64,000 nucleotides of DNA from NCBI GenBank assembly GCA_035651655.1, contig DASRFG010000006.1, positions 1 to 64,000 on the forward strand. Reading direction: 5' to 3'. The first letter of the stretch is position 1. Every line of letters begins with the position of its first letter. This DNA is from Terriglobales bacterium (GTDB lineage Bacteria; Acidobacteriota; Terriglobia; Terriglobales; Acidobacteriaceae). The translations under genes and the position numbers were made by a program. Under the pieces are notes generated by a model. The model saw nothing but the letters and a program-made list of their open reading frames with translations, was not told where the DNA came from and ran no database searches. Of this stretch, positions 1 through 64,000 are shown piece after piece.

Positions 1-204
1 GTGCGCCGTCGCGATCGTGATCCCCCGCTCCCGCTCCTCGGGCGCGTTGTCTATCGAATCGAACGAGCGGAACGCCACCTTCGGGTTGTGCTTCGACAGC
101 ACTTTGGTGATCGCCGCCGTCAACGTCGTCTTCCCGTGGTCAATGTGCCCGATCGTCCCCACGTTCACGTGCGGCTTATTCCGTTCAAATTTCTCTTTCG
201 CCAT
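1..204 (-). CDS. tuf: Elongation factor Tu, N-terminal part (runs off the left edge)
   Basis: Translation elongation factor Tu carries aminoacyl-tRNA to the ribosome as a GTP complex. Only the first 68 residues lie in the window. They begin [20 protein letters not shown] and continue into the P-loop segment GHVDHGKT, followed by the switch-I segment that ends in ERERGITI. Both are diagnostic of EF-Tu. The ATG start is at 202-204. Only about 40 bases separate it from the small gene upstream, and a tRNA cluster precedes that, so the whole block is probably one tRNA-tuf transcript. The remaining coding sequence lies beyond position 1. Identity is certain; copy number of tuf in the genome cannot be judged from here. 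Confidence 0.97.
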
Positions 205-243
205 TGCCTCTGTTTACTCCCTTATCTCAGTGCTGCTTCAGTC

Positions 244-591
244 TCAAAACACGCGATAAACCTGAGCGTATTTTGCCCTCAATTCCACATCTACGTGTTC
301 CAGCCGCTCCAGGTAAAACTCCCTGATCAGACCCTGGTCTGAGAGCGTCAGCGAATCGTAAAGCCCTCTGGCAGTAGATGCTGCCTTTTCAGCTTCATCA
401 GCGTGCTCGATCACTTGGTTCGCGAGCACGGCATCGAAGTCACGTATGCCGATCCCTTTTTTCTTCAGGTCTTTGAGAAATCGCTCCACTGCCGGCCGGG
501 TCAGCGCCTTATCAATGGCTTGTTTCAATTCCGCAAACTCCAGTTCTCGCTGGACCCTGATTGCAGCCTGGTTGAACCCCGCCTCAGCCAT
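244..591 (-). CDS. Hypothetical protein between tRNA-Gly and tuf
   Basis: A 115-residue soluble protein with no signal peptide or membrane segment and no domain I recognise. It is highly charged and predicted largely helical, with a Lys-rich stretch (LKDLKKKGIGIRDFDAVL) near the middle and a C-terminal run rich in Glu, Arg and Tyr. The ATG at 589-591 lies 30 bases downstream of the 3' end of tRNA-Gly, and the stop is about 40 bases before the tuf start, so it should share their transcript. The uninterrupted frame that fills the gap between two unquestioned genes is the main support for its being real. No function is proposed. Confidence 0.65.
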   Translation of the reverse strand: MAEAGFNQAAIRVQRELEFAELKQAIDKALTRPAVERFLKDLKKKGIGIRDFDAVLANQVIEHADEAEKAASTARGLYDSLTLSDQGLIREFYLERLEHVDVELRAKYAQVYRVF

Positions 592-620
592 AGTTGCAAT
601 TCCCTGCTTTCAAAATCTGG

Positions 621-692
621 AGCGGGAGACGGGAATCGAACCCGCGACCAACAGCTTGGAAGGCTGTGACTCTACCACTGAGTTACTCCCGC
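621..692 (-). tRNA. tRNA-Gly (anticodon TCC)
   Basis: A 72-nt cloverleaf. The seven-pair acceptor stem is GCGGGAG/CTCCCGC, the anticodon loop reads CTTCCAA (anticodon TCC) and the T-arm carries GGTTCGATTCC. CCA is not encoded. It belongs to the tRNA cluster that leads into tuf. Confidence 0.96.
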
Positions 693-780
693 CCTTCCGT
701 AGATCCCTCGCTGCGCTCGGGATTTCGCCTGCGGGCTCCCGCTCCGCTCACGCCCGCAAACCGGCTCAACCAAACCCTGG

Positions 781-843
<63 letters not shown>

Positions 844-853
<10 letters not shown>

Positions 854-1035
854 TCGTTCTTCGAATCTCCCTCGGTATCTTCGCGGACACCGTCACGCCG
901 ATGCGCCAGCGTTCTCACCGCGAAACCAGCCAGCACAATCAGCGTTACCAGCCGCATCTTCTCGTCGCTGATGGTCTGCCAAGCCAGCACCGCGAGCACC
1001 GCGTATGCCACTAACGCAATCAGCAAGCGATTCAC
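844..1035 (-). CDS. Small putative membrane protein inside the tRNA cluster
   Basis: A 63-residue frame with two hydrophobic segments (about residues 3-21 and 27-44) and a hydrophilic acidic tail. It starts with GTG 13 bases after the tRNA-Tyr gene ends, and its last codons overlap the 5' end of tRNA-Thr(GGT) by 10 bases. The transmembrane pattern is clean, which argues for a real gene. The overlap with a structural RNA, the short length and the non-ATG start argue against it. Function is unknown. If it is translated, the message would have to be read before or instead of tRNA-Thr processing. Confidence 0.4.
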
Positions 1036-1048
1036 TTAAAAATCCTGG

Positions 1049-1134
1049 TGCACAGGGGAGGATTCGAACCTCCGTAGCTCGCAAGGAGCGGCAGATTTAC
1101 AGTCTGCTGCCATTAACCACTCGGCCACCTGTGC
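1049..1134 (-). tRNA. tRNA-Tyr (anticodon GTA)
   Basis: An 86-nt class II tRNA with acceptor stem GCACAGG/CCTGTGC, anticodon loop CTGTAAA (anticodon GTA), a long variable arm as expected for tyrosine, and discriminator A. CCA is not encoded. It sits between the two threonine tRNAs of the cluster. Confidence 0.96.
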
Positions 1135-1368
1135 AGAAACCGTTTCAGGCGGCGCTGTCGCCAGCCGCTCGCTTTTACAATCGCCCACGCTTACTCCGCG
1201 CTCCTCACGCCCGTGGAGTTGTGCGCATAAGAACACGTAAACGCGCGCGCATACCTCCGCACGAAGAGCGAACCCACTTCGGAAATCCTTAAGGAGTGCG
1301 TTCTGGAATTATCGTCCTGCTATCGTCGGCCCACCGCTCGACTGACCAGCGTCTGATTCCGTTCCTGG

Positions 1369-1441
1369 AGCTGGCGGAGGGAGTTGAACCCCCGACCCTC
1401 TGATTACAAATCAGATGCTCTACCAGCTGAGCTACGCCAGC
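1369..1441 (-). tRNA. tRNA-Thr (anticodon TGT)
   Basis: A 73-nt cloverleaf with acceptor stem GCTGGCG/CGCCAGC, anticodon loop TTTGTAA (anticodon TGT) and T-loop TTCAACT. It is the first gene of the minus-strand tRNA-tuf cluster, so its promoter should lie in 1442-1620. I found no convincing -35/-10 pair there. The 230 bases between this tRNA and tRNA-Tyr (1135-1368) hold nothing I recognise. Confidence 0.95.
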
Positions 1442-1671
1442 GGTTTCGGTGCATCACCTATGACGCACCAAAGACACATCTCCCGCCCACCTTGCGGGAC
1501 AAAGTTTAGAGGTTAACACAAACGGAACCCGGCGTGCAACGCACTCGGCCCCGCGTAATTTCCTTGTTGCTGAGTGCTATGATTTGCAATTCTTCTTAAA
1601 CGATTTTACTCGAAGTCGCCGGGCTCTGCCACCGTCACTATGAGGGTTGTTCGCCCTGCGGGCAAAAATCC

Positions 1672-2721
1672 ATGCGACCACGCACCCGCATCACCCTGTT
1701 GACCGTGGTTCTGGTTGCCGCGGTCCTGGTACTGATCATCGGTCTGCGGAAACAGGCTCCCCCTGAGCCTGCGCGCCTACTCCCCGGCGCCGATGCCTTT
1801 GTTTACCTGGATCTAAGGTGGGTGCGGCGCGTGAGCCGCCTCGGCAAGCTTCCCCCGGTTTCCCTGGATCCTGAATATGAGCAGTTTGTCCGTGAAACCG
1901 GCTTCCAGTTTGAGCGCGACCTGGACGAGGCTGCCTTTGCCATCCACTACACCGGCCCTCTTGCTGCCCCGGACGGATCCCCACGATTCACGGAAGTTTT
2001 CCTCGGTCGCTGGAACTCACAAAAAGTGAGCGAGTACTTTCGCAAGGTCGCAGGCTCGGTCGAAAACTACAATCAGGTGGACATCTTCAACATTCCCCTC
2101 GAGGGTCGCACCTTGCGGATTGCCTTGCTGGGTGTTGGCACCATCGCCGCCTCCAATACAAACGATCCGGCAGTAATCCGGGAAATTATTGATCGCTCAC
2201 ATAGGCTGGCCTCGCCTTTCGGCGGGCCGGCGCTGTTGCGCTCCTACTACAAGCGTGTCCCCTTGGGCAGTTTGGCCTGGGTAATCGCCAGCAATCCTTC
2301 CCAATTGCGGAATCAACAATTGAATAGCTTGGCACTGCCATTGGACTATCGACAACTGCTGTCCGGTTCCACGGTGGTTGTCTCGGTACGTTTTTTGCTC
2401 GCCATTCACTTCCGCGCCGAGGCTTTCTTCAGCAATCAAGCCCAGGCATCGCAGGTTGCTGAGCGACTTGCCTCACTGGTGACCGTTTTTCACGCTCTTG
2501 AACCCACCCTCACCACCGGTGGCACCGACCAGGACGTAAAGAAGTTCTTCAACAGCCTGCAAGTGAAGCAATCAAGGGAGAGGGTTGCACTGAGCGCGGT
2601 CGTGCCGCCAGAGTTTATCAAGAAGGTTTTTACCGAACCGCCGGCGGAGCCTTCTGCCCCCGCAGTTGCGGAGCCGATCGCTCCGCCCAAGAAACATAAA
2701 ATGAGGCGCAGACCGAAATAA
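1672..2721 (+). CDS. Membrane-anchored hypothetical protein
   Basis: A 349-residue protein with one N-terminal hydrophobic segment (about residues 7-25) after a short basic stretch. It is therefore an inner-membrane anchor or uncleaved signal with the bulk outside the cytoplasm. The large soluble part has regular alternating hydrophobicity and no domain I recognise. The tail is Pro/Ala rich and ends in a very basic KKHKMRRRPK. The ATG at 1672 is used because upstream candidates are out of frame. No clear Shine-Dalgarno is visible. It is transcribed divergently from the tRNA cluster and converges on the NmrA-like gene 15 bases beyond its stop. Function unknown. Confidence 0.75.
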   Translation: MRPRTRITLLTVVLVAAVLVLIIGLRKQAPPEPARLLPGADAFVYLDLRWVRRVSRLGKLPPVSLDPEYEQFVRETGFQFERDLDEAAFAIHYTGPLAAPDGSPRFTEVFLGRWNSQKVSEYFRKVAGSVENYNQVDIFNIPLEGRTLRIALLGVGTIAASNTNDPAVIREIIDRSHRLASPFGGPALLRSYYKRVPLGSLAWVIASNPSQLRNQQLNSLALPLDYRQLLSGSTVVVSVRFLLAIHFRAEAFFSNQAQASQVAERLASLVTVFHALEPTLTTGGTDQDVKKFFNSLQVKQSRERVALSAVVPPEFIKKVFTEPPAEPSAPAVAEPIAPPKKHKMRRRPK

Positions 2722-2736
2722 AAGACTGGCCGAGGC

Positions 2737-3600
2737 TCAGCCCTTCCAAGCGCGCGCGGTTTCAGCTACAAACGTGCCGTAGTCCCGGGGTGGATGATGC
2801 AGAATCTTGGCCTGCTGCTTGAGGTCGGCTTCCGTCGCTCTCAACCCGTTCTGCTGGAAGAAGGCATACATGGTCTTCAGGTCTTCAACCAGCCATGCCG
2901 GCATGAGGCCCTGCACCTGCTCTCCCCAGGCTTTCAGGTCATTCCCTGCATAGCGGATTTCTTTTCCCAGGTGGCGGCCCCAAATCTGGGCGGTCTGAAA
3001 ACCATTCAGCGCCTCCGGACCGACCAGAGGATAACGTTCCCCTTCGTGGCCCTCTTGCAATAGCGCGTTTACTGCAGCATCCGCGATATCGCGAACATCA
3101 ACCCGGCTCAGGCCGATGTCGCCATAGGGCTGCGGATAGACGCCGAATTCGCTGATGGGCTGCTGAAAGAAATAATCATTTTGAAAGAAGTTGTTTGGCA
3201 TCAGGACGGTGCAGGGGATTCCGCTGTCGCGAAGGGCGGCTTCAATCTCGATTTTTGAGCGGAAGTGCGGAACATGCGGGGCACTCTCCACGTCATGGAT
3301 GGATAGGAGTACAACCCGCTTGATTCCGGCTTGCCTTGCGGCTCGCACCACATTGATACCTTCTTCGCTTTCGCTCTGGCTCAGGGCAGTGATAAGAAAC
3401 AGTTCGTCAATGCCGTCCATCGCGACGGGGAGAGTCTCGGGCTTGCGAAAGTCGCCGAATACTGCTTGCACACCCGCGGGAAGGGACTTTGATTTCTCCG
3501 GTGAGTGCGTCAGCACTGACACCGGTACTGACTGCGATAGGAGTTTGCGCACCGTTGCACTACCCACGGTTCCGGTGCCACCAGTGATCAGGACGCGCAT
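2737..3600 (-). CDS. NmrA-like NAD(P)-binding oxidoreductase
   Basis: Atypical short-chain dehydrogenase of the NmrA / NAD(P)H:quinone reductase-like group, cytosolic. The N-terminus has the dinucleotide-binding motif GGTGTVGS directly after a beta strand (MRVLIT). A second conserved stretch, RVVLLSIHDVES, matches the beta-5 region of the family, and the later segment VLMPNNFFQN is also typical. The ATG at 3598-3600 places the Rossmann strand at residue 2 as is usual; a TTG six codons upstream is an alternative. Members act as quinone or small-molecule reductases or as redox sensors, so the substrate cannot be set from sequence. It lies just upstream of the M23 peptidase gene on the same strand, about 20 bases from the end of this gene's leader region, but they need not be co-transcribed. 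Confidence 0.85.
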   Translation of the reverse strand: MRVLITGGTGTVGSATVRKLLSQSVPVSVLTHSPEKSKSLPAGVQAVFGDFRKPETLPVAMDGIDELFLITALSQSESEEGINVVRAARQAGIKRVVLLSIHDVESAPHVPHFRSKIEIEAALRDSGIPCTVLMPNNFFQNDYFFQQPISEFGVYPQPYGDIGLSRVDVRDIADAAVNALLQEGHEGERYPLVGPEALNGFQTAQIWGRHLGKEIRYAGNDLKAWGEQVQGLMPAWLVEDLKTMYAFFQQNGLRATEADLKQQAKILHHPPRDYGTFVAETARAWKG

Positions 3601-3717
3601 CTTTCCATCCGGTATCAAAAGCTATGGAAATAGTTCTTACCAAATTAAGCGGTGGTCTGGTTGTAAATGCACAGGAGTAGAAAGTCAAAGCCGGAAGTCT
3701 TAGCTGTTGGAGGCTAT

Positions 3718-4662
3718 CTAGTTGCCGTCGTGCGGCATGTAACTAGTGTTCAGGGAGGAAAGCAGGAGACCATGCTGGTTGGCTAAAGTCATGCGCAGAT
3801 ACTTATAAGGATTGACCGGCACACCGTTGATGCGTACTTCATAATGGAGATGTGGCCCGGTGCTGCGGCCGCTCTGACCCACGTAGCCGATCACATCACC
3901 ACGGTGCACTTCCTGGCCCTGGGTGATCGAATAGCTGGCCAGGTGACCGTAAAGAGTGGTGATGCCGCGTCCATGATCAAGGATTATGGTGCGACCATAG
4001 CCGCTTACCGAGTTGGCGTAAAAGACCATTCCATCTGCGGGGGCTACCACTGGCTGTCCAAATCCCGAGGAGATGTCAACCCCGCGGTGGAATGCGCCTT
4101 CGCCGTTGAAGGGATCAATGCGTTCCCCAAATGATCCCGTAACTCTTCCCATAACCGGCCACAAAGTAGGCGCAGCAGAGGCACGCACCCAATCCGCCAT
4201 GGTCAGGGAGCGGGTAACTCCCATGCTGATGCCAACCGTGGCAACACCTGTCAAAGCCGATTTCCTCAATACGTATAACTGGCCAAGCGACGCATCTATC
4301 TCATTGTCCGGTGCTTCATCCGCCAGCTTGCTGCCGAGCACCGGTTCCTGCCTGAGTCCGTAAAGCGCAGAAACCTCGCTGGCCAGGGAGCCCAACGATG
4401 CCACCTGGATGTCCTTTTCGTGTTCCGCCTGTTCCAGGCGCGTGTACCGCTTGGTGAGCGCTTCTTTTTCTACGCGCAGCTGATCAAAGCGCGAAACCTT
4501 CATCACCATTCTGGTATAGGAGCTGACGATTCCGGTAAGGCTAGCCATGCCCAGCAGGGCGCCAGCGACCAACACATATAGATAATAAATAGGGATTTGA
4601 ACCTTACGGAGTTGCCCGTCTGAGTCCCGGGTCACGAATAGAATGTAAAAGCGCTTACGCAA
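3718..4662 (-). CDS. M23 family (LytM-type) cell-wall metallopeptidase
   Basis: Peptidoglycan endopeptidase or amidase-activating LytM protein, 314 aa, anchored in the inner membrane and facing the periplasm. A membrane segment spans about residues 25-45. A coiled-coil-like charged region follows (about 55-100), and the catalytic LytM domain occupies about 170-290. The zinc ligands are visible: His192 and Asp196 in HRGVDIS, and the HLH motif at 271-273, so the enzyme should be active rather than a degenerate EnvC/NlpD-type activator. The architecture (short cytoplasmic tail, TM, coiled coil, LytM) resembles peptidases that act in cell division or shape maintenance. A TTGACA-containing promoter candidate lies upstream in a long leader. 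Confidence 0.93.
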   Translation of the reverse strand: MRKRFYILFVTRDSDGQLRKVQIPIYYLYVLVAGALLGMASLTGIVSSYTRMVMKVSRFDQLRVEKEALTKRYTRLEQAEHEKDIQVASLGSLASEVSALYGLRQEPVLGSKLADEAPDNEIDASLGQLYVLRKSALTGVATVGISMGVTRSLTMADWVRASAAPTLWPVMGRVTGSFGERIDPFNGEGAFHRGVDISSGFGQPVVAPADGMVFYANSVSGYGRTIILDHGRGITTLYGHLASYSITQGQEVHRGDVIGYVGQSGRSTGPHLHYEVRINGVPVNPYKYLRMTLANQHGLLLSSLNTSYMPHDGN

Positions 4663-4892
4663 CAGTTCTCCAATTCATGCGTCTCTACCGCGCCTACTTC
4701 ACAGTCGTGCGGGCCATCGTTGGTTCCACAGCCTTTGTTGATCCCCGGACTACGCTGCCTATACGACAGGGAGTGGGCGGTCGCGCGTCCGATTTCGGAT
4801 CCGGCTGAACCGATAAGCCCCGAGACAAATACACCTTAAGCGGCGCGTCCCCGTGCCGCCAGATGCCTCGACCAAGGGAAACTACTTACCGA

Positions 4893-4921
4893 ACGTAACA
4901 AACCAGCTTTAACCCTGTCAA
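4893..4921 (-). promoter_or_regulatory. Candidate sigma-70 promoter for the M23 peptidase
   Basis: On the minus strand a perfect -35 hexamer TTGACA (4916-4921) is followed after 17 bases by TTACGT, a poor match to the -10 consensus. With an 18-base spacer the hexamer is TACGTT. The -35 is convincing; the -10 is weak. If used, it gives a leader of about 220 bases. Confidence 0.3.
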
Positions 4922-5029
4922 CGCGGTAAAACACCTAAATTAGTTACCGAGGTGATTTGTCCTCGGTTCTTGGTGGTTACCAATGGCGCAGGCCAATTCC
5001 AGCGTCTTCTCACAAGTTGATCAGTCTTT

Positions 5030-5057
5030 TATAGTTAGTCGCGTATAGTTAGTCGCG
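5030..5057 (+). repeat. Perfect 14-bp tandem duplication abutting the thiL start
   Basis: Two exact head-to-tail copies of TATAGTTAGTCGCG occupy 5030-5043 and 5044-5057. The GTG start of thiL follows immediately at 5058. Each copy carries a -10-like TATAGT. No purine-rich ribosome-binding site exists in this stretch. Confidence 0.85.
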
Positions 5058-6044
5058 GTGCGCCGGCAAGAGAAATCGTTGATCCGCCAAATCCGCCGTC
5101 GGGCGCGGGCTTCCAGTCATAGGTTGTCTGGTTCGGGCACGTATCTCCGGCATGCCGCGGTGCTGCGGGGAATCGGCGACGATGCCGCACTGCTAGGCAT
5201 TCCAGCCGCAGACCAGGTTCTGGTCACAACCGACTTCAGCCTGGAAAATATTCATTTCCATCGTCAATGGCACCCCCCGGAGTCGGTCGGGCACCGTTGC
5301 CTGGCACGAGGACTGAGCGATATTGCGGCCATGGGGGGAACCCCCGTTGCCGCATTTCTTTCATTGGCGCTACCGTCAGATATTCCTCAAGCCTGGGTGA
5401 ACGGCTTCGTCCGAGGTGTGCTCGCGCTGGGAAGCCGTTTCAAGACTGTCCTGGCTGGCGGCGACACCGCTGAATCCCCTTCCGGCGTGCTGGCTGACAT
5501 CGTAGTGCTCGGCTCGGTTCCCAAAGGAACGGCGGTGTTTCGTGCGGGCGCCCAAGCGGGCCACGCCATTTACGTCAGCGGTAAATTGGGCGGCTCCGCG
5601 TGGGTCCTGAAGGAATTGCGCGCGGGTCGGAAGCTCAATCCCGCCCGCTATCCCGCACATTTCTTTCCGGTTCCGCGCGTCGCGTTAGGGCAGGCATTGC
5701 GAGCAGGCAAAATGGCTTCGTCAATGATTGATATCAGTGACGGTCTCTCCACGGATCTCGACCACATTTGCGAGGAAAGCCGAGTGGGCGCACGTATTTA
5801 CGCTGAACGCATCCCCGCGGCAAAGGGGGCGGACCTCTCTTTGGCGTTGCATGGGGGTGAAGACTACGAGCTGCTGTTTACCGCGCCAGCAAACCAGCGG
5901 GTGCCGTCTCAGCTCGCTGGGATTCAGATCACGCGCATCGGAGAAATCACCCGCGGCCGCCGCATAGTCCTGGTAAAGGATGGACGCGAAAGCGTGCTGC
6001 CCGTCAGTGGATGGGAGCATTTCCGGGCTCGACAAAGAACGTAA
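5058..6044 (+). CDS. thiL: Thiamine-monophosphate kinase
   Basis: ThiL phosphorylates thiamine monophosphate to the active cofactor thiamine diphosphate, the last step of the pathway. The 328-residue protein has the expected two-domain PurM/AIR-synthase-like layout: IGDDAAL near residue 40, the substrate loop around TTDFSLENIHF, AGGDTAES with the metal-binding aspartate near 137, IDISDGLSTDLDH, and HGGEDYELLFT near the C-terminus. The GTG start puts EKSLIRQIRRR at the N-terminus, matching the family's usual beginning. No Shine-Dalgarno precedes it, only a 14-bp tandem repeat, so initiation may be leaderless. No other thi genes are in the window; the PLD-like gene follows 18 bases later. Confidence 0.93.
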   Translation: MRRQEKSLIRQIRRRARASSHRLSGSGTYLRHAAVLRGIGDDAALLGIPAADQVLVTTDFSLENIHFHRQWHPPESVGHRCLARGLSDIAAMGGTPVAAFLSLALPSDIPQAWVNGFVRGVLALGSRFKTVLAGGDTAESPSGVLADIVVLGSVPKGTAVFRAGAQAGHAIYVSGKLGGSAWVLKELRAGRKLNPARYPAHFFPVPRVALGQALRAGKMASSMIDISDGLSTDLDHICEESRVGARIYAERIPAAKGADLSLALHGGEDYELLFTAPANQRVPSQLAGIQITRIGEITRGRRIVLVKDGRESVLPVSGWEHFRARQRT

Positions 6045-6062
6045 GTATCAAGGCGCCTTGTC

Positions 6063-6701
6063 ATGGTGGACGACGTGCTCGCCAATAAAAGAATGGTAAT
6101 GCGGCTCTCATTCCTGGCTTGCGTGGTGCTGATTGCCGGAGCCTCCTATCCCCGGGTTGTTGCGCACCGCTTACTGAGCCCGAATCCCACATTGCAAGCC
6201 CCGCCTTTGGCAACCGACCACCGGGATGCTTATTACTCGCCTGCGGACAATCTGGAGCGGTTGGATATTCAACAACTTCGGCAGGCACAGCGAACGGTGG
6301 ATATTGCCATGTACGCTTTTACTGACAAGTACCTGGCACAAGAACTGCTCGAATTGGCGCGGCGGGGGGTGCGAATACGCCTCTATCGCGACCGCTCACA
6401 ATACCAGGAGGAGCAACGCCACGCTGCGGAGCATGCCGAGGCTTCGTGTAGCGACATCCTGCATCAAGAGCAAGACATTCAAATTCGAGTCAAGAATTCC
6501 AGCGAGCGTGACTTGATGCACCTAAAGGCTTACGTCGTCGATGGCGGAATGCTGCGCGAGGGCAGCGCTAACTGGTCTCCGGCGGGGCTGAAGAGGCAGG
6601 ACAACAGCATTCATTTCATCACGGACGTTGCGCAGGTGAAGGCCTTCGAGCGCGATTTCGAGCAGATGTGGAACCGGGCTGACAATTTGCGGGTGCAATG
6701 A
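6063..6701 (+). CDS. Secreted phospholipase D-like protein, single HKD motif
   Basis: A 212-residue PLD-superfamily protein with one HKD motif, the layout of the Nuc endonuclease group, which acts as a dimer. The motif is intact: His-x-Lys at HLKAYVVD, the Asp four residues after Lys, and GSANWS completing the conserved Gly-Ser-x-Asn. An upstream segment TVDIAMYAFTDKYLA is also typical of the fold. The N-terminus, once read from the internal ATGs near residues 11-13, is a signal peptide (MRLSFLACVVLIAGAS), so the protein is exported. It could cleave nucleic acid or phosphodiesters in the periplasm. It is probably in one transcript with thiL, but no functional link is apparent. Confidence 0.82.
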   Translation: MVDDVLANKRMVMRLSFLACVVLIAGASYPRVVAHRLLSPNPTLQAPPLATDHRDAYYSPADNLERLDIQQLRQAQRTVDIAMYAFTDKYLAQELLELARRGVRIRLYRDRSQYQEEQRHAAEHAEASCSDILHQEQDIQIRVKNSSERDLMHLKAYVVDGGMLREGSANWSPAGLKRQDNSIHFITDVAQVKAFERDFEQMWNRADNLRVQ

Positions 6702-6787
6702 CCCCGACCTATGAAATATGTTGCCTTTGCCGGTAACGCCTAGCAAAGAGTGTATCCGCCAGCACTCCCGAGGGATAAAGTAAGCAT

Positions 6788-7393
6788 ATGCGTCGCAGTT
6801 GCCGTTTTGCTTCTGTTTGTATTCTGTTGATCTCCCCGATTGCCTTTTTAGGCCAATCAGGTGACAAATCTCTCGAAGAACCCAGTTCGGCCGTCCAGCT
6901 CGATCCGGAAGCAGCGAAGAAACTTGTGCGCGCCCAATTCGGGTCGGGGTACACCCTCTCGACGCCACTCGATCCCATGATAGGGGACTTCAACGGGGAT
7001 GGAATTCCCGATCTGGTGCTGGTGGCACATGCCAGCAATCCTTTAGTGAACTCCGTTGGATTCAATTACAAGGTTATTGATCCGTACTATGCGTTTTACG
7101 GGTTCGGCGATCCCAAGGTCACAATGAATTTCGATGCCAGTGATCCTAGAAACCGGGGACTCGTGCTTCTCATCATTCATGGTGCTGCGAATGATGCTTG
7201 GAAGGCCCCTACACCCAAAGCCAAGTTCGTAATCATCAATGTTCCTTTTGTCAAAGTTTCTCTTTCTAAGACTCTGCTGCACAAAAAACCCATCTCTGCA
7301 ATTGCCGCCCAGGAAGTTGACACCAACAGCTCAGTCATATTCTGGACGGGAAAGAGTTATCAGTACCATCCTTTCGGTGGAGCCATGGAATAG
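6788..7393 (+). CDS. Secreted hypothetical protein with one EF-hand-like / FG-GAP-type repeat
   Basis: A 201-residue exported protein; residues 1-22 form a signal peptide ending near FLGQS. A single calcium-loop motif DFNGDGIPD (Asp67, Asn69, Asp71, Asp75) resembles one blade of VCBS/FG-GAP proteins, but only one copy is visible, too few for a propeller. The rest shows alternating strands and no known domain. The ATG at 6788 is in a good context after an AAGTAAG stretch. It lies between a PLD-like gene and the carboxylase subunit with modest gaps on both sides and is probably transcribed with at least one of them. Function unknown. Confidence 0.75.
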   Translation: MRRSCRFASVCILLISPIAFLGQSGDKSLEEPSSAVQLDPEAAKKLVRAQFGSGYTLSTPLDPMIGDFNGDGIPDLVLVAHASNPLVNSVGFNYKVIDPYYAFYGFGDPKVTMNFDASDPRNRGLVLLIIHGAANDAWKAPTPKAKFVIINVPFVKVSLSKTLLHKKPISAIAAQEVDTNSSVIFWTGKSYQYHPFGGAME

Positions 7394-7446
7394 CCAGCGC
7401 TGTCATTACCCCGGGTGAATCCGCACTCCCGCTATAATTCCCCTCC

Positions 7447-8997
7447 ATGAAGCTGGAAGACAAACTTGCCGAACTCAAGCGGCGCGACGGCCTCGCCGAA
7501 GCGGGGGGCGGAGAGGCGCGCCGCCAAAGCCAGCACAAGCAGGGAAAGATGTCGGCGCGAGAACGCATTGAGTTTCTGCTCGACGAAAGCAGCTTCGAAG
7601 AGACCGACAAGCTGGTCACCCATCGCAGCACCGATTTCGGCATGGAAGAACAGAAATACTACGGAGATGGATTTATCACTGGTTACGGCCGCATAGAAGG
7701 GCGGCTGGTGTTCGTTTTTGCCCAGGACTTCACCGTTTTCGGAGGCTCACTTTCAGAAGCAAACGCCGCCAAGATCGTCAAGATTATGGATCTGGCGGCT
7801 AAGGTCGGCGCTCCGGTAATCGGACTCAACGATTCTGGGGGCGCCCGCATTCAGGAAGGTGTCATGTCCCTGGCCGGCTACGCTGACATTTTCCTGCGCA
7901 ATACGCTCTACAGCGGCGTCGTTCCCCAGATCTCGGCCATCATGGGACCGTGCGCCGGCGGTGCTGTTTACTCGCCGGCCATTACCGACTTCATCTTCAT
8001 GGTGGACAAGACTTCGTACATGTTCATCACCGGCCCTGACGTGATTAAGCTGGTGACCCATGAAGAGGTCACGAAGGATCAGCTCGGCGGCGCCACCACC
8101 CACAATGAAACTTCGGGGGTGGCGCACTTTCTTGCCCACGACGATGCCGAATGCCTTTCGATGGTCCGCGAGTTGTTGAGCTTTATTCCCTCTAACAATG
8201 TTGACGACCCACCCCGGCGCGCTTGTACCGACCCCATGGATCGGGCAGATGTGCAGCTGGATACGGTAGTTCCCGCCGAATCGAACCAGCCCTATGACAT
8301 GAAAGACGTCATCCACGCGGTGGTCGATGATGGCTACTTTTTCGAAGTGCACGAGCATTTTGCGAAGAACATCGTGGTGGGATTCGCGCGTTTGGACGGC
8401 CGCTCGGTTGGCATTGTGGCCAATCAGCCCGCGTTTTTGGCGGGTACGCTCGACATCAACGCGTCAGTCAAGGGCGCACGCTTTGTGCGCTTCTGTGATG
8501 CTTTCAACATCCCGCTGGTCACCTTCGAAGACGTTCCCGGGTTCTTGCCCGGCACGAACCAGGAGTATGGCGGCATCATCAGACAGGGCGCGAAGCTGCT
8601 CTTTGCCTTCGCGGAAGCCACTGTGCCCAAGGTCACCGTGATCACCCGCAAAGCGTACGGAGGAGCCTATTGCGTGATGGCGTCGAAACACATTCGGACC
8701 GACGTGAACTACGCCTGGCCGACAGCCGAAATCGCGGTGATGGGTCCGGAAGGAGCGGTGGACATCGTTTACAAGCGCGAACTGGAAGCTGCACCGAAGC
8801 GTGAAAAGCTCCGGGCGCAGAAAATTGAGGAATTTCGAGACCGCTTCGCCAATCCCTACATTGCCGCGGAACGCGGATTTATTGATGCTGTGATCCGTCC
8901 TCGTGATACCCGCAAGAAGCTGATCCAGGCGCTGGCAATGCTGGAGACAAAACGCGACAAGAACCCGCCCAAAAAACACGGAAATATCCCACTGTAG
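7447..8997 (+). CDS. pccB: Acyl-CoA carboxylase, carboxyltransferase (beta) subunit, propionyl-CoA type
   Basis: Transfers CO2 from carboxybiotin to an acyl-CoA, probably propionyl-CoA, giving methylmalonyl-CoA; cytosolic. At 516 aa it has the full length of the decarboxylase/carboxyltransferase beta family. Both crotonase-like halves are present: the first carries [14 protein letters not shown] and the oxyanion segment [12 protein letters not shown]; the second carries [18 protein letters not shown] and [14 protein letters not shown]. The C-terminal RDTRKKL and KKHGNIPL are characteristic of Pcc/Mcc-type subunits. ATG at 7447. The matching biotin carboxylase and carrier protein are about 34 kb away at 41690-43719, so the enzyme's parts are not in one operon. 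Methylmalonyl versus methylcrotonyl specificity cannot be settled from motifs alone. Confidence 0.92.
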
Positions 8998-9711
8998 GAG
9001 ACGGCTGGAGCTTATACAGCGCGTGTAGCGACTTGCTTGGTGTGATGGAATTTCAGAGATACTGCGGCGGGATCCAGCCAAAAACAAAGAATCCCGAGGT
9101 GGTGTTGGAACCTATTCTCCTCGGCCAGTAGCTCGCGTTAGACCCTCGCCGACCTGCGCTCACCACTACTACCTTGCGGGTTCATGATGGGCGATCGTTC
9201 CGCTCGGGCTCCGGGCTTACCGCCAACCGGGAAAACCGGCCAACGCCTCGGGACTCCATTTTGCTTTTCAGTAAGTTCCCGTTCGCCTCAACCAGTGCTT
9301 TGCTATAGACCCTTGCTGACCCTCCGAGATGATCTTGCGATCAAGCTCGGTGATCCTGCTTGAGCCCCGGACGCCGCACCAACTGGGTAAACTCAAGAAC
9401 TACCGAAGAACGATTATGGTTTTACTCCTCTCAGTTTTTAAGTCAAATCAAAAACGTTCTTTCTATCTCGCGCATTTTCAGCAGAGTGCAGCACATCCAC
9501 ACGGCCATGCCAGCTTTTTGGGCAGGTACTTCCGCCAGAATTCTGCGCACTCTATTTCGAGTGCAATTTTGGCGAGCTTACGTGATTTATTTGGACCAAA
9601 AGTTTCATTTCACAGAAACTGAGAAATGTGGAAAGCGCGTTCTAAGTGGCTCAGAGTGGGCACGTAAGCTGCTTCGCTTGCTCCCAGAGAATCCCCTGCT
9701 AGGATGTGGAC
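8998..9711. other. 714-bp region without a supported gene
   Basis: Between the carboxylase subunit and the ABC ATPase. The left part is GC-rich with short imperfect palindromes; the right part (about 9400-9650) is visibly richer in A and T than the surroundings. Frames of up to 130 codons exist but show no domain, no plausible ribosome-binding site and amino-acid compositions typical of noncoding DNA. No tRNA or known RNA family was recognised. Confidence 0.5.
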
Positions 9712-10830
9712 ATGTCGTCGTACCTGCTCGATGTCCGTCATTTGTTTGTTGAGTTCAGGACTGAGAGCGCTTCGCACAATCCGCGCCGACCTGCTTCCAA
9801 TGGCCGATTTGCGACCGCAGTCGCCGCTTCGCGAGGATTTACCGCCGTTCATGATTTGAGCTTTGCCATTGCTCCCGGTGAGGTTCTTGGGCTGGTAGGC
9901 GAGTCCGGTTCGGGTAAGTCGGTTACATCTTTGGCCATCATGAGGCTGCTTCCGCCACAAGCCCGGATTTCGGGCGAAGTCCGCTTTCAACCAGCCGCTG
10001 GCGAGAAGGTGGGCTCGCTTCCCGAACTCAACCTGCTCGCACAATCCGAAGAGGAGATGCGCCGCCTGCGGGGCTCCCAGATCGCAATGATCTTTCAAGA
10101 GCCCATGACCGCGCTCAATCCCGTGATGCGGGTAGGCGACCAGATAGCTGAGGCGGTGCTGGCACATTCCGCAAGTTCCGCTGCTGCCAAGCACGAAGCC
10201 TGGGGCCGCGCTCTGGAAGCCATGAAAGTGGTCGCAATACCCGATCACGAACGTCGCTCGCGCGACTATCCCCATCAGCTTTCGGGCGGCATGAGGCAGC
10301 GCATTATGATCGCGATGGCGGTGGTCAACCGGCCAAAGCTGCTGATAGCTGACGAACCCACGACAGCTCTCGATGTCACGATCCAGGCGCAGATGCTGGA
10401 ATTGCTCGCCGAAATGCGCGACCGCTTCAACCTAGCCATGCTCTTCATCTCGCACGATTTGGCGGTTGTCTCACGAGTGGCTCACCGGGTTGCTGTGATG
10501 TATGCAGGCAGCGTGGTGGAGATGGGGGCGGTGGGCGACATCTTTCGCGCGCCGGCGCACCCGTACACGCGGGGCCTGTTGCATTCGGTCCCCACCTTAC
10601 GCAGCGACCGCACGCTTCCACTGCCGACGATCGAAGGCTCGGTGCCGGGGATCCACGCGCTGCCGCCCGGATGCACATTTCAGCCCCGCTGCTCGTACCA
10701 GATCGAGGAGTGCGCCAGCGAGCTGCCTCCATTGGTTGAAATCAGCCCCGGACACCTGGCACGCTGCCCTGTTCTAAATACCGTTGGCCAAACGCCGATG
10801 CCTGCCCGGGGCCGCGGCCACGGTCTATAA
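9712..10830 (+). CDS. Oligopeptide/dipeptide ABC transporter ATP-binding protein, OppD/DppD type
   Basis: One of the two ATPases of a peptide-type importer, membrane-associated on the cytosolic side. Walker A GESGSGKS, signature LSGGMRQR, Walker B LLIADEPT and the switch histidine in FISHDLAVV are all intact. The C-terminal oligopeptide/dipeptide extension holds four cysteines ([16 protein letters not shown]), the arrangement that binds a 4Fe-4S cluster in OppD/DppD proteins. An unusual Ser/Ala/Arg-rich insertion of about 20 residues separates the first strand from the Walker A region. ATG 9712 is chosen because AGGA precedes it by seven bases; GTG 9706 is possible. The partner ATPase follows after the phosphoesterase gene; no permease or binding protein is in the window. 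Confidence 0.92.
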
Positions 10831-10844
10831 TCGCCCGTCATTTC

Positions 10845-11597
10845 ATGCGCATTCTTATACTCAGCGACATTCACAGCAATCTTGAGGCGCTTGAGGCTTC
10901 TCTTGCCGCAGCACCGCCTCACGATGGGTTGGTGAATTTGGGGGACATCGTCGGCTATGGCGCCAGTCCCAACGAAGTGATCGCACTTTCCAAAGATTCG
11001 GGAAAATGGTTCGTCCGCGGCAATCATGACAAAGCTGCGAGTGGATTGATGGACCTGCATGATTTCAATGCTGTGGCCGCAATGGCCGCGCTATGGACTC
11101 GAAACAAGCTCACTCCGGAAAACTCGCAGTGGTTACGCGCTCTTCCCCAGGGGCCGATCCGTGTTGATGACTCGCTGGACGCTCAATTCGTGCACGGTTC
11201 TCCTATTGACGAAGACGAATATCTCGTAACCCTTCGCGACGCCGCCGATCCCCTCAGCTATTCTTCTGTGCCCCTGACTTTCTTTGGGCATACCCACATT
11301 CAGGGCGGGTTTTTTAGGGACGGCGAGAGCAGCGCCTTCCACCCGGCGTATGCCTCCAGCGATCGCCATGATGTTTGGGATTTGGCGCTCTCCGCGGAGG
11401 TCCAGTATTTGATCAACCCGGGTTCTGTAGGGCAGCCCCGGGATGGAGATTGGCGGGCCGCGTTCTGCCTATTCGACACGGAGGGCTATAAGGTTTCATT
11501 CCACCGCGTTCCTTACGACCTGAAACAGGCACAGAAAAGGATTGTGGACGCCAATTTGCCTCCGCGCTTGGCCGACAGACTGTCATCGGGAAGATAG
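10845..11597 (+). CDS. Calcineurin-like metallophosphoesterase (YfcE/MJ0936-like)
   Basis: A cytosolic binuclear-metal phosphoesterase of 250 aa. The metal-binding motifs occur in order: DIHSN (residues 8-12), GDIVGYG, GNHDKA and GHTHIQGG. The NPGSVGQPRDG segment near the C-terminus is diagnostic of the YfcE/MJ0936-type subgroup. Such enzymes hydrolyse phosphodiesters in vitro; physiological substrates are mostly unknown. The start lies 14 bases after the OppD-type gene stops and the OppF-type gene begins 37 bases after this stop, so it is embedded in the transporter operon. Whether it modifies the imported substrate or is unrelated cannot be seen. Confidence 0.9.
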   Translation: MRILILSDIHSNLEALEASLAAAPPHDGLVNLGDIVGYGASPNEVIALSKDSGKWFVRGNHDKAASGLMDLHDFNAVAAMAALWTRNKLTPENSQWLRALPQGPIRVDDSLDAQFVHGSPIDEDEYLVTLRDAADPLSYSSVPLTFFGHTHIQGGFFRDGESSAFHPAYASSDRHDVWDLALSAEVQYLINPGSVGQPRDGDWRAAFCLFDTEGYKVSFHRVPYDLKQAQKRIVDANLPPRLADRLSSGR

Positions 11598-11634
11598 CCC
11601 TTTCTCGGTTTCGTAAATCATTTACCATCCGTCA

Positions 11635-12432
11635 ATGCCCCTCGTCGAGGTCCGCGACCTGGTGAAAGTATTTCATTCGGGAGAATCTATCTTTGGTGGC
11701 GGCTCCACGACGGAGGTGCGCGCAGTGGACGGCGTGTCCCTCGATATCGAAACCGGCCAAACCATGGGCGTAGTGGGAGAGTCAGGATCGGGAAAAAGCA
11801 CTCTCGGCCGCCTGTTGTTACGGCTGGTGGAGCCAACCTCCGGTAGCATCCGGTTTGACGGCCACGATCTGCTCAGCGCAACTTCCAGCGAGTTGCGACA
11901 CCTTCGCCGCGACATGCAGATCATCTTCCAAGACCCGTTCGGGTCGCTCGATCCGCGCATGCGGGTTCGAGACGTGCTAGAGGAGCCGCTGCTGGTGCAT
12001 GATCGGACGAATCGTCGTGCCGGCCGGGAGCGAGTTGCCGAATTGCTGCGTGCCGTCGGATTGGACAGCTCGGCCGTAGAGCGTTATCCACACGAGTTCA
12101 GCGGCGGCCAGCGACAGCGCATCGGGATTGCCCGGGCTTTGGCACTGCGACCGAAATTTATTGTGGCCGATGAACCCGTTTCGGCGCTTGACGTCAGCGT
12201 GGGAGCACAAATTGTGAACCTGCTGGCGCAATTACAGCGTCAGTTCGGCCTTACTTATCTGTTCATCTCCCATTCCATGCCGGTGGTCCGTTACCTGGCC
12301 ACTCGAATAGCCGTTATGTACCGGGGGAAGATCGTGGAGGTGGGTACAACCGAGCAGGTCACCACCAGCCCTCGGCACGCATACACTCGCAGCCTGCTGC
12401 AGGCGACGCCGGAAATGGCGTCCCTTCCATAG
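11635..12432 (+). CDS. Oligopeptide/dipeptide ABC transporter ATP-binding protein, OppF/DppF type
   Basis: Second ATPase of the peptide-type importer. Walker A GESGSGKS, the Q-loop [14 protein letters not shown] (very typical of OppF/DppF), signature FSGGQRQR, Walker [15 protein letters not shown] and switch FISHSMPVV are present. At 265 aa it lacks the Cys-containing C-terminal extension usual in full-length OppF (about 320 aa), stopping shortly after [12 protein letters not shown]. That is a natural end rather than a frameshift: the stop is clean and the next gene follows at normal distance. It should heterodimerise with the OppD-type protein encoded 0.8 kb upstream; the permease subunits must be encoded elsewhere. 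Confidence 0.92.
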
Positions 12433-12526
12433 TTGTTTGCGACAATCCAAGGGAGTAGAATCCGCCGCGTGGTCCTCGATATCTGAGCATTGAACCGTTC
12501 TTTTTCCAGAACACAGTGAGGATGCG

Positions 12527-13057
12527 ATGCCAAAACTAGTCTTTATGGCGGTCGTGCTGGGTACATTTGGGTCCATGCTCTTCGCGCAACCGCCGAAAAA
12601 TCCCGTCATGGACACGGTTCGGCACATCTTTGAGCGTCAGCAGAAGAACCTGACCGCCGCTGCCGAGGAAATGCCTGCCGACAAATACAGCTACCACCCG
12701 ACTCCGCCGCAAATGAGCTTTGGCAAGCTGGTGATGCACATTGCCGAATCGAATGATTTTCTGTGCGCCCGGATCGCGGGCTCGGAGCCGCAAGAGATGA
12801 AATTAAAAGAAACTGACGGCAAGGACAAGCTGGTCTCCGCGCTGAAGAAGTCTTTCGATTATTGCGGTGGCGTGCTCGCCAAAGTGGACGATTCCAGATT
12901 GGGGAGTGAAGTAAAGCTCTTTGGCGGACGCACTGCGCCGAAAGCTGCCGCCGCGATTTCGCTTACCAACGATTGGGCTGATCACTACGCGGCTGCTGCC
13001 ATTTACCTGCGGCTGAATGGGCTTCTGCCACCCACGGCGCTGAAGAAAGGCGAGTGA
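12527..13057 (+). CDS. Exported DinB-family protein
   Basis: A 176-residue protein of the DinB/YfiT four-helix-bundle superfamily with an N-terminal signal peptide (MPKLVFMAVVLGTFGSMLFA). The bundle is recognised from KLVMHIAESNDFLC, which supplies the first metal-ligand histidine, and from the C-terminal DWADHYAAAAIYLRLNGLLPP. The His-x3-His pair normally found there is reduced to one His, so metal binding may be altered. Exported DinB-like proteins are common in acidobacteria; their role is not established, and bacillithiol- or mycothiol-dependent transferase activity known for cytosolic relatives should not be assumed. GTGAGGA precedes the ATG at a good distance. A repeat array begins 16 bases after the stop. 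Confidence 0.85.
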   Translation: MPKLVFMAVVLGTFGSMLFAQPPKNPVMDTVRHIFERQQKNLTAAAEEMPADKYSYHPTPPQMSFGKLVMHIAESNDFLCARIAGSEPQEMKLKETDGKDKLVSALKKSFDYCGGVLAKVDDSRLGSEVKLFGGRTAPKAAAAISLTNDWADHYAAAAIYLRLNGLLPPTALKKGE

Positions 13058-13072
13058 CCAAATCGATCCGAA

Positions 13073-13457
13073 CCCACGTGGGTAGAGAAGCTTTCCAAGG
13101 CGAGACACTCACGTAGGGACAGCCGCCCTCGGCTGTCCAAGGGGCGATCGTACTCTCGCCAGCACAGGCGAGGCGCCTGTGCCCACGTGTGTAAAGAAGC
13201 TTTCCAAGGCGAGACGCTCACGTAGGGACAGCCGCCCTCGGCTGTCCAAGGGGCGATCGTACTCTCGCCAGCACAGGCGAGGCGCCTGTGCCCACGTATG
13301 TAGAGAAGCTTCCCAAGGCGAGACGCTCACGTAGGGACAGCCACCCTCGGCTGTCCAATGGGCGAGCGTACTCTCGCCAGCACAGGCAAGGCGCTTGTGC
13401 CCACGTGGGTAGAGAAGCTTCCCAAGGCGAGAACACTCACGTAGGGACAGCCGCCCG
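13073..13457. repeat. Tandem array of a 109-bp unit, 3 full copies plus a partial fourth
   Basis: Units start with CCCACGT at 13073, 13182, 13291 and 13400, exactly 109 bases apart; the fourth ends about 13457. Each full unit contains two palindromes. The first is GGACAGCCG-CCCT-CGGCTGTCC (13117-13138 in copy 1) and the second is GCACAGGCG-AGG-CGCCTGTGC (13162-13182). Copies differ by only a few substitutions, some of which weaken a stem. The structure resembles REP/BIME-like dispersed palindromic elements rather than CRISPR, since there are no unique spacers. Because 109 is not a multiple of three, frames read through it shift each copy and are not genes. Confidence 0.93.
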
Positions 13458-13460
13458 ATG

Positions 13461-13522
13461 CGCTGCCCAAACGCGCCCGTAGCGATGAGCAGCAGTACAG
13501 CTCGAACAAGTGGACTTTTCAC
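13461..13522 (-). pseudogene. Possible remnant: signal-peptide start running into the repeat array
   Basis: On the minus strand a GTG at 13520-13522 opens a frame whose first 20 residues, MKSPLVRAVLLLIATGAFGQ, look like a complete signal peptide. The frame then enters the 109-bp repeat array, where the remaining translation is repeat-derived. This could be the decapitated start of an exported-protein gene whose body was lost when the repeats expanded or inserted, or a chance frame. There is no visible Shine-Dalgarno. Confidence 0.25.
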
Positions 13523-13575
13523 GTCAACACTTTACGCCAAACCAACAGGCGTTCATCAACATTGTTGAATGTAAC

Positions 13576-13591
13576 CAGGCGATTACACTCA
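13576..13591 (+). repeat. 16-bp direct repeat, left copy
   Basis: CAGGCGATTACACTCA occurs here and exactly again at 14633-14648, 1057 bases away in the same orientation. The two copies flank the TonB-domain gene and the small hypothetical gene. Confidence 0.7.
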
Positions 13592-13638
13592 TTGACCCGG
13601 ATGATGAGTGAAATTGCGATTTTTCGACAATTAGGTAG

Positions 13639-14082
13639 CTACTGATGTCCAGACTTGCTTGTTTCGATTGTGATAACAGGTAGGCATGTCTTCACCTCAA
13701 CGGTCGCGGGCAGATCGGCAACGACTTGGGTGCTGACGTAATAACGTTTGTCCCCTTCTGGGGAACCGGACAACGGGCAGCCATCATCAAGTTGGAATCG
13801 GGTTGTCACTCGCAACGACGTGGCCATGGCAGTTGAAAACGTCCACTGTTTTAATGCGGATTCCACCGCATGGCGGAACAGAGGATGAGCGGAGACAACC
13901 TTGGCGGAATCGACTGTCCCATCAGCTTTGACGGCGATATCTGCCACCGTTGTGCCCTCTATTCGCGAAAGCCATGCGGCGACTGGATAATCAGGTGCAA
14001 CGAAATGTTTCACAGACAGTGGTGTTTGTGCGAATGCAGCAACACATAGCAGCGCGGTTGCGATGACATACTTGTAGGACAT
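13639..14082 (-). CDS. Exported protein with a TonB C-terminal domain
   Basis: A 147-residue protein with a signal peptide (MSYKYVIATALLCVAAFA) followed directly by a TonB C-terminal-type domain. The typical elements are APDYPVAAWLSRIEGTTVAD, then VKADGTVDSAKVVSAHPLFRHAVESALKQW, as in the YP..A...GI.G.V.....DG.V....V..S....D.....A...W pattern. There is no membrane anchor or proline-rich linker, so it cannot transduce energy like the full TonB encoded at 46795-47532. Stand-alone exported TonB-C domains are frequent in acidobacteria and their role is unknown. It lies in the gene-poor, repeat-rich stretch, between two 16-bp direct repeats. Confidence 0.82.
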   Translation of the reverse strand: MSYKYVIATALLCVAAFAQTPLSVKHFVAPDYPVAAWLSRIEGTTVADIAVKADGTVDSAKVVSAHPLFRHAVESALKQWTFSTAMATSLRVTTRFQLDDGCPLSGSPEGDKRYYVSTQVVADLPATVEVKTCLPVITIETSKSGHQ

Positions 14083-14236
14083 GTTTCCCCCTTTTAAAAG
14101 GGCTGATCTGATTTTCGTCGGAATTATAGAACCCTAGTTGGCGAAAGCAGGCGTTAGCACAAGCTTGCGCTTCCCGTTCGCCTTTTTCACGGTTGATGAG
14201 TGAAATGGGGATATTACGTCAACCATCGCCGGAACC

Positions 14237-14566
14237 CTATTTCTTAGGTTGTCGAGACACTTCCCACAACTGCCAAATCTCAGAAGCAATTTGCGTATAT
14301 CGCTCAGGTGGGCCAGCGGTCGCCACGTCGAACCAACGAACAAATTCCTCATGGACAACACTGCACACGTCATCGGCAGACTGGCAGCCATAGATACGCG
14401 GCAAGATGCTTCCTGCCTCCGCTTGATACTCATCGGGGTTGACCTCAAAGTTGATGCCGACTGGATCGTGGCGAAACAAAAGTGCGGCGGTGGAATCAAA
14501 CAGTTCGCCATACTTCGCCTTGAGCTGGCGGCGCTCTTCGAGAATATCCTCGCGTGTTCTGGGCAT
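14237..14566 (-). CDS. Hypothetical protein, small and acidic
   Basis: About 109 residues from the internal ATG at 14564-14566 (MPRTREDILEERRQLKAKYG); a longer frame begins 31 codons upstream, but that extension has noncoding character and crosses a repeated 16-mer. The protein is soluble, with no signal or membrane segment, starts with a charged helix, and contains HEEFVRWFDVATAG followed by a Trp-rich helical end. I recognise no domain. Its regular composition and intact frame in an otherwise gene-poor stretch support a real gene, possibly mobile or accessory. Function unknown. Confidence 0.6.
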   Translation of the reverse strand: MPRTREDILEERRQLKAKYGELFDSTAALLFRHDPVGINFEVNPDEYQAEAGSILPRIYGCQSADDVCSVVHEEFVRWFDVATAGPPERYTQIASEIWQLWEVSRQPKK

Positions 14567-15366
14567 GGCGTGTAGTGTGCTACGAGGCTCGTCGGTATTC
14601 AAATCTATCAGATGCGGCTCAACTGTCGAGAACAGGCGATTACACTCAAAATGCCTCACGAAGGGTCTGCCTGACGGTAGCGACCTTATTCCCCCGTGAG
14701 CCCTTTTACGATCCCAAGCGTAAGGCTTTCCAGCAGCAGAATGCTCTCTGTTTCAGTTAACGTGCGCTGCCTGTGCGCTGACCTTATTTCGGCTAATCGC
14801 TTCAACAGCTTGCAGTGAATAACAATTCTCAGAAGCGGTCTTCACGTCTACAAAACCCGCTCCCGCGTGAGGAAATTCGGGCAAAAACGTTTCCGCGAAT
14901 CCTGCCTTGTGTGAAAGAGACGTTGACCCTATCCCGGAGGTTGCCGGGGCATAAAGAACAAATTCCGGAATCGCAAGATTCCACTTAACTCCAATGCCCT
15001 TTTTGCAGTTCGCAGCCTGTTGGAACGGGCCAAGAAGAAAGGGGCAGCATTGCCGGACCATTACTTGCTTCCACACCGCGCTAAAGCAAGCCCACTCTTC
15101 GGTGCTCTTTGTCGCCACTGAGCTGTTCCATTTTTGATAATTTCAGCCAGGCGACGTCTGCGTCTTCTCCGAAGGAAACGCCAACAAAATACGTGCTCGT
15201 CAGCGTGTACGAACAAACCCATTCGGTACGAAACCGTGCGTTGACGAACCTCGCACCGTTGCCGCATGGGAAGAGCTGGCCGAAAAAGATTTGCTGCCTG
15301 AGAACATGCGCAAGGCGAGACTCGGCTGTCCAAGGCTAGCTTCGCTAGCCGCTGCCCTTTGATTTT
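14567..15366. other. 800-bp region without a convincing gene
   Basis: It contains the right copy of the 16-bp direct repeat and, near 15313-15350, a fragment CTCGGCTGTCCAAGG that matches the 109-bp repeat unit followed by a palindrome GGCTAGC-TTC-GCTAGCC. A minus-strand frame of 121 codons (14753-15118) shows no signal, domain or ribosome-binding site and I do not call it. The stretch looks like eroded accessory DNA. Confidence 0.5.
14633..14648 (+). repeat. 16-bp direct repeat, right copy
   Basis: Exact second copy of CAGGCGATTACACTCA (first at 13576-13591), located just upstream of the small hypothetical gene on the minus strand. It could be part of a dispersed repeat or the trace of an insertion. 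Confidence 0.7.
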
Positions 15367-16383
15367 CTACTCGATTTGTACCAGGCCGCCTGCGGGAACC
15401 GTCTCAGCCGGTCGTTGTGGCGAGCGCCATGCGTCAATGCAGGAGACCTGATGAACGCATGAAACTGTGCAGTGCGGGGCGCAGGATTTTTCAGTGACGT
15501 ATTCACGCCGAATGTCCTGCACTGTGTATTGCGCGAGCGGCTTGGCAGGATATCCGCGCTGTTGCGAGCAGTAATGCACCAGCCCGTCCTCGCAGATGTA
15601 GAGGTAGCGCGCGCCGGCTCTGCAGCGCCATTGGTTGGGACGGCCGTCGGCGATATTGTCCTGGAAAAAATTAATGCGGGCGTAGCTGCCCTTTTCCATG
15701 GCTTTCATTTGCCGATACACGTCCCGTTCTTTCAGGCCGAGCGGCTGCAACTGTCCAGCGCCGTCATGAATGATGCCTACGGTCGAAGTGAATCCCAGTT
15801 CCGTGGCGCGGCGTCCCACTATAAGCGCATCGTTCGGATCGTGAATGCCGCCGCCAACTACGGAATTGATATTGACGTGAAAGTCGGCATGCTCGGCCAG
15901 CAATTGCAGCTTCTTGTCGAGAACTTTGAGGCTCTTCTTTGAGACCTCATCCGGATTGACGTTATCTATGCTGATTTGCAGATGCTCCAGCCCGGCACGG
16001 TTCAGCCTTTGAATGCGCTCTGCGGTTAACAAATACCCGTTTGTAATCAATCCGGCGATGATTCGGTGCCGCCGCACCCGGGCGATGATCTGGTCGAGCT
16101 CAGGGTGAAGCAGCGGCTCGCCACCGCTCAGGGTGATGATCGTAGTCCCCAGCGCAGCTAATTGATCCACCCGCTCGAACAGCGTCTCCAGGGGCACCGG
16201 CTTGGAATAGTCGTCGTATTCATTGCAATAAGCGCAGGAGAGATTGCAGCGCCGGACAGGGATGAGGTGCGCCAGTATGGGATGCTCTGTGTCCGTCAGC
16301 CCCTTGAAAATCATCCGCCATTCGCGCAAATGGCGATGAGTGGCAAGCAGCCGACGACCTAGGCGCACGCGGGCAGTAGGCAT
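15367..16383 (-). CDS. Radical SAM protein with C-terminal SPASM-like cysteines
   Basis: A 338-residue radical S-adenosylmethionine enzyme. The cluster motif C-x3-C-x2-C is Cys46, Cys50 and Cys53 in [15 protein letters not shown]. The SAM-binding GGEP motif appears as [13 protein letters not shown], followed by LITNGYLL and a beta-5-like LQISIDN. The C-terminal part has a further group of cysteines ([20 protein letters not shown], then [10 protein letters not shown]), indicating an auxiliary Fe-S cluster in a SPASM or twitch domain. That combination occurs in peptide- or cofactor-modifying enzymes and in HpnH-like proteins. No precursor peptide or known pathway partner is beside it. The first ATG is used; an internal Met at residue 24 is possible. 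Confidence 0.87.
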
Positions 16384-16495
16384 AGTTTCGGTGTTATTAG
16401 TAAATCACAGCGACTCTATAACTTGCAGCCCGTCGCATCGGGTGGAACATTTCCCGTAGTAAATGGTAGTTTCTCGGGGCTGACAAAACCGGCAT

Positions 16496-17953
16496 TTAGC
16501 GCAGCCCTACCACGCCTCTTACCGCCTCAATGAGTTTGGCGGAATCGTAGCCAACGCCGTCTTTGAAGACCGTCTCCACCTTCTCGATGTCATCAATCCT
16601 GGTGGAAGGATCACCATGAATCACCACCAGGTCTGCTGCTTTGCCCGGGGCGATAGAGCCAAGCTTCGCCGATTCCCCCAGAAACTCGGCGCCGTTTGCG
16701 GTTGCAATATGAATGGCCTCCACCGGCGTAAAACCGGCCTCAACCAGCAATTCCAGTTCACGCTGATCGCCGAAACCCGCCAGCACGCCGCCGATCCCGG
16801 TGGGATCGCTGCCGGCTAATAGCAGTCCGCCGGCCTTGGCAAAGGCGTGTTCGAATTGCATCTCTTTCTTCAGCAGGGTCAACTCATCTGGACTTTGCTG
16901 GCGGGCGCGCAGTTCCAGATAACTTATGCGTGCCTCGGGCAGCATAGAATCAAGAACTTCTTTGCGCAGCGGAGGGCGGCCGGGAACGTCCAGCTCAAAC
17001 ACCGGCAAAGTTGAAGTAACCGAGACATGATGTTGAATCAGGTAATGCATCATCTGCTGCACGGCGGGACCTTCCACATCCTGCTTCAGGAGAGATTCTG
17101 AGGTTTCCTTCCCGCTGGGACATTGGTCAGGTTTCTTGCCCGGCACCCACTCGGTATCAACAAAGAGCGGTCCGTGTTCCAGATCATCAATGCCCAGGCT
17201 GGCAGCCTCGGTAGAGCCGATGGAGCACAGGTGGCCCGTCACTTTTATGCCGCGTTTGTGTGCTTCTGTAATGGCGGCGCTCAGCTCGGCGCGGGTGATT
17301 TGCATGTACGCCTTAAATGAAGTTACCCCCTGGTCCGCCCAGTAATTCACCATCTTGCGAGCATCGTCTGGCCCGGTTAGTTCGTGCAGTTGCGGAAAAT
17401 AAGAATCAGGGCCTTCCAGGTAAGGACCGGTGACGTGAATCTTGGGACTTGGCAGCTTTCCTGCCGCTACTTGCTTCGCCAGGTTGAGATCGGTGTACGG
17501 CTCCAGGCTGCCCGCGGTTCGGATGGAGGTGACGCCACACGCAAGATAGAGCCGTGGAAAGCTGAAGCCCTGCTGGTTAATGAGTGGCCCTGGCGCTGCC
17601 ACCTTTCCGTCCGGGGTCTCGGAGAACCCGGCGGTGTAGTACAGATGCTCGTGCATCATTACCAGGCCGGGAATCACGGTGTATCCAGGAAGATCGAGCA
17701 CACGGGCCGTTGACGGAGCAGACGTGGTGGCCGCATCACCCATTTGCTGAATTTTTCCATCCGCTAGAATGATTGTCTGATCGTTTCGGGCGGGAGCTCC
17801 CGTTCCGTCAATTACTCGCACGTGGGTCAGTGCCACAACCGGCGAGTCCACTTTGACAAACTGCTTCACTTCCGGCGAGAGAATGGACGCTTGTTGCGCG
17901 ACTGCAATGCTGCAAGTCAAAAGCCACAGCAAGCACCGCAACGGTTTAAGCAC
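16496..17953 (-). CDS. Exported metal-dependent amidohydrolase (imidazolonepropionase-like)
   Basis: A 485-residue member of the amidohydrolase superfamily with an N-terminal signal peptide (MLKPLRCLLWLLTCSIAVAQ), hence periplasmic or secreted. The N-terminal beta-sandwich strand VRVIDGTGAP and the switch VIPGLVMMHEHLYY supply the first metal ligands (His-x-His). The bridging Lys is likely in SFKAYMQI, further His ligands in GHLCS and DLEHGP, and the catalytic Asp in LLAGSDPTG. The C-terminal LGSIAPGKAADLVVIHGDP is typical. Members of this exported branch hydrolyse peptides or cyclic amides; no substrate can be assigned. It lies 38 bases downstream of the racemase-like gene in a probable operon with adenosine deaminase and a permease. 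Confidence 0.9.
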   Translation of the reverse strand: MLKPLRCLLWLLTCSIAVAQQASILSPEVKQFVKVDSPVVALTHVRVIDGTGAPARNDQTIILADGKIQQMGDAATTSAPSTARVLDLPGYTVIPGLVMMHEHLYYTAGFSETPDGKVAAPGPLINQQGFSFPRLYLACGVTSIRTAGSLEPYTDLNLAKQVAAGKLPSPKIHVTGPYLEGPDSYFPQLHELTGPDDARKMVNYWADQGVTSFKAYMQITRAELSAAITEAHKRGIKVTGHLCSIGSTEAASLGIDDLEHGPLFVDTEWVPGKKPDQCPSGKETSESLLKQDVEGPAVQQMMHYLIQHHVSVTSTLPVFELDVPGRPPLRKEVLDSMLPEARISYLELRARQQSPDELTLLKKEMQFEHAFAKAGGLLLAGSDPTGIGGVLAGFGDQRELELLVEAGFTPVEAIHIATANGAEFLGESAKLGSIAPGKAADLVVIHGDPSTRIDDIEKVETVFKDGVGYDSAKLIEAVRGVVGLR

Positions 17954-17991
17954 GAGGTAATCTCCTTCGTAATTTCGGGAAACCTGCCCAC

Positions 17992-18732
17992 TTATCGGCT
18001 GACTGTGGAGCGCTCATGGCCGGGTGCGGCTTTGGAGCTATCGCTGCTCACCGCTTTTCGGATTGCAGCGCGCGCAAGAATACGCGTTGAGTCGAGTGTG
18101 GGCAAGGGCGACGCTTCCGGTGTGACCAGCAGCGGAATTTCGGTGCATCCCAGCACGACGGCGTCGCAACCCTGGTCTTTCAATGTGCTGATCACCGAAA
18201 CAAAGTAGTCCAGCGACTCGGCTGTAAAGCGGCCGTTCACCAGTTCATCCATGATGATCTGGTCAATGCGCTCGCGTTGCTTCGCGTCTGGGACGCGGTA
18301 CTCGATTCCGGCGGAAGATAACTTCGCGGGATACACCGGACCTTCCATGGTGTAGCGCGTTCCAAGGACGGCGAGACGTTTGTAGCCGTGACGAGAGGCT
18401 TCGTGAGCCACTTCTTCCACAATGTGCAGCCAGGGCAGTGGAGAACGCTGGACCACATATTCAAACGATCTGTGGATAGTGTTGTCCGGGCAGATGAGAA
18501 ACTCAGCGCCGATCGTCGCCAATTTCTCTGACGAGGAGAGCATCAGGTCGCCAACGCCGGTCCAATCGTCGCGATAGATGTGACGCATGTAATCCGCGAG
18601 CGGATGGGTGTGCATGGAAACTTCCGGATGCGCGTGCCGACCCATCAATTCAGCGCCTTCCGAGCAGACGGTGCGATAGCAAAGCGCCGCCCCTTCCGCG
18701 CTGCAAGCCACGATGCCAATATGTTGGGCCAT
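17992..18732 (-). CDS. Aspartate/glutamate racemase-family protein with an Asp at the first catalytic Cys position
   Basis: A 246-residue cytosolic member of the PLP-independent Asp/Glu racemase family. Two half-domains are visible, each with a conserved catalytic segment. The second is intact: VVLGCTEIP with Cys196. The first, normally PCNT, reads CPDNTIH, so Asp83 occupies the catalytic cysteine position. E. coli-type broad racemases have Thr there, so the site is known to vary, but an acidic residue should change the chemistry. It may be a stereospecific racemase, a hydantoin racemase-like enzyme or an isomerase of another amino acid. It is downstream of adenosine deaminase (13-base gap) and upstream of the exported amidohydrolase, both same strand. 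Confidence 0.87.
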   Translation of the reverse strand: MAQHIGIVACSAEGAALCYRTVCSEGAELMGRHAHPEVSMHTHPLADYMRHIYRDDWTGVGDLMLSSSEKLATIGAEFLICPDNTIHRSFEYVVQRSPLPWLHIVEEVAHEASRHGYKRLAVLGTRYTMEGPVYPAKLSSAGIEYRVPDAKQRERIDQIIMDELVNGRFTAESLDYFVSVISTLKDQGCDAVVLGCTEIPLLVTPEASPLPTLDSTRILARAAIRKAVSSDSSKAAPGHERSTVSR

Positions 18733-18745
18733 AAAGGAGCGTCAG

Positions 18746-19807
18746 CTACACTTTCGAACCTATGGCTACACCGTCAACCAAGTCCAGATATTGCAGCTTC
18801 TTCTCTGCCGACAGGAACGACGCTTCGAAGGAATTGCGGGCAATCTCGCGCAGTTGGTCGTCGCTGAAGCCGAAAGTGTCCTGGGCGAGCTGGTATTCGC
18901 GGTCAAGGGACGTACCAAAGATCGCCGGATCGTCAGAATTCAATGTCACCATGATTCCAGTATCGAAGTAGGTCTTCACCGGATGGTCTGCAGCTCGGCG
19001 GCAGCATCCGGTTCGCAGGTTACTGGAGATACAAATTTCGAGCGGAACCTGGCGTTGCACCAGTTCGGCCATTAACTCGCGGTCGTACCACGCGCTCAAG
19101 CCGTGTCCGATGCGTTCTGCTTTCAGGTTGAGGGCCCCCCAGATAGACTCTGGACCGGCGGTTTCGCCTGCATGCGCCGTGAGTCGCAATCCGTGCTCGC
19201 CCGCATAAGAAAAGACCTCGCGAAAAAGCTCCGGCCCGGCTTTGAGTTCATCGCCGCCAATGCCAAACCCGACAACGCTGGCACAACGCTGCTGCCATTC
19301 AACCGCGGTCCGCGCGACGCACATTGCCCGCTCCGGGCCGAAGTGTCGCGTGGCATCGAAAATCCAAAGCAGCGAGACCCCAAAGTCATGCTCGCCCCGT
19401 TCGCGTCCGCGCTCCATCGCCTCAAAGATGCGATCGAAATCCTTTTTCTGCCACTGACATACTCCCACCGAAACATAGACTTCGGCATGCAACACATTTT
19501 CCGAGCGCAGACGCTGCATCAGACGGTACGTGATCAACTCGTAGTCTTCTGGCGTCCACAGCTGCTCGGTAACAGCCTTAAAGGCCATCAGGAAGCCACT
19601 GAAATCCCGATACTGGTAAATCTGCTCGACGCCCGCCAGCCCACCATTTGAAATTCCATGCCGCTGGCGCAGTTCGAGCAGAGTTGCCGGCTCAACCGCG
19701 CCTTCCAGGTGAAGATGCAACTCTGCTTTGGGTAGTGAGCGTATGAACTCGCTCACCTGAATCGAAGCCTCTGAATTTTCCTCGGAGATGGGTTCGGCCT
19801 GGTTCAT
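18746..19807 (-). CDS. add: Adenosine deaminase (or adenosine-like/aminofutalosine deaminase)
   Basis: A zinc hydrolase of about 353 aa that deaminates adenosine or a related nucleoside; cytosolic. The metal ligands are visible: His31 and His33 in AELHLHLEGA, the zinc His and catalytic Glu in LTAHAGETAG, and the C-terminal Asp pair in LNSDDPAIFGTSL. VPLEICISSNLRTG is also family-typical. The substrate loop does not decide between adenosine and 6-aminodeoxyfutalosine (menaquinone pathway). The start overlaps the upstream permease stop by 4 bases, a sign of translational coupling; the permease could import a purine or amino-acid substrate. ATG at 19805-19807. Confidence 0.9.
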   Translation of the reverse strand: MNQAEPISEENSEASIQVSEFIRSLPKAELHLHLEGAVEPATLLELRQRHGISNGGLAGVEQIYQYRDFSGFLMAFKAVTEQLWTPEDYELITYRLMQRLRSENVLHAEVYVSVGVCQWQKKDFDRIFEAMERGRERGEHDFGVSLLWIFDATRHFGPERAMCVARTAVEWQQRCASVVGFGIGGDELKAGPELFREVFSYAGEHGLRLTAHAGETAGPESIWGALNLKAERIGHGLSAWYDRELMAELVQRQVPLEICISSNLRTGCCRRAADHPVKTYFDTGIMVTLNSDDPAIFGTSLDREYQLAQDTFGFSDDQLREIARNSFEASFLSAEKKLQYLDLVDGVAIGSKV

Positions 19808-21426
19808 CCAGATGGGTGCTCCTTCGATCCTGAGATCCTGTCTCTCGCAAATTCACTGTGCTTGCGACTGTAGAGGCTGTAGACGCTTAAGCCAATTATC
19901 AGCCACCCGAAAAAGCGCAGCCAGGTAAGGATGGGCAGCCCGCTCATCAGCAGAACGCAGAAGGTCACGCTGAGCACAGGAGCGACGATTCCGCCCGGCG
20001 CCCGAAAGCCACGCACACGCTCCGGCTGCTTGTAGCGGAGAATGATCACTCCAATCGAAACCAGCACGAAGGCGAAGAGAGTGCCAATATTGGAGAGGTC
20101 AGCCAGAGTACCGATATCGAGCAGACCTGCCGGAATCCCCACCACGAATCCTGCAATCCAGGTGGCAAGATCCGGCGTGCGGAAGCGGGGATGCACCCGA
20201 CTAAACAGTTTGGGCAATAACCCATCCCGCGACATGGCGAACCACACCCGTGCCTGCCCCAACTGAAATACCAGCAGGGACGAGATCATGCCCAGCATGG
20301 CGCCAAAAAGTACGCCGAGTCGGATCCAGGGCAAACCATGAGAGCCGGTCGCCAGGGTGAGCTTCTTTAGCGAGTTCACCACCGGCGCGGCGTCGTCAAT
20401 CAAGGTTTGCCAGGGAACGATTCCGGTGAGCACAACCGCCACTGCGATGTACAACACGGTGCAGACCACAAGGGTAGCGATGATGCCAATCGGCAAATCG
20501 CGTTGCGGATTGCGGGCCTCTTCGGCGGCGGTAGAAACCGAGTCAAATCCGATGTAAGTAAAGAAAATAATGGATCCACCGGTGAGGATTCCTGACCAAC
20601 CCATGGGCGCGAAAGGGTGCCAATTCTGCGGGCGCACAAAGTACGAACCGGCCATCACGAATAACAGAATGGCCGCGATCTTTAGCAGGACCATCACATT
20701 ATTCGCCCTGGCGGATTCGCGGATGCCGCGTACCAGCACCACCGTGAGCACCATCACAATCAGGAACGCCGGAAAGTTGAAGCCGAAGTGCCACCCCGGG
20801 ACATAGAGCATGTTCCCGTTCAGATCGCTCAGGCCGCTAGGCAGATACGAGGGAGATATCCAGCGCAAGGGTGGGTGCAAGCCGAACCAATCGAGCAGGT
20901 CCACCAGGTGGGCGGCGAAGCCCACGCTTACCGCCATGTTGCTGACCGCGTATTCGAGAATCAGGTCCCAGCCGATGATCCACGCGATCAGCTCGCCCAT
21001 GGTCGCGTACGTATAAGTGTAGGCACTGCCGGCGATAGGAATCATCGAGGCCAGCTCGGCATAGCACAGTGCCGTGAAGGCGCACACTGTCGCCACCAGC
21101 AGCAGTGAGAATGCCAGCGCCGGCCCAGCCCCCGGGCGGCCAGTCGTGGCCGTGTGTCTCACCAGGTAATCAAGCAGGGGAGCGTTCAGGATGGAAGAGG
21201 TATTGAACTTCTGGCCGGCAATTGCCGTCCCGATGACGGTGAAGATGCCCGACCCGATCACCGCGCCAATGCCAAGCGCGGTCAGAGAAACCGGACCGAG
21301 CGTTTTCTTGAGCCTTCGCTCCGGCTCTTCGCAGTCGGCAATTAGCTTATCAATAGACTTCTTGCAGAAGAGCTGGCTGCCGCGTTGCTGTGGCGGTTCT
21401 CGGGTAACTGTTGTTCTTTCTGCCAC
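19804..21426 (-). CDS. APC-family amino acid permease (cationic amino acid transporter type)
   Basis: A 540-residue inner-membrane transporter with about 12-14 hydrophobic segments. The first membrane helix carries GIGAVIGSGIFTVIGTA, the APC-family signature, and the TM6 region reads IIFFTYIGFDSVSTAAEEARNPQRDLP, as in the CAT/YfnA-type permeases. A cytosolic N-terminal arm of about 40 charged residues precedes TM1, and a short charged tail follows the last helix. A long loop (about residues 74-100 and 170-215) on the outside is larger than usual. First gene of the permease-deaminase-racemase-amidohydrolase set. Substrate could be a cationic or broad amino acid; not determinable here. Confidence 0.92.
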   Translation of the reverse strand: MAERTTVTREPPQQRGSQLFCKKSIDKLIADCEEPERRLKKTLGPVSLTALGIGAVIGSGIFTVIGTAIAGQKFNTSSILNAPLLDYLVRHTATTGRPGAGPALAFSLLLVATVCAFTALCYAELASMIPIAGSAYTYTYATMGELIAWIIGWDLILEYAVSNMAVSVGFAAHLVDLLDWFGLHPPLRWISPSYLPSGLSDLNGNMLYVPGWHFGFNFPAFLIVMVLTVVLVRGIRESARANNVMVLLKIAAILLFVMAGSYFVRPQNWHPFAPMGWSGILTGGSIIFFTYIGFDSVSTAAEEARNPQRDLPIGIIATLVVCTVLYIAVAVVLTGIVPWQTLIDDAAPVVNSLKKLTLATGSHGLPWIRLGVLFGAMLGMISSLLVFQLGQARVWFAMSRDGLLPKLFSRVHPRFRTPDLATWIAGFVVGIPAGLLDIGTLADLSNIGTLFAFVLVSIGVIILRYKQPERVRGFRAPGGIVAPVLSVTFCVLLMSGLPILTWLRFFGWLIIGLSVYSLYSRKHSEFARDRISGSKEHPSG

Positions 21427-21496
21427 TTTACTCCTGAGGTCGTAGCTCCTGGGTCTGGATATTTTCTAAGCGAGTTTGCGCACAGCTTCGCTGGCC

Positions 21497-21661
21497 TTAT
21501 GCGCGCTTGGCCTGCCCACGAGCGAGCTTCCTCACTTTTTGTTTCTTGGAGCCGCGTGGGTAGTCGCGCTTCTTTTGTGGATTCGTCTGCGCCCGCTTTT
21601 TGCGTGCAGCACGTTTGGATTTCTTACGCTCTTCCTTGCTCAGCTTCTTCGTGTTTGCCAT
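21497..21661 (-). CDS. 54-residue, extremely basic small protein
   Basis: An unannotated-type short gene between uvrD (stop 21699) and the permease. ATG at 21659-21661, TAA at 21497-21499. The protein opens MANTKKLSKEERKKSKRAAR and remains Lys/Arg-rich throughout, with no acidic patch except one KEE, no hydrophobic core and one Tyr. About 40 percent of its residues are Lys or Arg. Such composition fits an RNA- or ribosome-associated protein, comparable in kind (not in sequence) to Thx or bL36-like small ribosomal proteins. It is 37 bases downstream of uvrD on the same strand, so co-transcription is possible. GGAG lies about 19 bases before the ATG, too far for an ideal site. Confidence 0.65.
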   Translation of the reverse strand: MANTKKLSKEERKKSKRAARKKRAQTNPQKKRDYPRGSKKQKVRKLARGQAKRA

Positions 21662-21698
21662 GAGTACGTGTCGTCTGCTCCAATCAATTGTGAAACCG

Positions 21699-24356
21699 CT
21701 AAAGGCTTTCTAGTTGCGCGTATTTCTCCACCAGCTTCTTCAGGCCGAAGCGAGGGAATTGTACCGTAATCTTCGATTCTTCACCTTCTCCCTCGCGCTG
21801 GTAGACCGTTCCCTCGCCATATTTGGGATGCCGGACTTTTTGCCCCGGCCTGAATCCGCGCCGGCCCGAGGGTGCCTCCACTTTCAGCTTGGGACGAGAG
21901 AACTTCTTCCCTCGTGAGGCAAAGAACTCAGCGATATTGTCAATCGAGTTGTAGGCCGGCCCGGAATATGTGCGCTTAGGCTTGGTTGAGCCGCCGCTCC
22001 ATGCCGCGCTCTGATCTTCGTCCTCGTATGCATAATGCCCGGATTCTCCTGCTCCGGAAATATGTGGCGCGGAAACTCTTGTCCGCGAATAGTCAGCCCC
22101 GGAATACGAACGGCCACGTGGTGATCCCAGGTCCTCCAGCAACTGCGGCGGAATCTCTTCCAAAAAACGGGAAGCGATCGTCGCTTCGGGCAAGTCGGTC
22201 CCATAACGACGTCGATAACGCGCACGAGTGACGATGAGGGTATTCATGGCCCGGGTCATGCCGACGTAGCAGAGGCGGCGCTCTTCCTCAATGTCGTCGG
22301 GCATCAACAAAGTTCGGGAGTGGGGGAACAAGCCTTCTTCCAGTCCCGCGAGAAACACCAGAGGAAATTCCAGCCCCTTGGCGGCGTGCAGGGTCATGAG
22401 GGTAATCTGCGCGCTGGCATCGTATTGGTCGGCGTCGCTGACCAGGGCAGCGTGGTCGAGAAATTGGTCAAGCGTCTCGCCGCGATCGCGCGAGTCCATC
22501 GCCGCATTGACCAACTCGCGCAGGTTCTCGATGCGAGAAAAGGCTTCGGGCGTGTCCTCTTCTTCGAGGCGCTTGATGTACCCAGTGCGATCTATCAGGA
22601 ACTTCAGGATGTCTGCGGTGTTGGCGTTTCTAGCGCCGGCATCGGTAGCGCCGGCATCCTGCCGGCTTTCATCCGTCAGAGTTCCTTCTGTGGAGTCGTC
22701 TTCCAGATCGCCTGCAGACTCGGCCGCCGTGACGGCGGCGCTCCTGTCCCCAAAATCAAACGAGATATCAAGCTCGGTCTGCTCAGGAATATCGCCGTCG
22801 CCGTTCTGCTCAATGGCGCCGGCATCCAGTTCGTCCTCAGCCACCCGCAGCCGGGGCTCAGGCCGCGCTGTTTCGGCAAGGCGTGCCGCATAGCTGCCGG
22901 CGAGCATGGCGCGAGCATCGTCAATCAGCTCTTTAAAGCCGCGAAGTGCCGCTAAGGCTCGCGGGGGAAGCAGCTGGCCTTCAACCGCGTGGCCGATCAC
23001 GCCCCATAAGGACAGGCCGGTCTCCAGCGCCAGCCTCTCCAGCGTCTCGACAGTATTTTTGCCAATTCCGCGGGCCGGTGTGTTCAGCACGCGCATCAGG
23101 GAAATCGAATCGTCAGGGTTGTGAATCACTTTGAGATACGAGATCAGATCCTTGATCTCTGCCCGATCGTAGAACGAGAATCCGCCGACCACGTGGTACT
23201 TGAGTTGGTACCGGCGCATTGCCTCTTCAAACAAACGCGACTGCGAATTGGTGCGGTAGAGCACCGCCGCCCGCGCATCATCGCCTCGCTCTGTAGCTTC
23301 TCGTAGATAGCGAGAGATGTAGTCGGCGGCAAAGAGCGCCTCGTTTTCTCCGTCTGGAGCCTCGTAATAGCCGATTTTGGCGCCGCCCTGGCGCTCGGTC
23401 CAAAGATTCTTGCCCTTGCGCTTCACATTGTTGGCCACCACCGACGAAGCCGCTTGCAGGATATTCTGGGTGGAACGATAGTTCTGCTCCAGACGGATGA
23501 TTTTGGCCTCGGGAAAATCCTGCTCAAATTCGAGGATGTTGCGAATGTCGGCGCCCCGCCATGAGTAGATGGACTGGTCTTCGTCGCCCACAGCGCAGAC
23601 GTTGTGCTGAGTACCGGCCAGCAACCGCATGAGCTCGTACTGCGGCCGGTTGGTGTCCTGGTACTCGTCAACCAAAAGATATTCGAAGCGGCGGTTGTAG
23701 CGCTCGCGAACCTCGGCTGAACCCTTCAGCAGCCGAACCGTCTCAAGCAGCAGGTCGTCAAAGTCGAGAGCGTTAGCTTTGCGCAATTCTTTGCGATAAA
23801 TCTCGTAAATGTGGGCGACGCGCTCCGTCTTGGGGTCGGCCGATTGCAGATAAATCTCCTGGGGATCGAGCATGTGGTTCTTCGCCCAGGAAATTCGTCC
23901 CAGCACCGCGCTCGGTGTGAGCTGTTTGTCGTCCAGGCCGAGCCGCTTCATGGCGGCCTTGACTACCTGTTGCTGGTCGCTCTCGTCGTAAATGACAAAG
24001 TCCTTTCGGAAACCAACAGCCGGTTCCCCGCTCGCCGGAACGATATTGAGTGCCTCAATGTCTCGCCGGAGTACCCGAACACAAAATGAATGGAAGGTGG
24101 AGATCGTAGGTTTGGTAACACCGTGGCCGCCCACCAGCTTGGCGACCCGCTCACCCATCTCCGCGGCGGCTTTATTGGTAAAGGTGACCGCCAGGACGGA
24201 CTCTGGCCGCACGCCACGGTCTTCGATCAGGTGAGCAATGCGATAGGTAATGACACGTGTCTTACCGCTGCCCGCGCCTGCCAGGATGAGCAGGGGCCCT
24301 TGCGTCGATTCAACAGCTTCGCGCTGCTGAGGATTGAGATTGTCGAGTAACGGCAC
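21699..24356 (-). CDS. uvrD: ATP-dependent DNA helicase of the UvrD/PcrA family, with an acidic linker insertion
   Basis: A 3'-5' SF1A helicase for excision and mismatch repair and replication restart. The GTG start gives MPLLDNLNPQQREAVES, which includes the Q-motif. Motif I AGAGSGKT is at 26-33, motif II is LLVDEYQDTN, and motifs III to VI follow (GDEDQSIYSWRGAD; LEQNYRST; TLHAAKGLEFPLVF; YVGMTRAMNTL). The C-terminus carries the VXHPKYGEGTV Tudor-like module typical of PcrA/UvrD. Odd: residues about 495-580, inside subdomain 2B before LKFLIDRTGYI, hold an acidic, low-complexity insertion of about 85 residues that ordinary PcrA lacks, encoded by palindromic repeat-like DNA. GTG start is 3 bases after the DUF971 stop, indicating one transcript. 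Confidence 0.95.
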   Translation of the reverse strand: MPLLDNLNPQQREAVESTQGPLLILAGAGSGKTRVITYRIAHLIEDRGVRPESVLAVTFTNKAAAEMGERVAKLVGGHGVTKPTISTFHSFCVRVLRRDIEALNIVPASGEPAVGFRKDFVIYDESDQQQVVKAAMKRLGLDDKQLTPSAVLGRISWAKNHMLDPQEIYLQSADPKTERVAHIYEIYRKELRKANALDFDDLLLETVRLLKGSAEVRERYNRRFEYLLVDEYQDTNRPQYELMRLLAGTQHNVCAVGDEDQSIYSWRGADIRNILEFEQDFPEAKIIRLEQNYRSTQNILQAASSVVANNVKRKGKNLWTERQGGAKIGYYEAPDGENEALFAADYISRYLREATERGDDARAAVLYRTNSQSRLFEEAMRRYQLKYHVVGGFSFYDRAEIKDLISYLKVIHNPDDSISLMRVLNTPARGIGKNTVETLERLALETGLSLWGVIGHAVEGQLLPPRALAALRGFKELIDDARAMLAGSYAARLAETARPEPRLRVAEDELDAGAIEQNGDGDIPEQTELDISFDFGDRSAAVTAAESAGDLEDDSTEGTLTDESRQDAGATDAGARNANTADILKFLIDRTGYIKRLEEEDTPEAFSRIENLRELVNAAMDSRDRGETLDQFLDHAALVSDADQYDASAQITLMTLHAAKGLEFPLVFLAGLEEGLFPHSRTLLMPDDIEEERRLCYVGMTRAMNTLIVTRARYRRRYGTDLPEATIASRFLEEIPPQLLEDLGSPRGRSYSGADYSRTRVSAPHISGAGESGHYAYEDEDQSAAWSGGSTKPKRTYSGPAYNSIDNIAEFFASRGKKFSRPKLKVEAPSGRRGFRPGQKVRHPKYGEGTVYQREGEGEESKITVQFPRFGLKKLVEKYAQLESL
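22631..22743. repeat. Repeat-like palindromic DNA inside uvrD
   Basis: TAGCGCCGGCATC occurs at 22631-22643 and again at 22646-22658, followed by CCTGCCGGC, giving overlapping palindromes around GCCGGC; a further GGCGCCGGCATCC is at 22814. At about 22722 GCCGCC-GTGA-GGCGGC-type symmetry follows. These are the kind of short palindromes normally scattered between genes in such genomes, here in frame and encoding the acidic insertion of the helicase. Confidence 0.6.
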
Positions 24357-24359
24357 TAC

Positions 24360-24767
24360 CTAAACCTTCGATGGGAATTTCGTCGAACCAGCAACTGCCG
24401 GCGAGGCGTTCACGTTGCATTGCTCACAGGGGCAGACTTCGCGCAAGAAAGTCCATGAATAGATGCCCAAATCATGGCCGTCATTCCATTGGAATTTAAT
24501 CGCGTACTTGCCAACCGGCTGAGCGTGATTGGGCTTTGCCGTCGCTTTGAACATGGGCAGCGCACCGGGAGTTTCTTGGGGCGGCTCACCCGGTTTCCGG
24601 CCACTCTTCAGGCGCTCGTCATCGCATAAGGCGCAGGGGCAGGCATCCCGCAAGTAGGCAAACGTGTAACTGCTCCGATGGCCGTCTTTCCACTCGATTT
24701 CTACGCCAGTGCCGGTGGTAATGTTCACCTTGACTGACTGAGGATCGGTTTTGAGACTGACCGACAT
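24360..24767 (-). CDS. DUF971 domain protein (gamma-butyrobetaine hydroxylase N-terminal-like)
   Basis: A 135-residue soluble protein of the DUF971 family, related to the zinc-binding N-terminal domain of gamma-butyrobetaine hydroxylase. Two cysteine clusters are visible: LRDACPCALCDDE at about residues 38-50 and LREVCPCEQCNVN near 110-122, each a C-x-C-x2-C arrangement. GKYAIKFQWNDGHDLGIYSW between them is the family's best-conserved stretch. Stand-alone DUF971 proteins sit near iron-sulfur or Mrp/ApbC genes in other bacteria, which suggests a role in metal or cluster handling, but this is not shown here. It is the upstream partner of uvrD and diverges from rpmB. Confidence 0.85.
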   Translation of the reverse strand: MSVSLKTDPQSVKVNITTGTGVEIEWKDGHRSSYTFAYLRDACPCALCDDERLKSGRKPGEPPQETPGALPMFKATAKPNHAQPVGKYAIKFQWNDGHDLGIYSWTFLREVCPCEQCNVNASPAVAGSTKFPSKV

Positions 24768-24874
24768 ATATTCAGTATCGCATAGGGGCAGTGGCGCAAA
24801 ACCGCTCTCATCCGCTAAAATCTAGATTCTGCCGACAGTTTCGGAACTTTTCTAAGCGACCAGCGGGAGCGAAA

Positions 24875-25063
24875 ATGGCACAAGTTTGTGATATCTGCGG
24901 CAAGTCGCCGCAGTTCGGGAACAAGATCAGTCACGCCCATAACGTGAGCAGGCGACGGTGGAATGTGAACCTGCGGCCGGTGCGGGCGCGAGTGAAGGGC
25001 GCCACCAAGAAGCTGCGCGTCTGCACCTCCTGCCTGCGCAGCGGCAAAGTTGTCAAGGCGTAG
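24875..25063 (+). CDS. rpmB: 50S ribosomal protein L28 (bL28), zinc-binding form
   Basis: A 62-residue ribosomal protein. The start MAQVCDICGKSPQFGNKISH, the central RRRWNVNLRPVR and the C-terminal LRVCTSCLRSGKVVK are unmistakable. Two CxxC pairs (CDIC and CTSC) make this the zinc-ribbon (C+) version. A longer frame begins at 24791, but the ATG at 24875, preceded by GGGAG at 24865-24869, is the true start. A hairpin plus T-run follows the stop by about 35 bases. It is transcribed alone, divergent from the DUF971-uvrD pair. Confidence 0.97.
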   Translation: MAQVCDICGKSPQFGNKISHAHNVSRRRWNVNLRPVRARVKGATKKLRVCTSCLRSGKVVKA

Positions 25064-25096
25064 GAATCCTGGGTGGTGACAAGGTTTGAAAATAAA

Positions 25097-25132
25097 AGAG
25101 GCCGGGATTAAAACCCCGCCCCTTTGTTTTTC
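25097..25132 (+). terminator. Intrinsic terminator after rpmB
   Basis: A GC-rich imperfect hairpin (GAGGCCGGG, short A-rich loop, CCCCGCCCC) is followed by TTTGTTTTT. One mismatch interrupts the stem. Placement 33 bases after the rpmB stop supports it. Confidence 0.6.
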
Positions 25133-25186
25133 CTGCCATGCTTAGCCACGTGTAAGTTTAGACCTTGACACGGTTAGCGCAGCATA

Positions 25187-25543
25187 TCATTTCAGCCCCA
25201 GAGCCACCTTCACATTGCTGTCTATTTCGTCAAGTCTCGCACTCAAAAGAGTGCCGAGTGGTGGATATACAACGCATCTTTTTTCGACCGTCGTTGGTTG
25301 GTCGCACTTGACCCATGAATCATAGTCAAGGCCAGCTTCGCCACGGTTCAGCTTCGGGCGCAATGAGAACTGCTTGTGTTCAACTTTTGAGATTGGGATT
25401 ACACACACATCCTGCGAGAATTTATTTAATGCGTCCGAAGAAAAGATTATTGCGGGGCGCTCTTTATCAATGTCCACTAGGCAGACTTCACCCCGGCGAG
25501 GGAACCAACCCAAAGGTGTAGCAGCCCTCGCCCAAGCACTCAT
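25187..25543 (-). CDS. MazF/PemK-type endoribonuclease toxin
   Basis: A 118-residue toxin of the MazF/PemK/CcdB fold, an mRNA interferase. The segment FPRRGEVCLVDIDKERPAIIFS is the family's first strand pair with the conserved Arg-Gly-Glu and the Arg-Pro before the second strand; VCVIPIS and WVKCDQPTTVEKR are the later conserved strands, and SARLDEIDSNVKVALGL the C-terminal helix. The N-terminus has about 14 extra residues before PRRGE; a start slightly downstream cannot be excluded. ATG at 25541-25543 overlaps the antitoxin TAA by one base (TAATG), so the two are translationally coupled in the antitoxin-first order. Confidence 0.88.
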   Translation of the reverse strand: MSAWARAATPLGWFPRRGEVCLVDIDKERPAIIFSSDALNKFSQDVCVIPISKVEHKQFSLRPKLNRGEAGLDYDSWVKCDQPTTVEKRCVVYPPLGTLLSARLDEIDSNVKVALGLK

Positions 25544-25815
25544 TATCTATCCCAACTCTTCAGTGCAGCACACTGGAAAGCAATGGTTTCCTCCCGATCA
25601 TCAATAGAGCCGTAGAATTGCTCAGCCTCTTTTTCTAGCTGAATAATGCGCTCAGCTTCCAGCGCGGACCGCAGCAACTGATTGACTCTCTCGCTGGTAG
25701 ACTCGGCTCCCTTTGTTTCTTCGATGGCTTGAATTACCTCTTTCTCAAGAGAGAGAGAGCGCGACTCCCTTGCTGATCTGGACGGTCGATTTGGAAGCTT
25801 CCAAGCTGTGGCCAT
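25543..25815 (-). CDS. Antitoxin of the MazF-type pair (ribbon-helix-helix-like)
   Basis: A 90-residue protein upstream of and coupled to the toxin. The stretch SRSLSLEKEVIQAIEETKGA followed by ERVNQLLRSALEAE fits a ribbon-helix-helix DNA-binding domain (about residues 16-56), and the acidic C-terminal tail (QLEKEAEQFYGSIDDREET) is the usual toxin-binding part. It should bind the toxin and repress its own promoter. A strong promoter and a pair of CATTAC repeats lie directly upstream. The local base composition of the region behind it is AT-richer than the surroundings, consistent with a mobile toxin-antitoxin module. Confidence 0.8.
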   Translation of the reverse strand: MATAWKLPNRPSRSARESRSLSLEKEVIQAIEETKGAESTSERVNQLLRSALEAERIIQLEKEAEQFYGSIDDREETIAFQCAALKSWDR

Positions 25816-25844
25816 AGTTCATCTCCGTTATCGAATTGGCGTCC

Positions 25845-25873
25845 ATTATGTTTACCAATAAGATTGCTGTCAA
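25845..25873 (-). promoter_or_regulatory. Promoter of the toxin-antitoxin operon
   Basis: Minus strand: -35 TTGACA (25868-25873, perfect), 17-base spacer, -10 CATAAT (25845-25850, five of six). It lies about 30 bases upstream of the antitoxin ATG (25813-25815). This is the best sigma-70-like promoter I see in the window. Confidence 0.75.
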
Positions 25874-25892
25874 CATTACTAATAGACATTAC
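25874..25892. promoter_or_regulatory. Candidate operator: direct repeats upstream of the TA promoter
   Basis: CATTAC occurs at 25874-25879 and 25887-25892, 13 bases apart, immediately upstream of the -35 box. Ribbon-helix-helix antitoxins commonly bind such paired short sites. Role is inferred from position only. Confidence 0.4.
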
Positions 25893-26031
25893 CATAGATG
25901 CCCCAATAGCAAATTGGGTTCACAGCGAGTTAACCTAGTATAAAGCATTTTGTTTGTGGCATTTGCGGATTAAAAAATAATATGGGTTTCCACTTGACTC
26001 CCGCTGAAACCTTGTCACTACCGAATCCTGA

Positions 26032-26120
26032 CCACAGAGGGCACGGGAGGATGGATCGGTTCACTTCCAACTTCCTGGGCCCTGGTTTGTCTGTGCTCCT
26101 CTGTGACTCCGTGGTTGAAA
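26032..26120. repeat. Imperfect inverted repeat, dispersed-repeat type
   Basis: The left arm ACCACAGAGGGCACGGGAGG (from about 26031) is mirrored on the other strand by ACCACGGAGTCACAGAGGAG (ending near 26120). This CACAGAGG-type sequence is a familiar dispersed intergenic repeat in many environmental bacterial genomes. It fills most of the space between the toxin-antitoxin promoter and ridA; 25893-26030 otherwise holds only AT-rich DNA. Confidence 0.55.
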
Positions 26121-26125
26121 AAGAG

Positions 26126-26503
26126 TCAAGCCAGGGCGATTACATCAATCTCCACCAGCACGTCTTTGGGCAGGCGTGCTACCTCCACGGTGGAGCGGGC
26201 GGGCGGCGCCGCCTTCCAGAACTTTGCATAAACCTCGTTCATGGCCGCGAAGTCGTTCATGTTCTTCAAAAAAACTGTCGCGCGCACTACTTTTTCCAGC
26301 GTTGTGCCCGCTGCCTTAAGAATGGCTTGCAAGTTTTTCAAGACCCGTTCGGTCTGCACCGCGACATCGCCCTGCAGCACATTTCCGTTTGCCGGATCGA
26401 GGGCAACCTGCCCTGAAACGAATACGAAACCTCCCGCTCTGATGCCCTGTGAGTACGGGCCAATGGCCTGGGGCGCTTCTTTAGTGGCGATCACGTCTCT
26501 CAT
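26126..26503 (-). CDS. ridA: RidA family enamine/imine deaminase
   Basis: Hydrolyses reactive enamine/imine intermediates released by PLP enzymes such as threonine dehydratase; cytosolic trimer. The 125-residue protein has the whole family profile: APQAIGPYSQGIRAGGFVFVSGQ at the N-terminus, VVRATVFLKNMNDFAAMNEVY in the middle, and the active-site segment ARSTVEVARLPKDVLVEID with Arg103 and Glu107. The Arg that binds the substrate carboxylate marks it as the RidA subgroup proper. ATG at 26501-26503. It lies downstream of the rel/spoT gene on the same strand, separated by a short repeat-rich gap. Confidence 0.95.
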   Translation of the reverse strand: MRDVIATKEAPQAIGPYSQGIRAGGFVFVSGQVALDPANGNVLQGDVAVQTERVLKNLQAILKAAGTTLEKVVRATVFLKNMNDFAAMNEVYAKFWKAAPPARSTVEVARLPKDVLVEIDVIALA

Positions 26504-26504
26504 G

Positions 26505-26550
26505 CAGTTCTCAATTTCCAGTTCTCAGTTTCAAGTTCCCAATTCCTAAG
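26505..26550. repeat. Degenerate short tandem repeat between rel and ridA
   Basis: Successive degenerate copies of a roughly 12-14 base unit of the type AGTTCTCAATTTCC / AGTTCTCAGTTTCA / AGTTCCCAATTCC. The same style of repeat (TTTCGAGT, GACTCGAAAC) appears within tgt. Confidence 0.6.
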
Positions 26551-26588
26551 CGCAGTGTCGTCAACCGTGGCTCTCTGGACACTCGACA

Positions 26589-28802
26589 CTAAGAACTAAT
26601 TCTTTGTACCCGCTGGACATCGTGTACGCCAGGGATCTTGCGCAACCCCGCAATGATGCGCTCGAGATGCTTTAGGTCGTCAATGTCAATCACCACATCA
26701 ATGCTGGCCTGGCTATTCGCGGTACGGGCTTCGACGTTGCGGATATTCGTATTGTCATCGCTGATGATCGCGGTGATCTGTTTCAGCATGCCGGCACGAT
26801 CATCGCAATACAGAGTCAACTTCACCGGATAGCCGCTCGCCGCCGTACCATCCTCACGCGCCCATTCCACCGCGATGCGACGCTCGGACTCATACATAAG
26901 ATTGATGACGTTCGGACAGTTCTTCGAGTGTACGGCCACGCCTTTGCCGCGGGTCACGTAGCCGACAATGTCCTCGCCACGAATAGGATTGCAGCATCGG
27001 GCGCGGTACACCAGCAGGTCGTCGTGGCCTTTTACCTTAATGGCATTGTGGTCGCCTCCAAAAACGCGACGAACAACGCTGCTGATCGTGTTCTGTTTTT
27101 CTTCGTCGCCTTCCCCCGGCTGCTCGGTGGCCGCTGGTACCAGTTTTGCCAGCACTTGCCGGGCGGCGAATTTGCCATACCCAATGCCTGCCAGCAAATC
27201 GTCTTGCCCGCCCAGACCATAATCTGAGGCTGCGCGTTTGAAGTCCTCTTCTTTCAGGTCTTTGATAGCGATGCGGTATTTGCGCGCTTCTTTTTCCACC
27301 AGTTTGCGTCCGATCTCGATCGCCCGCTCGCGCTGGTGGACGTTGAGCCAATGCTTGATTTTGTTGCGCGCCCGCGATGACCGCACCACCCCCAGCCAGT
27401 CACGGCTGGGATGGTGCCCGGGCTGGGTCAGGATTTCGACGATGTCGCCGCTATGCAGCTTGTACCGTAACGGCACCATGCGTCCATTGACTTTCGCGCC
27501 TACACAGGTATGCCCGACTTCGGTGTGGATGGTGTAAGCAAAGTCCACTGGCGTCGCGTCCCGCGGCAGGATCAGGACCTTCCCTTTCGGCGTAAACGTG
27601 TAGACCTCCTCCGGGTAGAGGTCAATCTTTAGAGTATTCAGAAACTCGCTGGGGTCGGAAATGTCTCTTTGCCATTCCACAACCTGGCGTAGCCAGGCCA
27701 GGCGCTGCTCGTCGCGGGCGGTGACGGGGCCGTCCTTGTACTTCCAATGGGCGGCGATGCCTTCTTCCGCCATCTTATGCATTTCCTCGGTGCGGATCTG
27801 CACCTCGACCGGCGTGCCATTTTCGGCAATTACCGAGGTGTGCAGCGACTGGTAAAAGTTCGGCCGCGGCATGGCAATGAAATCTTTGATCCGCGAAGGG
27901 ACTGGCCGCCATAGGTTATGAATGAGGCCCAGCACGCCATAACAATCTTGCACCGAGCCAGTAATGATGCGGACCGCCAGCAAGTCATAGATTTGGTCAA
28001 CCGTAATGTGCTGCCGCAGCAATTTCTGGTGGATGCTGTACAGCCGCTTGATGCGGCTCTCGACCTTGGCTTCAATCCCAGCTTCTTTCAGCTTCTCGCG
28101 CAGTATTTCTTCGATCTTGGCCAGGAATTGCTCGCCCGCTTTGCGCCGTGCCTCCACCGCTTCGTGTACCTGCTGGTACCCGATGGGATCCACGTAGCGG
28201 AAGCCCAGGTCTTCCAGTTCGCCACGGATTTTGCCCATTCCAAGCCGGTGCGCGATGGGCGCATAAATATCGAGCGTCTCCCTGGCGATTTGCTGTTGTC
28301 GTTCGGCCGGCAGGTGCTCCAGGGTGCGCATGTTGTGCAGGCGGTCGGCCAGCTTGATGAGCACCACTCGGATGTCATCCACCATGGCCAGCACCATTTT
28401 GCGGACGTTCTCCGCCTGGCGCTCCTCACTGGAGGCGAAGTCTATTTTGCTGATTTTGGTGACGCCCTCGACAATATGGGCTACCTGCTCACCGAATTCC
28501 TTGCGGATATCAACGATTGTTACCGAGGTGTCTTCGACGGAGTCGTGCAGGAGACCGGCGGCTATCGCCACCGGGTCGAGCTTCATTTCCGCCAGAACCA
28601 GCGACACTTCCACGGGGTGCACCAGATACGGTTCGCCGGAAGCTCGCGATTGTCCCGTGTGGTGGAGCAAGGAATAGTCGTAGGCCTTGCGGATGAGCTC
28701 CAGATCGTCGTTTGGGCGGTAGGACTTGACTTGCTTTAACAGGTCACGAAAACGTGTGACCGTCAGCACGTTGGTCGCGATCTGATGGCGCAGGGTCGCC
28801 AT
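26589..28802 (-). CDS. rel: Bifunctional (p)ppGpp synthetase/hydrolase (Rel/SpoT)
   Basis: Stringent-response enzyme that makes and degrades (p)ppGpp. The 737-residue protein has all modules. The HD hydrolase domain (residues about 40-200) is intact, with HTGQSRASGEPYLVHP and LLHDSVEDT plus a later LADRLHNMRTL. The synthetase domain (about 240-370) carries RIKRLYSIHQKL and YDLLAVRIITGS. A TGS domain follows (about 405-465, VYTFTPKGKVLILPRDATP), then a helical/zinc-finger region with ARCCNPIRGEDIVGYVTRGKG, and a C-terminal ACT domain. An intact HD motif together with the synthetase motif argues for a long bifunctional Rel. ATG at 28800-28802, divergent from the TIGR01777 gene. Confidence 0.96.
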   Translation of the reverse strand: MATLRHQIATNVLTVTRFRDLLKQVKSYRPNDDLELIRKAYDYSLLHHTGQSRASGEPYLVHPVEVSLVLAEMKLDPVAIAAGLLHDSVEDTSVTIVDIRKEFGEQVAHIVEGVTKISKIDFASSEERQAENVRKMVLAMVDDIRVVLIKLADRLHNMRTLEHLPAERQQQIARETLDIYAPIAHRLGMGKIRGELEDLGFRYVDPIGYQQVHEAVEARRKAGEQFLAKIEEILREKLKEAGIEAKVESRIKRLYSIHQKLLRQHITVDQIYDLLAVRIITGSVQDCYGVLGLIHNLWRPVPSRIKDFIAMPRPNFYQSLHTSVIAENGTPVEVQIRTEEMHKMAEEGIAAHWKYKDGPVTARDEQRLAWLRQVVEWQRDISDPSEFLNTLKIDLYPEEVYTFTPKGKVLILPRDATPVDFAYTIHTEVGHTCVGAKVNGRMVPLRYKLHSGDIVEILTQPGHHPSRDWLGVVRSSRARNKIKHWLNVHQRERAIEIGRKLVEKEARKYRIAIKDLKEEDFKRAASDYGLGGQDDLLAGIGYGKFAARQVLAKLVPAATEQPGEGDEEKQNTISSVVRRVFGGDHNAIKVKGHDDLLVYRARCCNPIRGEDIVGYVTRGKGVAVHSKNCPNVINLMYESERRIAVEWAREDGTAASGYPVKLTLYCDDRAGMLKQITAIISDDNTNIRNVEARTANSQASIDVVIDIDDLKHLERIIAGLRKIPGVHDVQRVQRISS

Positions 28803-28920
28803 GCTTGATTATAGACCCAGTTGTAAACGGGTCACCTACGGCCAGTACTTCTGTCACGCGTTGGCGGGTTTCCGATTTCAATCAAGGGGCGTACTCTGGC
28901 ATTGGGGGAGTCACACAACC

Positions 28921-29820
28921 TTGGCAGGTCTTCGAGTTTTAGCAACGGGAATGTCAGGACCAGTAGGGGCGGGGCTCCTGCCGGTGCTTTCGGCCGCCGG
29001 CCATCGCGTTACCCGGCTGGCGCGTCATGCCGCCACCGGCGAGAGCGAGATTCAGTGGGACCCGGCAACGCCCCTGTCCCCAGAGACCGTGAGCGGCTTC
29101 GACGTTGTCATTCACCTGGCGGGAGAGAGCATCTTTGGGCGCTGGACGGAGGCGAAAAAGCAGCGCATTTTGCTGAGCCGAACCCTCGGCACGCGAAATT
29201 TGTCGCTGGCCCTCGCCAATGCTTCCAGCAGGCCGCGGGTGCTCATCAGCGGATCGGCAATCGGTTATTATGGCGATCGTGGTGACGAAACACTCACGGA
29301 GGACAGTTCGCCAGGAAGCGCATTCCTCACAAAAGTGTGCCAGCAATGGGAAGCAGCCACGCAACCCGCAGCAAGTGCCGGTATTCGCGTCGTCTCATTG
29401 CGCCTTGGAGTGGTTTTGAGCCCGCAAGGTGGAGCCCTTGGACAAATGCTTTTGCCGTTCAAAATGGGGGTGGGCGGACGTCTAGGCAGCGGACGGCAGT
29501 ACATGAGCTGGGTATCAATCAAAGACGTGGTGGGCGCCATTGAGCACGCCATGAGTTCAGACAGTCTGCACGGCCCTACGAATGTTGTATCTCCAAATCC
29601 TGTAAACAATGCCGAGTTTACCCAGGCACTCGCTCAGGTGCTGCATCGCCCGGCAATCTTTCCCATGCCCAGGTTCGTAGTTCGCACGCTCTTCGGAGAA
29701 ATGGGAGACGAATTGCTGCTGTCCAGCGCCCGCGTCCTTCCCAAACAACTTCAAGCCACCGGCTACCGATTCCGCCATCCGGAACTAACCCACGCGCTCA
29801 GAGATTTGCTCGGGAAGTAG
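28921..29820 (+). CDS. TIGR01777 family NAD-dependent epimerase/dehydratase-like protein
   Basis: A 299-residue extended SDR protein of the YfcH/TIGR01777 family. The N-terminal Rossmann strand and glycine motif are LRVLATGMSGPVGAG, a slightly altered GxxGxxG. Family landmarks follow: FDVVIHLAGESIFGRWTEAKK, then SRTLGTRNL, ISGSAIGYYGDRGDETLTED, VVSLRLGVVLSPQGGALGQML and GRQYMSWVSIKDVVGAI. The frame is open from 28801, but the TTG at 28921, preceded by GGGGGAG at 28904-28910, fits both the family start and the ribosome-binding site; the longer version would overlap the rel start codon. The biochemical role of the family is not firmly known; in plants and bacteria it is linked to cell division. 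Confidence 0.9.
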   Translation: MAGLRVLATGMSGPVGAGLLPVLSAAGHRVTRLARHAATGESEIQWDPATPLSPETVSGFDVVIHLAGESIFGRWTEAKKQRILLSRTLGTRNLSLALANASSRPRVLISGSAIGYYGDRGDETLTEDSSPGSAFLTKVCQQWEAATQPAASAGIRVVSLRLGVVLSPQGGALGQMLLPFKMGVGGRLGSGRQYMSWVSIKDVVGAIEHAMSSDSLHGPTNVVSPNPVNNAEFTQALAQVLHRPAIFPMPRFVVRTLFGEMGDELLLSSARVLPKQLQATGYRFRHPELTHALRDLLGK

Positions 29821-29848
29821 CATTGTCAGCAAGGGCAGTCTTCGCCGA

Positions 29849-31399
29849 TCAATTTGCGGCTGCCATTGCTTTTTGAAATTCTTCGACGCGCTCGCGCACG
29901 CTCAGAACATGCTGCGGCAGCTTCAGGCGGCTGCCTTCTTCAAGGATAGGGATCAGCTTGTCAAACTCCGGCCCGGAGTGCGAGCCAGTGATCATGATGC
30001 GGATCGGGTGGAATAGCTCTTTGCCCTTGGCGCCGGTCTCAGTCTTTACCTCGTTAACCATAGCTTTGAAGCGCTCGGGGGTGAGCTGATTGGCCCTCGC
30101 CAGATCGTCCGCCAAAATACGTTTCGTAAATGACTCCATTACGGCTTGGGTTTTGGCCCAGCCCATGACTTCAGCATTTTCCGTCGCTGCCAATGCCGCA
30201 CGCGGGTCGAAGCGGAAGATCATGGATGCCCGCTCGCGAAGTTGATCCAGGCGATCCACGGAAGGCGCCACCAGGTCCAATATCTTTGAGAACCAAGCTT
30301 TCAGCGGTTCAGCGACGTTAAGGCTGAGCTGCGCACTCGCGCCTGCGCCGAATAATTCCTTCTCGAAGAAGGGCAGCGCCAGTGTCAGTAATCGCTCCTG
30401 TGGAGTTTCCTTGATGTAGTGCCGGTTCAGCCAGTACAGCTTCTCCATGTCGAAGACGGCAGGAGAACGAGTTACGCGCTCAAGCGAGAATTCCTTGATC
30501 AATTCTTCTGTGCTGAAGATCTCGCGTGTTCCGCCGCTCGGCGCCCAACCCAGCAATGCCAGATAGTTCGTCAGCGCTTCGGGAAGCACTCCCATTTCGC
30601 GAAAGTTGGCAATCGAGGTCGCACCGTGCCGCTTGGACAACCGCTCGCGATCGCCACCCAAGATGGTTGAAAGATGGGCGAACTCCGGCACCTGCCATCC
30701 CAGCGCTTCATAAAGTGCCACCTGTTTGGGAGTGTTGGAAAGGTGGTCGTCGCCGCGGATCACATGCGTAATCTTCATCATCGCATCATCAACCACGACC
30801 ACGTAGTTGTACACCGGCATCCCGTTTGACCGGAGAATGATGGGATCACTCACCGATTCGCTGGCGAACTCGATGGGCCCATGCACAATGTCGTGAAAGC
30901 GAATAGGGTGCTCAGGTATTTTCAGGCGGATCGCCGCCGGCTCGCCCGCATCTCTCCGACGCCGTGCCTCTGTCGGATCAAGGGTGCGGCATTTTCCTGA
31001 ATAAATCTGTTGACGATGCTCCGCCAGGGCAAGCTTGCGCTCGCGCTCGAGCTCTTCGGTCGAGCAGAAGCACAGGTAAGCTTTGCCCTCATGCAGCAGC
31101 CGTTCGGCGTGCGTTCGGTAGAGATCCAGGCGATCTGATTGGCGGTAGGGAGCGTATGGGCCACCTGCATCCGGCCCTTCATCCCAATTCAGGCCCAGCC
31201 ATTTCAAATCATCAATCAGCTGATTTTCAAATCGTGTCTCGCTACGTTCGACGTCGGTGTCTTCGATCCGCAACACCATTGTGCCGCCCCCCTGGCGTGC
31301 GAAAAGCCAATTAAAGAGCGCAGTCCGAGCGTTGCCAACGTGGACCTGTCCCGTTGGGGAAGGTGCAAAGCGAACACGAACCGGGGGTTGAGGCGTCAC
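29849..31399 (-). CDS. gltX: Glutamate-tRNA ligase (first of two in the window)
   Basis: Class I aminoacyl-tRNA synthetase that charges tRNA with glutamate. HIGH-equivalent [16 protein letters not shown] near the N-terminus, [21 protein letters not shown], the metal-like cysteines in CFCSTEEL and [18 protein letters not shown] and the KMSKS-equivalent LSKRHG are present, with the helical anticodon-binding half behind. A longer frame continues to 31525, but the family begins right at [11 protein letters not shown], so the GTG at 31397-31399 is preferred; no good Shine-Dalgarno is visible. The second paralogue (57681-59144) is clearly diverged. In organisms lacking GlnRS, one of two GluRS can be specialised for tRNA-Gln. 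Confidence 0.93.
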
Positions 31400-31652
31400 A
31401 AATTCGATGTTAGCAGAGGCGCCACCATATACCTTCGTACTTTGACGTGCCGTGCGCCACGCCTTAATGTTCCCCTTCGCAGCGGAGAAAAAGAGACGCT
31501 GCGCAAGTTCTCCGTCCACCCACACAACAACAACTCATCAAACGTCGGCCCCGACGGTCAGGAATGGTAATTCCAGGGTTTCGCCACCCCAAGGCGATGC
31601 CCACGTCCATGGCCGAATTAGCCAACAGAAGATCATGAGCGAGGGAGGAATT

Positions 31653-32087
31653 ATGAGCAGAAAGTTCTACGTCATTTTGGGAACTCTTAGTCTGATGCTG
31701 GTCTCCAGCACGGCTCAGGCACAATCGTTGGCCGCGAAAGTTAGTGTTCCTTTTGCTTTTGCTGCTTCTCAGACCGTATTTCCGGCTGGCGAATATCGCA
31801 TCATGACCATGAGTCCTGGGCGAGCTGGCACTTTATTAATCAGCGGAGAAGGTCGTCGTGCCTTCATTCTGCCAACCGAGGAGAGATCAATCTCTGAGAC
31901 CGGCGTTCCTCCTAAGCTGGTGTTCAATCAGTATGGCGGCCGGTATTTTCTCTCAGAAATTTGGCTAAGCGGAGCAGGAGTGATCTGTAAGGTGCATCGA
32001 AGCGATCTGGAAATCAGGCTGGCCGGCATGCCCGTTAGCAAGCGGCACCTGGCAAAGATGATTCAAAAAACTACAGATGACAGGTAA
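31653..32087 (+). CDS. Small secreted protein of an acidobacterial-type family
   Basis: A 144-residue exported protein. The signal peptide is MSRKFYVILGTLSLMLVSST, cleaved near AQAQS. The mature part begins with VSVPFAFAASQTVFPAGEYR and VLIS/FILPTEE strands, then FNQYGGRYFLSEIWL, a pattern I know from multi-copy hypothetical proteins in Terriglobia; the fold is probably a small beta barrel or sandwich. A strong GGGAGGAA lies six bases before ATG 31653; the open frame upstream is not coding. No function is known. It converges on the KimA-like transporter, with an inverted repeat between the two stops. Confidence 0.82.
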   Translation: MSRKFYVILGTLSLMLVSSTAQAQSLAAKVSVPFAFAASQTVFPAGEYRIMTMSPGRAGTLLISGEGRRAFILPTEERSISETGVPPKLVFNQYGGRYFLSEIWLSGAGVICKVHRSDLEIRLAGMPVSKRHLAKMIQKTTDDR

Positions 32088-32102
32088 GGAGTTTTTTGTT
32101 TT

Positions 32103-32143
32103 GCCATTGGGCTGGCCAGCCAGAACGGTGGCCAGCCACTGGC
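32103..32143. terminator. Inverted repeat between convergent genes
   Basis: GGCTGGCC (32110-32117) pairs perfectly with GGCCAGCC (32130-32137) across a 12-base loop; an outer GCCA/TGGC pair extends the stem. There is no T-run on either strand, so it is a possible factor-independent stop only in the weak sense, or an RNA-stabilising hairpin. Confidence 0.4.
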
Positions 32144-32187
32144 AAGTCATTTGTCTCAGGCGGGAGTACGGCCAACTTAGTTACAGA

Positions 32188-34458
32188 TTACCGATTTCCC
32201 TCTTCGAGAGCTTTCCAACTCTGCTCGGCCGCTTCCTTGCTTAAGTCCTCACGCAATTCGGCGAGAAGCTGTTCGCGCTGCGGACCGTGAAGTTCGCGCT
32301 GTAACTCTCGAAGCGCGAGGGCTACGACGTGATAATGGTGCAGACCGCTGAACTCCGGATTTGAAGTAATTTCCAGCCAGACCTGGTGCAGCCGATCTAA
32401 GTCCTGCTCTCGTAAGCGGGGAACGTGCGGACCAAGCGGATATATTCGTGAGCTGCCGTCAGGGAAAATTACCTCGAGCTCGACCCGAGGCCGCGGCTCC
32501 GGCAGTCTCTCCCAGGCGTCTCCCGTGAGCTTGCCTTGTTCGTAGGCGCTCAGCTTGTTGGAGAGTCCGCACACAATTCTGCTGGATCCCAAACGTTGTG
32601 CCGTCACCATGATGGCTTCGAAAACGTCCGCCGCAGGAACCACCAGCAGGTGAACCGGCTTACCTTCCTTTTCAGCCACCGCGACCACTGCCGTAAAAAG
32701 TTCCTGCTCATATTGGTCGAACACCTCTACTGCATCAACCACCGTGCTGCCGCTGAAGGTGTGTTCGCGGTGATAGAGCCGCGCCGTCATCACTACCACG
32801 TCCTGTTTGTTTGTATCTGTACGCGCAAGTACCTGACGCAGGTAGTACAGGTTGCGCGGGTCGCGCACTGCAACCAGGATATTGCCTGCCCGTACGCCGA
32901 GCGCTCCACTTCCCAGTTCCTGATTTCCATACACTCGGAACTGGTCCAGAGTCTCACCTTTACCGGCTCTCTCGCGGGCGACCCGCCGCTCCGAATAAGT
33001 AAAAATACAGAAAAATATTCCGCTAAAGATTACGCCTGCGATCGTGGCATCTTGCTTGGTGAGCAGATTTGCCAACGCCGTAAGGAACAGAATAGCGGTG
33101 ATGATGGCCAGCCCGACTGGTATTTCCTTTCCTCTAATGTAGATGTTGCCGGGCACTTTCCATTGCCGATTCTCAGGCTCGGTATAACGCAAAACGAAAA
33201 CTGCCAGCGCGTTCAGGGTGAAACTCCATATCACGCCAAAAGCGTACAGCCCCGCCAGCAGGTACACATTGCCTCGGCTGGCCACAATGGTGAGAATCTG
33301 CAAACCGACGATCAGATTAATGATGCGGTAGCTGGTGCCGTATTTGGGATGAGGCTTTTGAAACCAGTCGGTGAGCACCTTACCTTCCGCCAATCGGTTC
33401 AGAACGCCATTGGCGCCCACGATTGAAGTATTCTGCGCACCCGAAAGAATCAGAACGCCAACTAAAACTACGAAGGCATGGAAAAGCAACTTCAGCATGT
33501 AGGGGCCGCTCAGGTACATCGCCAAGCCACCGATCAGATTGGCGAAATACGTGGGACGCACACTATCGGGGATGATCATCACTCCGAAAAATGACACCAG
33601 GGAAGTGAACAGCAGGCTGTACACGAAGATGACGAGCCCAGTGCGCTTCAGATTCTGTAGTTTGGGGTGCTCGATCTCGCGATTTACCTGAGCGAGCGTT
33701 TCCTCGCCGCTCATCGCCAACACCGAATGTCCAAATCCCACTAACAAGATGACCAGCGTCAGCTGACTTAACCACGTCCCTTCCAGCCAGCCCAACGATG
33801 CGTGATCGAGTTTCATAGCGCCGGGATGCAAGGGGCTGGGGGGAAGAGGGGCGGGAGTTTTGATCAGGGTTATCAGGCACCAGGCGATCAGAATCACCAC
33901 CATTACCGTGGTGATCTTCATGATCTTCATCGCTTTATCGCTGGACTCGTGAATACCCTGAATGTTCTTCCACCAGAAATAGAGGACGACCAGAATGCCG
34001 AAGACCGCTGAGAAAGCGTTTGGGGCTACGTGGACTGGACGCCCAAGATAGCGGCCGATGTCCTCTATAAATCCCGCCAGGTATTGTCCGGCGGAAACCG
34101 CGCTGATGGGGCCAGTCAGGACGTAATCGAAAAGCAAAGCTGAAACTGAAATTTTGGCCAGCGTACCGCCCATGGCCTCTTTTACGACGCGGTAGACGCC
34201 GCCACGCACGAACATGGCGCTGGATTCAATGTAGAGCGCCCGCACGGCATAGCTGAAAATCATTACCGCCAGAATGAACCAGGGAGCACTCTTTCCGATG
34301 TAGTGTTCGGCTTCGCCGCCAGCGTAATACGCCGAAGAGGCCAGGTCGGAAAGAACGATGGCTGCCGCTCGCCAAAACGAGATGAAGGTCAACATCACCG
34401 TAGTGGCGACGAAAACCTTTACGGCGGGGCGTTTGATGGTCTCTGTGGTGCCGGACAT
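32188..34458 (-). CDS. APC-superfamily transporter with C-terminal universal-stress-like domain (KimA-like)
   Basis: A 756-residue inner-membrane protein. Residues about 15-500 carry roughly 12 hydrophobic helices of the APC fold, with SSAMFVRGGVYRVVKEAMGG and LFDYVLTGPISAVSAGQYLAGF in the first half. The C-terminal 250 residues are cytosolic and begin GNILVAVRDPRNLYYLRQVL, a nucleotide-binding-like alpha/beta (USP-type) domain, ending in a charged helical tail. This order matches KimA/YdaO-type potassium importers, in which the cytosolic domain controls transport and can bind c-di-AMP; amino-acid transporters with the same plan also exist, so the substrate is open. It is larger than Bacillus KimA (about 600 aa). 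ATG at 34456-34458. Divergent or unrelated neighbours on both sides. Confidence 0.87.
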   Translation of the reverse strand: MSGTTETIKRPAVKVFVATTVMLTFISFWRAAAIVLSDLASSAYYAGGEAEHYIGKSAPWFILAVMIFSYAVRALYIESSAMFVRGGVYRVVKEAMGGTLAKISVSALLFDYVLTGPISAVSAGQYLAGFIEDIGRYLGRPVHVAPNAFSAVFGILVVLYFWWKNIQGIHESSDKAMKIMKITTVMVVILIAWCLITLIKTPAPLPPSPLHPGAMKLDHASLGWLEGTWLSQLTLVILLVGFGHSVLAMSGEETLAQVNREIEHPKLQNLKRTGLVIFVYSLLFTSLVSFFGVMIIPDSVRPTYFANLIGGLAMYLSGPYMLKLLFHAFVVLVGVLILSGAQNTSIVGANGVLNRLAEGKVLTDWFQKPHPKYGTSYRIINLIVGLQILTIVASRGNVYLLAGLYAFGVIWSFTLNALAVFVLRYTEPENRQWKVPGNIYIRGKEIPVGLAIITAILFLTALANLLTKQDATIAGVIFSGIFFCIFTYSERRVARERAGKGETLDQFRVYGNQELGSGALGVRAGNILVAVRDPRNLYYLRQVLARTDTNKQDVVVMTARLYHREHTFSGSTVVDAVEVFDQYEQELFTAVVAVAEKEGKPVHLLVVPAADVFEAIMVTAQRLGSSRIVCGLSNKLSAYEQGKLTGDAWERLPEPRPRVELEVIFPDGSSRIYPLGPHVPRLREQDLDRLHQVWLEITSNPEFSGLHHYHVVALALRELQRELHGPQREQLLAELREDLSKEAAEQSWKALEEGNR

Positions 34459-34582
34459 CGTGGGATTGCGGCTACTCTAACGCTGGGTACGCAATCGGCA
34501 AAGATAACACATGGACCTGCCGCTTTCAGCCCGAGCGACCCGAGTATGAACGGGTTTTCATGATCCGGAGCGGCGGTGGGAT

Positions 34583-35926
34583 TTAAGAGCGGCTAACTTG
34601 ATCCGCAGGCATTAAGTATGTGCGTGTAATGCGGTCGTGCCAGCAAAGCGTGTCCTGGTCGAGCAGGCACCAGAAGAAACCCAGGCCCAGCGACAGCGCT
34701 GAAAGCGCCATGAACAGCGCCCTCCATCGGCGGAGTTTCTTGCTGGGAACGTTGCCATCAAAACGGCTTAGTCGCAATCGGGCAACGCGCAGGCCAGGAG
34801 TGGCGCCGGCGTGCACCAGGGCAAGATATTGGTAAGTCATCCACAACGTGGAAGGCAAGACTGCTGCCAGAAACATAATGGAGCGACCGTGCAGCTCCAC
34901 TGGCGAGAGCCGCGCGACGATGTAGCCGAACATTACGCTTGCGGTTAACACCACTAACCCATCCACCGCTGCGGCGAAAAAACGTGAAGAAAGAGAAGCC
35001 ACTTGTAGCGGCAGTTCCAGCGCGGGTGGTTTGAGCGGCTCCTGCTCCTCCAGCAGGATGCCACCGAGCGGTACTTGCTTAGGCACGGCTTCAGGTGCGT
35101 CCAGGATACGGGGCTTATCTAAAACCGGAGTTGCGAGCTCATCGGCGGGAGAAGGAGGAGGCAAAAGCGGACGCGGGAACTCGATGATCTTGGGTTCGCT
35201 CCTCAGTTCGGCGCTGTTTGCTTCCACAATCAACGGATGAGCGAGGGTTACTTCCCCGAGTGCAAGGTCGTCGCACTCCTCCTGCTGCTGCAGGTTGCTG
35301 CGCACCGCAGTTTCCACGCTGGCAGGCATTCGCGAGCTATCAAACGAACGGCTGGCTGGCGAGCATCCGCGCTCCGGGGAATCGAATTTCAAACTCAAGG
35401 ATGGATACCGTGGCGGACGATGGTGGCGCCGTGAACGATACTTATGTACTCGCGCGCTGACTTCCTGGCGCCAATCTGGATCTAAGAAATCGGGTTGCTC
35501 ACATTCACCGGCAGACATGTCTTCGGCCAACTGCGCTGGTAAAACCACAGATTCCTTCGAAGGTGCAGCCGGATCGGAACTGGCAATAACGTCGCCTAAT
35601 TCGCAATCGGCCGCTGGTTCATCCAGGGCAAGAACTTGAGTGCCTGCGCCGTCGGCGTGCTTTGCCGGGGGCTCGGCTGCGATGTCTCGGTGTAGCTCGA
35701 ACCGAGCGTTGCCGGCTGGAGTAGTAGCCGGGGCGGTCTCCAGGCTTGCGGAAAACAGCTGTTCGCTGATGTTGTTCTCCTCGGGTTCGAGCAGGATCCT
35801 CGTCTCTACTTGTGTCTGAGAGGAAAAGAGGTGCGCGCTTCCGGTCACGGCGTCGGAATGCGGCAGGAATCGCGGAGACAATCGCGACCCACAGCGGCAC
35901 ACCTCACCGCAGAGTGGACAAGCCAT
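34583..35926 (-). CDS. RDD-family membrane protein with N-terminal zinc-ribbon-like motif
   Basis: A 447-residue protein. The N-terminus MACPLCGEVCRCGSR is a short zinc-ribbon-like cysteine cluster. A long, low-complexity, Pro/Glu-rich and probably disordered region follows (about residues 40-300). The C-terminal 140 residues form an RDD domain, with three hydrophobic helices and the typical ASLSSRFFAAAVDGLVVLTA, GATPGLRVARLRLSRFDG and CWHDRITRTYLM. The ATG at 35924-35926 gives the CPLC start; an earlier start adds 20 unlikely residues. RDD proteins can be transporters or antiporter-like, but this linker-ribbon form has no known role. It is divergent from lptD. Confidence 0.85.
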   Translation of the reverse strand: MACPLCGEVCRCGSRLSPRFLPHSDAVTGSAHLFSSQTQVETRILLEPEENNISEQLFSASLETAPATTPAGNARFELHRDIAAEPPAKHADGAGTQVLALDEPAADCELGDVIASSDPAAPSKESVVLPAQLAEDMSAGECEQPDFLDPDWRQEVSARVHKYRSRRHHRPPRYPSLSLKFDSPERGCSPASRSFDSSRMPASVETAVRSNLQQQEECDDLALGEVTLAHPLIVEANSAELRSEPKIIEFPRPLLPPPSPADELATPVLDKPRILDAPEAVPKQVPLGGILLEEQEPLKPPALELPLQVASLSSRFFAAAVDGLVVLTASVMFGYIVARLSPVELHGRSIMFLAAVLPSTLWMTYQYLALVHAGATPGLRVARLRLSRFDGNVPSKKLRRWRALFMALSALSLGLGFFWCLLDQDTLCWHDRITRTYLMPADQVSRS

Positions 35927-36080
35927 GACAAATTGGAAGTCGCCGAGAGCCGCGGGGAAGCATCGGTTGCGCCTTAGACCCTCCACTGAGGTTGCAAGCT
36001 TTGCCTCAGCGCACCTGCCGTGCTAAGGTCACGGATGTCCCCAGCAGGCAAGTTTGTTCGGGCAGTCTCATGCGCGTCTG

Positions 36081-38624
36081 ATGATTTCCCGCTCTCGATT
36101 CCTTATCACGGCGGCATGCGTTTGTCATCTGCTAGTCGCTCCACGCTTAGTTACCAGCCAGTTGCTTGCAAGTTCATCAATGCAGTTTCCCTCGGTCGCT
36201 GGCTTGCAATCTCCTGTGTTGAGGCTGGCGCGTTTTCCCGTCCAAACTTCTCAATCGGCCTCGCCCTCCCTCATGCGAGCCCCCTCTCCAGTCGCTGGAC
36301 AGGTCACCACGATCCGTGCCACCCAGCAGGAGAAAGCCGGAAACGTCTACAAGGCCCGAGGTAATGTGGAGCTGGACTATCGCGACTACGTAATCTTCGG
36401 CGACGAGGCGACCTATGACTCCAGCACAGGCCTGGTGACCGCTACCGGCCACCTGGTCCTGGACGGCGGTCCCAACGACGAGCACATTGAAGCCAGCCAT
36501 GGCACTTACAACGTGCGGACCGGCACCGGCACCTTCTACGATGTGGTGGGCACAACCGGGTCGCGGGTGCGTGGTGGACGGAATGTTCTGACTAGCTCCA
36601 ACCCATTTGCTTTCACGGGGAAGGTAGTGGAGAAGGTCAGCCTTGATCGCTATATCGTTCATAACGGCACCGTGACCTCCTGCCGAGTGCCTCATCCCAA
36701 CTGGATTTTTAAGTCAAGCCGAGTCGTGGTGGATGTCGGCGGCACCGCGAAAATCTATAACGGTCTATTCCGAATAAAGGGCATTCCGGTTTTCTACTTT
36801 CCCTTCGCCGACCATCCGGTGGAGCGCCTGCCCCGGCAAACCGGGTTCCTTATGCCGACTTTCGGGACTTCCTCACGCAAGGGCACGATTTTGGGCGAAG
36901 GCTTTTACTGGGCCATTAACCGCAGCATGGATGCTCTCTTTGGCTTCGACTATTACTCGCAACGCGGCTGGGCAGAGCACGTCAGCTTCAGGGCGATGCC
37001 TAACGATCACACGTGGTTCCAAGCCGGTTTCTACGGCGTAGAGGACCGTGGCTATAACCCGTTTCCCGCAAGGCTGAATCCCAACTTGTGTTCCAGCATA
37101 GCGGGCAGACTGTGCAGGCAAGGCGGGCAAGACATTCGGGCGACCTTCAACACCACTCTGGACAAGAACTGGCGAGCTGTTGCCAACCTGGACTATCTCA
37201 GTTCATTTCTCTTCCGCTTGGCTTTCGATCAGGTTTTCACATCGGCAATCACATCGGAAGTGACTTCCAATGCTTTCGTCAGTCGCAGTGGGCGTGGTTA
37301 TTCGTTCAATGCGGTTGTGGACCGCTATCAGGATTTTCAAAGTACGGTCCCAGGCGATGCCATCACCATTCTGCATGCACCAACTTTTGAACTCTCAAGC
37401 GTAGATCGCCCGATTGCCCACTCGCCCTTTTATTGGTCGTTCGATACCTCGCTGGATGGTGTGGCGCGGAGCGAGCGAGATCCTGCCACCGGACTAATCC
37501 TGCGCAGCGGAACCCTGGTGGGGCGATTTGATGCCCGCCCCGACGTGTCCCTGCCACTCAGATTTCGCGGATGGATGTTCCGTCCGGAGCTCGCGCTGCG
37601 AGACACCGTCTACACCGAAAGCGCCGCGCCGATGGGATCAACAGAGCTGACAATAGGCACTCCTGCTAACCGTAAGGCAGCAGAGCTGGCAGTAAATCTC
37701 AGACCACCCGGCCTGACGAGGTTGTTTCAGCATCGATTTCTCGATCGAAAATGGAAACACGTCGTCGAGCCCGAAGTCACTTACCGCTATGTAAGGGGTG
37801 TGGACAATTTCACTGCCATTCCACGCTTTGACCTCCGCGACACACTCAGCGACACCAACGAAGTTGAATACGGCCTTACAAACCGGGTATTCGCCAAAAG
37901 TCCTCCTCCGAAGGACTGTGAGCCTCCTTGTGACCCCAAAGAAACACCAGCACGGGAGGTGCTCATGTGGAGGGTGGGTCAGAAGTATTTTTTTGATCCC
38001 ACATTCGGCGGCATTCTCCTTCCCGGTCGCACCAGTGTCATTGAGAGCACCATAAATTTCACCGGAGTTACATTTCTCGATCAGCCGCGATACTCGTCTC
38101 CGGTAATCTCTCGTTTAAACGCGAGCATAGGCCCGGTAGGAATCATCTGGGACCTGGATTACGATCTCAGGAAGGGGCGTACCATCTCCAGCGTGCAGGG
38201 TTTGAGTTATGGGTTCGGGCAGTTCGGCCTGGCCGCGAACTATGCCCTTCTTCAAGGGCCAGGTGAGCAGAGCCTGGTGACTACTGCGTTGAAAAGCGTA
38301 CCTGCAAACTGCTTCCTTAGCCCTGTAGCCAGCCAGACTACTTTGGTGTGCCCTTTCAGCCAGTATCGACTGCTCGCCCGTTACGGTAGGACGAACCGGG
38401 TGGGCTTTAACATTGCCGGCGCAGTCGGCATAGATGACAAGCTGCATACCGTACAGTATTCCGCTTTTCAAGGCGCCTATAACTGGGACTGTTGTGGGGT
38501 GAGCTTTGAAGTACGGCGCTTTGCCGTCGGCCCTATCCAGAACGAAAACCAATATCGATTCGCATTAAGCATCGCAAATATTGGAAGCTTTGGCACTATC
38601 CGAGCGCGGGAACGAATCTTCTGA
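36081..38624 (+). CDS. lptD: LPS-assembly outer membrane protein LptD
   Basis: Inserts lipopolysaccharide into the outer leaflet of the outer membrane together with LptE. About 847 residues: a signal peptide (MISRSRFLITAACVCHLLVA), an OstA/LptA-like beta-jellyroll domain (residues about 85-215; KARGNVELDYRDYVIFGDEA, TATGHLVLDGG) and a C-terminal beta barrel with many aromatic-rich strands, ending in a terminal Phe after ARERIF. TSCRVPHPNWIFKS supplies one of the conserved cysteines that form inter-domain disulfides in LptD, with CEPPCD and CC further on. ATG 36081 starts the signal peptide; a TTG nine codons earlier is possible. No lptE or murein genes are adjacent. Confirms a diderm cell with LPS. 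Confidence 0.92.
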   Translation: MISRSRFLITAACVCHLLVAPRLVTSQLLASSSMQFPSVAGLQSPVLRLARFPVQTSQSASPSLMRAPSPVAGQVTTIRATQQEKAGNVYKARGNVELDYRDYVIFGDEATYDSSTGLVTATGHLVLDGGPNDEHIEASHGTYNVRTGTGTFYDVVGTTGSRVRGGRNVLTSSNPFAFTGKVVEKVSLDRYIVHNGTVTSCRVPHPNWIFKSSRVVVDVGGTAKIYNGLFRIKGIPVFYFPFADHPVERLPRQTGFLMPTFGTSSRKGTILGEGFYWAINRSMDALFGFDYYSQRGWAEHVSFRAMPNDHTWFQAGFYGVEDRGYNPFPARLNPNLCSSIAGRLCRQGGQDIRATFNTTLDKNWRAVANLDYLSSFLFRLAFDQVFTSAITSEVTSNAFVSRSGRGYSFNAVVDRYQDFQSTVPGDAITILHAPTFELSSVDRPIAHSPFYWSFDTSLDGVARSERDPATGLILRSGTLVGRFDARPDVSLPLRFRGWMFRPELALRDTVYTESAAPMGSTELTIGTPANRKAAELAVNLRPPGLTRLFQHRFLDRKWKHVVEPEVTYRYVRGVDNFTAIPRFDLRDTLSDTNEVEYGLTNRVFAKSPPPKDCEPPCDPKETPAREVLMWRVGQKYFFDPTFGGILLPGRTSVIESTINFTGVTFLDQPRYSSPVISRLNASIGPVGIIWDLDYDLRKGRTISSVQGLSYGFGQFGLAANYALLQGPGEQSLVTTALKSVPANCFLSPVASQTTLVCPFSQYRLLARYGRTNRVGFNIAGAVGIDDKLHTVQYSAFQGAYNWDCCGVSFEVRRFAVGPIQNENQYRFALSIANIGSFGTIRARERIF

Positions 38625-38704
38625 GTCTCGGGGCGTGATCGGGTTTTGAGACAGACTTCCGCCCGGATTCACCGCAATCCTTCTCGCCGTATTACCATAG
38701 AGCC

Positions 38705-39556
38705 GTGGCCGAGCCGATTCCAAGCAACCTCCAGTCGAAGCTTTCCGCCTTAGAGACGATTCTGCGCTCGATGGGCAAGCTCTTGGTGGCTTACTCGGGA
38801 GGGGTGGACTCAGCATTTCTGGCTGACGCCGCGCACCGGATCCTTGGCGATCAAATGTTGGCGGTAATCGCTGATTCGCCCAGCCTTGCCCGTTCCCAAC
38901 TGCATGATGCTGTTGCTTTCGCGCAGGAACGGCAGATCCCGTTGCACATCCTCGCAACTTCTGAACTGGAAAATCCTGAATACGCGCGCAACGATTCCTC
39001 GCGGTGCTTCCATTGCAAAGATGAGCTGTTCTCGAAGATGGAAGAGTTCCGCAGTGAACACGGCTTTAACTGCATTGCGTACGGCGTCAACCTTGATGAC
39101 AAGGGCGATTTCCGCCCCGGCCAGGAGGCAGCGAAGCAACATCACGTTGCCGCGCCACTGGTAGACGCCGGCCTTTCAAAACAGGACATTCGTGACCTGG
39201 CTCGCGGTGCCGGAATGCGCACTTGGGACAAACCCGCCTCAGCTTGTCTTTCCTCACGAATCGAATATGGGAGGCCGGTTACGCGCGAAGCTCTTTCGGC
39301 GATCGAGCAGGGAGAAGACGCGCTCCACACCCTGGGTTTTCGGCAGGTGCGGGTACGCCATCACGGACACATTGTCCGAATTGAGATAGCCCGCCAAGAT
39401 TTGCCGCGTGCTTTGGAATCCTCCATGGTCGCGCAGTTCACACAGATCTTCAAAGCTCTGGGCTTCACCTATGTAACCCTCGATTTAGAAGGCTTCCGCT
39501 CCGGTTCCATGAATGCCGTCTTACCTGCCGATCAAATACGTCGTTCGCAGTCATAA
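38705..39556 (+). CDS. larE: ATP-dependent sacrificial sulfur transferase LarE
   Basis: LarE donates sulfur to make the nickel-pincer cofactor of lactate racemase LarA. The 283-residue protein has the PP-loop ATP site SGGVDSAF at 31-38, and the sulfur-donor cysteine Cys181 in WDKPASACLSSRIEYG. Two additional cysteines, Cys101 and Cys104 in SRCFHCKDELF, together with Cys181 could hold a 4Fe-4S cluster, as described for Thermotoga-type LarE, which would allow catalytic rather than sacrificial sulfur transfer. GTG start at 38705. No larA, larB or larC is in this window, so it may serve another enzyme or its partners are elsewhere. It lies 80 bases after lptD. Confidence 0.9.
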   Translation: MAEPIPSNLQSKLSALETILRSMGKLLVAYSGGVDSAFLADAAHRILGDQMLAVIADSPSLARSQLHDAVAFAQERQIPLHILATSELENPEYARNDSSRCFHCKDELFSKMEEFRSEHGFNCIAYGVNLDDKGDFRPGQEAAKQHHVAAPLVDAGLSKQDIRDLARGAGMRTWDKPASACLSSRIEYGRPVTREALSAIEQGEDALHTLGFRQVRVRHHGHIVRIEIARQDLPRALESSMVAQFTQIFKALGFTYVTLDLEGFRSGSMNAVLPADQIRRSQS

Positions 39557-39596
39557 ATCACGCCCCCACTTGATCGTGAGATAATGAATTATTCCC

Positions 39597-40568
39597 TTGA
39601 GCAGGCGGTTTTCAGTGTTGTTATTCAGACGCGCATTGCTGGTCTTACTATTGTTGTGCCTGGGCTGTTCAGCGCAGCTCAACGATCCACAAGTGACAAA
39701 ACGCATCGAGCGCCAGGTGCGGGCGTACTACAGCGTTCCGACTGGGGTGGAGATTTTGGTAGGCCAGCGGGAGCCCAGTGAGTTCCCCAACTACGACAAA
39801 ATCGTGCTCACTTTCGCCAGCGGTGAACAGAAGCAAAGTCACGACTTCCTGATATCCAAAGATGGCAAGACCCTCGTTCGGTTCACCAAGATGGACCTCA
39901 ACAGCGATCCCTATGCCGACACCATGAAGAAGATTGACGTTAACGGCAGGCCGGTTCGTGGGTCCAAGGACGCTAAGGTCACCATTGTGAGTTATGACGA
40001 TTTCGAATGCCCTTTCTGTTCCCGGATGCACCAGACCCTATTTCCCGGGATCCTGCAGGCATACGGAAAGAATATCCGCATTATTTATAAGGACTATCCT
40101 TTATCAGAGATTCATCCTTGGGCGACCCACGCGGCGGTGGATGCGAACTGCTTGACCGAACAGAACAACGATGCCTATTGGGATTTCGCGGACTATGTGC
40201 ACGCCAATCAGAAAGCCATCGGCGGCGACAGAAGCAATCCTAAGGACGCATTTGCCACGCTTGACCGCGCCACCTTGGAGCAGGGACAGAAGCACAATCT
40301 GGACCCGTCTCGCCTGCAATCCTGCGTGAAGGCCCAAAAAGATGATGCGGTACAAGCCTCGGTGCGCGAGGCCACGGCGTTGGGAGTGAGTGCGACGCCC
40401 ACGCTGTTCATCAATGGTGAAAAATTGGACGGCGCGGTTCCTGCCGAGGAGTTACGCGCGTCCATAGATCGCTCCTTGCGCGATGCGGGAGTGCAACCTC
40501 CCGGGCCCGTTCCGGCCGCAACTTCACCGTCAAAGTCTGCTCCAGCCACTGGTCCAACAAGCAAATGA
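39597..40568 (+). CDS. DsbA-like thioredoxin-fold lipoprotein
   Basis: A 323-residue predicted lipoprotein (lipobox LCLGC, Cys24) with a DsbA/DsbG-type domain in its second half. The redox motif is CPFC (Cys138 and Cys141) in DDFECPFCSRMHQTLFP, and the cis-Pro segment appears as GVSATPTLFINGE. The first half (about 25-115) is a smaller domain preceding it, similar to the linker-dimerisation region of DsbC/DsbG-like proteins. The tail is Pro/Ser/Thr-rich. It should oxidise, isomerise or reduce disulfides in exported proteins. TTG start at 39597; a GTG six codons on is an alternative. It is probably co-transcribed with the PpiC-type lipoprotein 25 bases after, both being envelope folding factors. 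Confidence 0.88.
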   Translation: MSRRFSVLLFRRALLVLLLLCLGCSAQLNDPQVTKRIERQVRAYYSVPTGVEILVGQREPSEFPNYDKIVLTFASGEQKQSHDFLISKDGKTLVRFTKMDLNSDPYADTMKKIDVNGRPVRGSKDAKVTIVSYDDFECPFCSRMHQTLFPGILQAYGKNIRIIYKDYPLSEIHPWATHAAVDANCLTEQNNDAYWDFADYVHANQKAIGGDRSNPKDAFATLDRATLEQGQKHNLDPSRLQSCVKAQKDDAVQASVREATALGVSATPTLFINGEKLDGAVPAEELRASIDRSLRDAGVQPPGPVPAATSPSKSAPATGPTSK

Positions 40569-40593
40569 CTCTATTGAACATGGTGGAGAAACT

Positions 40594-41658
40594 TTGAGAT
40601 TGCGTGCGGCTCTTTCGTCGTTTGCTGCTCTTTTTCTCTTCTGTATGGTGCTCGTCCTGGGCGCGTGTCAGCGGAAGGGCTCCGATCCTGAGGTCATGGC
40701 CAAGGTCAACGGCCGCGAGATCACCCGCTCCGAGGTCCAGAAGTACTTTGAAAATCAGACTATGGGCTCACCCCAACCCTCCGGCGGAGAACAGGAGACC
40801 AGCCTGCGTCTCAGCATTCTTCACGAGCTGATTCAAAATGAAATTCTGATGCAGCGTGCCCAAAAGATGGGTTTATTGGCCACCGACGAAGAGGTCCAAC
40901 GTAAGATCACAGAAGCCAAAGCGCCTTACACCGAGGAGCAGTTCAACCAGAAACTCAAGGACATGCATATCACGCTGGATGACTTCAGACGTGATCAACG
41001 GCAACAGATCACCTTGGAGAAGCTAATCAATAAGGAGATCACCTCCAAGATCAGCGTTACCGACCAGGACATCAACGCCTACTACACCAAACACAAAGCG
41101 GACTTCAATCTTATCGAGCCTCGATATCATTTGGCGCACATCGTGGTGACCACCGCGCCTAATCCGCAGGTGCGCAATCTGAAGAATGACAAAGCGCAGA
41201 ACGAGGCCGAAGCGCGTAAGAAAATACAGGCAATACTGAATAGGCTGGAAAGCGGTCAGGAGTTTGCCAGCGTGGCCATGAACTATTCGGAGGATCCGGA
41301 TACCTCTGCCAACGGCGGTGATCTAGGCTTGATCCCAGAATCGGCGTTGAGCAACACCGATCGCTCCACTCGAGACGTAATTGAAAAGCTGAAGCCCGGT
41401 CAATACAGCGGTGTTATCACTATTATTGAGCCTACCGCGCACCGCCTGGTCGGATTTCGGGTGGTTCGATTGCTGGAAAAAGAGCCCGCGGGGCAGCGCG
41501 AACTCAGTGATCCCAGAGTTCAGCAATTCATACGGCAGCAACTGCGCGACCACCGCCAGCAACTACTGAAGGCCGCATATTACGAAGTGCTCGACGACCA
41601 GGCCAAAGTAGAGAATTACTACGCCCAGCAAATACTAAAAGAGTCTGGCACGAAATAG
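40594..41658 (+). CDS. SurA/PpiC-type peptidyl-prolyl isomerase lipoprotein
   Basis: A 354-residue exported folding factor. The N-terminus is a lipoprotein signal ending in the lipobox LVLGAC. A SurA-like helical N-terminal domain follows (about 30-200; VMAKVNGREITRSEVQKYF, then LHELIQNEILMQRAQKMGL). The parvulin domain (about 200-300) carries RYHLAHIVVTTAP, LESGQEFASVAMNYSEDPDTSANGGDLG and KLKPGQYSGVI. TTG 40594 is chosen because GGTGGAG precedes it by six bases; the open frame upstream overlaps the previous gene. The protein should help outer-membrane protein or exported-enzyme maturation, fitting its DsbA-like neighbour and lptD upstream. Confidence 0.9.
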   Translation: MRLRAALSSFAALFLFCMVLVLGACQRKGSDPEVMAKVNGREITRSEVQKYFENQTMGSPQPSGGEQETSLRLSILHELIQNEILMQRAQKMGLLATDEEVQRKITEAKAPYTEEQFNQKLKDMHITLDDFRRDQRQQITLEKLINKEITSKISVTDQDINAYYTKHKADFNLIEPRYHLAHIVVTTAPNPQVRNLKNDKAQNEAEARKKIQAILNRLESGQEFASVAMNYSEDPDTSANGGDLGLIPESALSNTDRSTRDVIEKLKPGQYSGVITIIEPTAHRLVGFRVVRLLEKEPAGQRELSDPRVQQFIRQQLRDHRQQLLKAAYYEVLDDQAKVENYYAQQILKESGTK

Positions 41659-41689
41659 TTTTTTTCGCATTCTTCCGCTAAGAGCCATG

Positions 41690-42187
41690 CTATTCCACTA
41701 TGGCTAACACGTCTCCGGCATTGACCGCGGACCCGGCGCTGGCGAGGATTCTCTTCACCACTCCCTGTTTGGGAGATTTGAGTTCATTCTGCATCTTCAT
41801 TGCTTCAACCACCAGGATGCCGTCACCCACTTGCACCTCAGCCATTTCACGCACCAATACTCGCACCACTTTTCCCGGCATGGATGCCCGCAATTCCTTG
41901 GTTCCTTGGGTGGCGTCGGCCTTGCCTCTCCGGCTCCGAAGCGAGCGCGGGTCACGAACTTCGGCGGTATAGCGCTCACCAGCTATCCAAATGTAGGTTT
42001 CGCTTGGGGTAACTTCGCGTTTGGCTTCATGCACAACGCCGCCAATCAGGATCGAAAGAACGTCGGGTTGGACGAGCACAGCATCTACCGTGATCTCCCG
42101 CCCATCCAAGCGGCAACTCCAGCGATCACCTCCGCGAGTGAGTTCCAACCTGTAGATACGGCCGTCTATTCCCACTTCGTAGGTCAT
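41690..42187 (-). CDS. Biotin carboxyl carrier protein of acyl-CoA carboxylase
   Basis: A 165-residue carrier with a C-terminal biotinyl/lipoyl domain. The attachment site is VVEAMKMQNEL, with Lys131 expected to be biotinylated, preceded by SMPGKVVRVLVREMAEVQVGDGI. The N-terminal half is a small beta-rich domain typical of the stand-alone carrier in acyl-CoA carboxylases of the propionyl type. Its start codon overlaps the biotin carboxylase stop by 4 bases, so the two are translationally coupled. The beta subunit of the same complex is probably the product at 7447-8997. Confidence 0.92.
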   Translation of the reverse strand: MTYEVGIDGRIYRLELTRGGDRWSCRLDGREITVDAVLVQPDVLSILIGGVVHEAKREVTPSETYIWIAGERYTAEVRDPRSLRSRRGKADATQGTKELRASMPGKVVRVLVREMAEVQVGDGILVVEAMKMQNELKSPKQGVVKRILASAGSAVNAGDVLAIVE

Positions 42188-43719
42188 TGCAAGGCTTCCA
42201 TTCGAGCCGTTCGCTTCCAGTTGGACGAGGTCTTGTCCATCTGACGCGGGGTCCCATTGCGAGCCGCTGAAGCTTTGTCGCTCTCTACAGCTGACGCGGC
42301 TGTAGATTGCTCCAAAGCTGCGAACAGACCCGCGGCGATGGCGGCGACATCCGATTTCTGCTTATTTGATTCCGTCGGAGATGGGACGAGAAGTCGGTCA
42401 AGGAACCCTGTATCCACCCGACCGGCTACAAAGTCGGGATGCTGAAGGATGCGCTGGAATAGCGAGAGATTGGTCTTGATCCCACCTACAAAATATTCGG
42501 ACAGAGCGCGCTGCAGGCGCCTCAGGGCTTGGGAACGGTCCCATCCATAGCCGATCAGCTTGGCGAGAAGGGGATCGTATTCAATCGGCACCGTCCAACT
42601 CTCATAGATACCGCTGTCGTGCCGGATTCCAGGACCAGCCGGGGCCAGGAGCATGTTGATCTTGCCCGGACTGGGGAAGAAGTTATTGTCTGGGTCCTCG
42701 GCGTAGATGCGGCACTCAATCGCGTGCCCACGAATAACGATGTCCTTCTGCCGCAATGGCAGCGCCTCACCCGCCGCAATTCGTATCTGGAGGTGGACGA
42801 GATCAAGGCCAGTGATCAGCTCTGTAACCGGATGTTCTACCTGCAGCCGAGTGTTCATCTCCAGAAAATAGAACTTCTTGTTCTTATCTACCAGAAACTC
42901 CACGGTTCCAGCATTTGTGTAACCAGCGGCCTGCGCGATCCGTACCGCAGTTTCCCCCATGCGCTGCCGCATTTCTGGATCAACAATAGGGGACGGCGAT
43001 TCTTCCAGAACTTTCTGATGGCGCCGCTGCACGGAACACTCGCGCTCCCCGAGATAGATCGTGTTTCCATGCTCGTCGGAGAGAATTTGCATCTCGATGT
43101 GACGTGGAGCTTCGATCAGCCTTTCTATGTATAGCTCTCCGTCACCAAAGGCACGTTGCGCCTCGCTACGAGCGTTCTCAAAGGCTGAGGGTAGCTCCTC
43201 TGCGGAACGGACCACGCGCATTCCCTTGCCGCCCCCGCCTGCCGTAGCTTTCAGCATGATGGGATATCCGATCTCGGCTGCGGTGCTTGTGGCAGAGGCG
43301 AGCTCCAGGCCACTCGACGAGCCCGGCACCACGGGAAGGCCAGTACTTTGAACCGTCTGCCGTGCGCGGATCTTGGATCCCATGAGCGCCATGGCAGCGG
43401 CAGTGGGGCCAATGAATTTCACCCCCGCCCGTTCACAGGCGCTAGCAAACTCGGCATTCTCGGAGAGGAAACCGTAACCAGGATGGATCGCTTCCGCCCC
43501 GCTTTTCCGCGCGAAATCGATTACCTTCTCAATGTTCAGGTAAGATTCTGTCGCCGCAGGGGGGCCGATTAAGTAGGCTTCATCGGCTTTGCGGACGTGC
43601 AAGGAGGCGCGGTCCACTTCCGAGTAGATAGCCACAGAGCTGATGCCAAGCTCCCGACAGGCGCGGATCACGCGCACTGCAATTTCGCCGCGATTGGCAA
43701 TTAGGATTTTCTTGAACAT
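42184..43719 (-). CDS. accC: Biotin carboxylase subunit of acyl-CoA carboxylase
   Basis: Carboxylates biotin on the carrier protein using ATP and bicarbonate. 511 residues with the complete biotin carboxylase core: MFKKILIANRGEIAVRVIRA, HPGYGFLSEN, the ATP-grasp glycine loop ATAGGGGKGMRVV, ECSVQRRHQKVLEE and the catalytic FLEMNTRLQVEHPVTE with RLQVEH. Residues beyond about 450 form a Ser/Ala/Lys-rich tail of roughly 60 residues. The ATG at 43717-43719 matches the family start; a longer frame exists upstream but crosses the terminator region. The carrier protein overlaps its end. It could serve propionyl-, acetyl- or geranyl-CoA carboxylase; the lone beta subunit in this window points to propionyl-CoA. 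Confidence 0.94.
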   Translation of the reverse strand: MFKKILIANRGEIAVRVIRACRELGISSVAIYSEVDRASLHVRKADEAYLIGPPAATESYLNIEKVIDFARKSGAEAIHPGYGFLSENAEFASACERAGVKFIGPTAAAMALMGSKIRARQTVQSTGLPVVPGSSSGLELASATSTAAEIGYPIMLKATAGGGGKGMRVVRSAEELPSAFENARSEAQRAFGDGELYIERLIEAPRHIEMQILSDEHGNTIYLGERECSVQRRHQKVLEESPSPIVDPEMRQRMGETAVRIAQAAGYTNAGTVEFLVDKNKKFYFLEMNTRLQVEHPVTELITGLDLVHLQIRIAAGEALPLRQKDIVIRGHAIECRIYAEDPDNNFFPSPGKINMLLAPAGPGIRHDSGIYESWTVPIEYDPLLAKLIGYGWDRSQALRRLQRALSEYFVGGIKTNLSLFQRILQHPDFVAGRVDTGFLDRLLVPSPTESNKQKSDVAAIAAGLFAALEQSTAASAVESDKASAARNGTPRQMDKTSSNWKRTARMEALQ

Positions 43720-43788
43720 TAAGCGTTGTCGTGGCGCCGCTTGGCCTGGTGATTGTAATTCACCCGTTTTCCAGCGGTTGATGAGAGC

Positions 43789-43818
43789 AAAAAAATACCC
43801 TCTGCGTAGTGCAGAGGG
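43789..43818 (-). terminator. Strong intrinsic terminator of the ton operon
   Basis: On the minus strand the perfect 8-bp stem CCCTCTGC / GCAGAGGG (43798-43818, 5-base loop) is followed by TATTTTTTT. It begins about 20 bases after the stop of the TPR lipoprotein gene and separates it from the biotin carboxylase gene. Confidence 0.88.
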
Positions 43819-43839
43819 CACGCAATCAGAAGATTAGAA

Positions 43840-44670
43840 CTATTGGCTCGTTTGAGTTGGCTCTGCCGTGATCCCACCAGGGCCGGTTTGCTTGGCAGCC
43901 TTGGCTTTCTTGGTATCCATGGTCTTCTGTACCCATTCGTCGGCGGTCTTAGTATCCGCCACTCGTGTTTCCGGATCATCGCAGTCAATGGCGGCTTTCT
44001 CACGGTACATCAGGTTCATGTACGCCATTGCATCGTCATAGTCTGGGCGCAGTTTCAAGGCCTTGTCCAGATTGGCGATCCCATCCTGCACCTTGTCCTC
44101 ATTCATCTCTTTGATTTTCGCGCAGACCTTCTTGTCCTTCAGAGGCTCTTCGGCCTTAAGCCCCAGCTTCGCTCTTTCTTCCATACGCGGCTGGTAGCTC
44201 TGGGTCCAATCAATCACGCCAATTGAATAATAAGTCTCGGGATCGTTGGGATCGAGTTCGGCCACCTTGCGGTGGTACTCCTTCGCCTCGTTCATCTTTT
44301 TCATGTTGAAGTACAGCGAGGCGATGCCCTTCAAGCTGGTAACCTTCTGGTCTTTATTGGGATGGTCGTCCAGCACCTTTTTGAACTCCGCTATGGCTTG
44401 CTCCGCCATGCGGTTGTTGTCCGGTGTGTCTGCTCCCGGAATGTACTGCTGGGCATAAGCGGTTGCCAGATACAGCCGGGCATTCAGCAGCCCCGGATCC
44501 ATGGACACCGCACTCTGAAAATGATCGATCGCCTCTTCATACTTGGCATTCTTGTAGGCCTGCACTCCCTTATTCAGCTGGTCTCTGGCCTTCAGCTTGT
44601 TGCATCCGGCAGCAGAAAGCAGCGTAAGAGCGGTGACCAACAAGGCCAGTACACGCATGCTTCTATTCAT
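43840..44670 (-). CDS. TPR-repeat lipoprotein, last gene of the ton cluster
   Basis: A 276-residue protein (ATG at 44668-44670) with a lipoprotein signal (MRVLALLVTALTLLSAAGCN, lipid-bearing Cys in SAAGC). At least three tetratricopeptide-like repeats follow, e.g. AYKNAKYEEAIDHFQSAVSM, SLYFNMKKMNEAKEYHRKVA and GIANLDKALKLRPDYDDAMA. The end is Thr/Lys-rich. It is the last gene after tonB-exbB-exbD-exbD and is followed by a strong terminator, so it is part of that transcript. A scaffolding or periplasmic partner role in the Ton complex is plausible but unproven. The upstream 8 codons are probably not translated; GAGGGAG lies upstream of ATG 44670. Confidence 0.85.
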   Translation of the reverse strand: MNRSMRVLALLVTALTLLSAAGCNKLKARDQLNKGVQAYKNAKYEEAIDHFQSAVSMDPGLLNARLYLATAYAQQYIPGADTPDNNRMAEQAIAEFKKVLDDHPNKDQKVTSLKGIASLYFNMKKMNEAKEYHRKVAELDPNDPETYYSIGVIDWTQSYQPRMEERAKLGLKAEEPLKDKKVCAKIKEMNEDKVQDGIANLDKALKLRPDYDDAMAYMNLMYREKAAIDCDDPETRVADTKTADEWVQKTMDTKKAKAAKQTGPGGITAEPTQTSQ

Positions 44671-44798
44671 GTGGTTATCAGTTCTCCCTCGCAAGGAAAT
44701 GCTCGGGGCCTAATCGTGAGATCGCGGTACAGCCGGGAACACCAAATCCACTTGTGTTACGGCTCGCCTCGCCTGAGGGGGCCATAGCCCGTAATCTC

Positions 44799-45242
44799 TT
44801 ATCCGCCGGCCTCGATTTTGGCGGTAATCAACCCCACCTTGTCCACGCCCGCGGCATGGGCAATGTCAATCACATTGGCCACATCCGCGAACGGAACACT
44901 GGAGTCCCCTTTTACAAACATGACCTTCTCGGCACGGGTCTTATAAATATCAGCCAGACGTTGCTGGACGGTCTCCCAGGTAACGTCGTCCTGGTTGATC
45001 TTCAGTCCCGGAGCCTGCCCTGGACCGCGGTCTATTACCTGCACCACAACGGTCCGGTCTGGCTGATCGTTCTTCGGCTGATTAGGTGGAGGCGGCTGGG
45101 GCACCAGGGCGTCCAAGCCTTTCTGCGTCAGTGGCGTGATCACCATAAAAATGATGAGCAGCACCAGCAGAACGTCAATCAGCGGCGTGACGTTCATGTC
45201 TGAACTAGGGCCGCTACCGGAACCTCCTGCTGTCATTCCCAT
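44799..45242 (-). CDS. exbD: Biopolymer transport protein ExbD (second copy)
   Basis: A 147-residue inner-membrane protein with one N-terminal membrane helix. MNVTPLIDVLLVLLIIFMVI carries the proton-handling Asp of ExbD/TolR. The periplasmic part opens with a proline-rich segment (LVPQPPPPNQPKNDQPD) and has the typical VANVIDIAHAAGVDKVGLIT end. With ExbB it uses the proton gradient to energise TonB. It directly follows another exbD gene (13-base gap) from which it has clearly diverged, an arrangement that suggests heterodimers. Confidence 0.93.
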   Translation of the reverse strand: MGMTAGGSGSGPSSDMNVTPLIDVLLVLLIIFMVITPLTQKGLDALVPQPPPPNQPKNDQPDRTVVVQVIDRGPGQAPGLKINQDDVTWETVQQRLADIYKTRAEKVMFVKGDSSVPFADVANVIDIAHAAGVDKVGLITAKIEAGG

Positions 45243-45255
45243 AACTGGTTCTCCT

Positions 45256-45729
45256 CTACTCCCCTCCGCCGGGCGCCCCTGTGGCTTTGGTTGGCGCTGG
45301 TGGAGCGTTTGTCTTTCTCTGCTCGGTCAATAAGCCCACGTCGTCTACGCCAGCCGCGCGGACGTTATCTACCACGTCCACCACGCTGCCGTATTTCGCG
45401 CGCGCATCTGCCCGGATAAAGACCCGCTTGTCTACTTTGTTCGTAAGCCGGTCCTTCACTCTTTGGGTGAGCGCGTCGGGAGAAATCTTGTCATTGCCGA
45501 AGAACACGTCGCCATTGCGCATGACCGCCACCAGCAGAGCATCTTCCTTGTCTGCGTCGGGCATTTGGGTTGGATTGTTCACTTTGGCCATGTCAACGCT
45601 GACACCCTTCTGCAACATGGGCGTGATCACCATGAAGATGATCAGCAATACCAACATGACGTCCACCATGGGGGTCACGTTGATATTGGAGTTGACCTTC
45701 TTCCCCTCTTCGCGAACTGAAATCGCCAT
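45256..45729 (-). CDS. exbD: Biopolymer transport protein ExbD (first copy)
   Basis: A 157-residue ExbD/TolR-family protein. The single membrane helix has VNSNINVTPMVDVMLVLLIIF with the conserved Asp in VTPMVDV. The periplasmic domain ends GSVVDVVDNVRAAGVDDVGLLT, then a short Pro/Ala-rich tail. Same strand and close spacing to exbB upstream (95 bases) and the second exbD downstream. Part of the TonB energising complex in the inner membrane. Confidence 0.94.
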   Translation of the reverse strand: MAISVREEGKKVNSNINVTPMVDVMLVLLIIFMVITPMLQKGVSVDMAKVNNPTQMPDADKEDALLVAVMRNGDVFFGNDKISPDALTQRVKDRLTNKVDKRVFIRADARAKYGSVVDVVDNVRAAGVDDVGLLTEQRKTNAPPAPTKATGAPGGGE

Positions 45730-45824
45730 AGTTTTCCCTCTCTAGTGGGCGGGTATCTCTGTGAGACAGAGCGGTGCAGTCCTACCAACACCGCAGTCGG
45801 CCAGAGATCCAGCCGCCCCAATAC

Positions 45825-46580
45825 TTACCGACGGACGCCCCGCCGCTTCAGGAAATAATCAATCAGCTCGCTCGACGAGTTATCCATCTCTACGTCGAAC
45901 GCTTCCACGCGGCCGGTCAGATAGTTAAACATCATCACGGCCGGGATGGCGACGAACAAGCCGATCGCGGTGGTCACCAGGGCTTCGGAGATGCCACCGG
46001 CCACAGCACCTAGACCGGTCGCTTTCTGCGACTCAATGCCCTTAAATGCGTTGATGATGCCTACCACTGTGCCGAAGAGTCCCACGAAGGGAGCTGTTGA
46101 TCCGATCGTCGCTAGTCCGCCCAAACCACGCTTCAGTTCGGCGTGGACAATAGCTTCCGCGCGCTCCAATGCTCGCTTTGACGCCTCGATCTGCTCGCCC
46201 GGGATATCACCGGACTCCGAGTGCGCACGAAATTCCTGCAGGCCGGCGGTCACGACTTTGGCCAGGTGGCTCTTCTTATTACGCTCCGCAACGCGAATGG
46301 CCTCATCAATCTTGCCCTCGCGCAAGGCGCCGGCAACAGCGGGAGCGAAAGCACGCGACTGCTTACGTGCCGCGCTGAACGCCATCCAGCGGTCAATCAT
46401 CACACCGATGGACCAACCCGACATGATGAACAGAATGATTACCACGGTCTTCGCTGGAATACCCATCTGATGCCAAAGCGAAACCGGGTCCCAACCCACC
46501 GTCCCGCCTTCCTGGAACATCCAGGCGGCGTAGGCGGAAACGTGACTGAAAACGAAGTTTGCTACGTTAGGTGCGAGCAT
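45825..46580 (-). CDS. exbB: MotA/TolQ/ExbB proton channel family protein
   Basis: A 251-residue inner-membrane protein with three predicted helices and a large cytoplasmic loop between the first and second. The conserved block [29 protein letters not shown] and the last helix region [24 protein letters not shown] are ExbB signatures. It forms the pentameric proton channel with the ExbD helices. It follows tonB after a 214-base gap that contains only degenerate short repeats (TCAGCCCTAAC), so a separate promoter there is possible. Confidence 0.95.
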
Positions 46581-46794
46581 GAGTTACTTTCTCCTCCTCA
46601 GGACTTCTGATAACCGCATTCACGTATAGCTTTGAAAAACTCTTGGGCCTAGTAATTGAGTCGAGCGGTCGTGGAGCTTACATCCGCTCTCTGCGCGTGC
46701 ACTGCTTATGATTCTGGTCCAGCACGCAAGGTTGGTGCCCCGCAGTGTACACCCACCCGAGCAGCAATGCTCCCGACTCAGCCCTAACTCAGCC

Positions 46795-47532
46795 CTACCC
46801 TCCCGAGAGGGTGAAATTCACGGTGATCTGCGTCTCCACCGCGACCGGCTCGCCATTCAGGATGTACGGCTTATAACGCCATTGCCGGACGGCCTCAATT
46901 GCCGAAGGCGCCAGCATGGGATGGCCGCTCATCAGCCGCAGATTCTCAATAGCCCCATCCTTACTGATCTCGGCTTGGAGCACGACCGACCCCTGAATAC
47001 GCGCCTGTCGCGCCAAGGGAGGATAATTCGGCTGTACGCGATGGACTAGCAGCCCTGACGTAACGCCCTGCGATACGCGCACGCGCTGGGGGGCCGCCAC
47101 TTTGGGCATGGGTGTCGAACTGATGATGCCGCCGATGACTCCACCCATCTGTCCACCGGGGACTCCGCCCGGCACACCACCCACCACGCCCGCACTTGCC
47201 ATCACTGGCGGTGGGGCCTCCTCTTCCTTGATCATCTCGACCTTCTTAGGAATCTTGGTGGGAGTCCGCAGCTGACCATTGATAATGTCGGTCTGGATTA
47301 CCTTGACTACCTTCACCGGCACCGCGGCCGGCGGAGGGGGAGGGGGAGGGGGTGGCGGCGGAGCCACTAGAAACGTCATCAACTGCTGTTTGGGCAAAGC
47401 TTCCGTGTAGAGCAGCGGAATCAGGATAAGGATCGCGATCAGAAACATCTGCAAGGCAAAGGAGATCGTGGTCGTCATCCCTTGCTTGGTCCTCAGCTTG
47501 CCGCCCGATTCTATGAGGCTATCCTCGAACAT
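46795..47532 (-). CDS. tonB: Energy transducer TonB
   Basis: A 245-residue protein with a short cytoplasmic N-terminus and one membrane helix (about residues 23-44). A run of 11 prolines begins at about residue 58, and a Gly/Val-rich spacer follows. The C-terminal TonB domain (about 165-240) carries VQPNYPPLARQARIQGSVVLQAEISKDG and SAIEAVRQWRYKPYILNGEPV. It spans the periplasm to power TonB-dependent outer-membrane receptors. First gene of the tonB-exbB-exbD-exbD-TPR set. Its start is 120 bases after the secF stop, so it probably has its own promoter in that gap. Confidence 0.94.
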   Translation of the reverse strand: MFEDSLIESGGKLRTKQGMTTTISFALQMFLIAILILIPLLYTEALPKQQLMTFLVAPPPPPPPPPPPAAVPVKVVKVIQTDIINGQLRTPTKIPKKVEMIKEEEAPPPVMASAGVVGGVPGGVPGGQMGGVIGGIISSTPMPKVAAPQRVRVSQGVTSGLLVHRVQPNYPPLARQARIQGSVVLQAEISKDGAIENLRLMSGHPMLAPSAIEAVRQWRYKPYILNGEPVAVETQITVNFTLSGG

Positions 47533-47652
47533 GGAAATTCCTCCGTACGTTACTTCCCCTAATACTTAGACACCATCGGTGCGATCTTTGCTCCCGCCCC
47601 GAGTGTTGCCCGAGCCAAATAAATTTTGGGAACTGATGGTATCCAGTGCTGC

Positions 47653-48873
47653 TTAAATGGCCCGTACTTTCTCTCGGCGCGCGTCGGAAGCAGCTGCTTT
47701 GCCTGCCTTTGTACCTGTCTCCGGACGTCTGCCGCTACGGCCAGCCCGCCAATCCTGGTAGGCCACCAGCATGGGAGCTGCAATCGCGATCGAGGAGTAA
47801 GTCCCGATCAAAATACCTATTACCAGGGCAAAGGAGAATCCCCTAAGCACCTCGCCCCCGAACAGATATAGGGCCAACACAGTAAGGAAAGTAAGGCCGG
47901 ACGTCAAGATGGTTCGGCTTAGGGTCTGATTAATGCTCTTATTGACCACATCGGCCAGCTTCTCCCGCCGGAGCAACTTAATGTTCTCGCGGATACGGTC
48001 AAAGACGACGATGGTGTCGTTCATGGAATAGCCAACCAGGGTAAGAATGGCCGCGATCACGGTCAGGCTGATCTCTTTATTGGCCAGGGAGAACGCCCCA
48101 ACCGTGATCAAGGTATCGTGAAAAACCGCCACCACAGCCGCAACGCCATAGATCAGCTCAAATCGGAACCATAGATAAATGAGCATTCCGAGGAGCGAAA
48201 ATGAAATTGCGCGAAGGGCCTGGCCTTGGAGCTGCCTGCCCACTTGCGGCCCTACGATCTCCACGTTGCGCACGCTAAAGTTGGAGACGAAGAAGCCGTT
48301 CTGGAGCGCTGCCTGGACCGCCGGGTCAGCAATTCCCTTGAGTTCATCGAAGGATTTCAGTACCCCGCCCCGAACTTTGTCGCGATAGTTAACGATGGCT
48401 TGAGCAACGGCTTGGTAGCGGTCATTGGCGTCGCTGCCCGCACGCAATGGATCAGTCTGCAGCAAGTAATCGCGTATTGCCGCGGCACTGGCGTTATTGA
48501 GGTCTTGTTTGCCGGCCGGCGCATTGCTCTCCAGTGCGTGAATAATCTGCAGCTTTCCGCGGTCGAGCGAGGCCTCACTGGTTTCCTTTTCTTCCAGCCG
48601 GATCAGCACCTCGTTGTTGCCGGGCAGGCCATAGCGCTGGATGCGCGCATTGTGCAAGCCGGCACGATCCATGGCCGCCCGCAGAGCGTTGTCATCTGGA
48701 GTGCTGTTGAATTTCACGTACACCAGCGTCCCACCTCTGAAATCGACGCCCAGGGGAACACCGTGCCAGAACAGCATTGACAGCAGCCCGGCCACACTGA
48801 ACACCAGCGAAAACGCGAGGAAATACCACTTCTTCCCAAGAAAATCTATGTTCGTATTGCGAAAGAATTCCAC
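47653..48873 (-). CDS. secF: Protein translocase subunit SecF
   Basis: Inner-membrane partner of SecD that uses the proton gradient to complete protein export. 406 residues, longer than the E. coli form (about 320). FRNTNIDFLGKKWYFLAFSL opens the first helix, GVDFRGGTLVYVKF begins the periplasmic P1 domain, and VEIVGPQVGRQLQGQALRAI leads into the remaining helices with LTLVGYSMNDTIVVFDRIRENI. The extra length is in the periplasmic loop (about residues 75-165), a helical insertion containing AAAIRDYLLQTDPLRAG. Start 32 bases after the secD stop; same operon. Confidence 0.95.
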   Translation of the reverse strand: MEFFRNTNIDFLGKKWYFLAFSLVFSVAGLLSMLFWHGVPLGVDFRGGTLVYVKFNSTPDDNALRAAMDRAGLHNARIQRYGLPGNNEVLIRLEEKETSEASLDRGKLQIIHALESNAPAGKQDLNNASAAAIRDYLLQTDPLRAGSDANDRYQAVAQAIVNYRDKVRGGVLKSFDELKGIADPAVQAALQNGFFVSNFSVRNVEIVGPQVGRQLQGQALRAISFSLLGMLIYLWFRFELIYGVAAVVAVFHDTLITVGAFSLANKEISLTVIAAILTLVGYSMNDTIVVFDRIRENIKLLRREKLADVVNKSINQTLSRTILTSGLTFLTVLALYLFGGEVLRGFSFALVIGILIGTYSSIAIAAPMLVAYQDWRAGRSGRRPETGTKAGKAAASDARREKVRAI

Positions 48874-48905
48874 TTAGCCCTCAACCAGTCGTTCGATTCC
48901 TACAC

Positions 48906-50528
48906 CTAAATACTGAGCGCTTCGCCGCGCTGCTTGCGGGTCAGGATGTAGTCGAAGATCACCCGCGAGACAAATACTGCCGTGAACAGGTTCGCCGCCA
49001 AACCAAACGTCAGCGTCACCGCGAACCCCTTCACCGGCCCCGTGCCGAACGCGAACAGGATTGCAGCCGACACAATCGTGGTGACGTGTGTGTCCACGAT
49101 GGTGATCCACGCGTGGCTAAAACCCTGTTCCACTGCGGAGGGCGGAGTCTTGCCGTTCCGCAGTTCTTCCCGAATACGCTCAAATATAAGAACGTTCGAG
49201 TCCACACCCATACCAACCGTAAGGATCACTCCGGCAATGCCCGGCAAGGTCAGGGTCGCTCCGAAATATCCCAGAAACCCAAGAAGGATGATCAAATTCA
49301 AGATGAGCGCGATATCCGCGTTGACGCCGGCGCCTCGGTAATAGACCAACATGAACAACAGCACCGCAACCATGCCGATGACCGCCGCCCGAATACCATC
49401 CTTGATGGAGTCCGCACCGAGGGACGGGCCCACAGTCCGCTCTTCCAGATAACGAATTCCAGCCGGCAGCGCGCCGGAATTTAGCACCAAGGCAAGGTCC
49501 TTCGCCGATTGATCGGTAAATCCGCCAGTTATGCGGCCTTGGTCACGGATTTGCTCCTGGATGGTCGCCACTTCCATGACCTTGTTATCCAGGGTCACAG
49601 CCAGCTTGTCGCCCACGTGGGCCTGGGTGAAAGCGGAGAATTTGCGGCCGCCCTCGTTCGTAAGTGCAAAACCTACATCGGGGCGCCCGTTTTCATCCCG
49701 GTTCACCGTCGCCCCATTTGTGCGCAAGTCGCGCCCGGTTACAGCTGTGGAGCGTGACACCAGCCAATATACGTCCCCTGACTCGGTGCTTTTCTGGCCG
49801 ATACTGCGGCCTTTCATAAGCATGCTTCCGGGAGGCAACACACCGTTATTTGCGCCTAAGGCTGCTGCTTCGCTGTCATACGGCCCCCCCAATCCCTGCC
49901 TGATCTCCAGCATGGCAGTGGACTGCATGATCTCTTTCACGCGCGCGGGATCGTCCACGCCGGGTAGCTGCACCAGGATTTGGTACTGCCCAAGTCCATG
50001 CTCCTCGATGATGGGTTCGTTCACACCCAGTTGGTCCACCCGGTTGCGTATGGTCTCGATGGCCTGCGACACTGCCCGGTTCTTCAGGTCAGCAAGATTG
50101 GAAGGCTTCATCGCCACGGTCCAAGTGTCCTGCGCAGCGGATGTCAGGTTGTACTCTGGCAGGCGGTCGTTGACGATCTGATGTAGTTCGGAGCTGCTCT
50201 CCGGTGGTACACCCTTGATCAGGATGCGGTCGGGAGCATTCACCGGGTCGGGCTGACTAATCTCCGCGAAGGCTATGTTCTTTTTTCGCAGCTCGTCTCT
50301 GAGCCGTTCAATGGCCTGCTCGGCATCGGCCTTTACCGCATCATTTACCTGCACCTGCAATATCAGGTGAGTACCGCCCTTTAGATCCAGTCCCAGGTGA
50401 ATCCTCTCCTGGATACTGCTAACCAGACCCTGTTTCGAAAAGCTCTGGGGAATGCCAAAAATGCCAAAAGCAAAGACAATCAGTACCGCGACGATGCCAA
50501 CAAGTTTTATGAGTAAGTTGCGCTGCAT
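48906..50528 (-). CDS. secD: Protein translocase subunit SecD
   Basis: A 540-residue inner-membrane protein with six predicted helices. The first periplasmic domain begins IHLGLDLKGGTHLILQVQV, a diagnostic SecD stretch. The second conserved block VNEPIIEEHGLGQYQILVQLPG, then VLILNLIILLGFLGYFGATLTLPGIAG and MGVDSNVLIFERIREELRNGK, cover the C-terminal helical half. Together with SecF and YajC it forms the ancillary SecDF-YajC complex of the SecYEG translocon. ATG at 50526-50528 is 33 bases after yajC. Confidence 0.96.
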   Translation of the reverse strand: MQRNLLIKLVGIVAVLIVFAFGIFGIPQSFSKQGLVSSIQERIHLGLDLKGGTHLILQVQVNDAVKADAEQAIERLRDELRKKNIAFAEISQPDPVNAPDRILIKGVPPESSSELHQIVNDRLPEYNLTSAAQDTWTVAMKPSNLADLKNRAVSQAIETIRNRVDQLGVNEPIIEEHGLGQYQILVQLPGVDDPARVKEIMQSTAMLEIRQGLGGPYDSEAAALGANNGVLPPGSMLMKGRSIGQKSTESGDVYWLVSRSTAVTGRDLRTNGATVNRDENGRPDVGFALTNEGGRKFSAFTQAHVGDKLAVTLDNKVMEVATIQEQIRDQGRITGGFTDQSAKDLALVLNSGALPAGIRYLEERTVGPSLGADSIKDGIRAAVIGMVAVLLFMLVYYRGAGVNADIALILNLIILLGFLGYFGATLTLPGIAGVILTVGMGVDSNVLIFERIREELRNGKTPPSAVEQGFSHAWITIVDTHVTTIVSAAILFAFGTGPVKGFAVTLTFGLAANLFTAVFVSRVIFDYILTRKQRGEALSI

Positions 50529-50561
50529 ATATGTAAGTACCCGGGATTGGTGGAAACTTCT

Positions 50562-50906
50562 CTAAGCTGTTTTCGCGGCCTCTTCTCCTGTGGTGACCGA
50601 AACCACGGCGGAACGCGCAACCTCAACCCGGAGATTGTCAGGAGGCACGCGCAGGTGCACATAATCATCGCGAAGCGCAATGATTGTGCCGCGCAACCCG
50701 CCGCTGGTGACCACCCGATCTCCTGTCTTCAACTCGCCCAGCATCTGCTGCCATTTCTTCTGCCGCCTCTGCTGCGGCATGATCAGCAGGAAATAAAACA
50801 CCCCAAAAATAAGTATGAGGGGAAGAACAAAGCCCACCCCCGCCGCCCCTCCAGGAGCCTTGGCCTGTACCAGTACGATCACCAGAGCAGCGAGAGATTC
50901 ACTCAT
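50562..50906 (-). CDS. yajC: Preprotein translocase subunit YajC
   Basis: A 114-residue protein with one membrane helix (about residues 20-42, GFVLPLILIFGVFYFLLIMPQQRRQKK, cited in part) and a soluble domain starting MLGELKTGDRVVTSGGLRGTI, the signature of YajC. The start at 50904-50906 (MSESLAAL) replaces a frame seven codons longer. It lies between tgt (137 bases upstream) and secD, the common order tgt-yajC-secD-secF. Confidence 0.94.
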   Translation of the reverse strand: MSESLAALVIVLVQAKAPGGAAGVGFVLPLILIFGVFYFLLIMPQQRRQKKWQQMLGELKTGDRVVTSGGLRGTIIALRDDYVHLRVPPDNLRVEVARSAVVSVTTGEEAAKTA

Positions 50907-51042
50907 ATGTCTCCACCAAACCTCCATCTAATCGCACGGCAAACTTGCCCGTCCGTAGAGCTTGCTTGGCTTGTTCACCTGCGGGAAAGCTTGTCCGGGC
51001 CGGATGCTTCCTTATGACCAGGCGTGATCAGGGGGTTCCGGA

Positions 51043-52257
51043 CTACGGTTTCGGTGTGGACCGGGCACCAGAAAGAAAATTGGCCCACTCCCCAAGTTTT
51101 ATAGAATGCCGCACCGCTCGCATGGTGTCAAGGTAGTGGGCCAGGTTGTGGGTAGTGTTCAACACCATCGCCAGCACTTCGTTGCTCGCATAGAGGTGCC
51201 GGAGGTAAGCGCGAGAATAGCGGGCGCAGACCCGGCAGCCGCAGCGCGGATCGAGGGGCGACTCATCCCGGGCATAGCGGGCATTCTTGATCGCGACTCT
51301 GCCTTCCGAAGTGAATAGCAGTCCGTGGCGCGCAGCTCGCGTAGGCAGCACACAGTCCATCATGTCTATGCCCATCCCTGCATAGCGCACGATTTCATCT
51401 GGTGTGCCCACTCCCATCAGGTAGCGCGGCCGATCAGGTGGCAAATTCGGCACCGTCGCCGCCACGACCTCGTGAGTTAGATCGCGCGGCTCACCCACAC
51501 TCAGACCCCCAATGGCGTACCCAGGAAAGCCGATTTCGATAGTGCGCTCCGCCGATTCACGCCGCAGATCGGGATAAGTGCCTCCCTGGACAATTCCGAA
51601 AAGGGATTGCGTGTGGTTTCGAGTGTCCCGCTCGACGTTGCGAGTCTCCGGCCGGTCGCTTGCAAGTGGAAACTCGAGACTCGAACCTCTATCCCACGGC
51701 ACTTGCTGCTTGTGCTCTTCAAAGTACCTCTTGCTGCGTTCGGCCCATCGCAGCGTCATTTCCATGGATTGCCGTGTTCGCTCGCGTTCGGCGGGATACT
51801 CGGTGCACTCGTCGAACGCCATGATGATGTCCGCTCCCAGCCCGATCTGCGCCTCCATTGCGCTTTCCGGAGTGAAAAAGTGCTCCGAGCCGTCGAGATG
51901 CGAGCGGAAGCGAACCCCCTCCTCGGTGACCTTGCGCAGATCGCTGAGGCTGAACACCTGATAACCGCCAGAGTCAGTGAGAATCGCGCGATCCCAAGCC
52001 ATGAAGCGGTGCAGCCCACCCATGTTGCGGATGGTCTCCACTCCGGGGCGTAAATATAGGTGATATGTGTTGCTGAGCAGGATTTGAACGCCCAGGTCTT
52101 CGAGCGTGTCCTGAGGCACGCCTTTCACTGTTGCCAGGGTGCCGACCGGCATAAACACGGGCGTTTCCACCACGCCGTGTGGCAGCGTTAGGCGGCCGGC
52201 CCGCGCTTCGCCGCACGTGGCCTCTATTTCAAAGGAGAATTCAGCGCTGGCAGACAT
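51043..52257 (-). CDS. tgt: tRNA-guanine (queuine) transglycosylase with an internal insertion
   Basis: Exchanges guanine 34 of GUN-anticodon tRNAs for the queuosine precursor preQ1. 404 residues. The nucleophilic aspartate is in ILTDSGGYQVFSL (Asp95), followed by IIMAFDECTEYP, GIVQGGTYPDLR, YAIGGLSVGEP and DMMDCVLPTRAARHG. The zinc site is CGCRVCARYSRAYLRHLY. Residues about 183-216 form an insertion of about 30 residues between WAERSKRYFEEHK and SLFGIVQGG that ordinary Tgt proteins lack; the DNA coding for it looks like an intergenic repeat. First gene of the tgt-yajC-secD-secF series. Confidence 0.95.
   Translation of the reverse strand: MSASAEFSFEIEATCGEARAGRLTLPHGVVETPVFMPVGTLATVKGVPQDTLEDLGVQILLSNTYHLYLRPGVETIRNMGGLHRFMAWDRAILTDSGGYQVFSLSDLRKVTEEGVRFRSHLDGSEHFFTPESAMEAQIGLGADIIMAFDECTEYPAERERTRQSMEMTLRWAERSKRYFEEHKQQVPWDRGSSLEFPLASDRPETRNVERDTRNHTQSLFGIVQGGTYPDLRRESAERTIEIGFPGYAIGGLSVGEPRDLTHEVVAATVPNLPPDRPRYLMGVGTPDEIVRYAGMGIDMMDCVLPTRAARHGLLFTSEGRVAIKNARYARDESPLDPRCGCRVCARYSRAYLRHLYASNEVLAMVLNTTHNLAHYLDTMRAVRHSIKLGEWANFLSGARSTPKP
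51610..51711. repeat. Repeat-like in-frame insertion inside tgt
   Basis: The stretch contains GAGTCTCCGG, CTCGACGTTGCGAGT, AACTCGAGACTCGAA and TTTCGAGTGTCCCG, all variants of a GACTCGAAAC-type short repeat that otherwise sits between genes. It encodes the extra residues of the Tgt protein in frame, with no stop. Confidence 0.6.
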
Positions 52258-52328
52258 TCGTCTGCTTCGGATTGTATCGAAACCAGGAATTCACAAGGGG
52301 CTGAGGGAAGCTGTGTTCTGTCGAGGTC

Positions 52329-53165
52329 TTACGCGCCCAGCATCTTCTGCATCTCTGAGTGCGTTACCAAGCCTTCCAGCGCGGAATAAGTTCCTTTTTC
52401 TGTAACTTCACGCACCAGCCGTCTCAGCAGCCCCAAGCCAGCGAGCATCGGTTTGGAACCCATGCTCACGCGTGCAACTCCCAGGCCCTGTAACTCGCGT
52501 GTGGAGGGCGAACCCGGCCCAGCGAGGATATTGATCGGGCATTTCAATTGCTGCACTAAGCGGCCAATCGTCTCGGAATCGGTTACTCCGGGGACAAAAA
52601 CGCAGTCTGCGCCTGCATCTCTGAAGGCTTTGCCTCGTCGGCAAGCTTCGTCGAAGCGGGTTTCCGGCGCCCCTACGTTCTCCAGGTAAACATCGGTGCG
52701 GGCGTTGATTACCAACGCCACGCCGGCAGCGCGGCCAGCCTCCCTCACTGCTTTGATCTTTTCCACGGCAAGCGGAAGATCAACCAGGGGACGCTCAGGA
52801 TTGCCGGTGCTGTCCTCCAGATTTATGCCCACTGCTCCCGCCTCCATCACCGCTTTGGCGGTTCGTGCCGCATCTTGTGCGCGATTGCCATACCCTGCTT
52901 CCACGTCCGCCGTTACCGGGACTTTCACCGCCTTCGCAATCCGCGCTACGGCCGCGATCATTTCGTCGCGCGAGATGCGTTGCCCATCGGGGTAGCCGAG
53001 TGAGAAAGCGATTCCGGCGCTGGTTGTGGCTATAGCTTGCATCCCGGCTTGTTCCAGAACTCGCGCGCTAGCCACGTCCCAGGCGTTAGGCAAAACGAGT
53101 ATGGCGGGGCCACCGTGCATGGCCCGAAACAACTCAGCCTTGGGTTGCAGTTCTACGTTGTTCAT
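52329..53165 (-). CDS. Isocitrate lyase/PEP mutase family protein
   Basis: A 278-residue TIM-barrel enzyme of the PEP mutase/isocitrate lyase superfamily. LPNAWDVASARVLEQAG, TSAGIAFSLGYPDGQ, VTADVEAGYG (metal-binding Asp and Glu) and GINLEDST are the family landmarks; INARTDVYL follows. The KKCGH motif of isocitrate lyase and the PNPP-type PEP mutase motif are missing, so this is the broad oxaloacetate decarboxylase-like / carboxyphosphonoenolpyruvate mutase-like group that lacks defined substrates. It is probably transcribed with the thioesterase gene just upstream (gap of 7 bases). Confidence 0.88.
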   Translation of the reverse strand: MNNVELQPKAELFRAMHGGPAILVLPNAWDVASARVLEQAGMQAIATTSAGIAFSLGYPDGQRISRDEMIAAVARIAKAVKVPVTADVEAGYGNRAQDAARTAKAVMEAGAVGINLEDSTGNPERPLVDLPLAVEKIKAVREAGRAAGVALVINARTDVYLENVGAPETRFDEACRRGKAFRDAGADCVFVPGVTDSETIGRLVQQLKCPINILAGPGSPSTRELQGLGVARVSMGSKPMLAGLGLLRRLVREVTEKGTYSALEGLVTHSEMQKMLGA

Positions 53166-53172
53166 GCGCGCA

Positions 53173-53568
53173 CTATTTCTTGTTCTTGGTTCGGACCCGC
53201 TCCAGAAACGTGCTTACCTCAATTGCAGCCCGGGTTACTGTGCCTCGACCAATTTCCTGCACGTCATCCCTGGCGGTCACGCGTAGCACATAGAAGCGAC
53301 CATCGAAAGACTCCAGCAGTGCCTCGGCCTGAATGTTTGCCCCCAGGCCAGTGGCGGCCCGGTGTTCCACATGGATGGCCGTGCCTACGGTGATCTCGCC
53401 CGGTGCGCAATAGGGATGAAGCGCCTGGAACGCAGCCGTCTCCATCAACCGAATCATGTTCGGAGTGGAATAAACCGGCGGCAATTGCGGATGGTGCGCA
53501 GCCAGCGTGTGCTCGTGTTCGACAGTTTCGCTGGCCTCGGCGCGCGCTCCGATCGGGACCGGTTTCAT
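53173..53568 (-). CDS. Hot-dog fold thioesterase (fluoroacetyl-CoA thioesterase-like)
   Basis: A 131-residue hot-dog protein of the FlK-like thioesterase group. HEHTLAAHHPQLPPVYSTPNMIRLMETAA holds the conserved Thr/Glu catalytic region of the family, GTAIHVEHRAATGLG the His-containing central strand, and the C-terminal strand region is RVTARDDVQEIGRGTVTRAAI. It should hydrolyse a short acyl-CoA. Coupled by position to the PEP-mutase family gene, 7 bases downstream. Start ATG at 53566-53568; divergent from mnmG. Confidence 0.87.
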   Translation of the reverse strand: MKPVPIGARAEASETVEHEHTLAAHHPQLPPVYSTPNMIRLMETAAFQALHPYCAPGEITVGTAIHVEHRAATGLGANIQAEALLESFDGRFYVLRVTARDDVQEIGRGTVTRAAIEVSTFLERVRTKNKK

Positions 53569-53659
53569 TTTATTTGAACTTGGACAAATGTAGCAGATTC
53601 AGCTCCCACATTTAATCGAAGCACATCGCCCGTCCTGCGCTCGTTTAGAATAGAAAAGG

Positions 53660-55615
53660 ATGCAGTTCACGGAACAATATGACGTAGTCGTGGTCGGTGC
53701 CGGCCACGCAGGATGCGAAGCCGCTATGGCAGCCGCCCGCATGGGCTTGCGCACCGCACTCTATACTCTCAACGTCGATTTGATCGCGCAGATGTCCTGC
53801 AATCCGGCTGTGGGTGGGATCGCCAAGGGCCATCTCGTCCGTGAGGTGGATGCCCTGGGCGGCATCATGGGCGAAGTCACCGACGCCGTCGGTATCCAGT
53901 TCCGTCTGCTGAACACATCACGGGGACCGGCGGTTTGGTCGCCGCGAGCCCAGTGCGATAAGCAGTCATATCGCCTGAAGATGCGGGAAGTGCTTGAGTC
54001 ACAGGCGAACCTCAAGATCAAGCAGGCGGAAGTCGCGGATTTGATCGTCGAACCATCTGACTCTTCAAGAATCTGCAAAGGCATCAAGCTTCGCGATGGA
54101 CGCACCGTGGGGGCGGACGCCATCGTTATCACGACGGGCACATTTCTGAATGGCCTTATCCACTGTGGAGAGCAGCAATATCCAGCCGGGCGCAGCGGCG
54201 AACCGCCATCGGTGCTGCTTGGCGAAGGTCTTAAGCGCCTCGGGCTAAGGGGCTGCCGCTTGAAGACCGGAACTCCTCCCCGCCTGGACGGCCGGAGCAT
54301 AGATTGGTCGCGTTTTCAGTTGCAGCCGGGCGACGCAGACCCAACGCCTTTCAGCTTCCGTACCAAGCGCGTGGCACATGCTGATTCCCAAGTGCCATGT
54401 TACATCGCATATACCACCGACGAGACGCACCGCATCATCCGTGAAAATGTGCACCGCTCGCCCATGTACAGCGGCCAGATCAAGTCCATTGGGCCGCGCT
54501 ACTGTCCTTCTATTGAGGACAAAATCGTCAAGTTTCCAGACAAGGAAACTCACCAGCTCTTCCTCGAGCCTGAAGGCCTGAACACGCACGAGATTTACGT
54601 CAACGGGATGAGCACATCACTGCCGGTCGAGGTGCAGCTCGCGATCATCAAGTCAGTCCCTGGGCTGGAAAATGCCGAGATGTTGCGGCCCGGTTATGCC
54701 ATCGAGTACGACTCCATTGATCCCACTGAACTTGAGCGCACGCTGGAAACGAAACAGATCGAGCGGCTTTTTCTCGCGGGCCAGATCAACGGTACCAGCG
54801 GCTACGAAGAAGCGGCATGCCAGGGCCTCATGGCGGGAATCAACGCAGCTCTGAAAGTCAAGAGTGAACCAGCCCTCGCGCTTGATCGCACCGAAGCCTA
54901 CACCGCCATTTTGATTGACGATCTGATCAGCAAAGGCACCAACGAGCCCTACCGAATGTTCACTTCTCGCGCGGAATTTCGCTTGCACCTGCGCATCGAC
55001 AACGCCGACCGGCGGCTCACTCCTCACGGCCGGCGGGTGGGGCTGATCTCTGATGCGGCGTGGACAGAATTTCTGGCCAAACAGGAGCGCCTCGCCGGGT
55101 TGAAGCACTTGCTCGAAACTGCACGGGTGAATTCTTTACCGGCTGATCTTGGCGCCAAAATTGGCAATGTCGCGGGTACCACTTTCGCCCACGTTCTCAA
55201 GCGGCCGGAGGTCACAATTGAAGATCTGGTCCCCCTGCTGCGCGATCTGCTGCCCTCATTTTTCAGCTCGGATGGGGAGGGAGCGTTAAACCAGCGCTTG
55301 GCTTCTTCAATCCGCAACGAACTTAAGTCGGTGGAAACCGAAATTAAATATGCCGGCTACCTTGACCAGCAACAGCGTGCCATTGAGCGCTTGAAAAAAG
55401 CCGAACAGCGCAATATTCCCGATTGGTTTGACTATGGCAGTGTGAGCGGCCTTTCGCGAGAGATGCAGGAGAAGTTGGAACGTGTGAGGCCTCGTACTCT
55501 GGGCCACGCCAATCGTATTCCTGGCGTGACTCCTGCGGCAGTGTCGCTGGTCAATGTCTACATTGAAATCCAAGCGCGCCGCCAACACCAGGCAGCTTCA
55601 ATGCCGGCTGATTGA
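53660..55615 (+). CDS. mnmG: tRNA uridine-5-carboxymethylaminomethyl modification enzyme MnmG (GidA)
   Basis: FAD-dependent enzyme that, with MnmE, modifies U34 of certain tRNAs. 651 residues, full length. The FAD-binding N-terminus is [23 protein letters not shown], followed by [21 protein letters not shown] and [17 protein letters not shown]. The tRNA-binding C-terminal helical domain reads [20 protein letters not shown] and ends at LVNVYIEIQ-like sequence. ATG at 53660 with AAAAGGA immediately upstream (53652-53658). It is divergent from the thioesterase gene and transcribed alone or with the small exported protein behind it. Confidence 0.97.
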
Positions 55616-55760
55616 AACCAGCTCCCCGCCGGTTCTCCGCAGCCCAAGACTGTGACTGGCCGCAGGGCATCCCTGCGTCTAACAGCCCAATCTCACCCAA
55701 CAATACGCAGGCCCGGGCTTCTGCCGATCCGTTTGACTTCGCGAGATGAGGAGGGCTGTC

Positions 55761-56216
55761 ATGCGATTGTCTATTTCTAAAATGACGAATGTCGGGATTC
55801 TCAGCACATTGTTGTTGGTAGTTTCTGGGTCTCTGCCGGCAGCCACCCAGAGTTCGCCCAGTGTGCCCGGCGACCAGTCAAGCCAACCCGGTCAGAGCGG
55901 TAACCCGGCCAGCTCCGACAAACAAAGTGGCAAGTCTGCCACATCGGGGAGCTCTGACAAAAATGGCGACGCAGCCAATACCAACAAATCCAATGCAGCC
56001 GACCAGACCACATCCGATCAAGAACCGAATAAAGCGTCGAGTCGGGCTGCTGGCGCCGATCAAACGACTACGCCGGACAACACCAGTGGGCGCTCGGTCT
56101 CAGGACTCTGGGGGCTGCTCGGACTGTTAGGGCTTTTGGGATTGGCGGGCCGGCGACGCGCGGTTATGGAAGAACGTCGCAACCCTGATCGTGCCGACAC
56201 TCGCCGAGTGGCTTAA
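55761..56216 (+). CDS. Exported Ser/Gln-rich protein with a C-terminal WGxxGxxG-type sorting tail
   Basis: A 151-residue exported protein: a signal peptide (residues 1-28, MRLSISKMTNVGILSTLLLV), a low-complexity, Ser/Asn/Asp/Gln-rich disordered middle with no cysteines, and a C-terminal SGLWGLLGLLGLLGLAGRRR. That tail combines WGxxGxxGxxGxxG with a following Arg cluster, the pattern of WGxxGxxG-CTERM sorting signals, in which an invariant motif, a hydrophobic helix and basic residues mark processing by a dedicated membrane enzyme. AGGAGG six bases before ATG 55761 decides the start over ATG 55746. A perfect terminator lies behind. Function unknown; likely a surface or envelope protein. Confidence 0.82.
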   Translation: MRLSISKMTNVGILSTLLLVVSGSLPAATQSSPSVPGDQSSQPGQSGNPASSDKQSGKSATSGSSDKNGDAANTNKSNAADQTTSDQEPNKASSRAAGADQTTTPDNTSGRSVSGLWGLLGLLGLLGLAGRRRAVMEERRNPDRADTRRVA

Positions 56217-56243
56217 TTCTCTAAGTTGGCCGGCTGGAGGGGC

Positions 56244-56274
56244 AAAAGGCATCAGGTCTGACCTGATGCCTTTT
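56244..56274. terminator. Bidirectional intrinsic terminator
   Basis: A perfect 14-bp inverted repeat, AAAAGGCATCAGGT (56244-56257) and ACCTGATGCCTTTT (56261-56274) with loop CTG, ends in T-runs on both strands. It separates the exported protein (plus) from the convergent FmdB gene (minus). Confidence 0.92.
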
Positions 56275-56308
56275 GTTCTAGCAGCAAACTACCAGAAGAC
56301 TACCCGCC

Positions 56309-56620
56309 TCAGTCTTTGCGCTTCTTGGAAGCTTCTGACTTTGGCTTGGACTCTTTCTTCTCGCCAGCCTTGTCGCTGGCCTTCTCGTCGGATTTCCCAG
56401 AGCCGCTGTCGTTACCCGAAGAAGACGGAGGCGCAGACGATTTTTTAGCGTAATCGGTTACATACCATCCCGATCCTTTGAACTGCACCGCAGGCGCCGA
56501 GATGACCTGTTCCACCCGTCCCTTGCATTTGGGGCACTTGGTTACCTGAGGATCAGAGAACTGCCGAAGGCGTTCAAAGCGGTGATGGCACTTTTGGCAT
56601 TCGTATTCGTAGAGTGGCAT
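56309..56620 (-). CDS. FmdB-type zinc ribbon protein
   Basis: A 103-residue protein from ATG 56618-56620. The N-terminal zinc ribbon is MPLYEYECQKCHHRFERLRQ with CPKC further on (Cys pairs CQKC and CPKC), the FmdB/CxxC_CxxC_SSSS family pattern. The second half after GSGWYVTDY is a highly charged Lys/Ser/Glu tail without structure. FmdB proteins regulate or bind metal in ways not well established. A longer frame upstream to 56995 is not coding; it overlaps rsmI on the other strand. It is divergent from rsmI. Confidence 0.88.
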   Translation of the reverse strand: MPLYEYECQKCHHRFERLRQFSDPQVTKCPKCKGRVEQVISAPAVQFKGSGWYVTDYAKKSSAPPSSSGNDSGSGKSDEKASDKAGEKKESKPKSEASKKRKD

Positions 56621-56752
56621 CCAACTCCTGGTTCGGTTCGCAAGCGAAAGTTCTTCTCTGATTCTAGGGTCGTCTCGGGCGAACGTCAATTCACCCGGAG
56701 CGCGGGTAGTGGCTGGCTGAATGCGACTGAACGGGAATGCTAGACTCCCGCT

Positions 56753-57658
56753 ATGGCAGGGCCGACAAAACTTGATTCGGCAGCGGCGCACACTGCTGAT
56801 TCCGAAACTCACAATACCTCTAAAGCGGCTCTTTATCTGGTCGGCACACCGATCGGCAACCTCGGCGACATCACCTTGCGCGCGCTCAATACCCTGAAAT
56901 CGGTTGACCTCATAGCCTGCGAGGACACGCGCCAGACTCAGATACTCCTGAACCACTACGGCATCACCAAGCCCACCATCAGTTATCACGAGCATAATGA
57001 AATCACGCGCTCAGCCGAACTGGTCATGAAGCTCGAACAGGGCGCCAGCGTCGCGCTGGTGACCGACGCCGGGACGCCGGGAATTTCTGATCCAGGCTAT
57101 AAGCTGATTACTCTCGCCATCCGGCACCACATCCCCGTAGTGCCAATTCCTGGTCCCGCTGCTTTTCTTGCAGGTCTGGTAGCCAGCGGCTTGCCACCCG
57201 ATTCTTTCCGTTTCAGCGGCTTTCTTCCTGCCAAAAAAGGACAGCGCCGTGAGGTGCTGGAAAGCATTGCCAATTCGCCGCACACCCAGGTCTTTTACGA
57301 GGCGCCCCATCGCATCACCGAATGCCTCGAAGATGTGGTTGAGATCCTCGGCGCGGAACGGCCGCTAGTGATCGCACGCGAGGTCACCAAACTTCACGAA
57401 GAGTTTCTGCGTGGCACCGCCGAAGAGCTGCTCAACATCTCTCGGCAGCGCGACCTCAAGGGCGAGATCACGCTGCTGATCGGCAAGGGGGATGGACGTG
57501 CGCACTCCGCGACTCCGAAGCTCAGCATCGGCAGCCGTGTGAAACAGCTCATGTCTGAAGAGAGACTCGATGAAAAGGCCGCGCTGAAGCGCGTTGCCAA
57601 AGAGGCAGGAATTTCCCGAAGTGAAGCCTATCGCGAACTGCAGCGAACGAAAGGTTGA
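56753..57658 (+). CDS. rsmI: 16S rRNA (cytidine(1402)-2'-O)-methyltransferase RsmI
   Basis: SAM-dependent tetrapyrrole-methylase-fold enzyme that 2'-O-methylates C1402 in the ribosomal P site. 301 residues. LYLVGTPIGNLGDITLRAL, ACEDTRQTQILLNHYGI, LVTDAGTPGISDPGYKL and PGPAAFLAGLVASGLPPDSF are the hallmark motifs, and FYEAPHRI and AREVTKLHEEF follow. The C-terminal 60 residues (RVKQLMSEERLDEKAALKRVA) carry the RsmI-type HTH-like extension. ATG at 56753; about 25 residues of Asp/Ser-rich leader precede the first strand. It is convergent with the second gltX. Confidence 0.96.
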   Translation: MAGPTKLDSAAAHTADSETHNTSKAALYLVGTPIGNLGDITLRALNTLKSVDLIACEDTRQTQILLNHYGITKPTISYHEHNEITRSAELVMKLEQGASVALVTDAGTPGISDPGYKLITLAIRHHIPVVPIPGPAAFLAGLVASGLPPDSFRFSGFLPAKKGQRREVLESIANSPHTQVFYEAPHRITECLEDVVEILGAERPLVIAREVTKLHEEFLRGTAEELLNISRQRDLKGEITLLIGKGDGRAHSATPKLSIGSRVKQLMSEERLDEKAALKRVAKEAGISRSEAYRELQRTKG

Positions 57659-57680
57659 GGAGATATTTTTCGTCGAGAAT

Positions 57681-59144
57681 TTAGCCTCGGGCCATCTTCT
57701 CGGCCGACCTCAGCCGTGCAACCGTGCGTTCTTTTCCAAGAGCCACCATCACCGCAAATAGGCTCGGAGCCACGGCTTGTCCGGTTAGGGCCACGCGGGC
57801 GCCATTGATCAGAGCCCCGGCTTTTACGCTCTTCTCGGCGGCAAAATCGCGCAGCAACTTCTCGGCGCTCTGCTCAGTGAATCCATTGCCTGACGTCGCA
57901 TATCGCGCGCCGAGCTCGGCCAGCATCTGCCGCACCGCATCGTCTTGCAAGAACTTCTGGACGGCTGCCGGATCGGCGGAGAAATCATCCGTGAAAAACG
58001 CGCGGAATGAGTTGGCAAAGTCCTTCAAATTGCGCGCCCGCGGCTTCAGCAACTCGATGGTAGAGAGCACCCACTGCCGGTCTTGGTGTGCCAGTTTCAC
58101 TCCCGCCTTTGTCCACTCTTCTTGGATCAAGGGAAGCAACTTCTCTGCCGGATACTGGCGAATATATTCTGTATTGAACCAATCCAGCTTGGCACGGTCG
58201 AAGACCGCGTCGGATCGGGAAATGGCATCCAGGCTGAACAGCGAGATCATCTCCGCGTCGCCCAGAATTTCCTTTGACGGATCCGGCGGTGTCCATCCCA
58301 GCAGCGCCAGGAAGTTGCGGAAAGCCTCGGGCACAATCCCCTCGTCGCGGTAGGCCATCACGCTGGTGGCTCCATGGCGCTTGCTGAGCCGCGTCTTGTC
58401 CGGACCCAGAATGAGCGGCACATGCGCGAACACTGGCGTGGGCGCACCCAGAGCGGCATACAGCAACACCTGCTTGGGGGTATTCGAAAGATGGTCGGCG
58501 CCCCGGATGATATGAGTGATGCCCATGTCCATGTCGTCAGTCACAACGCTCAGGTGATACGTAGGAACCCCGTCCGAGCGTAGCAGTACGAAATCCTCGA
58601 GTTCGGCGTTGGCGAATTCTACCCGCCCAAAGACAGCATCGTCGAAGGCAGTGACCCCACTCTCCGGCACAGCAAAGCGCACTGCGCAGACCTCTCCCGC
58701 TGCTCGACGCCGGCTTGCCTCTTCTCGTGAAATCTTCCGGCACGTGCCCTCGTATTTCGGCGGGCGTCCTGCTGCCGCCGCCAAGGCGCGCCGGCCTTCC
58801 AGTTGCTCCTTTGAGCAGAAGCAGTAATACGCATTGCCAGAGGCCACCAGGCGCTCCGCGGCGGCGCGATACAGCTCCATGCGTTGCGTCTGGAAATAAG
58901 GGCCCTCATCCCAATCCAGTCCGAGCCAGCGCATGCCCTGGAGAATTCCCTCCACCATCTCCGGAGTCGAGCGCTCCAGGTCAGTGTCCTCGATACGCAA
59001 GATCAATGTTCCCTTATGGTGGCGGGCAAAGAGCCAGTTGAAGAGTGCGGTTCGAGCCCCGCCTACATGCAGGTAACCGGTGGGCGACGGCGCGAAGCGT
59101 ACGCGGACTCCTGATTGCACCAAATTTGGGGCAGTTTGGGCCAT
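57681..59144 (-). CDS. gltX: Glutamate-tRNA ligase (second of two in the window)
   Basis: A 487-residue class I synthetase. [53 protein letters not shown], cysteines in YYCFCSKEQL and [21 protein letters not shown] and [12 protein letters not shown] are all present, so it should be active. It differs from the paralogue at 29849-31399 throughout the C-terminal anticodon-binding half. Since no glutaminyl-tRNA synthetase is in the window, one enzyme may charge tRNA-Gln for amidation by GatCAB, as in bacteria with two GluRS; which one cannot be told here. ATG at 59142-59144; convergent with rsmI and divergent from the c-di-GMP enzyme. Confidence 0.93.
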   Translation of the reverse strand: MAQTAPNLVQSGVRVRFAPSPTGYLHVGGARTALFNWLFARHHKGTLILRIEDTDLERSTPEMVEGILQGMRWLGLDWDEGPYFQTQRMELYRAAAERLVASGNAYYCFCSKEQLEGRRALAAAAGRPPKYEGTCRKISREEASRRRAAGEVCAVRFAVPESGVTAFDDAVFGRVEFANAELEDFVLLRSDGVPTYHLSVVTDDMDMGITHIIRGADHLSNTPKQVLLYAALGAPTPVFAHVPLILGPDKTRLSKRHGATSVMAYRDEGIVPEAFRNFLALLGWTPPDPSKEILGDAEMISLFSLDAISRSDAVFDRAKLDWFNTEYIRQYPAEKLLPLIQEEWTKAGVKLAHQDRQWVLSTIELLKPRARNLKDFANSFRAFFTDDFSADPAAVQKFLQDDAVRQMLAELGARYATSGNGFTEQSAEKLLRDFAAEKSVKAGALINGARVALTGQAVAPSLFAVMVALGKERTVARLRSAEKMARG

Positions 59145-59333
59145 CTTTCTCCGTAAGTTGCAGCAATTCGATGTTACGGGCCGAACAAAAGCAGCGTCAA
59201 GGCAAGCAGAGGAAGCTATCCCAATTCGGGCTGCTTAGCCCTAAACAGTACTGTTTGCTCCCGTCTCCCTTCCACGCTAAGCTTATAGCGCTCTGTTTCC
59301 GCCGGACGCGGCGGGAAGCGCCGCGGGAGCCGC

Positions 59334-62300
59334 ATGGAGAAGTTGCTGGCCAGTATTGTCATTGTCCCTGGAATTGTTGCTCTGCTGCTGTTTGCCGTCT
59401 TCACCTACCTCTACCAGCAGAGCCGGGAAGCATACTTCCGCTCGTGGCAGATCGGCTGGGGCGCCTACTGCGCTTACTACTGCCTGGGCGCGCTCAACTT
59501 TTATACCTACCAATCGCCATTTGTTTATTTCCTCTCCAGTTTGTTACTGGTGACGATGGGAATGTGTATCTATGTCTCGACTCGGCTGATGGAGCAACAG
59601 ACCTTCAAGTGGCGTCGCTCCGATGTGATTTTGGCGGCGGCACTCAGCAGCCTGGCAGTCTGGAACCTGTGGGCCCATTTTGTTCGGGGTGTCTTCCGTC
59701 TCGACGTTGAAATCCGGCCCCACCTGCGCCTTGAAGTCGGAGTGGGCGCGTTGCTTCTCTTCTGCGCGATCCGCTTCTACCGCTACGCACAGCAGCGAGA
59801 TTCTCTGGGGTTCCGTCTGCTGGCGCTCTCGCTGGTGCTGTGGGCGTTTCTCCTGGGATTCCGTCAGTTCCATGACATCTTCGAACAAATGTTCGGCCAA
59901 TTTGGCCACTTTCTCGGGCCGATTCCGCAGATGTTATTGGGCGTCGGCATGTTGATGGTGCTGTTTGAAAACGAGCGGCGCGCGGTCCAGGAAAATGCGT
60001 TGGCATTTTCCACGCTCGAAGTCGAGCCCGATCATCTGCTCTCACCCGAGCAACTGGCTCCTATCCTGGGGAAGATTCTTGACCGCCTGGTAAAGCTGAT
60101 CCCGGCGTCGCGAGCTTGCCTCCTGACCGTGGGCCGCTGGCGGACTTTGCTGCCCTCCACTCAACAGGGTTTCTCGCCGGAATTCCTCCACAAGTTGCAG
60201 GAGGCGGGCGGCGGCGAGTATCTGTGCGAATTGGCCAATCGCGGTGGTGGATTGGCCACCGTCCGGGATTTGCCGCTGATGTCGGCGCCCGCCTCCACCG
60301 GCGCTGCTCGTTCGGCAAAGGTGAAGGAAATTCTTCTTGCTGAAGGCATTCGCAACCTAAGCGTCCTCAGCCTGCAAACTCGCGAGAACAATTTCGGAGT
60401 GGTGCTTTTTCCTCATGCCGTGCGGAAATTGACCAGTTCGTCTCAAACCCGTCTGCTGCTTGGCGTAGGCCTGCAGATCGGCATGACCCTGGAAAATTAT
60501 GTGGTGATGCACGATGCTCACCGCCGGTCGAAAGAATACGCGCTGCTTACGGAGATCGGGCAGGCAATCAGCTCGCGTTTGGACAAGGACGAAATCCTCC
60601 GCGCGATGCATAAGGAGCTGGGCCAACTGTTCGACACCAGCAATTTCTACATCGCGTTCCAGCGCGGTGACGAGATCCATTTCGAGTTGGAAGTTATTGG
60701 CGGCGAAACCCAGCCCCGGCGCTTGCGCAAAATGGGGAACGGAATTACGGAATACATTATTCGTTCGGGTGAGCCGCTATTGGTGCGCTCTGATCTGGAA
60801 AAAGTTCGCGAGCAGCACGGTGTCTCGTTTGTGCCGGGCAGGCCTGCCAAGTGTTATTGCGGCGTTCCCATCCTGGTGAATGGCAAAGCGGCTGGAGTAA
60901 TGGCGGCCATGAGCTTGGAGCGCGAGTTTGCCTACGACGAGCGCGATCTTGAAGTGCTGCGGACGGCGGCCGGCCAAGTTTCAGTGGCCGTGGAGAATGC
61001 TCGCTTGTTCAGCGAGGAGCAACTGCGAGCGCGCCATTTGGACTTTTTGAACAACGTCTCAAACACCGCAATCTCCAGTGAGCACGCCGAGCAGATGCTG
61101 TCAGGAATCGTGGCCGAAATTCAGAAAAATTTCCAGTTTGACCACATTGGCATCGGCATTCTCGACTATGCCACCAAGGACATCGAAATCAAGGCCGAAG
61201 CCGGCACTACCGCCAAGGCCTTGGGCCGGCGAATACCGCTGGGCGTCGGCACCATGGGGCGTGTGGCGCGCACCAATGAAACTGTACTGACACAAAATAC
61301 TGCCGAAGGGCAGTTGGTGGGCATACTGGAGGATGCTAAGTCGTCGCTTTGCCTGCCTATCACCTACGGGGACAGCTTGCTGGGAGTACTCAATATTGAG
61401 AGCCGGCGAGAGAACGCCTTCACTCCGCAAGACCTTCTGATCATGAATACCTTGGCCGATCTGCTGGCCACCGCTTTGCACAATGCTTTTGTGTTCCAGA
61501 AGATGCAACAGCAGTCAATTACCGATGGCCTTACCGGCATCAAGACTCGGCGCTTTTTCTGGGAAGCGTTGAGTTCGGAATGGAAGCGCGCTTCGCGCTC
61601 TGGGCGCCCATTCTCCGTTGTTCTCCTCGACCTGGATAAATTCAAGCAGATAAATGACACCCAGGGCCATCTAGAAGGCGATTTAGTATTGGCACGCGTA
61701 GGCCGGCTTCTGGAGCAGAAATGCCGGCAATCTAACGTGGTCGCCCGCTATGGCGGAGACGAATTCGTCGTGTTGATGCCAGAGACCGGGGTCGAGCAGG
61801 CGCAAATTCTTTCTGAGCGTCTGCGCTTATGGATCGCCACTGACCCTATGCTGAACGAGCACCATGTTACCGGTAGCTTTGGGGTCGGAAGTTTCCCTCT
61901 GCACGGCTCTACCGCGGAGGACATCCTGCGGGTCGCAGACGCGGGCATGTATGTCTCCAAACATGCCGGTGGAAACCGCGTTTCTACCGCCGAAGAATTT
62001 CCGCAAGAGGAAACCGCCGCGGTGCAGAAGCAACTCATCTCTGGCTACATCGAAGGTTTTTTACAACGTGAACACACCGGGCCCGAATACGCGGAAGAGT
62101 TGATTATCACCCTCAAGAAATTCAATGGCGAGGGTGAAGAGTGCGATCCAGAGATCCTCAAGGGAGCGATTGAAGCGCTGTGCCGCGCGGCCGAGACTCG
62201 CGAAGTACACGCTGCCAGCCATGGCGAATCGGTTGCGAAGTACGCGCGGTTGATCGGCCACGAGCTCGGCCTTTCTCCCGACGAGTTGTCAGATCTTACC

Positions 62301-62729
62301 TATGCCGCCCGTGTTCACGATGTCGGAAAGATCTTTCTACCCGAAAAGATCTTGAACAAGCCTGGACCGTTAACTGACGACGAATATTATCTAGTGAAGA
62401 TGCACCCCAAAGTCGGGGCCGAAATACTGGCGACTATTCCGCGCAGCGACCGTTATAGAGAATGGGTGGAGCACCATCATGAGGCATTCGATGGCAGCGG
62501 GTATCCCGCTGCTCTGAGTGGCGAGCAGATCCCACTCGGCGCGCGCATTCTTCACGTGGCCGATGCATACGTAAACATGACCACTGACCAGCCCTTCGCA
62601 GCCGCCCGCACTCCGGAAAAAGCCTTGGCGGAGCTGGATCGCCTGAGTGGGACCCAGTACGACGGCCTGGTCGTCAGGCTGCTGATGCGCCAGCTCAAAA
62701 TCGAGCAGACACCAGCCCGAGGGAACTAA
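59334..62729 (+). CDS. Membrane GAF-GGDEF-HD-GYP cyclic-di-GMP enzyme
   Basis: A 1131-residue sensor enzyme with opposing c-di-GMP domains. Six to seven membrane helices occupy residues about 5-215. Three GAF-like sensor domains follow (about 220-385, 395-565 and 575-725). A GGDEF diguanylate cyclase domain comes next, with intact YGGDEF at 806-811. An HD-GYP phosphodiesterase domain closes the protein, with His995-Asp996 in HDVGKIF and GYP at 1056-1058 in HHHEAFDGSGYP. The inhibitory I-site reads RQSN instead of RxxD, so product feedback at the cyclase is probably lost. Single-chain GGDEF plus HD-GYP is uncommon. ATG at 59334; no clear partner genes. Confidence 0.93.
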   Translation: MEKLLASIVIVPGIVALLLFAVFTYLYQQSREAYFRSWQIGWGAYCAYYCLGALNFYTYQSPFVYFLSSLLLVTMGMCIYVSTRLMEQQTFKWRRSDVILAAALSSLAVWNLWAHFVRGVFRLDVEIRPHLRLEVGVGALLLFCAIRFYRYAQQRDSLGFRLLALSLVLWAFLLGFRQFHDIFEQMFGQFGHFLGPIPQMLLGVGMLMVLFENERRAVQENALAFSTLEVEPDHLLSPEQLAPILGKILDRLVKLIPASRACLLTVGRWRTLLPSTQQGFSPEFLHKLQEAGGGEYLCELANRGGGLATVRDLPLMSAPASTGAARSAKVKEILLAEGIRNLSVLSLQTRENNFGVVLFPHAVRKLTSSSQTRLLLGVGLQIGMTLENYVVMHDAHRRSKEYALLTEIGQAISSRLDKDEILRAMHKELGQLFDTSNFYIAFQRGDEIHFELEVIGGETQPRRLRKMGNGITEYIIRSGEPLLVRSDLEKVREQHGVSFVPGRPAKCYCGVPILVNGKAAGVMAAMSLEREFAYDERDLEVLRTAAGQVSVAVENARLFSEEQLRARHLDFLNNVSNTAISSEHAEQMLSGIVAEIQKNFQFDHIGIGILDYATKDIEIKAEAGTTAKALGRRIPLGVGTMGRVARTNETVLTQNTAEGQLVGILEDAKSSLCLPITYGDSLLGVLNIESRRENAFTPQDLLIMNTLADLLATALHNAFVFQKMQQQSITDGLTGIKTRRFFWEALSSEWKRASRSGRPFSVVLLDLDKFKQINDTQGHLEGDLVLARVGRLLEQKCRQSNVVARYGGDEFVVLMPETGVEQAQILSERLRLWIATDPMLNEHHVTGSFGVGSFPLHGSTAEDILRVADAGMYVSKHAGGNRVSTAEEFPQEETAAVQKQLISGYIEGFLQREHTGPEYAEELIITLKKFNGEGEECDPEILKGAIEALCRAAETREVHAASHGESVAKYARLIGHELGLSPDELSDLTYAARVHDVGKIFLPEKILNKPGPLTDDEYYLVKMHPKVGAEILATIPRSDRYREWVEHHHEAFDGSGYPAALSGEQIPLGARILHVADAYVNMTTDQPFAAARTPEKALAELDRLSGTQYDGLVVRLLMRQLKIEQTPARGN

Positions 62730-62826
62730 GGCCCAACTCTCAAGTTGGGGCGAACAGCAGCCCAGCCTCTTGCATCCTACAACCGTGCTGCATACTGCAG
62801 TCTTTGCTTGGTATGAAGGAGGACGA

Positions 62827-63423
62827 ATGTTCCGCAGAAGCTTGAAAGTGCTCGCCGTGATACTGGGACTGGCGCTGCTCGCCAGTGCACAGATCCCCGC
62901 AGGTACGGTAGTTCCGGTGCGCGTTTCGTCAGAGATAAGTTCGGCCACAGCTAAACCTGGCGACACCTTCCAAGCCACGCTGGCGAAGGATTTAGTGGTG
63001 GACGGAAAGGTGATTGCGAAGAAGGGTACTCCAGTCTCGGGAAAAGTGACCGCAGCGAAACCCAGCGGCCGGCTGCATGCTCCCGGACAGCTCACGCTGC
63101 GGCTGACCTCAATCAGCCTGGGCGACCAGAACGTAGCTCTGAATACCACTGCTGTCCGCCAGCAAGGCAAGAGCCACACGCGCAGCAATGCTGAAAAGAT
63201 TGGCGGTGGTGCGGCGGCGGGCGCTGTGATCGGCGCCATTGCCGGGGGCGGCAAAGGCGCGGCTATTGGAACTATGGCTGGTGGCGCCGCGGGTACAGGC
63301 GTGGCCGCCTATACCGGGAAGCAGGAAGCCGTAGTGCCAGCCGAGGCGTTGCTTACGTTTAAGGTAACCGGGTCGGGAATGACCGCCTCGCGTACAAAAA
63401 CGTCCAAAACTAAAGCCCAGTAG
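62827..63423 (+). CDS. Exported protein with glycine-zipper segment
   Basis: A 198-residue exported protein: signal peptide (MFRRSLKVLAVILGLALLAS), then a beta-rich domain (IPAGTVVPVRVSSEIS, KKGTPVSGKVTAAKPSG), then a Gly/Ala-rich zipper (about residues 120-155, GAVIGAIAGGGKGAAIGT). GAAGGAGGACG precedes ATG 62827, deciding against a start further upstream at 62770. The glycine zipper suggests a membrane-associating or oligomeric outer-membrane-type element. No function is known. It converges on the peroxiredoxin gene with an inverted repeat between. Confidence 0.82.
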   Translation: MFRRSLKVLAVILGLALLASAQIPAGTVVPVRVSSEISSATAKPGDTFQATLAKDLVVDGKVIAKKGTPVSGKVTAAKPSGRLHAPGQLTLRLTSISLGDQNVALNTTAVRQQGKSHTRSNAEKIGGGAAAGAVIGAIAGGGKGAAIGTMAGGAAGTGVAAYTGKQEAVVPAEALLTFKVTGSGMTASRTKTSKTKAQ

Positions 63424-63452
63424 TTTACTTCTGTGGCAAATATAATTTCACA

Positions 63453-63470
63453 GCCCGGCGCAAGCCGGGC
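63453..63470. terminator. Hairpin between convergent genes near the right edge
   Basis: GCCCGGC (63453-63459) pairs with GCCGGGC (63464-63470) around a GCAA tetraloop. On the plus strand CTTGTTTTG follows some bases later, a poor T-run. It lies between the glycine-zipper gene and the peroxiredoxin gene. Confidence 0.45.
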
Positions 63471-63492
63471 CGTGCCTTGTTTTGCCCTGCTA

Positions 63493-63954
63493 TTAAGCTG
63501 GTCCCTTTAGCGCCTCCAGCACTTCTGCCGCGTGACCCTCAGCTTTGACCTTGGGAAACACACGGACGATCTTTCCGTCAGGGCCGATAATGAATGTCGT
63601 GCGTTCAATGCCCATCACTTTGTTGCCATACATATTTTTCTCTTTGATCACGCCGAAAGCGTCGCCGACCTTCTTGTCCACGTCGGACAAAAGTGTGTAA
63701 GGCAAGTCGTACTTCTCTTCAAATTTCTTCTGTCGCGCAGGCGGATCTGCGGAGATGCCGAGGATGACAGCGCCTGTCTTCTGCAGCTTTTTGTATGCGT
63801 CGCGGAACCCGCACGCTTCTATGGTTCAGCCGGGCGTATCGGCCTTGGGAAAGAAGAACAGCACTACAGTTTTGCCACGAAAATCCTTCAGCGATACCTG
63901 CTCGCCATTTTGGTCAGGTAAACTGAAATCAGGCGCTTTCTCATTGGCTTCCAT
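63493..63954 (-). CDS. bcp: Selenocysteine-containing BCP-type peroxiredoxin (in-frame TGA read as Sec)
   Basis: A thiol (seleno-)peroxidase of the BCP/PrxQ family, 153 residues from ATG 63952-63954 to the stop before 63493. The frame is open except for one TGA at codon 43 (63826-63828). Around it the protein reads FFFPKADTPG, the TGA, then TIEACGFRD; in this family that position is the peroxidatic cysteine (PGCTxEACxFRD). The resolving-type Cys48 is five residues on. Downstream landmarks ILGISADPPARQKKFEEKY, LLSDVDKKVGDAFGV and RTTFIIGPDGKI are normal, so the gene is undamaged either side. GGGGAAAAC precedes the ATG. A SECIS-like hairpin follows the TGA. A conventional call would start at an internal codon and lose the active site. 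A cysteine-to-stop error or pseudogene is the alternative. Confidence 0.82.
63797..63816 (-). promoter_or_regulatory. Candidate bacterial SECIS element
   Basis: RNA of the minus strand, beginning nine bases after the TGA: stem GCGU-GCGG, loop GUU, CCGC, one bulged G, ACGC. All eight base pairs are Watson-Crick. The loop starts with G, and 17 bases separate the TGA from the loop, both within the published bacterial SECIS rules (G among the first loop bases, 16-37 base distance). The hairpin lies inside the coding sequence, as bacterial SECIS must. Confidence 0.65.
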
Positions 63955-64000
63955 GTTTTCCCCTACCAGACCGGCCGGTTCAACACCGCAATCTTTATAT

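Follow-up and report, generated by a model that had tools for sequence, protein, structure and literature searches.

Among the systems closest to the protein described here, bTHX (Thx; found in Thermus and others) is a short, Lys/Arg-rich extra protein of the 30S subunit, and bS21 is of similar length to our protein and has a basic C-terminal part. The Borrelia ribosome has two such proteins, bS22 (61% Lys+Arg) and bL38, that stayed unannotated until they were seen by cryo-EM (PMC10618245). bS22, a protein of the mS38/COX24_C type occurring in Actinobacteria, Bacteroidetes and Borrelia, resembles ours in being tiny, very basic and mostly one helix, as well as lineage-restricted and easily overlooked in annotation (PMC10618245). 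It differs in length, since the 93-bp coordinates given there correspond to ~30 residues, compared to 50-56 residues forming a predicted helix and a long tail in our case. Likewise, mycobacterial bL37 and the bL38 found in Flavobacterium/Borrelia are comparable as small extra 50S proteins of limited lineages that were recognised from structures (PMC10618245). A eukaryotic parallel is offered by the Lso2-type proteins, which are short, ribosome-bound and late-recognised according to an excerpt of PMC6135351; they differ from our protein in being eukaryotic, and a sequence relation was compared by PDB search alone.

The window, i.e., the whole 64,000-nucleotide stretch of acidobacterial DNA analysed here, carries on its minus strand a gene for a 54-residue basic protein (21497-21661), which was studied through its ORF, its translation, its homologues, pN/pS and AlphaFold2. 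A preliminary description made from the letters of the window had given these coordinates and an ATG-to-TAA frame without naming the strand; translation bears it out and places the complete frame of 54 codons on the minus strand. The protein contains 24 Lys/Arg (44%; about 40 percent had been estimated) and 3 Asp/Glu residues, with a net charge of +21. Upstream lies the uvrD/pcrA helicase gene (21699-24356, minus strand), and the 37 bases that had been reported between the two genes were indeed found; this spacer (21662-21698, minus strand) holds only a weak purine-rich stretch upstream of the small gene. The downstream neighbour, 70 bp away, is an APC-type amino acid transporter gene (19804-21426, minus strand), followed by add (adenosine deaminase-like; 18746-19807, minus strand). 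The gap between uvrD and the transporter gene, previously described as an otherwise empty 270 bases, measures 272 bases and contains the small gene alone on the coding strand. No promoter-like site was detected in 21300-22000 and no Rfam match in 20500-25500. Farther upstream, bL28 (rpmB; named by sequence) is located at 24878-25063 on the plus strand, divergent from the uvrD cluster, and is also near in many relatives; its predicted ORF, from 24791, probably extends too far at the 5' end. Next to it, the minus-strand frames 25187-25543 and 25543-25815 are presumably a MazF/PemK-type toxin and a small partner directly upstream, likely a toxin-antitoxin pair.

In order to examine conservation, 185 small basic genes were gathered from relatives' loci, 148 of them distinct in DNA. 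Genes without a stop inside the stretch or scoring <25 bits were excluded, and the set was collected by profile and is hence biased toward conserved copies. The frame is uninterrupted in all 148 distinct homologues, at 50-56 codons (a stop inside the stretch being required for inclusion), and begins with ATG in 142, GTG in four and TTG in two. SD-like motifs occur within 22 nt upstream in 99/148 relatives vs 25/148 in the -60..-38 control. Across the 148 proteins Lys/Arg content ranges from 34 to 49% (mean 42.5%) and net charge from +14 to +22, and Cys, Trp and Phe are absent from every one of them. There is no hydrophobic core, as noted in the preliminary description. T4, R12, K13, K16, R17, R20, R36 and G37 are identical in 148/148, while K40 and G49 are retained in 146 and K21 and R32 in 145. 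At the six invariant basic positions no swap between Lys and Arg was seen in the 148 copies, across families; the two residues are thus not interchangeable there, which favours defined contacts, of the kind made with rRNA, over bulk charge.

Purifying selection, proposed earlier as a check, was found: pN/pS was 0.43 (95% interval 0.37-0.50; 64 independent pairs), and the median dN/dS was 0.31 for the 2036 pairs whose dS lay in the range 0.1-1, seven of which reached dN/dS values >=1. A lack of homologues in related genomes and a disrupted frame in close relatives had been named beforehand as observations that would speak against the gene; both were looked for and neither was encountered. From these comparisons of sequence we conclude that the minus-strand frame at 21497-21661 is a real protein gene under purifying selection. 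As regards expression, CGC/CGT make up 122/157 (78%) of the Arg codons of the small gene compared to 945/1514 (62%) in uvrD (p = 1e-4), a usage close to that of bL28 (54/76, 71%; p = 0.33 against the small gene). This bias hints at high expression, and it is taken as a hint only because no difference was seen between bL28 and uvrD either (p = 0.14).

The gene is widespread among relatives of the source genome. In a search of 100 relatives it was recovered from 58/60 genomes of the same family (E <= 2.7e-5), the two without a match being 76% and 70% complete. A class-wide search with a profile of 32 members (E <= 0.001) matched 253 of 399 genomes, with one match per genome except for two each in G534 and G240; conservation in homologues, another check that had been called for, was thus found. 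The matches include 110 genomes of the own family, and no genome of that family appears among the 20 of 146 misses listed; since these begin with the next family, there is presumably no miss in the own family. G101 (f8, 88% complete) is one of the listed misses. Family labels f1-f11 are arbitrary numbers. Carriers within the class were found in f1, f3, f5, f6, f8 and f11, whereas none was seen among the listed members of f2, f4, f7, f9 and f10; whole families thus do without it, so it is dispensable over evolution. In a sample of 199 genomes of the phylum, the 21 matches all belong to the same class, and the other 178 genomes gave nothing better than E 0.015, covering part of the model. Among the best 80 of 178 matches, all named carriers are Acidobacteriota and include Terracidiphilus gabretensis (strain S55; locus L183), Edaphobacter, Granulicella, Silvibacterium and Candidatus Sulfotelmatobacter. 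No relative was found in phages and plasmids by tblastn or in viral contigs by a scan. In a UvrD tree of 54 rows, which left out the 4/58 loci without UvrD (L086, L087, L089, and L102), the presence of the small gene requires three changes. These may represent a single origin followed by two losses, or repeated gains. Judging from its phyletic pattern, the gene is old, single copy and vertically inherited, and it has been gained or lost few times.

Synteny with uvrD had also been suggested as a check and was found. The order uvrD, small gene, transporter gene and add on one strand is kept in 20/20 loci of the same family, and in other families uvrD lies upstream in 16/20 loci and the transporter gene lies downstream, on the same strand, in 16/20. 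However, f8 and f3 depart from this association with uvrD. At L086, L087 and L102, three loci of f8, the small gene stands before add without an adjoining uvrD and is preceded by a gene pair which we take to be TldD/PmbA-like. In L102 the transporter is reduced to short fragments, although this locus is counted among the 16/20, and the small gene is intact. It is also intact in L085, L086 and L087, where no transporter gene lies downstream, and in the f3 locus L089, where the transporter gene is on the opposite strand and uvrD synteny is lost. Within the own family, 3.3 kb including an opposite-strand gene separate uvrD from the small gene in L045, the small gene still adjoining the transporter gene; the intervening 676-residue frame is presumably hydrolase-like. 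An apparent 1134-bp gap after uvrD in L048 (genome G001) arises because the uvrD frame is split into two pieces of 543 and 284 residues, the second ending 87 bp before the small gene; the split may be an assembly error or a broken gene.

The reverse situation was observed as well, with a bare uvrD-transporter junction in 3/3 f7, 3/3 f10 and 1/3 f9 loci (L128, L130, L131, and L137-L140), and no remnant basic frame resembling the small gene was seen in these gaps. Given junctions that lack the small gene and a small gene that persists without its neighbours, the uvrD-transporter order is inherited on its own. Synteny consequently shows no link to uvrD, and we regard it as no proof of joint function, the small gene outliving both neighbours. 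A ribosomal-protein operon surrounds the gene in none of the loci examined.

The preliminary description did not recognise the family, and our searches agree: no family for the protein was found in Pfam, NCBIfam or PHROGs, no relative in Rfam, and no chain in the PDB sequences at E <= 10 in a profile search. Pfam aRib (E 0.0025) and DUF6381 (E 0.0057), each matched by 2/32 members, were rejected as compositional because the scores are scattered and low. Literature searches found no description of this family of small basic proteins. It is thus undescribed in the libraries and literature searched, and ordinary in kind. With regard to the known small ribosomal proteins, the bS22/COX24_C model PF08213 matched none of the 32 members and 0/30 genomes, the Corynebacterium control being found. 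No sequence match to bL37 or bL38 was obtained by the PDB profile search (E <= 10) or at NCBIfam cut-offs; chains of both are, we assume, contained in the PDB sequence set searched. bTHX is alike in kind, being short and Lys/Arg-rich, but the small protein does not match PF17070, a model of 27 positions that matched 0/30 genomes including the source genome, with the Thermus control found. A separate bS21 gene is present in 30/30 genomes, and the small protein, unlike bS21, gives no PF01165 match. The idea that the small gene is a stand-in for bTHX or bS21 was discarded, as neither tracks its presence in 30 genomes with and without the gene; genes of the bS22 type are missing from all 30. The protein may work like these small ribosomal proteins, yet by sequence it belongs to none of them.

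AlphaFold2, run with 30 relatives, predicted one helix (residues 9-26) followed by an extended tail, with a mean pLDDT of 82 and a pTM of 0.42. Conservation is highest in the helix and the middle of the protein and not at the C-terminus alone. A placement of the invariant basic residues on one helix face was considered and rejected (entropy moment p = 0.53; p = 0.37 for residues 9-22). Lacking a hydrophobic core, such a protein would presumably fold on a negatively charged partner.

In addition, the general traits of ribosomal proteins are all present: the protein is small, very basic, single copy, under purifying selection and encoded by a core gene of its lineage. The explanation we prefer, with confidence evenly balanced, is a core, single-copy binder of structured RNA, most likely a ribosomal or rRNA-associated protein specific to part of the class. 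The Borrelia proteins missed by annotation serve as a precedent; on the other side weigh the families that do without the gene, its position outside ribosomal-protein operons, the want of any PDB match and the helix without a significantly conserved face. The preliminary description had considered the composition typical of RNA- or ribosome-bound small proteins; conservation, selection and the frequent proximity to uvrD were confirmed, and its reading is supported to the extent that sequence allows and is the best fit to them, although we infer both RNA as the ligand and the ribosome as the site, and the helix and tail are predicted. Under the preferred explanation, the short basic helix (~residues 9-26, with R12, K13, K16, R17, and R20) would dock on rRNA via specific contacts of its Arg and Lys residues, and the extended tail, which carries the invariant R36-G37 and ends in a K/R-rich C-terminus, would thread between RNA helices, as do the small proteins bS22, bL37 and bTHX. 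A narrower and more tentative version is that of a new b-type ribosomal protein with its own rRNA site, for which an ancestral gain at the uvrD-transporter junction, or several losses accompanied by changes of the site, could be envisaged. In a search for rRNA indels that follow presence and absence of the small gene, full-length 16S genes were recovered in no more than two carriers (G077 and G092) and five non-carriers. The half-length 16S genes of G000 and G027 (L229 and L230) are an assembly effect, namely truncation at contig ends.

Two other functions, each unlikely, are the main rivals. The basic composition would suit DNA as well as RNA, and the protein could be DNA-binding or nucleoid-associated, perhaps one that assists UvrD/PcrA in repair or in transcription-coupled work and is translated from the uvrD message. 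The position directly downstream of uvrD in 20/20 own-family loci and 16/20 others points in this direction, and in five f6 loci (L085, L092, L095, L096, and L103) the start of the small gene shares 4 bases with the uvrD stop, suggesting translational coupling. However, this proposal, to which we give a low probability, is at odds with the persistence of the gene away from uvrD in f8 and f3 and with the uvrD-transporter pairs devoid of the gene in f7, f10 and a single f9 genome. A similarly low probability is given to an RNA binder that is not ribosomal, such as an RNA chaperone, an rRNA-processing or assembly factor, or a stress or hibernation factor bound at times. Composition and conservation fit it equally, and the lack of the gene in several related families points to an auxiliary, not a structural, part, whereas presence in all near-complete genomes of the own family suggests a constant need.

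The remaining explanations are far less probable. Runs of positive residues slow ribosomes, and the small gene precedes the transporter gene, so that a leader or arrest peptide regulating the latter was considered. Localisation genes are reported to be preceded by arrest peptides whose ends are RAPP-like (PMC12992588). Strings resembling GPGAPP close the sequence of some f5 members. Nevertheless, such a role is very improbable, because an intact small gene is kept where the transporter gene is missing (L085-L087), flipped (L089) or fragmentary (L102); furthermore, the gap to the transporter gene varies from 7 to 515 bp, and conservation does not peak solely at the C-terminus. Even less credit is given to a secreted antimicrobial peptide or bacteriocin. 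It derives from the only NCBIfam near-match, the putative bacteriocin family NF047792 (CCPGW), which was matched by 2/32 members (best E 0.012), but the score of the window's own protein, 13.5 bits (E 0.054), is far under the cut-off of 80 bits, and the protein combines no hydrophobic signal with vertical single-copy inheritance and no match in plasmids or phages. Finally, the plus strand of 21497-21661 is likewise open in the window and encodes a hydrophobic frame, which could make the small gene a chance Lys/Arg-rich frame or the antisense of a plus-strand gene. An open plus-strand frame is what the complement of a Lys/Arg-rich gene would show, and a stop interrupts this frame inside the interval in 7/17 minus-strand relatives; the minus frame is thus the gene and the sole conserved one. 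Together with these stops, the matches in 253/399 class genomes, the pN/pS below 1 and the eight invariant residues refute a chance or antisense origin, whose probability we consider negligible.

No ribosome structure from the phylum Acidobacteriota, whose members rank among the most common bacteria of soil, was seen in the 20 of 1,014 papers listed by a keyword search. A family that has a named carrier and is missing from Pfam, NCBIfam, PHROGs and the PDB would allow a direct test for missing small ribosomal proteins. At the same time, the natural empty sites, at which uvrD is followed by the transporter gene and the small gene is lacking, would provide a clean case for the gain and loss of a tiny core gene.
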